From an uncultured Prevotella sp. (GTDB lineage: Bacteria; Bacteroidota; Bacteroidia; Bacteroidales; Bacteroidaceae): a stretch of 45,179 bases of DNA. The stretch spans positions 1 through 45,179 of the forward strand of contig CAMWKM010000005.1 of NCBI GenBank assembly GCA_947174835.1. Direction: 5' to 3'. This document shows positions 1-45,179 of the stretch, one piece after another. Below the pieces are notes generated by a model. It made no database searches. It was not told where the DNA came from and saw nothing but the letters and a program-made list of their open reading frames with translations. A program made the translations under genes and the position numbers. Every line of letters starts with the position of its first letter. Position 1 is the stretch's first letter.

Positions 1-128
1 ACAGGTTGAGGTCGAGGCGGACAGGAATATGGTTGGCATCGTCGGTGACATAGAATCTGATAAGATTCAGGGAATTACAAAGATTTTATCACTCAAAATG
101 TCCATTAGGCCGACATTTAATAAAATCA

Positions 129-157
129 GCAGGGAGCAGATAATTCTGCCCCCCTGC
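129..157 (-). terminator. Rho-independent terminator downstream of tRNA-Arg
   Basis: The minus strand reads GCAGGGGGGCAGA-ATTA-TCTGCTCCCTGC followed by TGATTTTATT. Confidence 0.7.
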
Positions 158-160
158 ATG

Positions 161-232
161 TACCCCGACCGAGAATCGAACTCGGAACTAAGCTTTAGGA
201 GAGCCTTGTTATATCCATTTAACTATCAGGGC
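161..232 (-). tRNA. tRNA-Arg (anticodon CCT)
   Basis: The minus strand folds as a cloverleaf: acceptor GCCCTGA/TCGGGGT, anticodon arm AGGCT-CTCCTAA-AGCTT, T arm CCGAG-TTCGATT-CTCGG. CCA is not encoded. Confidence 0.93.
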
Positions 233-300
233 AACACGTATGCAGGTGCAAAGGTACGAAATATTTTTTGATTTTGAATGTGGAATTATGAATTATTTTG

Positions 301-308
301 TACCTTTG
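301..308 (+). promoter_or_regulatory. Bacteroidetes-type -7 element TACCTTTG upstream of cysS
   Basis: TACCTTTG lies 30 nt upstream of the cysS ATG and matches TAnnTTTG. The -33 box is not clear. Confidence 0.55.
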
Positions 309-337
309 CACCCATAATTACAAAATGGACAATCAGC

Positions 338-1834
338 ATGGATTCTAAACTCGTTATCTACAATACACTAACGCGCCAAAAAGAACGCTTTGAGCCTATC
401 AATGCTCCTCATGTGGGTATGTATGTCTGCGGGCCTACCGTCTATGGCGATCCCCATCTGGGACATGCCCGTCCTGCCATCACATTCGATTTGGTGTTCC
501 GTTACTTGAAGCATCTGGGATATAAGGTGCGCTATGTGCGCAATATCACTGACGTGGGACATCTGGAGCATGATGCCGATGAAGGTGAGGACAAGATAGC
601 CAAGAAGGCTCGTCTGGAGCAGTTGGAACCGATGGAGATTGCCCAGTATTATACCAATCGCTACCATGCTGCCATGGATGCACTCGGTGTGCTCCGCCCT
701 TCTATAGAGCCGCACGCCACAGGACATATCATCGAACAGCAGCAGTTAGTGCAGGAGATTCTCGACAACGGCTTTGCCTACGAATCGAATGGCTCCGTCT
801 ACTTCGATATTGAAGCTTATAACAAAAAGCACAAATACGGCATTCTCTCCGGCAGAAGTCTTGAGAATATCAAGGACGAAAGCCGCGAACTGGCCGGTGT
901 GGGCGAGAAGCGCAATCAGGCTGATTTTGCCTTGTGGAAGAAAGCGCAACCTGAACATATCATGCGTTGGCCTTCGCCTTGGAGCGACGGTTTCCCCGGT
1001 TGGCACTGTGAGTGCACAGCCATGGGACGCAAATACTTGGGCGAGACATTCGACATTCATGGTGGCGGCATGGACTTGGTGTTCCCTCATCACGAATGTG
1101 AGATTGCACAGGCTGTGGCCTCTATGGGGCATCAGGCCGTGAAATACTGGATGCACAACAATATGCTGACCATCAACGGTCAGAAGATGGGTAAGTCGTA
1201 CAACAACTTCATCACTCTGGAGCAGTTCTTTACCGGCAACCATCCATTGCTGGAGAAGGCCTATTCACCCATGACCATCCGTTTCTTCGTGCTCTCTGCC
1301 CACTATCGTGGTACGGTCGACTTCTCCAACGAGGCTCTGCTGGCAGCAGAGAAAGGCCTGGAGAAACTCATGGATGGCATTGCCTCATTAGAGCGCATCG
1401 CACCGGATGACAAATGTGATGCTGAAACTGAACGCATCGTGAAAGCTCTCCGACAAAAATGCTATGATGCCATGAACGACGACTTCGCTACGCCACAGGT
1501 CATCAGTCATCTGTTTGAAGCCTGCACGGTGGTAAACAAACTGATAGATCACAAGGCTACCATCTGTGCCGACTGCCTAAAAGAACTGTCGGAAACCATG
1601 CGTCTCTTTGCCATCGACATTCTGGGACTGCAGGCCTCAAGCCTCCAATGCCAAACTTCACAACAAAGAGAGGAAGCCTTCGGAAAGGTTGTTGACATGG
1701 TGCTCGACCTGCGTACCAAGGCTAAAGCAGCCAAGGACTGGACTACCAGCGATCAGATTCGCGATGCGCTCGCTGCCGCAGGCTTTGAGGTGAAAGACAC
1801 CAAGGACGGTGTCACCTGGAAACTTAACCGTTAA
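338..1834 (+). CDS. cysS: cysteinyl-tRNA synthetase
   Basis: ORF 278-1834; the start [10 protein letters not shown] at 338 is preferred. Motifs: [18 protein letters not shown] (HIGH-like), [34 protein letters not shown]. Confidence 0.97.
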
Positions 1835-1866
1835 TATCCCAAAACATCAGACGTGCTCCATAGAGT

Positions 1867-3108
1867 ATGAAACTGCAAGATTTTGAGATTATGGCTCCCG
1901 TAGGCAGCCGCGATTCACTCACGGCTGCTATTCAGGCAGGAGCCGATTCTATCTATTTCGGCATTGAAAAGCTGAATATGAGAGCTCACTCCGCATCGAC
2001 CTTCACTATTGATGACCTACGCGAGATAGCCCAAACTTGTCGTGAACATAGCATCAAGTCGTATCTCACCGTTAATACTATTATATACGGTGAGGATATT
2101 CCCTTAATGCACCAGATTGTAGATGCAGCCCACGAGGCTGGCATCTCTGCTATTATTGCCAGTGATGTGGCGGTGATGACCTATTGTAGAAAGGTAGGGC
2201 AAGAGGTGCATCTCAGTACGCAACTGAATATCTCGAACATTGAGGCGCTGCGCTTCTACGCCCAGTTTGCCGATGTGGTAGTGCTGGCCCGTGAGTTGAA
2301 TATAAATCAGGTGACCGAGATTTATCGTCAGATTGAAGACGAACACATCTGCGGTCCCAGCGGCAAGCAGATCCGCATTGAAATGTTCTGCCACGGTGCT
2401 CTCTGTATGGCTATCAGCGGCAAATGCTATATGAGCCTCCACGCTGCCAACCGCTCAGCCAACAGAGGTGAGTGCATCCAGATATGCCGCCGCTCCTACA
2501 CCGCTACCGACAACGAAACGGGCTATCAACTGGATATTGACAACAAATATATCATGTCGCCCAAAGATCTGAAGACAATACGTTTCATTGACCGACTGAT
2601 GAATGCCGGTGTGCGTGTCTTCAAGATTGAGGGTCGCGCCCGCGGACCGGAATATGTGTACACCGTGGTCAAGTGCTATAAGGAGGCTATTCAGGCTGTG
2701 CTCAATAATACTTTCACCACAGAACAGAAAGACAAATGGGACGAGCAACTGGCCCGTGTCTTCAATCGCGGTTTCTGGGACGGCTACTACCAAGGACAAC
2801 TAATGGGCGAATGGAACAAGGAATACGGCTCGTGTGCCACCGAACGTAAGGTTTATATCGGCAAGGGTGTGAAATATTTCTCACGGCTCGGTGTTGCCGA
2901 ATTTACGGTTGAGGCCAACACATTCAAGATAGGTGACAAGTTGCTGGTAACAGGCCCTACTACAGGCGTGATGTATCTTACTGCTACCGAAATTCATGAC
3001 AACTCTGGAGAGCCTGTCACTGAAGCTCCTCAAGGCACCCGCGTTGCCATTCCTGTTACAGACAAGGTGCGCCCCAGTGACAAGCTCTTCAAACTTGTGA
3101 CTCAATAA
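1867..3108 (+). CDS. peptidase U32 family protein (collagenase-like / RNA hydroxylation-type)
   Basis: MAPVGSRDSLTAAIQAGADSIYFG..., HLSTQLNISN, EMFCHGALCMAISGKCYMS and C..C..C-type cysteines are typical of U32 proteins. Confidence 0.9.
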   Translation: MKLQDFEIMAPVGSRDSLTAAIQAGADSIYFGIEKLNMRAHSASTFTIDDLREIAQTCREHSIKSYLTVNTIIYGEDIPLMHQIVDAAHEAGISAIIASDVAVMTYCRKVGQEVHLSTQLNISNIEALRFYAQFADVVVLARELNINQVTEIYRQIEDEHICGPSGKQIRIEMFCHGALCMAISGKCYMSLHAANRSANRGECIQICRRSYTATDNETGYQLDIDNKYIMSPKDLKTIRFIDRLMNAGVRVFKIEGRARGPEYVYTVVKCYKEAIQAVLNNTFTTEQKDKWDEQLARVFNRGFWDGYYQGQLMGEWNKEYGSCATERKVYIGKGVKYFSRLGVAEFTVEANTFKIGDKLLVTGPTTGVMYLTATEIHDNSGEPVTEAPQGTRVAIPVTDKVRPSDKLFKLVTQ

Positions 3109-3119
3109 GTAATTGCTGC

Positions 3120-4220
3120 TTATACATTAAAGCGGAAATGCATGATGTCACCATCTTGCACCACATAATCCTTGCCCTCAACACCCATTTTTCCGGCTTC
3201 CTTGACAGCAGTCTCTGAGCCGTACTTGATGTAGTCGTCGTACTTTATAACCTCGGCACGGATAAAACCTTTTTCAAAGTCAGTGTGGATAACACCGGCA
3301 CACTGCGGAGCCTTCCAGCCTTTCTTGTAGGTCCAGGCTTTCACTTCCATTTCGCCAGCAGTGATAAAGGTTTCCAGATTCAGCAGAGCATAGGCTTTCT
3401 TGATGAGACGATCCACACCGCTCTCACTGAGACCCAGTTCCTCAAGGAACATCATCTTGTCCTCATACGACTCCAGTTCGGCAATATCCTCTTCTGTCTT
3501 AGCAGCGATAAACATTGTCTCGGCACCTTCCTCCTTAGCTATCTCTTCGATTTTCTTAGTAAAGGCATTGCCGTCTTTTGCCTCTGCCTCACCGACATTG
3601 CAGACATAGAGCACAGGCTTTGCCGTCAGCAGGAAGAGATTACGAGCAACATCCTGTTCCTCCTTGGCCTCAAATTCCACGATACGGGCATTTTTACCCT
3701 GCTCTAACACCTCCTTGTAAGCCTTCAGTACAGTAGCCTCAACCTTGGCCTCCTTATTGCCGGCAGCAGCAGCCTTTTCGGTTTTGGCCAAACGACTTTC
3801 AATCGTTTCCAGATCCTTCAGTTGCAGTTCTGTATCAATAATCTCTTTATCGCGAATCGGATCAATAGTACCATCCACATGGGTGATATTCTCATCCTCA
3901 AAGCAACGGAGCACGTGGATGATAGCATCCGTCTCGCGAATGTTTCCTAAGAACTTGTTGCCCAAACCTTCACCTTTCGAAGCACCTTTTACTAAACCGG
4001 CAATATCTACTATCTCACAAGTGGCAGGCACAATACGACCGGGATGTACAATCTCTGCCAGACGATTCAGTCGCTCGTCAGGCACAGTGATGACACCCAC
4101 GTTAGGTTCAATCGTACAGAAAGGGAAATTGGCTGCCTGTGCCTTGGCACTCGACAGACAGTTAAACAATGTCGACTTACCCACGTTGGGCAGTCCTACA
4201 ATACCACATTTTAAAGCCAT
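3120..4220 (-). CDS. ychF: redox-regulated ATPase YchF (OLA1 family GTPase-like)
   Basis: MALKCGIVGLPNVGKSTLFNCLS; NFPFCTIEPNVGVI; DIAGLVKGASKGEGLGNKFL; C-terminal TGS-like domain. Confidence 0.97.
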   Translation of the reverse strand: MALKCGIVGLPNVGKSTLFNCLSSAKAQAANFPFCTIEPNVGVITVPDERLNRLAEIVHPGRIVPATCEIVDIAGLVKGASKGEGLGNKFLGNIRETDAIIHVLRCFEDENITHVDGTIDPIRDKEIIDTELQLKDLETIESRLAKTEKAAAAGNKEAKVEATVLKAYKEVLEQGKNARIVEFEAKEEQDVARNLFLLTAKPVLYVCNVGEAEAKDGNAFTKKIEEIAKEEGAETMFIAAKTEEDIAELESYEDKMMFLEELGLSESGVDRLIKKAYALLNLETFITAGEMEVKAWTYKKGWKAPQCAGVIHTDFEKGFIRAEVIKYDDYIKYGSETAVKEAGKMGVEGKDYVVQDGDIMHFRFNV

Positions 4221-4246
4221 TTACTCCTTAATATTAAATATATGTG

Positions 4247-5248
4247 TTACTCTTCTTGATAGGCAGCAGTCTCAGCTGCTGCTATGATATCTTCTCGCGA
4301 CAATTCTTTTCTATTATGAGTGATGCCAGAGAGATCGAACTCATCAACAGAAGGTTCCTGATTATCCGAAGTTTCTTGATTATTCAGAGTAACCGGTTTT
4401 TCTGTCTTGATGATAAATTCCTTTTCGGCTTCCAAATCAGGAGCCACGGCAGTGGGTTCCTCTTCCATCTTGGTGCGATTCGACTTGGCAGCAAAGATGG
4501 CATCAATGAATTGAGGCTCACGACGGAGGCGCTGCAGCGTTTCCTTTGAACACTCCTGCTGCGCTTCCTTCTTGGAGAAGCCTTGTCCCTTGCCACCTTC
4601 CACACCTTCTATCATGACCTGAAAGCCAAATATAGGCGAACCCTTCTCGTCCTTACTCTGCTTCAGGCAACAGAACTCCATTTTCACACGGTTCTTCTGA
4701 GTCCACTCCAGTAACTTCGATTTAAAGTTCACCTCCTTATAGGCCACCTTGTCAATATTGACCATCTGAGCCAAGATGCGCTTCTTCATAAACCGCATCA
4801 CAGCATCATAGCCCTGATCCAAATAGATGGCACCCACCAAAGCCTCGAAAGCGTTGCCGGCCATGTAACTATTATGCGACCGCTGTGGCCCATTGCTCTG
4901 TATGAGTTCCGTCAATCCCATCTCTCCAGCCAACTTACCCAACGTCTCTCGGCTCACCAGTTTCGAACGGGTATTAGTCAGAAAGCCCTCACGCTTACCC
5001 TTGAAATGCTCATACACAATATGCCCTACTACGGCATCCAGTATTGCATCACCCAAAAACTCCAGCCGCTCATTATTCAACAACTTTCCTTTTTCGTTGC
5101 GCTGACCAGAACTTTTGTGGGTAAGGGCCATTTTGTAATAACTGATGTTGTGCGGATAGAAGCCAATGATATCGTAGAGAGAAGAAAAAAGCTCCTTCTC
5201 CTTGCGGAAAGGGAGCTTGATTCTATCGATGAAATTGTTAACCCTCAT
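4247..5248 (-). CDS. rnc: ribonuclease III with a long acidic C-terminal extension
   Basis: NNERLEFLGDAILD signature, dsRBD-like segment, start MRVNNFIDR at 5248 overlapping the fabF end by 11 nt. Confidence 0.93.
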   Translation of the reverse strand: MRVNNFIDRIKLPFRKEKELFSSLYDIIGFYPHNISYYKMALTHKSSGQRNEKGKLLNNERLEFLGDAILDAVVGHIVYEHFKGKREGFLTNTRSKLVSRETLGKLAGEMGLTELIQSNGPQRSHNSYMAGNAFEALVGAIYLDQGYDAVMRFMKKRILAQMVNIDKVAYKEVNFKSKLLEWTQKNRVKMEFCCLKQSKDEKGSPIFGFQVMIEGVEGGKGQGFSKKEAQQECSKETLQRLRREPQFIDAIFAAKSNRTKMEEEPTAVAPDLEAEKEFIIKTEKPVTLNNQETSDNQEPSVDEFDLSGITHNRKELSREDIIAAAETAAYQEE

Positions 5249-6500
5249 ACTTTTTAAATACCACGCAGGCATTGTGACCACCAAATCCGAAGGTATTGCT
5301 CAGGCCAGCACGTACAGTGCGTTTCTGTGCCTTATTGAAGGTGAAGTTGAGATTGTAGTCAATCTCGGGATCCTCATCACCGTCCTCATGATTGATGGTA
5401 GGCGGCACGATATCGTTCTTCACAGCCAACACGGTGGCCATAGCCTCTACAGCACCTGCAGCACCCAGCAGGTGACCGGTCATTGATTTGGTCGATGAGA
5501 TATTCAACTTGAATGCAGCATCACCAAACACTTCCTTGATAGCCTTAGCCTCAGAGATATCACCAACATGAGTTGACGTGCCATGCACATTGATGTAGTC
5601 GATATCCTCGGGCTTCATATTGGCATCCTCCAAAGCACTCTGCATCACCAGCTTTGCACCCAGTCCTTCAGGATGGGAAGCCGTGATATGGTGAGCATCT
5701 GCACTCATACCGGCACCAACCATCTCAGCATAAATCTTGGCACCACGAGCTTTAGCGTGCTCCAGTTCTTCCAGAATCAGGCAACCTGCACCCTCGGCCA
5801 TGATGAAACCATCACGGCTGGCACTGAACGGACGACTGGCCTTCTCAGGCTCATCATTGCGAGTCGACAAAGCGTGCATTGCATTGAAACCGCCTACACC
5901 AGTAGCGCAGATAGCGGCCTCGGCACCACCAGTCACAATCACGTTAGCCTTGCCCAGACGAATCAGGTTGAAAGCATCGGCCAAAGCGTTGCTCGAAGAA
6001 GCGCAAGCCGATGAAGTGATATAGTTGGGACCATGAAAACCGTACATGATAGAAATCTGTCCGGCCACGATGTCGGCAATCATCTTAGGGATGAAGAAGG
6101 GATTGAACTTAGGACCGTTCTCTTTGTTGGCGGCATAGTAACTGACTTCTTCCTCGAAAGTCTTGATACCACCGATACCAACGCCATAGACCACGCCGAT
6201 ACGATTCTTGTCGACCGTATCCATGTCCATGCCACTGTCTTCAACAGCCTGCTTGGCAGCAATCATACCCAGTTGCGTGTAACGATCCATCTTGCGAGCC
6301 TCCTTACGGTCCAGATGGTCGTTTACGTTCAGGTTCTTCACCTCACAAGCGAAAGTGGTCTTAAAACCGGTTGTATCAAAAAGCGTAATAGGAGCGGCTC
6401 CACTCACACCGGCAACGAGGTTCTTCCACATCTCATCGGGTGTGTTACCTACAGGCGTCACGGCACCAAGACCTGTTACGACAACTCTTTTTAATTCCAT
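5238..6500 (-). CDS. fabF: beta-ketoacyl-ACP synthase II
   Basis: MELKRVVVTGLGAVTPVGN; SSACASSSNALADA; NVHGTSTHVGD; KSMTGHLLGAAGAVEA; NTFGFGGHNA. Confidence 0.97.
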   Translation of the reverse strand: MELKRVVVTGLGAVTPVGNTPDEMWKNLVAGVSGAAPITLFDTTGFKTTFACEVKNLNVNDHLDRKEARKMDRYTQLGMIAAKQAVEDSGMDMDTVDKNRIGVVYGVGIGGIKTFEEEVSYYAANKENGPKFNPFFIPKMIADIVAGQISIMYGFHGPNYITSSACASSSNALADAFNLIRLGKANVIVTGGAEAAICATGVGGFNAMHALSTRNDEPEKASRPFSASRDGFIMAEGAGCLILEELEHAKARGAKIYAEMVGAGMSADAHHITASHPEGLGAKLVMQSALEDANMKPEDIDYINVHGTSTHVGDISEAKAIKEVFGDAAFKLNISSTKSMTGHLLGAAGAVEAMATVLAVKNDIVPPTINHEDGDEDPEIDYNLNFTFNKAQKRTVRAGLSNTFGFGGHNACVVFKKYEG

Positions 6501-6520
6501 AAATGCAATATTTTAACAAA

Positions 6521-6575
6521 AAATTACGCAGATTACACAGATCCATTTAAGCAATCTGCGAAATCTGCGTAATTT
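6521..6575. repeat. Imperfect palindrome in the acpP-fabF intergenic region
   Basis: 22-nt arms aaattacgcagattacacagat / atctgcgaaatctgcgtaattt match at 20/22 around an 11-nt loop. Confidence 0.9.
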
Positions 6576-6593
6576 GCGGTTAATTAACCATTA

Positions 6594-6830
6594 TTATTTT
6601 GCGTTCTCCTCGATGTAAGAGATAGCATCGGCAACAGTACCAATCTTCTCTGCCTTATCGTCGGGAATAGAGATGTTGAACTCTTTCTCAAACTCCATAA
6701 TCAGTTCAACAGTATCCAGTGAATCTGCACCCAGATCATTGGTAAAACTTGCTTCGGGCTTTACCTCTGCCTCGTCAACACCGAGTTTGTCTACGATAAT
6801 TGCCTTTACTTTGCTTTCAATTTCTGACAT
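6594..6830 (-). CDS. acpP: acyl carrier protein
   Basis: 78 aa, phosphopantetheine site [15 protein letters not shown]. Confidence 0.98.
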
Positions 6831-6883
6831 AATTTTTACTTTTTAAATGTTAATATGAATGTTCGTTATTTAAAATTCGGGTG

Positions 6884-6915
6884 CAAAGTAACACATTTTC
6901 TTTCACTTACGCAAA
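6884..6915 (-). promoter_or_regulatory. Putative promoter for acpP-fabF-rnc
   Basis: The minus strand reads TTTG-N20-TTACTTTG, a near match to TTTG-N19/20-TAnnTTTG. Confidence 0.6.
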
Positions 6916-7025
6916 TTTTTTGCCATAAAACTGACCTTTGTGTGCACACACAAGGGGTTTTTGTGCAACTTTTTATCCCTTCACTTGTCGTTTTGCCACT
7001 TTTACATTAACTTTGTACCCCAGTT

Positions 7026-8324
7026 ATGAAACCCATAGACCATCAGATTTTGAAACTGGCCTTGCCCAGTATCGTGTCAAACATAACTGTTCCGCTACTC
7101 GGCCTTTGCGATGTGACTATCATGGGCCATATCGGTGGAGCTACTCACATAGGAGCCATCGCCGTGGGATCGATGATCTTCAATGTGATGTACTGGCTTT
7201 TCGGTTTTCTCCGTATGGGCACCAGTGGTCTCACCTCGCAGGCTTTAGGGAGCAGACAGTTCAAAGAAGTCTCCGCCATGCTGTACCGATCTCTGCTGGT
7301 GGCACTGGTTTCCGGTGTGGTCATCGTCCTGCTGCAATGGCCATTACAACAATTCACATTCTTTTTGATGCAACCCACTGATGATGTTCTTTCTTTATGC
7401 ATACCATATTATTATATCTGCATCTGGGGAGCACCGGCTGTTCTCGGACTCTATGCCCTGACAGGATGGTATATCGGTATGCAGAACACTCGCATTCCGA
7501 TGCTGATTGCCATCGGTCAAAATGTGGTAAACATCGGCATCTCACTCCTGTTGGTCGTTGGCTTAGGAATGAAAGTTGAGGGTGTCGCACTGGGTACTGT
7601 AATAGCCCAATGGGTGGGATTTCTGGCATCGTTGCTACTGCTTCGCTGCTACTATGGCCGTTTGTTTCATCACCACATCATTCACTGGACGGAAATCCGC
7701 CGAGGATTGGAACGCTTCTTCCGTTTGAACACCGATATATTCCTGCGTACAGTCTGCCTGATAGCAGTCAACCTCTATTTTACGTCAGCCGGTGCTTCAC
7801 AGGGAGCACTCATTCTGGCAGCCAATACGCTACTACTTCAATTCTTCATGTTCTTCAGTTTCGCAATGGATGGCTTTGCCTTTGCCGGCGAAGCACTCAG
7901 TGGCAAATACTTTGGTGCACACAATAAAATAATGCTTCGTCAGACTATCATCTGCACTTTTCGTTGGGGCGTGATCGTAGCTTCAATGTTCACTCTTGTC
8001 TATTGGCTGGGCGGCACATCATTTCTCTCGCTTCTAACCACAGACAGTAAGGTGATCAATGCCGCTGCAGAGTATCTGCCCTGGGCCATCCTTATTCCTT
8101 TCTGCGGATTGGCTGCTTTTGTATGGGATGGAATTTTCATTGGCATCACAGCCACACGTGGGATGCTTCTCTCCTGCTTTGTGGCTACTCTTGCCTTTTT
8201 TTGCGTTTACTTTCTCTTACGTCCAACCTATGTCAACCACGCCCTTTGGTTGGCCTTTCTCATTTATCTCCTTCTTCGTGGCATTGTGCAGACCATCATC
8301 AGCTACAACCATAATAATTCTTAA
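7026..8324 (+). CDS. MATE family efflux transporter (DinF-like)
   Basis: 432 aa, 12-TM pattern; ILKLALPSIVSNITVPLLGLCDVTIMGHIGGATHIGAIAVGS is typical of MATE; TAACTTTG upstream at 7008. Confidence 0.93.
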   Translation: MKPIDHQILKLALPSIVSNITVPLLGLCDVTIMGHIGGATHIGAIAVGSMIFNVMYWLFGFLRMGTSGLTSQALGSRQFKEVSAMLYRSLLVALVSGVVIVLLQWPLQQFTFFLMQPTDDVLSLCIPYYYICIWGAPAVLGLYALTGWYIGMQNTRIPMLIAIGQNVVNIGISLLLVVGLGMKVEGVALGTVIAQWVGFLASLLLLRCYYGRLFHHHIIHWTEIRRGLERFFRLNTDIFLRTVCLIAVNLYFTSAGASQGALILAANTLLLQFFMFFSFAMDGFAFAGEALSGKYFGAHNKIMLRQTIICTFRWGVIVASMFTLVYWLGGTSFLSLLTTDSKVINAAAEYLPWAILIPFCGLAAFVWDGIFIGITATRGMLLSCFVATLAFFCVYFLLRPTYVNHALWLAFLIYLLLRGIVQTIISYNHNNS

Positions 8325-8389
8325 TTCTTGTCTGTCAAGGCACATCAGTTAGGAAATTATTGCTATTTTTGTAAACACTACAAAAGATT

Positions 8390-10285
8390 ATGACAGCGAA
8401 AGAGGAACAGACAGGAGTGCCCATACTGGAATTGCAGCGACAACGAATGTTACTGCAAATGGAATATGAGGAGGAGAAGAAAACCTTTATACAGCAAAAG
8501 GAAGCCATAGGCATGAAGCGACTGGTGAGCCGAGGCGACGCGTGGCTACCTGTACGCATCGGAAAGTCCTATTACAACTCGCTGAACCTGCTCTGCGTAG
8601 AGGTGTTTCGCAACAGCACGGAAGAGGATACCGACCACAATTTCGAGTTCGGACGTCCCGTACAGTTTTTCAAACTGACAGACAATACAGTAATTTCGTA
8701 CCTGTTTACCGGCTCTGTCAGTTTCGTGGACGATGATCGCATGGTGGTAAACGTGCCCGACAATGCCCCATTGGCCGACCTACAAATCAGTGAGGGACAG
8801 ATCGGTGTACAACTATTCTTCGACGAAACGAGTTACCGACTGATGTTCGAGGCCTTGGAACGTACTATGCAAGCCAAAGGCCGGCTGGGCTATTTGCGCG
8901 ATATCTTCTATTCACATCAGCAAGCCGCGACCTTCTCTTTTCCCGATATAGGCTTCGATTACTTAAACAAGACCCAAGAGCGGGCTGTCAATCAAGTGTT
9001 GCGAGCCAAAGATGTAGCTATAGTACACGGCCCTCCCGGCACGGGTAAGACAACCACATTGGTAGAAGCTATCTACGAGACATTACGCCGTGAGAGTCAG
9101 GTGCTGGTATGTGCCCAAAGCAATATGGCCGTTGATTGGATCTCGGAAAAGTTAGTAGACCGTGGGCTGAATGTCCTGCGCATCGGCAACCCCACACGTG
9201 TAGACGACAAGATGCTCAGTTTTACCTATGAACGGCGCTTTGAAGCCCATCCAGACTATCCTCAGTTGTGGGCCATTCGCAAGGCTATCCGCGAACTGCG
9301 CAATCAGCGCAAGCGCAGTGACAACTGGCATCAGAAGATGGGTCGCCTAAAAGATCGCGCCACAGAACTTGAGATCCGTATCAATGCAGAACTTTTCGGT
9401 GAGGCTCGTGTCATCGCCTGCACGTTGGTGGGCAGTGCCAACAGATTGCTTGACGGCATGAAGTTCGGCACACTGTTCATAGACGAGGCCGCCCAAGCCT
9501 TGGAAGCCGCCTGCTGGATACCTATCCGCAGAGCAGGTCGCGTTATATTTGCCGGCGACCACTGTCAGTTACCTCCAACGGTAAAATGCTACAAAGCCCT
9601 GAAAGGTGGTCTGGGTCGCACACTGATGGAACGCATTGCCACCCAAAAGCCTGAAGCTGTGACCCTGCTGCGCACCCAATATCGCATGAACGAAGATATC
9701 ATGCGTTTCTCCAGCGACTGGTTCTACCACAACCAGATGATAGCTGCTCCTGAAGTAAGGAACCGTAGTATTCTGGACCTTGACTTGCCCATCACCTGGA
9801 TTGACACATCTGAATATGAAGGCAAGGAGGAGTTCGTCGGTGAATCCTTCGGACGAATCAACAGGACCGAGGCCATGCTGACGTTACTCTCGCTGCAAGC
9901 CTATTTCGAATTGATAGGCAAGGAACGCATCTTGGCCGAACGAGTCGACGTAGGCATCATCTCTCCCTACAGGGCTCAAGTGCAATATCTACGCTCGCAA
10001 ATCCGAAAACGCGAATTTTTCAAACCCTTCCGTCAGTTCATTAGCGTAAACACCGTTGACGGTTTCCAAGGACAAGAACGCGACATCATTATCATCTCGC
10101 TCGTTCGATCCAACGATGAGGGACAGATCGGCTTTTTGCGCGACCTGAGAAGAATGAACGTAGCCATCACCCGAGCCCGCATGAAACTAATTATCTTGGG
10201 TGACCGTCCGACACTGACCCGCCATCCGTTCTATAAGAAACTCTGGGACTATGTCAGTGCCTTGAAGCAAACGGAAGAAGAGTAA
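8390..10285 (+). CDS. SF1 helicase, UPF1/IGHMBP2-like (AAA domain protein)
   Basis: Motif I GPPGTGKTTT, II FIDEAAQALEAA, III GDHCQLPPTV, IV RTQYRMNEDI, V VDGFQGQERDIIIISLVRSN, VI MNVAITRARMKLIILGD. Confidence 0.95.
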   Translation: MTAKEEQTGVPILELQRQRMLLQMEYEEEKKTFIQQKEAIGMKRLVSRGDAWLPVRIGKSYYNSLNLLCVEVFRNSTEEDTDHNFEFGRPVQFFKLTDNTVISYLFTGSVSFVDDDRMVVNVPDNAPLADLQISEGQIGVQLFFDETSYRLMFEALERTMQAKGRLGYLRDIFYSHQQAATFSFPDIGFDYLNKTQERAVNQVLRAKDVAIVHGPPGTGKTTTLVEAIYETLRRESQVLVCAQSNMAVDWISEKLVDRGLNVLRIGNPTRVDDKMLSFTYERRFEAHPDYPQLWAIRKAIRELRNQRKRSDNWHQKMGRLKDRATELEIRINAELFGEARVIACTLVGSANRLLDGMKFGTLFIDEAAQALEAACWIPIRRAGRVIFAGDHCQLPPTVKCYKALKGGLGRTLMERIATQKPEAVTLLRTQYRMNEDIMRFSSDWFYHNQMIAAPEVRNRSILDLDLPITWIDTSEYEGKEEFVGESFGRINRTEAMLTLLSLQAYFELIGKERILAERVDVGIISPYRAQVQYLRSQIRKREFFKPFRQFISVNTVDGFQGQERDIIIISLVRSNDEGQIGFLRDLRRMNVAITRARMKLIILGDRPTLTRHPFYKKLWDYVSALKQTEEE

Positions 10286-10290
10286 CAAGT

Positions 10291-13200
10291 ATGGAAGCAG
10301 GCGAACTTTTTGAAATATGCTATGAACTGGCGCAAGTGCCTCCCTCAACAGCGAGTACCCGACAAATGCGTGAGGTGATTACCCTGTGTGCTGCCGAAGG
10401 CTGCAAGCAGCATCGCGGCACTTTTGGCAACCTGTTCTCACAAATTGACTTCCTGTGTAAGCAACTCGGACTGAAGGGCGACCTGAAACGAGCTATCCAG
10501 ACTGCCCGTCGCCACTCGAACATGAACAGTGTAATGGATACCGATGATTGGCTCTACGACCTGCGGGCTGTGACACTATTTATCTCAGCCGTCTTTTCAG
10601 TCGACGTGCCGGGTCGTCTGTTGCAACAGCTACCCATCAACCTAAAGCCACAGCCCAAGAGCCTGCACATTGACCGCACCTATCTGCGCTGCATCGTCCA
10701 TTCATTCGATGACCAGACAATTATGGCCGACACTGAGGATGGCGATATCACTATAGACTATGGAAACACCGAGCAGGGGCGCGACTTCGGTTATCTGAAG
10801 AAGATTCTACGCAAGGGAATGCAACTCAATCTACTGGACTGCCACATCGATGAATCATCGGCTATCATTGTTCCGGGACTTATCGTTGTGGAACCCGACT
10901 TCCTGATTGATATCTCTTCGCTGGCCTCCTGCTTCACAGCCTATGGCCACCACCCGTTGCTCTATACAGTGAACCGTCTGAAACCTAAGCCCAACACGCA
11001 GGCCATTCTATTGGGTAATTTCGCTGGAGCGGCTCTCGACGATGTCATCAACAATCCTCATAATACAACAGCCCATACTCTGCGCCGTTCATTTCGCGAA
11101 CAGGCTCTCCGCTTCTGTGCCTGCGAGAACTTCTACGCTCAGGATTTTAAACAGAATGCCGAGCGCCAGATGCGAAACATCCAAGAGGCAGTAGAAGCCA
11201 TCAATCAGCACGCAGGCAACAGTCAGGATTTTCTTCTCGAACCTTCTTTCGTCTGCGAAAAGTTAGGCTTGCAGGGACGTGTCGACCTGATGACCAGTGA
11301 TATGCGACTGCTGGTAGAGCAGAAATCGGGTAAAAACATGAAGATTGAATATCAGAGCCACGACAGTCACGGTCTGCAACGTGAAGATCACTACGTGCAA
11401 TTACTACTCTACTACGGCATCCTGCACTACAATTTCGGGAAAAGCGACTCACAAGTAGACATCCGTCTACTCTATTCACGCTACGAGACTGCCCGCGGAC
11501 TGGTCACCGTCAACCATTATCACGCACTTTTCCGCGAGGCCATCAAACTACGAAACCAAGTGGTGGCCCTCGACCTGCTTATTGCCCGCGAGGGCTTTGG
11601 ACGCATTATCCCCCTGCTCAATGTCGACACCATATATAAAGGTATAGAACGCGACGGATTCTTTATGCGGTATATACGACCTGAGATAGACACGCTCACT
11701 GCTACCCTCTCGCAACTCTCCCCTCTTGAACGAGCCTATTACGAGCGGATGATGACCTTCGTCTATCGTGAACAGCGAGCCGGTAAACTGGGCACCAGCG
11801 AACAAACGCTGCACCACAATGGAGGTTGTGCTTCCGATCTCTGGTTGATGCCGCTGGCAGAGAAGATAGAACAGGGTATCATCATGCCCGACCTGCGTAT
11901 CACGAAACGACAACGCTCATCTGACTATGGAGGCTACGACCTGATACACCTGAAAGGCGATTGTGGCAATTCCAATTTCCGTAGGGGCGACATGATCTAT
12001 CTCTATCAATACAAAGAGAATCCCGATGTGCGTAACAGCATTCTATACAAAGGAACACTACAGGCAATCAAGCCCAGCCAACTGATCGTTCGCCTGAACG
12101 ATGGACAGCAGAATCCGGATATCTTCAAACCATCCGAGCAAAGTCTCTGGGCAGTGGAGCACGGTGGCAGCGATGCCTCAACAACCAATCAGATCAAAGG
12201 TCTCCACCAGTTCATCCAAGCACCGCAGGAGCGCAAAGACTTGCTGCTGGGCCAACGACCACCACAGGCCGACACTTCACTCAAACTCTCCAAACCCTAC
12301 AATGCCCACTACGACGACATCCTGCTCCGCATCAAGCAGAGCCGCGACTACTTCCTGCTGGTAGGACCACCAGGCACGGGCAAGACATCAATGGCCCTGC
12401 GCTTCATGGTGGAAGAGGCACTTCCTGAGGCTATTCTCCTAATGGCCTACACCAATCGTGCCGTTGATGAGATTTGTGCCATGCTCTGCGATGCAGGCCA
12501 AGACTTCCTGCGTCTGGGCAACGAATCGTCATGCGATCCACGTTATAAGTCTTATCTGCTGGAGTATCAACTTCAGGAGAACACACAATTACAAACCATC
12601 CGTGCGCTTATTGAGACGACACCTATCATCGTCAGCACCACTTCAATGCTGCAGGCCCACCCCTTCATCTTCCAAATCAAACACTTCTCACTGGCTATCG
12701 TCGACGAAGCTTCCCAAATTCTCGAACCAAGCCTCATCGGACTGCTAAGCAATCCTATGATTGATCGTTTTGTGCTCATCGGTGACCATAAGCAACTGCC
12801 AGCCATCGTACAGCAGGATGAAGAAGACACTCAGGTGGACGAGGCCTTACTGAAAGCCATCGGCCTCAGCGACTGCCGCCAGTCGTTTTTCCAAAGACTC
12901 TACGACTGGGAAGTCAGCCAACACCGCACGCAGTTCATCGGTACCCTGAACCATCAGGGACGTATGCATCCCGATGTGGCCCAATTTGCCAACGAACACT
13001 TCTATGGTTCACAACTTCAGATTGTACCTCGCAATCATCAACTGGAAACATATCTGCATTACGATACCCCTTCAGGGGATACGCTTGATCAATTGCTGAA
13101 GAACCACCGTATGCTGTTCCTGCCCGTTGTCCCCCATTCACCGTCTTCAACTAAGTGTAATCCTGACGAAGCCCGTCTGGTAGCCGAAATCGTGATGCGT

Positions 13201-13578
13201 ATTCAGCGCTTCTATGGCAACAACTTCGATGCCGACACCACTCTGGGCATCATCGTCCCCTATCGCAACCAAATAGCCACCATCCGCGAAGCCTTGAAGG
13301 AAGCCGGCCTGCAAATCAATATTTCCATTGACACCGTGGAACGCTATCAGGGCTCTCAGCGTGATGTCATCATCTATTCGTTCACCGTCAGCCGACTCTA
13401 TCAACTCGACTTTCTCACGGCCAACACCTTCATGAATGAAGAACAGACCATTGACCGCAAACTCAATGTGGCGTTGACGCGAGCCCGTTGCCAGACCATC
13501 ATGGTGGGCAACCCCAACATTCTTCGACACAATCGTCTCTTTTGTCAACTCATTGACAATTTTTATGCAAAAATATGA
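10291..13578 (+). CDS. Dna2-like nuclease-helicase: N-terminal PD-(D/E)XK (RecB-like) domain fused to a UPF1-like SF1 helicase
   Basis: Nuclease motifs GLQGRVDLM...LLVEQKSGK...HYVQLLLYYG; helicase motifs VGPPGTGKTS, VDEASQILEP, GDHKQLPAIV, VERYQGSQRDVII, LNVALTRARCQTIMVGN. Confidence 0.9.
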   Translation: MEAGELFEICYELAQVPPSTASTRQMREVITLCAAEGCKQHRGTFGNLFSQIDFLCKQLGLKGDLKRAIQTARRHSNMNSVMDTDDWLYDLRAVTLFISAVFSVDVPGRLLQQLPINLKPQPKSLHIDRTYLRCIVHSFDDQTIMADTEDGDITIDYGNTEQGRDFGYLKKILRKGMQLNLLDCHIDESSAIIVPGLIVVEPDFLIDISSLASCFTAYGHHPLLYTVNRLKPKPNTQAILLGNFAGAALDDVINNPHNTTAHTLRRSFREQALRFCACENFYAQDFKQNAERQMRNIQEAVEAINQHAGNSQDFLLEPSFVCEKLGLQGRVDLMTSDMRLLVEQKSGKNMKIEYQSHDSHGLQREDHYVQLLLYYGILHYNFGKSDSQVDIRLLYSRYETARGLVTVNHYHALFREAIKLRNQVVALDLLIAREGFGRIIPLLNVDTIYKGIERDGFFMRYIRPEIDTLTATLSQLSPLERAYYERMMTFVYREQRAGKLGTSEQTLHHNGGCASDLWLMPLAEKIEQGIIMPDLRITKRQRSSDYGGYDLIHLKGDCGNSNFRRGDMIYLYQYKENPDVRNSILYKGTLQAIKPSQLIVRLNDGQQNPDIFKPSEQSLWAVEHGGSDASTTNQIKGLHQFIQAPQERKDLLLGQRPPQADTSLKLSKPYNAHYDDILLRIKQSRDYFLLVGPPGTGKTSMALRFMVEEALPEAILLMAYTNRAVDEICAMLCDAGQDFLRLGNESSCDPRYKSYLLEYQLQENTQLQTIRALIETTPIIVSTTSMLQAHPFIFQIKHFSLAIVDEASQILEPSLIGLLSNPMIDRFVLIGDHKQLPAIVQQDEEDTQVDEALLKAIGLSDCRQSFFQRLYDWEVSQHRTQFIGTLNHQGRMHPDVAQFANEHFYGSQLQIVPRNHQLETYLHYDTPSGDTLDQLLKNHRMLFLPVVPHSPSSTKCNPDEARLVAEIVMRIQRFYGNNFDADTTLGIIVPYRNQIATIREALKEAGLQINISIDTVERYQGSQRDVIIYSFTVSRLYQLDFLTANTFMNEEQTIDRKLNVALTRARCQTIMVGNPNILRHNRLFCQLIDNFYAKI

Positions 13579-13640
13579 AGCAATCTAACGAAAATTATAT
13601 ACCTTTGCTACCGATTATCAACCTTTAAAAACATTTTGCA

Positions 13641-14189
13641 ATGAAAAAGATTAGTCTTAAAGCAGCAGTAGTCCTTTTGTCAGGAGCATTTCTGTGCAAT
13701 TCGTGCATCGGTTCATTCAGCCTATTTAACAAATACGCGAAATGGCAGTGCAACATGACCAGCAACAAGTTCGTCAATGGTATCGTAGGTCTGATCCTGC
13801 AGCCCATCGTGGGTGGTGTCTGCCTGATGGCCGATGCCATTGTGCTCAATACCATCGAATTTTGGAGTGGCGAGAATCCTATAGCTGCCAATCAAACTCA
13901 GACCGTGAAGGGACAAGACGGACGTTACTATGCCGTGAAGACCCTGAAGAATGGCTACGAGGTGAAGGCTCCCTCAGGCGAGGTGACTCTCTTCATCCAC
14001 GATCAAGAGACCGACTCATGGTCAATGCAGCAGGACGGCATAACCAAGGAGATTATCCGTTTCAATGCCGACGGCACTATTCAGGCTACTTTGCAGACAG
14101 GTGAGAAACTGACCGTAACCAACGATGAGGCTGGTTTGAACCAAGTTCGCGAGGCTGTCTACAACGACAACTTCTTCGCTCAGCGATAA
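13641..14189 (+). CDS. DUF3332-like lipoprotein
   Basis: Lipoprotein signal MKKISLKAAVVLLSGAFLCNSC; FNKYAKWQCNMTSNKFVNGIVGLILQPIVGGVCLMADAIVLNTIEFWSG; TACCTTTG upstream at 13600-13607. Confidence 0.8.
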   Translation: MKKISLKAAVVLLSGAFLCNSCIGSFSLFNKYAKWQCNMTSNKFVNGIVGLILQPIVGGVCLMADAIVLNTIEFWSGENPIAANQTQTVKGQDGRYYAVKTLKNGYEVKAPSGEVTLFIHDQETDSWSMQQDGITKEIIRFNADGTIQATLQTGEKLTVTNDEAGLNQVREAVYNDNFFAQR

Positions 14190-14216
14190 TAAGAGGTTTG
14201 CTATAAGCAAGAATTT

Positions 14217-14254
14217 AAACAGCCACTTTGCATAGAAAAGCAAAGTGGCTGTTT
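14217..14254. terminator. Bidirectional Rho-independent terminator
   Basis: Perfect 15-bp stem AAACAGCCACTTTGC / GCAAAGTGGCTGTTT with 8-nt loop ATAGAAAA, between convergent genes. Confidence 0.9.
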
Positions 14255-14257
14255 CGT

Positions 14258-16405
14258 TTACCAGCGATCCCTCGTCTGAATATCATCGGCCCAGCGATGA
14301 TCTTTGGGGAAAGGTTGTCCGCCCCAAGCCTTCACCTGCGTCCAAGGCTCTGGATCGCAAGTCCAGAAAGGATGATCAGCAGGCAGCCCGAGCGGCATCA
14401 ACGACAGGCTGGTCATATAGAGCGAGCCATTGTTAGTGTACCAATCGGCAGTCTCTGGCTGATGTCCGCAGAAACCGATAGTCAGGAAGCCCGCATCATT
14501 GTAGTTCTGCTGATAGTCGTACATACGGTGCATCACCTGAGTCAAGGCAGCACGCACCTGTCCGTTCGACAAGTCTTTCGGCAATGTCTGCTTCCAAGCC
14601 ATCAAAGCCAAAGGCTGCATAGCGGCCATGCGATAGGGCGTGCTGCGCCCAATGACGGGGAATGTTCCTTCAGGCGATATGAAACGCTCCAGCACGATGC
14701 TGAACTTCTGGGCTCGCTTCAGGGCACGGTCATAATATTTCTGATACTCCAGTCGCGTGTTGGCCTTGGCATCGATCATGTTCTGCAGGGTCTCTAAATA
14801 CATGGCATGGAAGACATAACTCGAATAGTAGTCGAAGGCAAACACCGGTCCGTCGGCATACCAGCCATCACCTACATACCACTCCTCCACCTTACGGATA
14901 GTCATCATCACACGGAAATCATCATACTCTCTCAGACCCACAGCCTTGGCGATGAAACTTTCAATGACACTGGAGAACAGGAACCAGTTGGTATATGGCG
15001 GCTCGATGCTGCGCAGTTTCTTGAACTCATTGATATAGCGGTCTTTTGTGGTCTGATCCAGAGGTACCCACAGGGCATCGTAGGCACGGATGAACGACTC
15101 AGCGATGTAGGCAGCATCAACCAAGTTCTGTCCGTTGATACCCCAGCACAGATAATCGGGACTCTTTGGGTCTACGGAATTTTTATAGGAAGCCAGTGCC
15201 CACTCGCGCAGCTGCTTCCTCTGTCGGCCTTCTGCCGTATCATCGTCGGGCAAGGCAAGCCAGGGAGCAATACCAGCCATCAGTCGGCCAAAGGTTTCCA
15301 TATAGACCACCTTGCGATTGCGGTTGTCGAAAGAGGGCGAGAACTCCGTCTTCATATTCTTCTGCAATTCACCCTTGGCCATATTCTCCAGCACGGGCTG
15401 TGCCATCCTATAGGCTTCACGGCACCAGTATTCGCGACTGCTCGGCTGATTGCTGGGCACAACCACCTTGATGCGACCATCACTCTCAAACTCCATCGGG
15501 TCGATACACACCTCACGATGGAAACCCGGCCCATTGTTCTTGTCTATATAGGCAGGATTGATGCGGTGATAGACGATATACCATTGATCGGTACCAGGCA
15601 CTTGCAACACGGAATTGTGGGCCGTTCCATAAATCTGCCGTTCCGGACGCTGCTGCAGGATGACAGGCTGATCAGCCACACGGATGGGCCCCAGAGGCGA
15701 CTTGCTGGTGCCGTATGCCACATGATAGTTGGGCGAACCAGTGTCGTCGACACTCCAGAGGAAATAATAGATGCCGTTGCGCTTGAACACATACGGTCCC
15801 TCACGATATTGGTAGTCCTGCTTTGTACCACCGCGAGGTGTCATCAGCGTAATGGTAGTAGTATCAATGGAAGTCATGTCAGCGTTCAGCTTGGCACCAG
15901 CCATATAGCCATTGCCCCAATAGAGATAACTCTGCCCGTCTTCATCAGTAAAGACATCAACATCAATCTGCTGACCGTTCTTCTGCCCTGCAGGCCGTTT
16001 GTCGATAATGGGCCTACCGAAGTCTACAAAGGGACCTGTAGGCGAATCGGCCACAGCCACGCCAATGGCCTTGCGCTCACCCTGATCGCCACTGTAATAA
16101 AAATAATATTTGCCGTTTTTCTTCTCGATAGCTGGTGCCCAAGCATTGCCCTTAGCCCATTTCGTGTCTTTCTTCAGATCGAGGATGATACCCTCATACT
16201 GCCAGTCCTTCAGGTTGTCCGACGAATAGCAGGTAAAATAATAGCCACCCCACCCCGCTGCACCGTCAGTCGTCGAATAGATATAATAGCGTCCGCCATC
16301 AGCCAAGATTTCCGGGTCGGCATGAAGTTCAGGCAGGATAGGATTTTGCTGAGCCGCAGCTGTCAAAGCCACACAGGCCGTTAAAGTCAGTAATAGTCTT
16401 TTCAT
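14258..16405 (-). CDS. Secreted two-domain glycoside hydrolase: GH43 followed by DUF2264 (GH154-like)
   Basis: Signal peptide MKRLLLTLTACVALTAAAQ; GH43 motifs HADPEILADGGRYYIY, IDVDVFTDEDGQSYLYWG, YREGPYVFKRNGIYY; C-terminal half has the DUF2264 pattern (MAGIAPWLAL..., NWFLFSSVIESFIAK..., GWYADGPVFAFDYYSSYVFHAMYL...). Confidence 0.88.
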   Translation of the reverse strand: MKRLLLTLTACVALTAAAQQNPILPELHADPEILADGGRYYIYSTTDGAAGWGGYYFTCYSSDNLKDWQYEGIILDLKKDTKWAKGNAWAPAIEKKNGKYYFYYSGDQGERKAIGVAVADSPTGPFVDFGRPIIDKRPAGQKNGQQIDVDVFTDEDGQSYLYWGNGYMAGAKLNADMTSIDTTTITLMTPRGGTKQDYQYREGPYVFKRNGIYYFLWSVDDTGSPNYHVAYGTSKSPLGPIRVADQPVILQQRPERQIYGTAHNSVLQVPGTDQWYIVYHRINPAYIDKNNGPGFHREVCIDPMEFESDGRIKVVVPSNQPSSREYWCREAYRMAQPVLENMAKGELQKNMKTEFSPSFDNRNRKVVYMETFGRLMAGIAPWLALPDDDTAEGRQRKQLREWALASYKNSVDPKSPDYLCWGINGQNLVDAAYIAESFIRAYDALWVPLDQTTKDRYINEFKKLRSIEPPYTNWFLFSSVIESFIAKAVGLREYDDFRVMMTIRKVEEWYVGDGWYADGPVFAFDYYSSYVFHAMYLETLQNMIDAKANTRLEYQKYYDRALKRAQKFSIVLERFISPEGTFPVIGRSTPYRMAAMQPLALMAWKQTLPKDLSNGQVRAALTQVMHRMYDYQQNYNDAGFLTIGFCGHQPETADWYTNNGSLYMTSLSLMPLGLPADHPFWTCDPEPWTQVKAWGGQPFPKDHRWADDIQTRDRW

Positions 16406-16548
16406 CGTTTTATGGTACGTTAGTTATTTTTTGACTACAAAGATACAAACAAAAAAATGAAATTCCTCAGTTTTTCGTCAGTTTTTATGTTTAGTGTTTG
16501 AAGCGGGCCGGCCTTATGTGCATCTTGGCTGGTAGCCTCACACCGAGG

Positions 16549-16734
16549 TTACGGGACGAGATCGATGCAGAGCTTCTCTGAAAGATAGGCCACGATATTG
16601 GGCGGAAGGGCTTTCATGTGGGGTCTGAAGCCCATCGTCCGCAACTCGTCCTGATATGGACGGCACCATTTCGAGAGCGTCTTCACCGACACGCCTGCAT
16701 GGTCGGCCAACTGTTGTTTCGTCATTGCTTTCAT
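16549..16734 (-). CDS. Small HTH-type DNA-binding protein (DUF4248-like)
   Basis: MKAMTKQQLADHAGVSVKTLSKWCRPYQDELRTMGFRPHMKALPPNIVAYLSEKLCIDLVP: an HTH followed by an L..G.R...K.L.P..V pattern. Confidence 0.65.
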   Translation of the reverse strand: MKAMTKQQLADHAGVSVKTLSKWCRPYQDELRTMGFRPHMKALPPNIVAYLSEKLCIDLVP

Positions 16735-16756
16735 AAGGCATAAGTCTTAAATTGTG

Positions 16757-16844
16757 TTACTATGGTGTTTACGTCGTATAAGTATCATACTTACGAGGGC
16801 TAAGTATATGGTTTACAGGGTGTAAGTAGCATCTTCAGGATGAC
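16757..16844. repeat. Four degenerate 22-bp direct repeats (iteron-like)
   Basis: Units start at 16757, 16779, 16801 and 16823. Shared pattern TAAGTAT....TTTAC; the second unit carries the palindrome TAAGTAT-C-ATACTTA. Confidence 0.6.
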
Positions 16845-17575
16845 AGGAAAAGCAAGTCGGCGATGTCTATCTTTGCGGCTTTCTGTCTCTTGGTGGCCCG
16901 CTGTTCCAGAATGCTGCTGACGGTAACGGGATGCCCGAACACGTCGCTGGCAGCCTGTGCAATCTTGTACCACTCGCGATAGGTGTCACCCGTCTCGTCG
17001 GTGTCTGGGAAGAGAATCACCTTTCGCCCTGCCAAGGGTCTGAGCCTTGTCACGCTCAATTCGGTCTTTCCACCGGTGGCCAACCAGTGATAGCCGGGTT
17101 TCACCTCCGACATGATGACAGCGCTCTTCTCGGACTCCACGACGGCTATCTGAGAACCGGGGCCGGAGGCATCTGCCAGCAAGTGTAATCCAAACAGGCA
17201 GTGCTCACTCTTGAAGTCGTCGGGCAGCATCCCTGCGCGTCGAAGCTGGTAGCACACCCACGAGGGATTGCGGTCATGGTCGCGGTGGCAGTCCTCGCGG
17301 TAGTACATGATCTTGCCGTCGCGCGTCACCTCGTGCTCGTCTATCTGCCAGAAAATCACGCCACCGTCGCGGCTCATGCCCAGCCGGTAGCGCATGGCGG
17401 CACGTGTCATCTGCTCCTCGGTCATGTAGCCGCAGGCCACCAAAGCCTTGCAGAACTGCGACTCCGTAGAGAGTCGACGCTGCCATAGCGGGCGCATATC
17501 CTGCGGGCGGTCATGCCCAAGCTCATGGCTCATGGCCTTGAAAGTATGCTGGAAAAGTTCGTTCATCTGAATCAT
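16835..17575 (-). CDS. TOPRIM/primase-like protein of mobile-element type (DUF6371-like)
   Basis: YRLGMSRDGGVIFWQIDEHEVTRDGKIMYY; IAVVESEKSAVIMSEV (TOPRIM E) and KVILFPDTDETGDTYREW (DxD). Start MIQMNELF preferred; the ORF extends to 17689. Confidence 0.8.
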   Translation of the reverse strand: MIQMNELFQHTFKAMSHELGHDRPQDMRPLWQRRLSTESQFCKALVACGYMTEEQMTRAAMRYRLGMSRDGGVIFWQIDEHEVTRDGKIMYYREDCHRDHDRNPSWVCYQLRRAGMLPDDFKSEHCLFGLHLLADASGPGSQIAVVESEKSAVIMSEVKPGYHWLATGGKTELSVTRLRPLAGRKVILFPDTDETGDTYREWYKIAQAASDVFGHPVTVSSILEQRATKRQKAAKIDIADLLFLSS

Positions 17576-17619
17576 TGCAAATTGAAGGCTGGAAAATTGA
17601 AGTTTCTTGGGGGGCGGAT

Positions 17620-17687
17620 GAAGCCTCCCCCTCATATCTAAGTCCCCCCTATAAGGGGGGACAGATATAAGAGGGGGGAGAGGCTTC
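17620..17687. repeat. Long G/C-tract hairpin across the end of the ATPase gene (REP-like)
   Basis: Inner stem GTCCCCCC-TATAA-GGGGGGAC (17642-17662), then ATATCT/AGATAT, CTCCCC/GGGGAG and GAAGCC/GGCTTC segments outward. Confidence 0.8.
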
Positions 17688-18839
17688 AAGGGGGGGAGCG
17701 TGGCGATAGACGGTACGGTTTTCGTGCATGGCCTTCACGATGATCTTCCGCTTCAGGGCCTCGTCAAGCAGCTTGTTGTACTTGAACGGAACGACGATAC
17801 CAGACAGCTGCATCACCTTATCGCGCAGTTCGTTGCCGCTGACGTCCACTCCGCTGCGCATGGCATCGAGGAACAGACGCGACACATCGAACTGCCATCC
17901 GCCACGGGCACCTTCGTCGTGCACGATATACTCAGGATTCAGCTGCGGCAGACGCTTCTTCGGAGCACACTCACCACCACCGTCACCAGCAGGCACGCCA
18001 CACTCCAGAGGAAGCCCGTCGGCTCCCACCTCGAAGTACAGCGTCTGACCGATGTCGTACTTGCGCGTCAGCGTCTGCTCCAGCTTGAAGATGCGCTGCG
18101 GCATCATCTTCTCGCAGGCATACACCTCAAACGCCTTGTTCGTCAGTTCCGTGCCGATCCAGCCGCGAAGGCTCCGGTCTTCGACGCTCTTGTTCCGGTG
18201 GAGCACGCACACGATGCAGCAGTTCTGGGCCGTGGCCAGATGCATCAACTCCTCCATCAACTCCTGCGCCAGCACACCGTCGTTGATGTCGTTCACCAGA
18301 TCGCGGATGCCGTCGACTATCACCAAGTCAGGCTTGCACCGCTCTATGGCCTCCTTCAGCAACTCGCGACGCAGCTTCCAGCCAACGGAACGGACGTTGA
18401 AGGCCTCACCCCCGGCCTCTCGCCAGGAGAGGGGCGAACGGGTGCCGCTGTCTGCGTTGACCATCCGCATGATGCGGTTCGTCAGGATGTCTTGTGTCGA
18501 CTCGTCGCTCTGCTCCGTGTCGTACAACAGCACCCTCAGCCTCTCCTTGCAGGCACGTCGCAGGCTGCGCAGACATCCACCGCTCGGGGCAAGGCTCGCA
18601 GCCATCAGCATACTCGTCACAAAGGTCTTTCCGCTCTTGGCCTTACCCGTAATGGCCACCAGTTCGCCCCGGGGGAAACACGGCTTACCAAACAGACTGA
18701 ACAGGAACTCCATAGGCTTCAGTTCCGTCTCAGGCGTTATCCTCAACTGTTCCAACAGCAACATACCCGGGCTCAACGCCGTCTCTTCTCCGGCATGGGC
18801 AAGCTCGGCATCAAGCTGATTCATGATCTCATTCTTCAT
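17649..18839 (-). CDS. RecA/RepA-like hexameric helicase-type ATPase (AAA_25-like)
   Basis: GELVAITGKAKSGKTFVTSMLMAASL (Walker A); RCKPDLVIVDGIRDLVNDINDG (Walker B); QNCCIVCVLHRNKS. Start MKNEIMNQL at 18839. Confidence 0.82.
   Translation of the reverse strand: MKNEIMNQLDAELAHAGEETALSPGMLLLEQLRITPETELKPMEFLFSLFGKPCFPRGELVAITGKAKSGKTFVTSMLMAASLAPSGGCLRSLRRACKERLRVLLYDTEQSDESTQDILTNRIMRMVNADSGTRSPLSWREAGGEAFNVRSVGWKLRRELLKEAIERCKPDLVIVDGIRDLVNDINDGVLAQELMEELMHLATAQNCCIVCVLHRNKSVEDRSLRGWIGTELTNKAFEVYACEKMMPQRIFKLEQTLTRKYDIGQTLYFEVGADGLPLECGVPAGDGGGECAPKKRLPQLNPEYIVHDEGARGGWQFDVSRLFLDAMRSGVDVSGNELRDKVMQLSGIVVPFKYNKLLDEALKRKIIVKAMHENRTVYRHAPPLEASPPSYICPPL
18401..18440. repeat. REP-like palindromic insert read through in frame inside the ATPase gene
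   Basis: aggcctcacccccggCCTCTCgccagGAGAGGggcgaacg; translated on the minus strand as TRSPLSWREAGGEA. Confidence 0.55.
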
Positions 18840-18939
18840 TAACTTGTCGTTTTTAACTACTACAAACTTTTTGCATCGCGATTGCAGCCACAAAGTTACG
18901 AAAAGCATCCGCGAGATTCAGAATACGGAACAAAAAATC

Positions 18940-19040
18940 TTCCGACCATTTCAGGTCGGAAAAAAATGCCAAAAATCAACGAAACACCTTTATACACGAC
19001 TATTGCAGAGAAAGTCGGAATGGGGCGGAAAAGGTCGGAA
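18940..19040. repeat. GGTCGGAA repeat cluster upstream of the ATPase gene
   Basis: TTCCGACC-N6-GGTCGGAA (18940-18961), GTCGGAA (19014), GGCGGAA (19024), GGTCGGAA (19033). Confidence 0.75.
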
Positions 19041-19116
19041 AAAATTTTTCCTGAAAGTGGTTGCCGGTCTCAATAATTCATTTTTTGCGTAGCATGAAGA
19101 CCCTGTCCCACCCTGT

Positions 19117-20010
19117 TTACTTGTTCCTGTGCTTGTTGCTTAGATACATACCAACAAGAATGAGCATAGTACCCAAGATAAAATAGACAGTGATAGGCTC
19201 TGAGAGTATCAACCAAGCAAAGAGGATGGTGGTGACAGGATTGAAGTAGACATAGTTTGTGACCGTCACGGCACCTAATTTATTCATCACCCAATTCCAG
19301 GTCAGGAAACAGAGCATAGAAGCCACACAACCCAGAAACAACAGGTTCCACAGCAATGGCGGCTGAGAAATGAGCAGATGGATGTTCGTGCCGGGATATA
19401 GCACGAAATAGGGTACCATGGAAAGCAATCCATAAAAGAAGATCTTTCGCGTGACGAAGATCGTGTCATAACGGGCATTGGCAGGTATCATCAGCAGGCT
19501 GTAGACAGCCCAACAAAGACAGGCCACAAAGGCTAACCCATCGCCGACAGGCGAGAGATGGAGCACGAAATGACCGTTCATCACCACGACGACAACGCCA
19601 GCCGCTGCCATCAGCGTGCCAACGGCCTGTGTGCGATTCAGCCGCTGCGACTTGTAGAACAGGCCTATCAGAACTGAGGCAAACAGCGGACAGAGGCAGA
19701 CGATGAGCGAAGTGTTGGTGGTTGTGGTGTAGGTCATTGCCCTGTTTTCGGCAAGAAAATACAGCGAGCCGCCGGAGATACCCAACCCCAACATCAGCAA
19801 CTCGTCTTTCCAACTGTCAGCCATCCAGCGAATGCCTCGCCAAAGGCAGAATACCAACAACAAAATATAGGCGATAAAAAAGCGTAGCACGAAAATTTGC
19901 GCAGGCGACAGCCCTCCCAATAGCAGTAGTTTGGTAAACACGAATGTTGATCCCCAGATGACTACCACCAAAAATGCTACTGCATGATACAAAAGTCGTT
20001 GGTTTTGCAT
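19117..20010 (-). CDS. EamA/DMT family transporter
   Basis: 297 aa, 10-TM pattern, VVIWGSTFVFTKLLLLGGLSPAQIFVLRFFIAY...; second EamA repeat. Confidence 0.92.
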   Translation of the reverse strand: MQNQRLLYHAVAFLVVVIWGSTFVFTKLLLLGGLSPAQIFVLRFFIAYILLLVFCLWRGIRWMADSWKDELLMLGLGISGGSLYFLAENRAMTYTTTTNTSLIVCLCPLFASVLIGLFYKSQRLNRTQAVGTLMAAAGVVVVVMNGHFVLHLSPVGDGLAFVACLCWAVYSLLMIPANARYDTIFVTRKIFFYGLLSMVPYFVLYPGTNIHLLISQPPLLWNLLFLGCVASMLCFLTWNWVMNKLGAVTVTNYVYFNPVTTILFAWLILSEPITVYFILGTMLILVGMYLSNKHRNK

Positions 20011-20046
20011 TGGCTCAATACAATAAGATCAGACTGAAAATATAAT

Positions 20047-20079
20047 AAGGGCAGCACAGATTTTCACTACGCTGCCCTT
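20047..20079. terminator. Hairpin terminator between the EamA and sdhB/frdB genes
   Basis: AAGGGCAGC ... GCTGCCCTT 9-bp stem, followed by T residues on the plus strand. Confidence 0.6.
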
Positions 20080-20114
20080 TTATAAATTTAAGATAACAGA
20101 TTTAAGACATGGAC

Positions 20115-20873
20115 TTAGTCTGCCAACTTTGCCTTGATGAACTCACGGTTCAGGCGGGCGATGTTGGCGATAGTCTCATTCTTCGGGCAGACAGCCTCAC
20201 AGGCACGGGTGTTGGTGCAGTTGCCGAAGCCTGCCTCTTCCATAGCCAGTACCATTGCCTTAGCACGCTTGGCAGCCTCTACGCGACCCTGAGGAAGGAG
20301 GGCAAGCTGAGACACTTTCGACGATACGAAGAGCATGGCAGAGCCGTTCTTACAAGCAGCAACGCAAGCGCCACAGCCAATGCAAGAAGCGCAGTCCATA
20401 GCCTCGTCGGCATCTTCCTTAGGAATGAGGATAGCATTGGCATCCTGAGCCTGACCTGTGCGGATGGTAGTGTAGCCACCGGCCTGAATGATCTTATCAA
20501 AGGCGTTACGGTCTACCATACAGTCCTTGATCACGGGGAAAGCGGCAGAGCGCCAAGGCTCTACGGTGATCACGTCGCCATCGTTGAAGCGACGCATATA
20601 GAGCTGACAGGTAGTAGCACCACGCTCTGTCTTGCCGTGAGGTGTGCCATTGATATACAGCGAGCACATACCGCAAATACCCTCGCGGCAGTCGTGATCG
20701 AACACGAAGGGCTCTTTACCCTCGTTGATGAGTTCCTCGTTCAGGATATCGAGCATTTCGAGGAACGAGGTGTCATCGGGTATGTCGTGCATTTCGTGGG
20801 TATCGAAATGACCTGCGTCCTTGGGGCCATTCTGGCGCCAGAACTTTATTGTAAATGAAATATTCTTTGCCAT
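20115..20873 (-). CDS. sdhB: succinate dehydrogenase/fumarate reductase iron-sulfur subunit
   Basis: [54 protein letters not shown]. Confidence 0.95.
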
Positions 20874-20885
20874 AATTACTTACCT

Positions 20886-22865
20886 TTAATTCTTATAATT
20901 TCTGGTTTGAACCTTAATAGCCTCGTACTCCAACGGCTCCTTACTGAGAGTAGGCTCGTTGCCCTTGCCCTGATACTCCCAGCAACCTACATAGAAGTAG
21001 TTCTCGTCGTCACGCTTGGCCTCACCTTCCTCGGTCTGGTACTCCTCGCGGAAGTGACCGCCACAGGACTCGTTACGGCTCAGAGCATCGAAAGCAACAA
21101 GCTGACCCATCGTAAAGAAGTCACGCAGATGGATAGCCTTGTCAAGTTCCACGTTCAGACCTTCTTTTGTGCCTGGCACGAACAGGTTGGTGTCGAACTC
21201 TTTCTCCAACTCATGCATCTTCTTCAGACCTTCCTTCAGGCCCTCAGCAGTGCGGCCCATGCCGACATACTCCCACATGATGTGGCCGAGTTCCTTGTGG
21301 ATGGAATCAACAGAACGCTTACCCTTGATGTTGAGCAGACGGTCGAGTTCTGCGTTGACAGCCTTTTCGGCTGCATCGAACTCAGGCAGGTCGGTGCTGA
21401 CCTTGCCCCAGATAGATTGGTCGGCCAGATAGTTCTGGATGGTGTAAGGCAACACGAAGTAGCCATCGGCCAAACCCTGCATCAGAGCCGAAGCACCCAA
21501 GCGGTTAGCACCGTGGTCAGAGAAGTTGCACTCACCAATAGCGAACAGACCGGGAATCGAGGTCTGCAACTCATAGTCAACCCAGATACCACCCATAGTG
21601 TAGTGGATGGCAGGATAGATCATCATGGGCTTATAGTATTTCACGCCATTGATCTCGTTAGCCACGTCACCAGGGAACACATCGGTAATCTCTTCGTACA
21701 TCTCAAAGAGGTTGCCATAGCGCTGCATAATAACATCGATGCCCAAACGATTGATTGACTCAGAGAAATCGAGGAACACGGCCAGACCGGTGTTGTTCAC
21801 ACCAAAGCCCTTGTCGCAACGCTCCTTGGCGGCACGAGAGGCCACGTCACGGGGTACGAGGTTACCGAATGCCGGATAGCGACGCTCCAGATAGTAGTCA
21901 CGATCCTCCTCGGGAATCTCCCAACCTTGCTTCGTACCCTGCTGAAGAGCCTTAGCATCCTCTATCTTCTTGGGAACCCAGATACGACCATCATTACGCA
22001 GCGACTCAGACATCAGCGTCAGTTTAGACTGCTTGTCGCCGTGAACGGGAATACACGTGGGGTGGATCTGAACGTAAGAGGGATTTGCAAAATAAGCACC
22101 CTTGCGATAGCACTGAACGGCAGCGGTACAGTTGCAACCCATAGCATTGGTAGAGAGGAAATAGGTGTTTCCATATCCACCAGTAGCGATGACCACAGCA
22201 TTGGCCGAGAAGCGCTCCAATTGACCAGTAGTCAGGTTCTTAGCAATGATACCACGAGCACGGCCATCAACAAGGACTACATCCTCCATCTCATAACGGG
22301 TGTAGAGCTTCACCTTACCGGCCTTCACCTGACAACTCAGAGAGCTGTAGGCACCGAGCAACAACTGCTGACCTGTCTGACCCTTGGCATAGAATGTACG
22401 GCTTACCTGAGCACCACCAAACGAACGGTTGGCCAGCATACCACCGTACTCACGAGCGAAGGGAACACCCTGAGCTACGCACTGGTCGATAATATTGTTG
22501 CTGACTTCAGCCAGACGATAGACGTTGGCCTCGCGGGCACGATAGTCACCACCCTTCACCGTGTCATAGAACAGACGATAGACAGAGTCACCATCGTTCT
22601 GATAGCACTTGGCAGCATTGATACCACCCTGAGCGGCAATCGAGTGAGCGCGACGGGGAGAGTCCTGAATGCACAGATTAATCACATTGAAGCCCATTTC
22701 GCCAAGTGAAGCAGCTGCAGAAGCACCGGCCAAACCAGTACCAACGACAATAACGTCGAGCTTCAACTTATTCTTCGGGTTAACCAGACGCTGGTGAGCC
22801 TTATATTCCTTCCATTTCTCAGGTACTGGACCTGCGGGAATCTTAGAATCTATTACTTTAGACAT
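20886..22865 (-). CDS. sdhA: succinate dehydrogenase/fumarate reductase flavoprotein subunit
   Basis: [66 protein letters not shown]. Confidence 0.96.
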
Positions 22866-22888
22866 AATCTTTTCTTAGTGTTTAAGGT

Positions 22889-23581
22889 TTAACAACAAGT
22901 TGCACAACAAAACACGCTCTTGCAGTAGAATGCCACGATGACAGTCAAGAAAGCAAGTGCCAGCAGAGTGGTGTAAATAAAACCAATGACCTTCCAACGA
23001 CAGAACCAGGTCTTTCCACTGATACCCAGAGTCTGCATAGCCGACCAGAAACCGTGGGTCAGGTGGAACCAGATGGCCACGATCCAAATAACATAGAGTA
23101 GCACATAGAGGGGCTGCGAGAAGGTGTACTTGATAATAGCATAGCCATCAGTGGGATCAAAGCCCATCGTGGTGCCAATCAATTCAGCAAACATCATCTT
23201 ATACCAGAAATTGGCCAAATGAAGAACAATGCCCAGCACGATGATAATACCCAACACGAGCATGTTCTTTGAAGCCCATTCTACTTTGCCGGCGTTCACC
23301 GTCGTAGCCACTTCATAGCGATTTTCGCCACGGGCCTTGCGGTTCTGAGCCGTCAAAATAAAAGCATAGACGATGTGGAACAGAGCCAAACCGGCCAAAC
23401 CCATCGTTGCCACAACAGCATACCAGTTAGCACCGAGCATCTCACAAATCATGTTGTAAGCCTCGCCCGAGAAAAGCGCTACCAGATTCATGCAGCAGTG
23501 GAATGTCAAAAACAGAATAAGTGAAATGCCGGTCACCGACATCACCACCTTTCTACCAATTGTTGATTTAAATAACCACAT
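22889..23581 (-). CDS. sdhC: succinate dehydrogenase cytochrome b subunit (diheme, B-type)
   Basis: 230 aa, 5-TM protein next to sdhA; MWLFKSTIGRKVVMSVTGISLILFLTFHCCMNL; HLTHGFWSAMQTLG. Confidence 0.93.
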   Translation of the reverse strand: MWLFKSTIGRKVVMSVTGISLILFLTFHCCMNLVALFSGEAYNMICEMLGANWYAVVATMGLAGLALFHIVYAFILTAQNRKARGENRYEVATTVNAGKVEWASKNMLVLGIIIVLGIVLHLANFWYKMMFAELIGTTMGFDPTDGYAIIKYTFSQPLYVLLYVIWIVAIWFHLTHGFWSAMQTLGISGKTWFCRWKVIGFIYTTLLALAFLTVIVAFYCKSVFCCATCC

Positions 23582-23701
23582 AAATGCTTGAAAATTAATT
23601 AATTAATATTGAATTTAGATTTTATTGTCTGCATATAACCGACCCTCACAGGCCAGTAAACAAGATACTTAAAAGTAAGTACACGCGTATATTTGAGGGC
23701 A

Positions 23702-23732
23702 CAAAATTACTAAAATCTAATGAGATTTCAAA
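23702..23732 (-). promoter_or_regulatory. Promoter for the sdhCAB operon
   Basis: The minus strand reads TTTG-N19-TAATTTTG. Confidence 0.7.
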
Positions 23733-23825
23733 CATTTTTGGATAGAAATATAATTTTTATTGTATTATTTTTACGAACTCCACACAATTTTTGTAATTTT
23801 GCGGACGGAAATATTTTTTATAACT

Positions 23826-25724
23826 ATGATAATGAAATATGATGTAGTTGTCATCGGTGGTGGACACGCTGGCTGCGAGGCTGCGTGTGCTTCAGCCAAT
23901 ATGGGTGCTCACACACTGCTGGTGACAATGGATATGAACAAGATAGCACAGATGTCATGCAACCCTGCTGTTGGCGGTATAGCCAAAGGACAGATTGTAA
24001 GGGAAATCGATGCCCTGGGCGGACAAATGGGACGAGTGACAGATGCAACGGCTATTCAGTTCCGAATGTTGAATGTGGGTAAAGGCCCTGCCGTATGGAG
24101 TCCACGTGCTCAGTGTGATAGAGGAAAGTTCATCTGGGAGTGGCGTCGTGTGCTGGATGAAACAGAAAACCTTGACATCTGGCAGGATCAAGCAGAAGAA
24201 CTATTGGTAGAAAATGGTCAGGCTGTTGGTGTGCGTACTATCTGGGGAGCAGAGATCCACGCCCGTTGTGTGGTGATCACTGCCGGCACGTTTCTCAATG
24301 GCTTGATGCACATAGGCAGAAAGATGGTCAAAGGCGGCCGTATTGCTGAACCCGCTGCCGAACACCTGACAAAAAGCATCACACAACATGGCATTCGTTC
24401 TGCCCGCATGAAAACAGGTACTCCTGTCCGTCTCGACAAACGAAGCATAGATTTCAGTTTACTGAAAAAACAAGAAGGTGAAAACAGACCTTATGGATTT
24501 TCCTATTTCCCGCCAGAAATTGAGAATCCATCGATACCTGTGAAAGGAAAACTTGAACAACTGCCTTGTTGGGAATGTTACACCAACAATGAGGTTCATG
24601 ATATGCTACGCTCAGGCTTAAATGATTCACCTCTTTACAACGGACAAATTCAGTCCATCGGTCCACGTTATTGTCCTTCGATAGAAACGAAACTCGTAAC
24701 GTTCCCTGACCGCAAACAGCACCTGCTTTTTCTGGAGCCTGAGGGGGTAGAAACCAATGAGATGTACTTAAATGGATTCTCATCATCGCTTCCGATGGAT
24801 ATACAGATTGAGGCTCTGAAAAAGATTCCTGGCCTTGAACACGCTAAGGTTTATCGACCGGGCTATGCTATTGAGTATGATTTCTTTGATCCAACACAAC
24901 TGAAACATACGTTGGAATCAAAAATAATTGATGGATTATTTATGGCAGGGCAGGTGAATGGCACCACTGGTTATGAAGAAGCGGCTGGACAAGGTTTAGT
25001 AGCTGGTGTAAATGCTGCCCTAAAATGCGATGGAACCAAAGAATTTATAATGCATCGTGATGAATCGTATATTGGTGTTTTAATAGACGATTTGGTAACA
25101 AAGGGTGTTGACGAGCCTTACCGTATGTTTACTTCACGTGCAGAATATCGCATCCTACTCCGACAAGACGATGCAGATGCCCGCCTTACAGAACGTTCTT
25201 ATAACATGGGACTGGCCAAAACAGGTCGACAGAAATGGTGGATCGAAAAGAAAAAACATATCGAGGAAATTGAAGTGTATTGCAAAAATTTCCCCATCAA
25301 AGCCAAAGAAATCAACTCTGCTTTGGAACAATTGGGCACTACCCCACTCCAATTTGGCGTAAAGTTGGAAGATCTTATCGCACGCCCACAACTAAACTTA
25401 CAAAACCTACAGGAAATAATTCCGGAATTAAAAGAATTCATCGATAAACTCCCTAATCGAAAAGAAGAAATTGCAGAAGCTGCCGAAATACGCATTAAAT
25501 ATAGAGGATATATTGAACGCGAACGGCTGGTGGCCGAAAAGATGCACCGATTGGAAAACATCAAGATTAAAGGACATTTTGACTACAATTCATTACAATC
25601 ACTTTCAACAGAGTGTCGCCAAAAACTAACAGCCATTGATCCCGAGACATTGGCACAAGCCAGCCGTATACCAGGAGTTAGTCCAAGTGATATCAATGTA
25701 CTATTAGTCTTAATGGGTAGATAG
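23826..25724 (+). CDS. mnmG: tRNA uridine-5-carboxymethylaminomethyl modification enzyme MnmG (GidA)
   Basis: [72 protein letters not shown]; start MIMKYD at 23826. Confidence 0.97.
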
Positions 25725-25738
25725 TTTCACGTGAAACA
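25723..25738. promoter_or_regulatory. parS-like centromere site 1
   Basis: aGTTTCACGTGAAACA, 15/16 to the parS consensus TGTTTCACGTGAAACA; perfect 14-bp palindrome. Confidence 0.88.
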
Positions 25739-25772
25739 AACAACAATATATAACAAATATAACTAACTGAAA

Positions 25773-26300
25773 ATGAACAACAAAGTATTATTAGACAATC
25801 TACGCTGCATTCCAGATTTTCCTAAGAAAGGTATTAACTTTAGAGACGTAACCACACTTTACAAAAGTGGTGAATGTATGCAAATCATGCTTGACGAACT
25901 GTATGAATTGTACAAGGACAAAGGCATTACGAAGATCGTGGGTATCGAAAGCCGTGGATTTATAATGGCTGCAGCATTGGCCAGCAGATTAGGTTGCGGT
26001 GTAGTATTAGCCAGAAAGCCAGGTAAATTACCCGCAACTGTTGTCAAAGAATCATTCTCAAAGGAATATGGTGTTGATACTATCGAAATGCATATTGATT
26101 CCATCAATGAAGATGATGTAGTACTAATCCACGACGATCTGCTCGCTACCGGTGGTACCGCCAAGGCTGCCTATAAACTTGTACAGCATTTCCACCCGAA
26201 GAAAACTTTCATGAATTTTATTATCGAGATTACAGATGAGGGACTTCACGGCAGAGATTTATTTGAGGGAATAGAGCTGACCACACTGATGACCATCTAA
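25773..26300 (+). CDS. apt: adenine phosphoribosyltransferase
   Basis: IPDFPKKGINFRDVTTL; GIESRGFIMAAALA; VVLIHDDLLATGGTAKAAYKLV. Confidence 0.97.
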   Translation: MNNKVLLDNLRCIPDFPKKGINFRDVTTLYKSGECMQIMLDELYELYKDKGITKIVGIESRGFIMAAALASRLGCGVVLARKPGKLPATVVKESFSKEYGVDTIEMHIDSINEDDVVLIHDDLLATGGTAKAAYKLVQHFHPKKTFMNFIIEITDEGLHGRDLFEGIELTTLMTI

Positions 26301-26332
26301 AACCTACCCTTCTTTTATGGAAGAGGGATTTA

Positions 26333-26348
26333 AGTTTCACGTGAAACA
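26333..26348. promoter_or_regulatory. parS-like centromere site 2
   Basis: aGTTTCACGTGAAACA, identical to site 1 and 610 bp away. Confidence 0.88.
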
Positions 26349-26379
26349 AAAAGATGAGAAACAGCGATAAACAAAGGAA

Positions 26380-28215
26380 ATGACAAAGGAAGAGAACGAA
26401 AAACGGTTGGCATACCTGAAAAGTATCGTAGCACGACTGCCTGAGAAACCCGGTAGCTATCAGTATTACGATGATACAGGAACCATTATTTATGTAGGAA
26501 AGGCCAAAAACCTTAAATCGAGGGTTTCTTCATATTTCCACACAGAAGTAGATCGTTTTAAGACAAAAGTACTGGTTAGTAAAATTCATAATATTTCCTA
26601 TACAGTAGTCAACACCGAAGAGGATGCTCTACTACTGGAAAACGAACTCATCAAGAAATACAACCCACGTTATAATGTACTACTAAAAGATGGCAAGACC
26701 TACCCATCAATCTGTATAACCAACGAGCTTTTCCCACGTATTTTCAAGACACGCACCATTAACAAGAAATGGGGAACCTACTACGGACCTTATTCCCATA
26801 CCTCCACAATGTATGCCGTACTTGATCTTATCAAAAAACTCTATCATCCAAGAACTTGTCGACAACCTATCACAAAGGAAGGTATCGCTGCAAAAAGATA
26901 TCAAATATGTCTGGAATATCATATCAAGAATTGCGGTGCACCATGCGCGGCCAAACAATCCCATGAGGATTATCAAAAAAACATCCAACAGGCACGTGAG
27001 ATACTGAAAGGCAATACACGTCAGATACTCCGCGAGATGCGTGAAGAAATGCAACTGTTGGCCGAAGAATTACGCTTTGAAGAGGCAGAAGAACTGAAAC
27101 ATAAATATTTGGCCATTGAATCATTTGTCAGCAAAAGTGAAGTAGTCAGTCATACTATTGACAATATTGATGTCTTTTCAATCACCAGTGATGAAAAAAC
27201 AGCATACATCAACTATATCCACGTTTCCAATGGAGCCATCAACCAAAGCTTTACTATTGAGTACAAGAAGAAATTGAGCGAGACAGACGAGGAACTTTTG
27301 CAACTGGGCATCGTGGAATTGCGACAACGATTCAAGAGTGATGCCAAAGAAATTATCGTATCTCAGGAAGTTGATGTAGAACTCGAAAATACAACCTTCA
27401 CTATCCCCCAAAGAGGTGATAAAAAAACTCTACTCGACCTATCAATCATGAATGGGAAACAATATAAATTCGACCGTCTGAAACAAGCAGAAAAACTAAA
27501 TCCTGAACAGAAACAGGTACGACTGATGAAGGAACTACAGGAAAAACTGGGTCTACCTAAATTACCTTACCAGATTGAGTGTTTCGATAATTCAAATATC
27601 TCTGGCACGGACGCTGTAGCCGCCTGTGTAGTCTTTAAGAAAATGAAGCCTTCGAAACGTGACTATAAACGCTACAACATTAAAACTGTTGTAGGATCTG
27701 ATGACTATGCCTCAATGAAAGAAGTTGTACATCGTCGATACACACGACTACTGGAGGAAAAGGAACCCCTACCCGATCTCATCGTAGCTGATGGAGGAAA
27801 AGGACAAATGGAAGTCATAAGAGAAGTTATTCAGGACGAACTAAACCTAAATATCCCTATCGCAGGTCTGGCTAAAGACAATCGCCATCGCACTAATGAA
27901 CTGCTCTATGGCTTTCCACCAAAAATTATCGGAGTAAAGACAGATTCGGAACTTTTCCATATACTGACACAATTACAAGATGAGGTTCACCGCTTTGCCA
28001 TCACTTTTCATCGAGAGAAGCGCTCTAAACGTGCTTTACATTCCGAACTTGACAGCATTCCAGGGATTGGACCAAAAACGCATGATAAACTTATAAATGG
28101 CTTTAAATCAGTTCGTAGGATTAAGGAGACAACACTGGAGGAATTGACTAGTATTGTAGGACCAGCGAAAGCAGAAATTGTGTATCAGTATTTTCGCAAT
28201 CGCGAGGATTCTTAA
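26380..28215 (+). CDS. uvrC: excinuclease ABC subunit C
   Basis: GIY-YIG-like start PEKPGSYQYYDDTGTIIYVGKAKNLKSRVSSYF; IECFDNSNISGTDAVAACVVFK; DLIVADGGKGQ; C-terminal HhH. Confidence 0.97.
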   Translation: MTKEENEKRLAYLKSIVARLPEKPGSYQYYDDTGTIIYVGKAKNLKSRVSSYFHTEVDRFKTKVLVSKIHNISYTVVNTEEDALLLENELIKKYNPRYNVLLKDGKTYPSICITNELFPRIFKTRTINKKWGTYYGPYSHTSTMYAVLDLIKKLYHPRTCRQPITKEGIAAKRYQICLEYHIKNCGAPCAAKQSHEDYQKNIQQAREILKGNTRQILREMREEMQLLAEELRFEEAEELKHKYLAIESFVSKSEVVSHTIDNIDVFSITSDEKTAYINYIHVSNGAINQSFTIEYKKKLSETDEELLQLGIVELRQRFKSDAKEIIVSQEVDVELENTTFTIPQRGDKKTLLDLSIMNGKQYKFDRLKQAEKLNPEQKQVRLMKELQEKLGLPKLPYQIECFDNSNISGTDAVAACVVFKKMKPSKRDYKRYNIKTVVGSDDYASMKEVVHRRYTRLLEEKEPLPDLIVADGGKGQMEVIREVIQDELNLNIPIAGLAKDNRHRTNELLYGFPPKIIGVKTDSELFHILTQLQDEVHRFAITFHREKRSKRALHSELDSIPGIGPKTHDKLINGFKSVRRIKETTLEELTSIVGPAKAEIVYQYFRNREDS

Positions 28216-28282
28216 ATAACCCAACCACCATCGATACACTGTACACACTCTTATACAATACACAGAATTAAAAACAAAATTA

Positions 28283-28314
28283 TTTGGAACTTAGAAAATA
28301 AATGTGTATCTTTG
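28283..28314 (+). promoter_or_regulatory. Promoter for dtd
   Basis: TTTG (28283-28286)-N20-TATCTTTG (28307-28314), ATG at 28331. Confidence 0.75.
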
Positions 28315-28330
28315 CCGAAAATTCAAAAGA

Positions 28331-28783
28331 ATGAGAGCTGTCATACAAAGGGTCAGTCATGCCAGTGTTACTATTAAGGGCATTGTAAAGAGCAGCATCG
28401 GAGCGGGATTTCTGGTCTTGTTAGGTATCTGCGAGGAAGACACTACTGAAGATGTAGACTGGCTGGTCAGAAAAATTATTGGCTTACGTGTGTTCGATGA
28501 TGAAAACCATGTAATGAACCTTCCCATCGCTGACATCAATGGAGAGATTCTTATTATCTCACAATTCACATTGTTTGCGAGCTATAAGAAAGGTAACCGT
28601 CCTTCCTGGCTGAAAGCAGCTAAACACGAAATCAGCGTGCCACTCTACAAGGCTTTTTGTACCAAATTAAGTGATGCCCTTGGCAAACCTGTTGGTACAG
28701 GTGAATTTGGTGCAGATATGAAGGTAGAATTACTAAATGATGGACCTGTAACTATCTGTATGGATACTAAAAACAAAGAATAG
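28331..28783 (+). CDS. dtd: D-aminoacyl-tRNA deacylase
   Basis: MRAVIQRVSHASVTIKG; LVRKIIGLRVFDDE; ISQFTLFASYKKGNRPSW; GEFGADMKVELLNDGPVTI. Confidence 0.97.
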   Translation: MRAVIQRVSHASVTIKGIVKSSIGAGFLVLLGICEEDTTEDVDWLVRKIIGLRVFDDENHVMNLPIADINGEILIISQFTLFASYKKGNRPSWLKAAKHEISVPLYKAFCTKLSDALGKPVGTGEFGADMKVELLNDGPVTICMDTKNKE

Positions 28784-28784
28784 A

Positions 28785-29111
28785 ATGACAATAGAAGAAG
28801 CACAACAGTCTGTTGATCAATGGATTAAAAAATATGGCGTGCGCTATTTTTCAGAACTGACAAATATGACCGTCCTGACGGAGGAAGTAGGAGAACTGGC
28901 TCGCATAATGGCTCGTAAATATGGCGATCAAAGTTTTAAATCTGGCGAAACAGAAAACTTGGGCGATGAGATGGCCGACATACTATGGGTGCTTATCTGT
29001 CTGGCCAATCAGACTGGCGTTAACCTAACAGAGGAATTTAAGAAAAATCTTGAAAAAAAGACTAATAGAGATTCATTAAGACATATCGCTAATCCTAAAC
29101 TAAAAGCATAA
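28785..29111 (+). CDS. MazG-like nucleotide pyrophosphohydrolase
   Basis: LTEEVGELARIMARKYG...ENLGDEMADILWVLICLAN, the EExxE...ExxD MazG motif. Confidence 0.92.
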   Translation: MTIEEAQQSVDQWIKKYGVRYFSELTNMTVLTEEVGELARIMARKYGDQSFKSGETENLGDEMADILWVLICLANQTGVNLTEEFKKNLEKKTNRDSLRHIANPKLKA

Positions 29112-29117
29112 GAAACT

Positions 29118-30008
29118 ATGGCAGAAATAAACAAAATTGAGCAAGTGCTCAGCAAATACAACCTCAACATTACTGACGAGGAAGTAAAGGAAGCTGTTAA
29201 AAGAATTATCACAGAAAAAGTACATGAGAACGATACACCTGAGGTAAAGAAATTCCTAATGGGCAGTGTAGAACTGACTACTTTAAAAACTACCGACTCT
29301 GATGAGAGCGTACTGGCTTTCACAGAAAAAGTAAATCAGTTCGACGAAGCCTACCCTACTCTACCTCATGTAGCTACCATCTGTGTCTATCCCAAATTTG
29401 CTAAAATTGTGAGCGAAACCCTCGAAGTTGACGGTATTGAAATTGCCTGTGTATCAGGTAGTTTTCCAAGTAGTCAGTCACTTATCGAGGTAAAAACGGT
29501 TGAAACATCATTAGCCATCAAAGACGGTGCTACAGAAATTGATATCGTAATGCCTGTAGGCTCTTTCCTCTCTGGCGATTACGACACTGTGGTTGACGAG
29601 ATTCAACAACAAAAAGAAGCTTGCGGTAACCACGATATGAAAGTCATTTTAGAGACGGGATGCCTAAAGACAGCCAAAAACATTAAAATAGCCTCTATTC
29701 TGTCTATGTACGCAGGCGGTGACTATATTAAAACTTCAACTGGTAAACTGGAGCCAGCTGCTACACCAGAAGCTGCTTACGTAATGTGTCAAGCTATTAA
29801 AGAATATTACGATCAGACGGGTATTATGATTGGTTTTAAACCCGCTGGCGGCCTAAATACAGTAATGGATGCATTGATTTACTATACCATTGTGAAAGAG
29901 ATTTTGGGCGAAAAATGGTTGACCAACAAATATCTAAGGCTGGGCACTAGTCGACTGGCTAACCTCTTATTGAGCGAGGTAATTGGAAAAGAAGTAAAGT
30001 TTTTCTAA
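29118..30008 (+). CDS. deoC: deoxyribose-phosphate aldolase
   Basis: VATICVYPKFAKIV; IDIVMPVGSFLSGDYDTV; MKVILETGCLKT; GGDYIKTSTGK; IGFKPAGGL. Confidence 0.96.
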   Translation: MAEINKIEQVLSKYNLNITDEEVKEAVKRIITEKVHENDTPEVKKFLMGSVELTTLKTTDSDESVLAFTEKVNQFDEAYPTLPHVATICVYPKFAKIVSETLEVDGIEIACVSGSFPSSQSLIEVKTVETSLAIKDGATEIDIVMPVGSFLSGDYDTVVDEIQQQKEACGNHDMKVILETGCLKTAKNIKIASILSMYAGGDYIKTSTGKLEPAATPEAAYVMCQAIKEYYDQTGIMIGFKPAGGLNTVMDALIYYTIVKEILGEKWLTNKYLRLGTSRLANLLLSEVIGKEVKFF

Positions 30009-30048
30009 ATAAATGAGGTGAGCGGAATTCCGTTCACCTCATTTATTT
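30007..30048. terminator. 42-bp near-perfect palindrome acting as a convergent terminator
   Basis: AAATAAATGAGGTGAGCGGAA/TTCCGTTCACCTCATTTATTT, 20/21 matched arms with no loop; overlaps the stop codons of both convergent genes. Confidence 0.85.
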
Positions 30049-30666
30049 CAATTCCTCTATTGCATTAACATCACCCGTTGATGCACTAATACGACCTACT
30101 GTGTCATCGCTTCCTATAGCCAACAAAACGAAAAGCACAAAACAGAACATCGTCAATACCAACTTGCCTGTACTAGTACGTCGTCGTTCTACCCTATCTA
30201 CATATCTAAAACCTGTATAATGAATAAAATAGACATACAGAAAACCACAAATAATAGCCAACACGTAGGCCATCACGTCTGAAGGGTCATAGGTACCATG
30301 CATAATGCCTAACCCTTGCAGAAATTCATGAGGTATACAAATGAAAGGCATCACAAGAATAAACATCCAGCAATCACGGATCTTAAAATTCCAAATGCAG
30401 CCAATCAGAATGCTGTAGGCAAAAAGCCAAATGCCATCAGGCAAGTTATATAGCACCCATCCAGGCACACGGGCAGGATTATGTTGCAAGTCTTCCAGAT
30501 AGTCAAGCAGGCCAAAAACTTTAAACCAATGGAACATTTTTAAAGTATCTGGACGGAATGAAATATACATCAATCCACACATCAAAATGCACAACAGCGC
30601 AAGAGTTATAGTGCCAGTTTTCAAAAATATTCGTTTCTTACTTTCCGCCATAACTACTGAAAACAT
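30043..30666 (-). CDS. Hypothetical multi-pass membrane protein
   Basis: 207 aa, several hydrophobic segments. Start could be 30651 (MAESKKR). Starts in a TAATG overlap with the upstream prenyltransferase gene. Confidence 0.75.
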   Translation of the reverse strand: MFSVVMAESKKRIFLKTGTITLALLCILMCGLMYISFRPDTLKMFHWFKVFGLLDYLEDLQHNPARVPGWVLYNLPDGIWLFAYSILIGCIWNFKIRDCWMFILVMPFICIPHEFLQGLGIMHGTYDPSDVMAYVLAIICGFLYVYFIHYTGFRYVDRVERRRTSTGKLVLTMFCFVLFVLLAIGSDDTVGRISASTGDVNAIEELK

Positions 30667-31643
30667 TACTTATTGCGTTTGATGACATAATTAAGATAGG
30701 CTATCAACGATTGACGGATTGCACTGTCGCATACTGAATCATCAATATATTTTAAGGCTTTTGTATGAAAATCTTCCATACGTTTCTCAGCATAACTGAT
30801 ACCACCCTGTTGTTTCGTAAATTCAACTAATACAGCTATTTCATCACTATTGATAGTACCTGCCTTTACCTTTTTAGCTAAATTGAGCATCGACTCATTG
30901 GGTGCATGATTCAATGCATAGATGACAGGAAGCGTCAGTTTACCCTCAGCCATATCGTTGCCTGTGGGCTTACCGATCTCTTTTGAGTCATAATAATCAA
31001 AGATATCATCACGAATTTGGAACATAATACCCAAATTCTGACCAAATTGACTGACACGCTCGACCTCCACATCTGAAGCACCAGCCGACAATGCACCAAT
31101 AGCGGCACACGACTCAAAGAGAACAGCTGTTTTTTGTTTGATCACCTCATAATAAATCTCTTCAGAAATTTCCTTATTACTGATATTCCACAACTGCAGC
31201 AACTCTCCGGAAGCCAACATCCGTCCTAACTTAGCCAGATTCTCAACAATACGCTGATCGTTCGTGTAAGATACATGGAGTAAGGCGGTAGAAAGAATAA
31301 AGTCCCCCACCAACACGGCCGTTTTGTTATTATAAGTTGCATTCACTGAGGCCTGACCACGACGCTCCTCACTCTCATCAACCACATCATCATGAACTAA
31401 CGAAGCCGTATGCAGCAATTCCAAACCAATAGCCGCATTCTGTGTCACGCGTGTTACACCACCATGGCTTTTGGCAATGAGCAACGTCAAAATAGGACGC
31501 ATACGCTTTCCACCTCGTTGACGAATATGTGTCAACACCTCAGAAAGCAGCCTATCACCATGAGTCAATGACTGACTAAACAAATCTGTAAACTCGCTAA
31601 ATTCACGTTCTATAGGGCGTTTTATAAGCGACAATTGATCCAT
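30666..31643 (-). CDS. polyprenyl synthetase family protein (trans-prenyltransferase)
   Basis: LLHTASLVHDDVVDESEERRG (FARM-type DDxxD) and IRDDIFDYYD. Confidence 0.95.
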   Translation of the reverse strand: MDQLSLIKRPIEREFSEFTDLFSQSLTHGDRLLSEVLTHIRQRGGKRMRPILTLLIAKSHGGVTRVTQNAAIGLELLHTASLVHDDVVDESEERRGQASVNATYNNKTAVLVGDFILSTALLHVSYTNDQRIVENLAKLGRMLASGELLQLWNISNKEISEEIYYEVIKQKTAVLFESCAAIGALSAGASDVEVERVSQFGQNLGIMFQIRDDIFDYYDSKEIGKPTGNDMAEGKLTLPVIYALNHAPNESMLNLAKKVKAGTINSDEIAVLVEFTKQQGGISYAEKRMEDFHTKALKYIDDSVCDSAIRQSLIAYLNYVIKRNK

Positions 31644-31730
31644 TTCTCAGAATTTTGTTACAAAAGTAGTGAAAATATCGCGATATTGGAAAAAAATTTA
31701 GTAATTTTACACGAAAATTTTAAAATTAGT

Positions 31731-34499
31731 ATGGATAAACTCTTTTTGCTGGACGCTTACGCCTTGATTTACAGGTCGTACTATGCTTTTATCAAGAACC
31801 CACGGATCAACTCGAAGGGACTCAACACATCGGCCATCATCGGTTTTATCAATACCCTTCAAGAAGTTATCGAAAAGGAACAACCAAAGTATTTAGGTGT
31901 AGCTTTTGATCCACACGGACCTACTTTTAGAAGTGAGCAGTTCTCTGCTTATAAGGCTCAACGCGAGACTACGCCAGAGGATATCCGTAAGGCTATTCCC
32001 ATCATCAAGAATTTGTTGCAAGCCTACCAGATTCCTGTATTACAAGTAGATGGCTTTGAGGCCGACGACGTAATTGGCACACTGGCCAAAAAAGCAGATT
32101 CCATTGGCGGCATTGAGGTTTATATGCTAACGCCAGATAAGGATTATGGTCAATTAGTCGGTGACCATATAAAAATCTATCGTCCTCGTCATGGTGGCGG
32201 CTATGAAGTAATGGGAATTTATGAAGTGTGTGACAAATACGGTATCACTACCCCACCCCAAGTCATTGACTTACTTGCACTCATGGGTGATTCAGCTGAT
32301 AACTTCCCGGGGTGTCCTGGTATTGGTGAAAAAACGGCAACCAAATTAATTAGCGAATTCAACACCGTTGATGAACTCCTAAAACGAACAAATGAACTAA
32401 AAGGAGCCCTCAAGACAAAAGTGGAAGAACACATTGAAGACATACGTATGTCATACTTCCTTGCTACTATCCGAACAGATGTACCCATCAACCTCAATCT
32501 CAATGAACTGATCATGAAAGAGCCAAACGAGGAAAAACTCGCGGAACTCTTCACTGAACTGGAATTTAAAACACTAAGTAATCGAATTCTTAAAAAAACA
32601 GAAAAGAAACCAAAAACAGATAATTATCAACTTTCTCTCTTTGAAGAATTTACAGACGATGGGGCAATTAAACCAAAATTTTCAAATTTTGATACTATTA
32701 AAACGGTACATCACGATTATAAACTCATTGAAAATAAGGAAGATTTACGAAAATTATATGATTTTTTTAAAACAAAAGATTTTCTTGTTTTAGATACAGA
32801 AACTACTTCTACGCAAGCTATAGATGCTGAATTAGTAGGTTTAAGCTTTTCTGTGGAAGAACATCAAGCTTTTTACGTACCTATTCCTGCAAATTACAAA
32901 GAAGCATTACAAATTGTTAATATATTTAAACCACTCTATGAAGATCCTTCTATTTTAAAAATTGGACAAAACTTAAAATATGATTTAGAAGTTTTAAGAA
33001 ATTACAACATTCGATTACAAGGCCCGATGTGGGACACCATGATTGCCCATTACCTGATACAACCCGAATTGCATCACAATATGGACTATATGGCTGAAAT
33101 CTACCTAAACTACCAAACAGTACACATCGATGAACTTATTGGTCCAAAAGGCAAAAACCAAAAATCGATGCGTGACCTCTCCCCTACTGAGGTCTATGAA
33201 TATGCCTGCGAGGATGCTGACATCACATTACAATTAAAAAATAAATTGGAACCAGAACTGAAAAAGCATGAGTGCGAAAAGTTGTTCTACGATATTGAGA
33301 TGCCACTGATGCCTGTGCTGGCCGAGATGGAAATAAATGGTGTCTGTCTGGATACAGAATCACTGAATGAAACGTCAAATATTCTAACAAACCGTATAAA
33401 TGAAATAGAAACTCGTATCTACGAATTAGCCGGACAATCATTTAATATCGCATCACCTAAACAAGTGGGAGAAATTCTATTTGATAAACTCAAGATTATA
33501 GAAAAACCAAAAAAAACTAAAAAAGGTCAATACATAACCAGTGAAGAAGTACTCCAACAACTGAAAAATAAGCATAAAATAATAAATAAAATATTGGAAT
33601 ACAGAGGATTAAAAAAACTTATCGGCACCTATATAGATGCACTTCCAAAACTAATCAATCCGCGAACAGGACATATACACACCTCATTTAACCAAACTAT
33701 TACAGCTACTGGCCGACTTTCTTCCTCTGACCCTAACCTGCAGAATATACCTATCAGAGGTGAAGATGGAAAAGAAATTCGAAAAGCCTTTATTCCTGAA
33801 CCAGAATGTCTGTTTTTTTCAGTAGATTATAGTCAGATAGAACTACGCGTCATGGCTCATCTATCGCAAGACGAAAATATGATTCGTGTATTCCAAGAAG
33901 GACACGATCTTCACACTGCTACAGCGGCTAACATTTACAAGAAACCTATTGAAGAAGTGACGCGTGATGAGCGCACCAAATCAAAGCGAGCTAACTTTGG
34001 TATTATCTATGGCATTACAATCTTTGGACTTGCCGAACGTTTAGATATCCCGCGTGAAGAAGCCAAGATGCTCATTGATGGCTATTTTCAAACCTTCCCA
34101 CAGGTACGCGACTATATGGAACGATCAAAGCAAATTGCACGTGAAAAAGGATATGTCACTACCCTTTTTGGACGTCGGCGTTATCTGCCTGATATCAATT
34201 CACAAAATGCCACTGTGCGAGGTTTTGCTGAACGAAACGCCATCAATGCACCAATCCAAGGCACAGCAGCAGACATTATTAAAATAGCTATGATTCGCAT
34301 CTTCCAACGGTTTCAAAAAGAAGGTATAAAAAGTAAGATGATTTTACAGGTACACGATGAACTAAATTTCTCAGTCTATCCTGAAGAGAAAGAAAAAGTT
34401 GAGCAAATTGTATTGGAAGAAATGCAGAATGCCTTTGTGATGAAAGTACCCCTTATTGCCGACTCAGGCTTTGGCAGCAATTGGCTGGAAGCACACTAA
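31731..34499 (+). CDS. polA: DNA polymerase I
   Basis: MDKLFLLDAYALIYRSYYAF; 5' nuclease motifs; 3'-5' exo DFLVLDTETTS; pol motifs SVDYSQIELRVMAHLS, RRYLPDINSQNATVRGFAERNAINAPIQGTAADIIK, LQVHDEL. Confidence 0.97.
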   Translation: MDKLFLLDAYALIYRSYYAFIKNPRINSKGLNTSAIIGFINTLQEVIEKEQPKYLGVAFDPHGPTFRSEQFSAYKAQRETTPEDIRKAIPIIKNLLQAYQIPVLQVDGFEADDVIGTLAKKADSIGGIEVYMLTPDKDYGQLVGDHIKIYRPRHGGGYEVMGIYEVCDKYGITTPPQVIDLLALMGDSADNFPGCPGIGEKTATKLISEFNTVDELLKRTNELKGALKTKVEEHIEDIRMSYFLATIRTDVPINLNLNELIMKEPNEEKLAELFTELEFKTLSNRILKKTEKKPKTDNYQLSLFEEFTDDGAIKPKFSNFDTIKTVHHDYKLIENKEDLRKLYDFFKTKDFLVLDTETTSTQAIDAELVGLSFSVEEHQAFYVPIPANYKEALQIVNIFKPLYEDPSILKIGQNLKYDLEVLRNYNIRLQGPMWDTMIAHYLIQPELHHNMDYMAEIYLNYQTVHIDELIGPKGKNQKSMRDLSPTEVYEYACEDADITLQLKNKLEPELKKHECEKLFYDIEMPLMPVLAEMEINGVCLDTESLNETSNILTNRINEIETRIYELAGQSFNIASPKQVGEILFDKLKIIEKPKKTKKGQYITSEEVLQQLKNKHKIINKILEYRGLKKLIGTYIDALPKLINPRTGHIHTSFNQTITATGRLSSSDPNLQNIPIRGEDGKEIRKAFIPEPECLFFSVDYSQIELRVMAHLSQDENMIRVFQEGHDLHTATAANIYKKPIEEVTRDERTKSKRANFGIIYGITIFGLAERLDIPREEAKMLIDGYFQTFPQVRDYMERSKQIAREKGYVTTLFGRRRYLPDINSQNATVRGFAERNAINAPIQGTAADIIKIAMIRIFQRFQKEGIKSKMILQVHDELNFSVYPEEKEKVEQIVLEEMQNAFVMKVPLIADSGFGSNWLEAH

Positions 34500-34503
34500 A
34501 CTT

Positions 34504-35694
34504 ATGAATAAAACGGTTATTATAGGAGGCGGAGCAGCAGGATTTTTCTTAGCTATTAACCTAAAAGAAATGCAGCCAAAGATGCAAGTCAGCATTTTTG
34601 AAAGAGGAAATCGTGTGTTAAGGAAAGTGGAAATATCAGGTGGGGGACGCTGTAACTGCACTAACTCATTTGAAGAGGTCAAAGATTTACAAAATGTCTA
34701 TCCACGTGGTCACCGTCTATTGAAACGGCTTTTCAAAAACTTCAATCATCGCGATGCCTATAAATGGTTCGAACAACGAGGAGTACCATTAGTAATCCAA
34801 GACGACCAATGCATATTTCCCCGTTCACAGGATTCCCATTCCATTATCAATCTCTTTCTCACTGAAGCCAAACGACTGGGAATCAACATTAAAACAGATC
34901 ATACTATCAACTCGCTTGATCAATTAAGCGATTATGACTACATTTGCATTACCACAGGTGGTCAACCATGTACTGAAAACCTAACTTGGCTTAATCACCC
35001 TATCGAATCACCAGTACCATCACTCTTTACCTTCAGTATCAATGATCCTGACTTGAAAGCTCTAATGGGTACGGTTGTGGAAAATACTACTGCTATGATT
35101 CCTGGTACAAAACTCCGAGCCTCAGGGCCATTGCTCATCACACATTGGGGTATGAGCGGTCCTTGCATTCTGCGTCTGTCAAGCTATGCTGCCCGCTTAT
35201 TGAACAACCATCATTATCAATTACCATTGACTATCAATTGGACCAACAGAAATGAGATAGATATCCATCAAGAACTGACTGACATCCGCCAACATCATTC
35301 TCAGAAACAACTTCAAACCATCCGGCCATTCGGACTCCCTCAAAGACTTTGGAACTATTTATTAGAGAAGAGCTTGAGAAGTAGAAAAGAAGCCCCTTGG
35401 GGAAGTCTAAATCAAAAGGAGCAGAACAGACTGGTCAATGTATTAATAAACGATACCTATCAAATAACCGGACGTGCCGTTTTCAAAGATGAATTCGTCA
35501 CTTGTGGCGGTATTTCCCTCTCTGCAGTGAATCCCTCAACACTAGAAAGTCGTCTACATCCACATCTATATTTTGCTGGTGAGGTACTTGATATTGATGG
35601 CATTACTGGCGGTTTTAACTTTCAAGCAGCTTGGACCACTGCCTACACAGTGGCAAAAGCTATAAATGAAGATTTTAATCAAAAGATTTTGTAG
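34504..35694 (+). CDS. NAD(P)/FAD-dependent oxidoreductase, HI0933/YhiN family
   Basis: MNKTVIIGGGAAGFFLAINLKE; VEISGGGRCNCTNS; TCGGISLSAVNPSTLESR; YFAGEVLDIDGITGGFNFQAAWTTA. Confidence 0.94.
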   Translation: MNKTVIIGGGAAGFFLAINLKEMQPKMQVSIFERGNRVLRKVEISGGGRCNCTNSFEEVKDLQNVYPRGHRLLKRLFKNFNHRDAYKWFEQRGVPLVIQDDQCIFPRSQDSHSIINLFLTEAKRLGINIKTDHTINSLDQLSDYDYICITTGGQPCTENLTWLNHPIESPVPSLFTFSINDPDLKALMGTVVENTTAMIPGTKLRASGPLLITHWGMSGPCILRLSSYAARLLNNHHYQLPLTINWTNRNEIDIHQELTDIRQHHSQKQLQTIRPFGLPQRLWNYLLEKSLRSRKEAPWGSLNQKEQNRLVNVLINDTYQITGRAVFKDEFVTCGGISLSAVNPSTLESRLHPHLYFAGEVLDIDGITGGFNFQAAWTTAYTVAKAINEDFNQKIL

Positions 35695-35718
35695 TCTCAC
35701 CAATAAATTGTATCTTTG
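35687..35718 (+). promoter_or_regulatory. Promoter for the leuS gene cluster
   Basis: TTTTG (35687-35691)-N19-TATCTTTG (35711-35718). Confidence 0.75.
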
Positions 35719-35766
35719 CAATTTCAATTTGGATAAATGTGCAAACATAAAAACAAGATACAAATT

Positions 35767-38613
35767 ATGGATTATAACTTCAGAGAGATTGAAAAAAAAT
35801 GGCAGAAACGCTGGGTGGAAAATGGCATCTATCGTGTAGTGGAAGACGATAAAAAGAAGAAGTTCTACGTGCTCAATATGTTTCCTTATCCATCAGGAGC
35901 AGGTCTGCACGTAGGTCATCCTCTGGGCTACATTGCCGCTGATATCTATGCTCGTTATAAGCGTCTGAAAGGCTTCAACGTACTAAACCCAATGGGATAC
36001 GATGCCTATGGACTACCTGCTGAACAGTATGCCATTCAGACAGGTCAGCATCCCGCTATCACTACTGAGCAGAATATCAATCGCTATCGTGAACAATTGG
36101 ACAAGATAGGATTCTCGTTTGACTGGAGTCGCGAGATAAGAACCTGCGACCCTGTCTATTACCAGTGGACACAGTGGGCTTTCCAACGTATGTTCAAGTC
36201 CTATTATAGCACTTCATCACACAAGGCTCAACCCACCATCAAACTCATAGAACACTTCGAACTGATGGGAACAGAGAATTGTAGTGCTCTGGGTACTGAA
36301 GAACTTCATTTTACTGCAAGTGACTGGGCTTCATTCTCTGAAAAGAAAAAGCAAGAAATACTGATGAATTACCGCATCGCCTATTTGGCTGAGACAATGG
36401 TCAACTGGTGTCCTGCCTTGGGTACGGTGCTGGCCAACGATGAAGTTATCAATGGTGTCAGCGAGCGTGGCGGCTATCCTGTAGAACAAAAAAAGATGCG
36501 CCAGTGGTGCCTACGCACCTCAGCCTATGCCCAGCGTTTGCTTGACGGACTGGAAACTATCGACTGGACAGACTCTTTGAAAGAAGCTCAACGCAACTGG
36601 ATTGGCCGATCTGAAGGTACAGAGATGGAGTTCCAAGTAGCCGACTCTGAAAAACACTTTACGATTTTCACCACTCGTGCTGACACCATTTTTGGTGTTA
36701 CTTTCATGGTTTTGGCACCTGAATCTGAATTGGTTAAGGAATTAACTACATCTCATCAGCAACAAGCTGTCGATGAGTATCTGACTTATGTGAAGAAACG
36801 CACAGAACGTGAACGACAAATGGACCATGCTGTGACAGGTGTTTTCTCCGGTTCTTATGCCATCAATCCGTTCACTAGTGACCGTATTCCTATCTGGATC
36901 TCTGAATACGTATTAGCTAGCTATGGCACAGGTGCCATCATGGCCGTGCCTGCTCATGATAGTCGTGATTATGCTTTTGCCAAACACTTCAATCTGCCTA
37001 TCATCCCGCTTATTGAAGGTGCAGATGTATCTGAGGAGAGTTTTGATGCCAAAGAAGGAATAGTGATGAACTCACCAGTCGCAGGAAAAAAGGCTATCAA
37101 TGGTTTCTCACTCAATGGTTTAAACGTCAAGGAGGCCATTGCTGCTACTAAAAAGTTCGTTACTGAACATCATCTTGGCCGTGTGAAAGTGAACTACCGC
37201 CTACGTGATGCCATATTCTCCCGTCAGCGCTACTGGGGTGAACCGTTCCCTGTTTACTATAAGGACGATATGCCTTATATGATCCCAAAAGAATGTCTGC
37301 CATTACAACTGCCTGAAATTGACGAATACAAACCTACTGAAACAGGTGAGCCTCCATTGGGCCGTGCCAAGAAATGGGCTTGGGATACAAAGACTGACAC
37401 AGTAGTTGATGTTTCCCTTATCGACAATAAAAGCGTTTTCCCTCTTGAATTAAATACAATGCCTGGCTTTGCAGGCTCCAGCGCTTACTATTTGCGCTAT
37501 ATGGATCCTAAAAACGATAAAACACTTGTCAGCAAGGATATTGATGAATATTGGCGCAACGTAGATCTTTATGTGGGTGGTTCTGAACATGCTACTGGTC
37601 ACCTCATCTATAGCCGTTTCTGGAACAAGTTCCTCTATGATTCTGGCTATTCCTGTGAAGACGAACCATTCAAGAAGTTGGTCAATCAAGGTATGATTCA
37701 AGGACGTTCAAACTTCGTTTATCGCATTAATTCCGATGACAAGGAGAAGCCTACATTCGTCAGCCTCAACCTAAAAGACCAGTATGAAGTAACACCCATT
37801 CACGTTGATGTAAACATGGTCACTAATGATGTGCTTGATATTGAGGCTTTCAAGGCATGGCGTCCTGAATACGCTAATGCTGAATTTATCCTTGAAGATG
37901 GTAAATACATCTGCGGTTGGGCTATTGAAAAAATGTCGAAATCAATGTTCAACGTAGTTAATCCTGACATGATTGTCGAAAAATATGGTGCTGATACGTT
38001 GCGCTTGTTCGAGATGTTCCTTGGGCCAGTGGAACAATCGAAGCCTTGGGATCCTAAAAACATCGAAGGTAGTCACCGCTTCCTAAAAAAATTCTGGAAC
38101 CTCTGTACTGCTTGTTGTGATAATGTTGCAACAAACCAAACTCCTACTGCCGAAGAATTAAAAAGCCTGCACAAGCTTATCAAAAAAGTCTCGCAGGATA
38201 TTGAGCAGTTCTCTTACAACACCTCCATCTCTGCCTTTATGATTTGCGTCAACGAGTTGTCACAACTAAAGTGCAAGAATACTGAGATAGCTAAGACATT
38301 AACCATTCTTATTGCTCCCTTTGCACCTCATATTGCTGAAGAACTTTGGGAGATGTTGGGCGAAAAAGGTAGTGTTTGCGATGCTCAATGGCCTGAATGG
38401 AATGAGGACTATCTCGTAGAGAGCCAAGTAAAGATGGGTGTGGCTTTTAATGGTAAGACCCGTTTCGAAATTCAATTGTCTGCCGATGCCGACAACCAAG
38501 CCATTGAGCAACTTGTCCGCAGTGATGAACGAACGGCTAAATATGTAGAAGACAAACAGATTGTAAAGGTTATCATCGTCCCTAAACGTATGGTGAATAT
38601 CGTCGTGAAATAA
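35767..38613 (+). CDS. leuS: leucyl-tRNA synthetase
   Basis: [67 protein letters not shown]. Confidence 0.97.
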
Positions 38614-39558
38614 ATGACCATCAATCACAAACTCATATTGAAAGAGGTCGAGGATTATGTCTTTATAACCCTTGGCCTCTTTCTGTACTCCTTTGGATTC
38701 ACTGTGTTCCTCATGCCCTACCAAATTGTAACGGGAGGTGTAACGGGTATTTCAGCTATTATTTTCTATGCCACAGGGTTTCCTATCGAATACACCTATT
38801 TCCTCATCAACGTCTTCTTAGGACTCATAGCTTTGCGTATTTTGGGTCTGAAGTTCTTGGCTAAGACTATCTATGCCTTCAGTATGTTATCAATTATGCT
38901 GGGCATCTTCCAACAATTAATGCCTGTCGATGAGGAAGGCCATTTTGTGAAAATACTTGGCGAGGGACAGAATTTCATGTCACTGTTGATAGGATGTATA
39001 ATGACAGGATCAGCCTTGGGCATCGTCTTTCTGAATAACGGCTCCACAGGCGGCACAGATATCATTGCTGCCTCAGTCAATAAGTATCGCGACATATCAT
39101 TAGGCACTGTGTTGGGATTACTCGACCTTATCGTCATCAGTTCCTGTTTGCTTATTCCGCAGTTCGGTGAACCTTTACACCGTACCTATATGGTAGTTTT
39201 CGGCCTTTGCACTATGGTGGTTGAGAACTTTGTGCTTGATTATCTGATGAATCATCAACGCCAGTCCGTTCAGTTTCTGATCTTCTCCAACAAATGGCAG
39301 GAGATAGCCAATGCTATTGGCACTAAAATGGATCATGGTGTCACTATTCTCGATGGTCATGGCTGGTATACAGGACAAGAACGCAAGGTGCTTTGCATAT
39401 TAGCTAAGAAGCGAGAAAGCCTCACAATCTTCCGCCTTATTAAAATGATAGACCCTAATGCTTTTGTCAGCCAAAGTTCTGTCATCGGTGTTTTCGGTGA
39501 GGGCTTCGACCAAATCAAAGTAAAAGTAGAACAACATGAAAATAGTATTCGCAACTAA
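38614..39558 (+). CDS. YitT family membrane protein (DUF161/DUF2179)
   Basis: [35 protein letters not shown]-terminal DUF2179 [19 protein letters not shown]. Starts immediately after the leuS stop. Confidence 0.93.
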
Positions 39559-40162
39559 CAACAATCACAAACTGGAGGAAATACGCCAGATTTTAGGTAA
39601 TAACATTCAAGTACTTTCGCTTAAGGATATTAACTGCGATGTGGATATCCCAGAAACAGGACAAACACTTCAGGAAAATGCCCTTCAAAAGGCTCGTTAT
39701 ATCTATGACAATTATCATTTGGACTGTTTTGCCGATGACACAGGTCTCGAAGTAGAAGCTTTAAATGGCGCCCCTGGTATTTATTCAGCCAGATATGCCA
39801 GTATGATTACTAATTCGGCTAAAAGTCACGACAGCGAAGCCAATATGTCCCAACTTCTCAGCGAATTAGGAGAAAATAACAATCGACGTGCAAGATTTCG
39901 TACAGTCATTGCGTTAATACAAAAGAAGGATGTATGCCCTTGTGGTTGCACAGGTATCAAACAAGAACATCTGTTCGAAGGTATTGTTGAAGGCGAGATT
40001 ACCAAAAAGCGGAGTGGGGTAGAAGGCTTCGGTTATGATCCTATTTTTCAGCCAGACGGTTATGACAAAACCTTCGCTGAACTGGGATCCGACATCAAGA
40101 ACCAAATCAGTCATAGGGCACGCGCTACCCAAAAACTGGCTGACTATCTTTTAAAAAAATAA
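39536..40162 (+). CDS. rdgB: RdgB/HAM1 XTP/dITP pyrophosphatase
   Basis: [69 protein letters not shown]. Confidence 0.96.
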
Positions 40163-40179
40163 CTTTCAATAATTATATT

Positions 40180-42249
40180 ATGAAAAGAGTCGTACTGATT
40201 ACCTTATTGTCAATCATTGGCTGTCAACTATTAATAGCACAAGTAGGCACATGGAAAGCCTATATGTCATATTATGAACCACAACAGATAGTCAAGGTAC
40301 AGAACACTCTTTTTGTACGTGCTTCCAACGATCTCTATCAATATAATCTAAATGATCAGTCAATAACTACTTACGATAAGACCAATTCACTGAGTGATAG
40401 TAATATCCGCCTGATAGAATGGAACAATGAAACCAAACGACTTATCATTGTTTACTATAATTCCAATATTGATTTCATGGACGTAAACGGAAATGTAAAC
40501 AATCTCAGTGCACTCTATAATAAGTCTATGACACAGAAAAAAGGCGTCAATAGCATTTATATGAATGGTATTTATGCTTATTTAGCCACTGACTTCGGAG
40601 TAATAAAAATCAATACTCAGCGCTATGAAATCAGCGAAACATACACACTCAACATGGTCATCAATGCGGTAGCCGTCAAAAACGACTCTATCTATGCTAA
40701 AAATAATACAGGAACTATCTTTAGCGCCTCTTTATCGAAAAATCTATTAGACTCAAATAACTGGACTATTGATGCTTCAGCCAGCAATGACCTATTCAAC
40801 CAAGATCAGACAACATGGAATGAATATAAGCAATTAGTTAGCACTCTAAAGCCAGGAGGACCTAAATACAACTGCTTTGGCTTTATGAAGTATGCCAATA
40901 ATCGCCTTTATAGTTGTGGCGGTGATGTGGGTATGTACACACCAGCAACCGTTCAGATTCTGAAAGACAATGATTGGCAAATCTATAATGACGATAGTGT
41001 AAAGGCTTTCTCTGGAAGAATGTACTTCTCAAATCTCTATAGTCTCGACTATGATCCACATAATAGCGAACATCTGTTTGTCGGCACTTCAAACGGTCTC
41101 TATGAATTTCTAAACGGGAAGATTCTCAATTACTACAATGAAACAAATAGCCCGATTGAAACAGCAATACCTATTACAAATGATATTAATAGCAGACTGA
41201 ACTACCAACTTGTTACAAGTGTAAAATTCGATAATAATAGTAATATTTGGCTTCTTAATAGTCAAGCCATCACTCAGTCTATCCTAATGTTGACAAAAGA
41301 TGGACAATGGGTTCAGAGAAAACAAAATGCTTTGATGAATCTTAAACAGAATGATGCATCACTTGGTATTCGCTCAGCAGCCAATATGTCTAATATGATA
41401 TTTGATCATCGAGGCCTTATGTGGTTTTGTAATAATAGCTATTTCGTTCCGGCATTCTATAAATATGACATCAATAATGATCAGCTAACTGGTTATTTAA
41501 CTAAAGGTTCACCACCTTCTTATATCAATCAAGACGGAACGGTAGTAACTGTACAAGACGGAGTTAGAACTGTTTCTGAAGACCAAAATGGCAATATCTG
41601 GATCTCTTCCAACAACGGATTATTCTTGTTGGAATCAGACCGTATCAATGAAGATGGCGGTACCTATTTGACACAAGTCAAAGTGCCACGTAACGATGGT
41701 ACAAACTACGCCGACTATTTGTTAAGTGGCAGCAATATTTTGTGTATGGCCACCGATGGTGGTCATCGCAAGTGGATTGGTACTGCAGGAGACGGTGTCT
41801 ATGTCATCAGCAGTGACAATATGATTCAGGAACAACACTTTCTAAGCAGTAATAGCTCACTGCTCTCTGATAATATTCTCTCCATAGCTATCAATGACAA
41901 CACCGGTGAAGTGTTCATTGGAACAGACCAAGGACTTTGCTCTTATATGAGCGATGCTACGACACCAGCCACTGAAATGATCGAAGACAATATCTATGCC
42001 TATCCAAATCCTGTTCAACCAGACTACAACGGACCAATTACCATTGTTGGCCTGTCATACGATGCTGATGTGAAAATTCTCTCAGTCAGCGGCCAGTTAG
42101 TCAATCAGGGTCGTTCCACAGGAGGTACCTATATCTGGAATGGATGTGATATGAAAGGTAAACGAGTGGCCAGTGGCATCTATATGGTTGCTACAGCAAC
42201 CAATGATGGTAAAAAAGGTATAGTCTGCAAAATTGCTATCATCAAATAA
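40180..42249 (+). CDS. porZ: PorZ-like type IX secretion protein: beta-propellers plus T9SS-type C-terminal domain
   Basis: Signal peptide, then GTWKAYMSYYEPQQIVKVQNTLFVRASNDLYQYN; WISSNNGLFLL and WIGTAGDGVYV propeller repeats; C-terminal YAYPNPVQP...GLSYDADVKILSVSGQLV...GKRVASGIYMV. Confidence 0.85.
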   Translation: MKRVVLITLLSIIGCQLLIAQVGTWKAYMSYYEPQQIVKVQNTLFVRASNDLYQYNLNDQSITTYDKTNSLSDSNIRLIEWNNETKRLIIVYYNSNIDFMDVNGNVNNLSALYNKSMTQKKGVNSIYMNGIYAYLATDFGVIKINTQRYEISETYTLNMVINAVAVKNDSIYAKNNTGTIFSASLSKNLLDSNNWTIDASASNDLFNQDQTTWNEYKQLVSTLKPGGPKYNCFGFMKYANNRLYSCGGDVGMYTPATVQILKDNDWQIYNDDSVKAFSGRMYFSNLYSLDYDPHNSEHLFVGTSNGLYEFLNGKILNYYNETNSPIETAIPITNDINSRLNYQLVTSVKFDNNSNIWLLNSQAITQSILMLTKDGQWVQRKQNALMNLKQNDASLGIRSAANMSNMIFDHRGLMWFCNNSYFVPAFYKYDINNDQLTGYLTKGSPPSYINQDGTVVTVQDGVRTVSEDQNGNIWISSNNGLFLLESDRINEDGGTYLTQVKVPRNDGTNYADYLLSGSNILCMATDGGHRKWIGTAGDGVYVISSDNMIQEQHFLSSNSSLLSDNILSIAINDNTGEVFIGTDQGLCSYMSDATTPATEMIEDNIYAYPNPVQPDYNGPITIVGLSYDADVKILSVSGQLVNQGRSTGGTYIWNGCDMKGKRVASGIYMVATATNDGKKGIVCKIAIIK

Positions 42250-42262
42250 CTGTTTTTAAAAT

Positions 42263-43720
42263 ATGAAGCATCGCCAGTCTATTTCCAGTTATTGGAGTAT
42301 CCTATTGATTTTAGTCCTCACACCATTACTATTATGGGCAGCTATAACTATACTGCCTACTCATGATGACTGGGCCGGTACGACAAAACCTTCTTTTGAA
42401 CCTTTTTTCATTAAAGAACGCTTTCTGTTCTACGGTTATCACTGGAGACCCTTCGATACAATGGTTGGCTATGTGGCAGGATTGAATCCTCAAGTACTCT
42501 ATCCTACTTTCAATCATTGTTTAGTGGTTATAGGTCACCTTGTGAATTCCCTTTTAATATTCAAGCTAATCACTGCAATTGGATTAAATAAGAATGCTGC
42601 CAACATAGCAACAGCCTTTTTCTTTATCACACCAGCCACAATGGCCACCGTATTGGCTGTAGACAGCCAAAACCAAACTTATGCCCTTATGTGGGACATT
42701 ATAGCCTTTCTTATTTACATAAAACAGAAAAAAGGCAAATATATACTATGGACGATATCCATATTCTTAGCAACTTGGAGCAAGGAAAATGGACTGATGT
42801 GGGCAGTAATCTGTCCTATACTTGCATACGGCTTTAACTTTATTGAAAAAAAACAACTCAGAAAAGACCTACTGATAGGTATATGTATCATGGTTGTTTA
42901 CGCATTAGCCATCTGGCTTTTGCCAAAACAAATGATTATTCATCCCGAATATGTACCTGATTCATTAAAGACAATTTCCGGTTTCATTAAATTTTTCTTT
43001 TCATCATTTATCACAGTTGATTATATTTGGCTGTTACATCAGCCAAGTAGAAATCTATTGTTGGCCAGCATCACAGTCATACTGACTATTCCTTTCATGT
43101 ATTATATCTATATTCGTCAACTAAAACTGATAAAGGATAGAAAAATAGTATGTACCCTAATAAGCCTTCTTATTGCTGCTGCACCACATATTTTCACTGT
43201 CTTTAGTATGATGCACACCTATGGTGGACTGGTGTTTGTAGCACTTATTATAGCCATCTCAGTAAATAATTATAGCTATCAATGTAAGGCAATAATCATA
43301 TCATTTGCCTTCTTCGCCCTATCAGCTTTTGCTATCAATATACATCTGTGGCACGAATCTTATTTGTCTGGTCTCACAGGAAAACAAATGGCTATCGATG
43401 CCATACAAAAGACAGGAGAACCTGTAGACAGTGTTTATGTCATTATTATTGAAGATGACTATCCTAAACTTTCATCATTCTGTGTCATTCCCAGTGATGC
43501 CTTTGGATGGGGTCGTGCAACACAATACGAAACAAATTATGACTGGCCAAAGGTTGTTAATGATACTATTATCACCAGAAACAAACAGTCACTTCAAACA
43601 GCTAATCAGTTAGCTGCTTTTCAATTGAAAGATGGAACTTACAACTGCATTTGGATTGTGGATCACAAAAACATAACTGTCATTCGAAATGATATCTATG
43701 ACAAAGAGAAGCTACATTAA
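42263..43720 (+). CDS. Multi-pass membrane protein, probable GT-C-fold glycosyltransferase
   Basis: About 10 hydrophobic segments; early loop ILPTHDDWAGTTKPSF with HDD and a following H-W-R-P loop resembles the GT-C acidic EL1 motif. Confidence 0.6.
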   Translation: MKHRQSISSYWSILLILVLTPLLLWAAITILPTHDDWAGTTKPSFEPFFIKERFLFYGYHWRPFDTMVGYVAGLNPQVLYPTFNHCLVVIGHLVNSLLIFKLITAIGLNKNAANIATAFFFITPATMATVLAVDSQNQTYALMWDIIAFLIYIKQKKGKYILWTISIFLATWSKENGLMWAVICPILAYGFNFIEKKQLRKDLLIGICIMVVYALAIWLLPKQMIIHPEYVPDSLKTISGFIKFFFSSFITVDYIWLLHQPSRNLLLASITVILTIPFMYYIYIRQLKLIKDRKIVCTLISLLIAAAPHIFTVFSMMHTYGGLVFVALIIAISVNNYSYQCKAIIISFAFFALSAFAINIHLWHESYLSGLTGKQMAIDAIQKTGEPVDSVYVIIIEDDYPKLSSFCVIPSDAFGWGRATQYETNYDWPKVVNDTIITRNKQSLQTANQLAAFQLKDGTYNCIWIVDHKNITVIRNDIYDKEKLH

Positions 43721-44148
43721 TGAACTTACGAAATACAATAGCTTTATTTACAGATAAGATTTTCCTCAAGTTTATCATTGTAGGCATTGTGAATACCATC
43801 TTAGGCACAGTTATCATGTTTGTATTCTATAATGTCTTTCATCTGAGCTATTGGATTTCGTCAATGTCTAATTATTTCTTCGGCAGTATCGTCAGCTATT
43901 TGCTCAACAAACATTTTACTTTTAAGTTCAAAGAAAAAAATCAGCGGTCAATCATTCGTTTCATCGTCAACATCATTGTATGCTATCTATTGGCATACGG
44001 CATTGCAAAGCCCGTCACACATTATATGCTGACGGGCTTTGCAAAGAACATTCAAGAAAATGTCTCTATGTTATTGGGTATGTGCCTCTTCGTTGTATTC
44101 AATTACTTAGGACAACGCTTCTACGCCTTTACAAATAGAAAATTCTAA
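43720..44148 (+). CDS. GtrA family protein (polyprenyl-linked sugar translocation)
   Basis: 142 aa, 4 TM: KFIIVGIVNTILGTVIMFVFYNVFHLSYWISSMSNYFFGSIVSYLLNKHFTFK. 1-nt TAATG overlap with the upstream gene. Confidence 0.9.
   Translation: MNLRNTIALFTDKIFLKFIIVGIVNTILGTVIMFVFYNVFHLSYWISSMSNYFFGSIVSYLLNKHFTFKFKEKNQRSIIRFIVNIIVCYLLAYGIAKPVTHYMLTGFAKNIQENVSMLLGMCLFVVFNYLGQRFYAFTNRKF
44003..44044. repeat. Perfect 15-bp stem hairpin inside the gtrA coding region
   Basis: TTGCAAAGCCCGTCA - 12 nt - TGACGGGCTTTGCAA. Confidence 0.92.
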
Positions 44149-45137
44149 CTCAAATCCAACATTCTCTCTATAGGCTTCACGGCTTCTTTAGCCATCTCAG
44201 AATCTATTTCAATGGCCGGCCATTCGTATTTCAATGTATTGTAGACTTTCAGCAGTGTGTTCATTTTCATGTAATGACACTCATTACAACTGCATTCCAA
44301 GCCGCTCTCGCTAATTTCAGGAGGAACAGGGATAAATTGCTTGTCAGGACACGTGCGTTGCATCTCGTGCAGGATACCGGCCTCTGTAGCCACAATAAAC
44401 TGTTTCCGGTCACTTTGCTGCGCATACTCAAGCATCGTAGCCGTACTACCTTTCACGTCAGCCAATGCCAACACAGGACTCTTACACTCCAAATGAGCCA
44501 TTACTACAGCATCGGGATATTTATTCTTCAGTTCAATTATCTTAGACACTGAAAAACGTTCATGAACATGACAACCACCATTCCATAGCAACATTTGACG
44601 TCCTGTCACCTCATTGATATAGTTACCTAAGTTGTAGTCAGGGCCAAAAATAAGCTTCGCATCCTTCGGCAACTGATCGACCACTCTTTTAGCATTGCCA
44701 CTGGTTACTACAACATCTGTCAGAGCCTTTACGGCAGCAGTGGTATTGACGTATGACACTACTTGATGGTCAGGATGCTCCTCCTTGTATTTTTTCAAGT
44801 CTTCAGCCTTACATGAGTCAGCCAATGAGCAGCCGGCATTCAAGTCAGGACAAAGCACAATTTTATCAGGAGACAATAGTTTGCAGGTCTCTGCCATGAA
44901 GTGAACACCACACATCACCATTATCTTTGCATCTGTTTCAGCAGCCTTACGAGCCAAAGCCAACGAGTCACCTACAAAATCGGCTACTTCCTGAACCTCA
45001 CCTATCGTATAATAGTGCGCCAAAATAATAGCATCCTTTTCTTTGCAAAGTTTGCGAATCTCAGCCTTTAAGTCAATATTCTCTGCTACAGGTTCATCAA
45101 TAAAACCTTGTTCCTTCCACTTGTTTTTCAACACCAT
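44145..45137 (-). CDS. nadA: quinolinate synthase
   Basis: AIILAHYYTIGEVQEVADFVGDSLALARKAAETDAKIMVMCGVHFMAETCKLLSPDK; GCHVHERF; ECSCNECHYMKMNTL. Confidence 0.97.
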   Translation of the reverse strand: MVLKNKWKEQGFIDEPVAENIDLKAEIRKLCKEKDAIILAHYYTIGEVQEVADFVGDSLALARKAAETDAKIMVMCGVHFMAETCKLLSPDKIVLCPDLNAGCSLADSCKAEDLKKYKEEHPDHQVVSYVNTTAAVKALTDVVVTSGNAKRVVDQLPKDAKLIFGPDYNLGNYINEVTGRQMLLWNGGCHVHERFSVSKIIELKNKYPDAVVMAHLECKSPVLALADVKGSTATMLEYAQQSDRKQFIVATEAGILHEMQRTCPDKQFIPVPPEISESGLECSCNECHYMKMNTLLKVYNTLKYEWPAIEIDSEMAKEAVKPIERMLDLS

Positions 45138-45179
45138 ATTATTTATTTATTTTCTTTTTTTCTTTTAAAAATACAAATG

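Follow-up and report, generated by a model that had tools for sequence, protein, structure and literature searches.

A chromosomal helicase-primase module that lacks an integrase and carries an internal array of repeats at an exact 22-bp spacing lies within 45,179 nucleotides of DNA (the window) from an uncultured Prevotella sp. (assembly GCA_947174835.1, contig CAMWKM010000005.1). The same array is scattered over dozens of other intergenic gaps of this genome, which points to uncharacterised mobile or parasitic DNA. The anatomy of the module, the constraint on the spacing of its array and the amplification of that array are plain in the genomes compared. The best explanation, held at about even confidence, is that the window carries a reduced, satellite-replicon-like helicase-primase/iteron module whose origin-like array spreads non-autonomously; its replication and mobility are what we infer. 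The features of the locus are as follows.

14258-16405, GH43 gene, an ordinary chromosomal flanking gene
16549-16734, minus strand, 61-aa HTH gene, DUF4248-like (HTH families in Pfam, hhalign, alignment)
16735-16834, minus strand, iteron-like array made up of four palindromic units of ~22 bp, occupying all the DNA that separates the DUF6371 stop from the HTH start
16835-17635 (ATG start at 17635) or to 17689 (TTG start), minus strand, DUF6371 gene (PF19898, E 3.5e-42)
17622-17690, C-rich REP-like palindrome at the AAA/DUF6371 junction (inverted repeat; copies on other contigs)
17649-18908, minus strand, AAA_25 ATPase gene (Pfam PF13481, E 5.5e-13)
18891-18898, minus strand, Bacteroidetes-type -7 box TAACTTTG of the operon (from sequence; L040 has the same leader)
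18935-19045, minus strand, upstream control region with TTCCGACC repeats at ~10-bp spacing and a hairpin with a T-run
18940-18961, perfect hairpin TTCCGACC-N6-GGTCGGAA, T-run present
19117-20010, EamA gene, an ordinary chromosomal flanking gene

Here and below, L numbers denote loci, G numbers genomes (G000 being the host genome) and C numbers contigs of the host. An earlier note on this DNA had described three minus-strand genes of replication type amid ordinary chromosomal genes, and this description holds: the AAA_25, DUF6371 and HTH genes lie between GH43 and EamA, with all three ORFs open and intact and their catalytic motifs conserved. The higher GC content that it had judged by eye is confirmed (0.57 versus 0.49, with a range of 0.56-0.59 in the cassette and about 0.48-0.52 in neighbouring DNA). 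Likewise, no integrase, relaxase or capsid gene occurs among the ORFs from GH43 to EamA, and thus no integrase with att repeats of the kind that marks an integrative element, ICE or IME. PADLOC gave weak MADS matches alone in the window, and given their weakness no claim of a defence system is made. Neither the window nor its relatives gave a credible match in Rfam. The GH43 gene (14258-16405, 715 aa) is itself fusion-like, its residues 1-321 and 319-715 matching separate genes of relatives.

The AAA_25 protein has Walker A (GKAKSGKT) and Walker B (DLVIVDG) motifs, both invariant in an alignment of 18 sequences, and its PHROG matches are to primase/helicase and DnaB-like proteins; it is predicted to be a hexameric helicase-like ATPase of RepA-DnaB type. 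Its true start is probably 18839, since this position lies downstream of the promoter whose -7 box is at 18891-18898. The DUF6371 protein is a predicted TOPRIM primase-like protein, because its TOPRIM residues E167, D211 and D213 are nearly invariant in alignment, a longer relative (L178) bears a DnaG CHC2 zinc ribbon, profile comparison matches it to DnaG, and the top fold match of its model, which is of moderate quality overall with a confident C-terminal half, is DnaG 3b39 (prob 0.89). In the open-access literature a mention of DUF6371 was found in a single paper, in an unrelated context. The HTH protein aligns with DUF4248 by hhalign (prob 94.8) and has the same cluster position; Pfam itself gave no DUF4248 call.

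In the control region, the TTCCGACC repeats have counterparts at the same place in L039 and L040, the two relatives nearest to the window copy. The GGTCGGAA repeats reported earlier from this end are a real local cluster (18940-19040) with the perfect hairpin. As a window-wide repeat GGTCGGAA was rejected, 21 occurrences with one mismatch being found in the whole window against 24.8 expected. Five further sites of the hairpin, and relics of the control region, are present elsewhere in the host genome. One more cassette was probably lost to assembly at G000:C84:13070-13199 (L198), where a further TTCCGACC control region and its c102-like upstream gene run off the contig end. The C-rich palindrome has many genomic copies elsewhere, some adjoining dispersed arrays; it shapes the ends of both the AAA and DUF6371 proteins, and the alternative TTG start of DUF6371 at 17689 falls within it.

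The iteron-like repeats also noted earlier are real and stronger than claimed, with 22-bp units, and are internal to the operon, ahead of the HTH gene, rather than at the element's end. At lag 22 the self-match of the window array is 0.61, compared with 0.35 in shuffles, none of 500 being as high. Upstream of the HTH gene in 32 non-redundant cassettes, the best self-match averages 0.523 at lag 22; no other lag between 12 and 33 is raised (0.28-0.39), and shuffles average 0.329 (sd 0.010). The unit sequences vary by subgroup (AAGTATGATACTT; CGTTTGAAGCCTCCAAACG; AATGTAACGTTCAAACGACCC; others), so that what is conserved is the spacing, not the unit sequence, and the spacing is under constraint. 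In some cassettes no array separates DUF6371 from HTH, and the class of an array cannot always be read from the HTH or helicase clade: in L341, for example, a class-2 array (the second array class, below) accompanies an HTH that is 66% identical. As in iteron replicons, the repeats beside the rep genes are direct, in phase and within the 17-22 bp size range. The open-access literature yielded no account of the array or of a connection between it and dispersed repeats.

The resemblance to VirE/DUF3987-DUF4248 clusters proposed in the earlier note gains support from shared 22-bp arrays, from the HTH-DUF4248 alignment and from the HU-HIG and amidase genes of relatives. Clusters of this kind, running VirE/DUF3987-DUF4248-HU-smalltalk-amidase, are recurrent in Bacteroidales, and no explanation for them was found in the open-access literature. 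The BT4734-like family that they encode along with a VapE helicase belongs to an archaeo-eukaryotic-type primase (AEP) family (PMC5862659). In two Prevotella clusters, L295 and L296, lag 22 is the best (0 of 500 shuffles as high in each), and the same is true in four of four long DUF3987-DUF4248 gaps from Bacteroides finegoldii and Parabacteroides distasonis (again 0 of 500 each). Clusters of Prevotella, Bacteroides and Parabacteroides thus have the array in the interval that separates the helicase-primase gene from DUF4248, and in the window it likewise lies 3' of the helicase-primase gene. Further likenesses are a small protein that aligns with DUF4248, the absence of an integrase and, for fuller cassettes, HU-HIG and Amidase_2. 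The enzymes differ, L295 having PF08800 and PF05272 where the window has AAA_25 and the TOPRIM protein DUF6371, a pair not homologous to AEP/VapE; the window has neither a BT4734-like AEP primase with VapE helicase nor downstream HU-HIG and amidase genes. Two non-homologous primase-helicase types thus appear to share one architecture, because both have 22-bp arrays and the HTH aligns with DUF4248. The array was rejected as an HTH/DUF4248 operator, since in Bacteroides clusters DUF4248 is transcribed towards the array, which lies 3' of it.

Relatives were sought in 200 congener genomes, one per species. DUF6371 homologues are present in 87 of the 200, and the AAA-DUF6371-HTH order recurs at unrelated loci, more than 20 of them, in more than 20 Prevotella genomes, none with GH43/EamA flanks. 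Named relatives with the cassette are mostly rumen Prevotella MAGs, together with P. communis E15-14. Most relatives are fuller cassettes that go on to HU-HIG (PF18291) and then an Amidase_2 or peptidase M15 gene; the window copy, L039 and L040 are without them. Cassette GC exceeds flank GC in 19 of 19 (mean +8.3 points), and L144 and L147 share 97% identity across 4.3 kb and differ in the DNA beyond. Cassettes with stops also occur. Presence and absence, which the earlier note had proposed to compare, could be read in part: relatives' EamA-SdhAB neighbourhoods are without the cassette, but GH43 sits elsewhere and no clean empty site was found through EamA and GH43. On each point on which that note had said its reading hung, the sampled relatives bear it out, with no fixed locus, no matching composition and repeats that are conserved. 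Its suggestion of a domesticated or satellite replicon stands as far as a mobile or satellite-like history goes, given the different loci, the foreign GC and the dispersed deletion derivatives described below. No cassette relative was found on viral contigs searched with DUF6371, and in phage and plasmid records the AAA or DUF6371 relatives are all distant.

The host assembly is a draft of 157 contigs, with several derivative copies at contig ends. It holds one full cassette, yet the class-1 array (that of the window) gives 47 matches at about 31 intergenic loci, and control patterns give 0. At least five class-1 matches occur in only five other genomes of the 200: G034 (30; the closest cassette), G003 (11), G121 (8; the second closest), G157 (8) and G045 (6). 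In G003, G157 and G045 the arrays adjoin HU-HIG or DUF4248 genes. Grouped by cassette class, three of the nine genomes that host close cassettes have many dispersed arrays, as against 3 of the 191 others (Fisher p = 0.001); since no more than three of the nine have them, spread is not automatic. The class-2 array (CGTTTGNAGSCTNCAAACG), the class of cassettes L066 and L165, occurs at 79 sites in the host genome (e.g. C1:13756, C60:13810 and C144:657 of G000), 19 in G142, 9 in G180 and 0-2 elsewhere, control patterns again giving 0. It has at most three units per array, usually three in the host, where no parent cassette was identified. No locus falls inside an ORF (0/31 for class 1, 0/8 for class 2), although 75-79% of the DNA at the loci is coding, and array sites are found in every gene orientation, convergent gaps included.

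At least nine copies have one common junction, at which the C-rich palindrome of the AAA/DUF6371 boundary is joined to the array with ~790 bp, including DUF6371, deleted; this shared junction indicates that an internally deleted, DUF6371-less derivative has spread. A 550-bp derivative on C21 has lost the enzymes but retains both repeat clusters, the GGTCGGAA region and the array, together with the opening codons of AAA, the palindrome and the beginning of HTH. Contig C31 of the host carries array, HU-HIG and amidase, enzymes absent, and copies in G034 comprise array with HTH or array with HTH and HU. A separate locus at a contig start (G000:C11:40-1206, L193/L325) encodes an AAA paralogue (about 41-43%) that an in-frame stop interrupts close to its C-terminus. 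The gene ahead of it is of the type found upstream in L049, L051 and L055, and the locus is likely a second, broken cassette.

The dispersed copies are, like MITEs, short intergenic deletion derivatives of a coding parent, and the arrays could instead be an independent REP/MITE-like family moved by a RAYT or IS transposase, copies of which the cassette merely picked up. This reading is rather unlikely, though the likeliest of the rivals. In its favour, the arrays have a patchy distribution, lie between genes and are both short and palindromic, RAYT-like genes lie near sdhB in relatives, and BrickBuilt of P. gingivalis offers a precedent as a tandem-repeat MITE with IS5-like ends (PMC4596501). 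The left end of array copies is sharp near -66; the right is mostly at +13 to +30, and the ends form an imperfect ~15-bp inverted repeat, with no transposase in the cassette. Folding as single-stranded DNA is strong for class 2 (z -4.9) but no better than shuffles for class 1 (z -0.4), and no target duplication is apparent by eye. Also against it, diverged cassettes and a non-homologous primase family keep the array 3' of the helicase-primase gene and at a 22-bp spacing, with unrelated unit sequences.

Alternatively, the arrays could be binding sites used by the host in nucleoid organisation, segregation or a regulon, bound by HTH/DUF4248 or HU-HIG proteins of a domesticated system. Every sampled copy is intergenic, a spacing this regular would suit proteins that bind cooperatively along one face of the DNA, and arrays also lie ahead of HU-HIG genes (L289-L291). 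Dispersed copies in just a few of 200 congeners, sites in all gene orientations including convergent gaps, common deletion junctions that indicate element amplification, and the 3' position relative to DUF4248 in Bacteroides make this improbable. Least credible is a dying prophage or conjugative-element remnant with replication genes left by chance. The missing integrase and capsid genes, the common relics in the host genome, the stops in some relatives and the AAA-DUF6371 pairs of integrase-bearing elements would suit such decay, but in the window all three ORFs are uninterrupted and their catalytic motifs conserved, many genomes share this integrase-less layout, and the array spacing is constrained.

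Under the preferred reading of a satellite-like helicase-primase/iteron module, the array would be an iteron-type origin, its 22-bp spacing corresponding to two DNA turns, on which the HTH/DUF4248 protein or the helicase itself may assemble as initiator; the helicase would unwind and the DUF6371 primase prime in IncQ fashion, and as in the AAA-DUF6371 mobilizable elements of Bacteroides plasmids. The IncQ/RSF1010 oriV module has a RepA helicase, a RepB' primase and RepC on ~20-bp iterons. The window shares with it an AAA_25-type helicase, a separate primase, a small DNA-binding protein and an iteron-like array at about two helical turns, but is chromosomal, has a TOPRIM rather than an AEP primase and has arrays dispersed genome-wide; its HTH showed no relation to RepC in any search run. 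The module may move as a rare satellite-like element, the array and its derivatives spreading non-autonomously through its proteins. HU-HIG and amidase could package and release, in which case fuller elements would be satellite-like. Extra arrays could be parasitic derivatives or act by iteron incompatibility, and insertion without a recombinase of its own could occur by illegitimate or homologous recombination at arrays or through a borrowed transposase.

The AAA and DUF6371 proteins are the helicase-primase pair of integrase-bearing mobilizable elements: they are adjacent, as in the window, in the cfxA element (CP103138) and in NZ_CP032820 mobilizable elements on Bacteroidales plasmids, which differ in having their own integrase, excisionase and mobilization genes. 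BrickBuilt, with 23-nt tandem units, and the 188-bp PINSR of P. intermedia resemble the arrays as intergenic dispersed Bacteroidales repeats. BrickBuilt differs in its IS5-like TIRs and PINSR in that its source is not known, and neither is linked to a helicase-primase cassette; a check for PINSR in two 50-kb pieces of P. nigrescens turned up no repeat family. Array cassettes could suggest a source for orphan Prevotella intergenic repeats such as PINSR. A bolder reading, tentative and on balance doubtful, is a new element class without transposase or integrase, in which helicase-primase and 22-bp iteron array drive the copying and the chromosomal dispersal of the array and of internally deleted derivatives. 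In the same proposal the primase type, TOPRIM or AEP, would be exchangeable, and an HU/amidase cassette for release would be optional. An invariant 22-bp cis-acting array across two non-homologous primase-helicase types offers a concrete handle, be it an origin, an incompatibility site or a transposition end.

Some fuller cassettes have at their left end a conserved, structured-RNA-like region of ~210 nt with its own promoter and T-run (L144:130-335, L147:224-432, L145:50-262, L155:7264-7480 and L160:6342-6558), for which 48 pairs are predicted, 12 with compensatory changes, with no Rfam match. Past the amidase gene the motif ATGATTATGCATTACATCAGAGACCAACAA, encoding MHYIRDQQ, is conserved (L046:6066-6089, L146:6096, L147:4598, L156:11844, L157:4796), and flanks mostly diverge beyond it; it is possibly the right end or a tiny ORF (cf. 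the 'smalltalk' protein of Bacteroides clusters). At one locus shared by L044 (8818-12033) and L146 (2901-6073), the cassette is 97% identical and the downstream chromosome 89%, possibly a patch of recent recombination or transfer.
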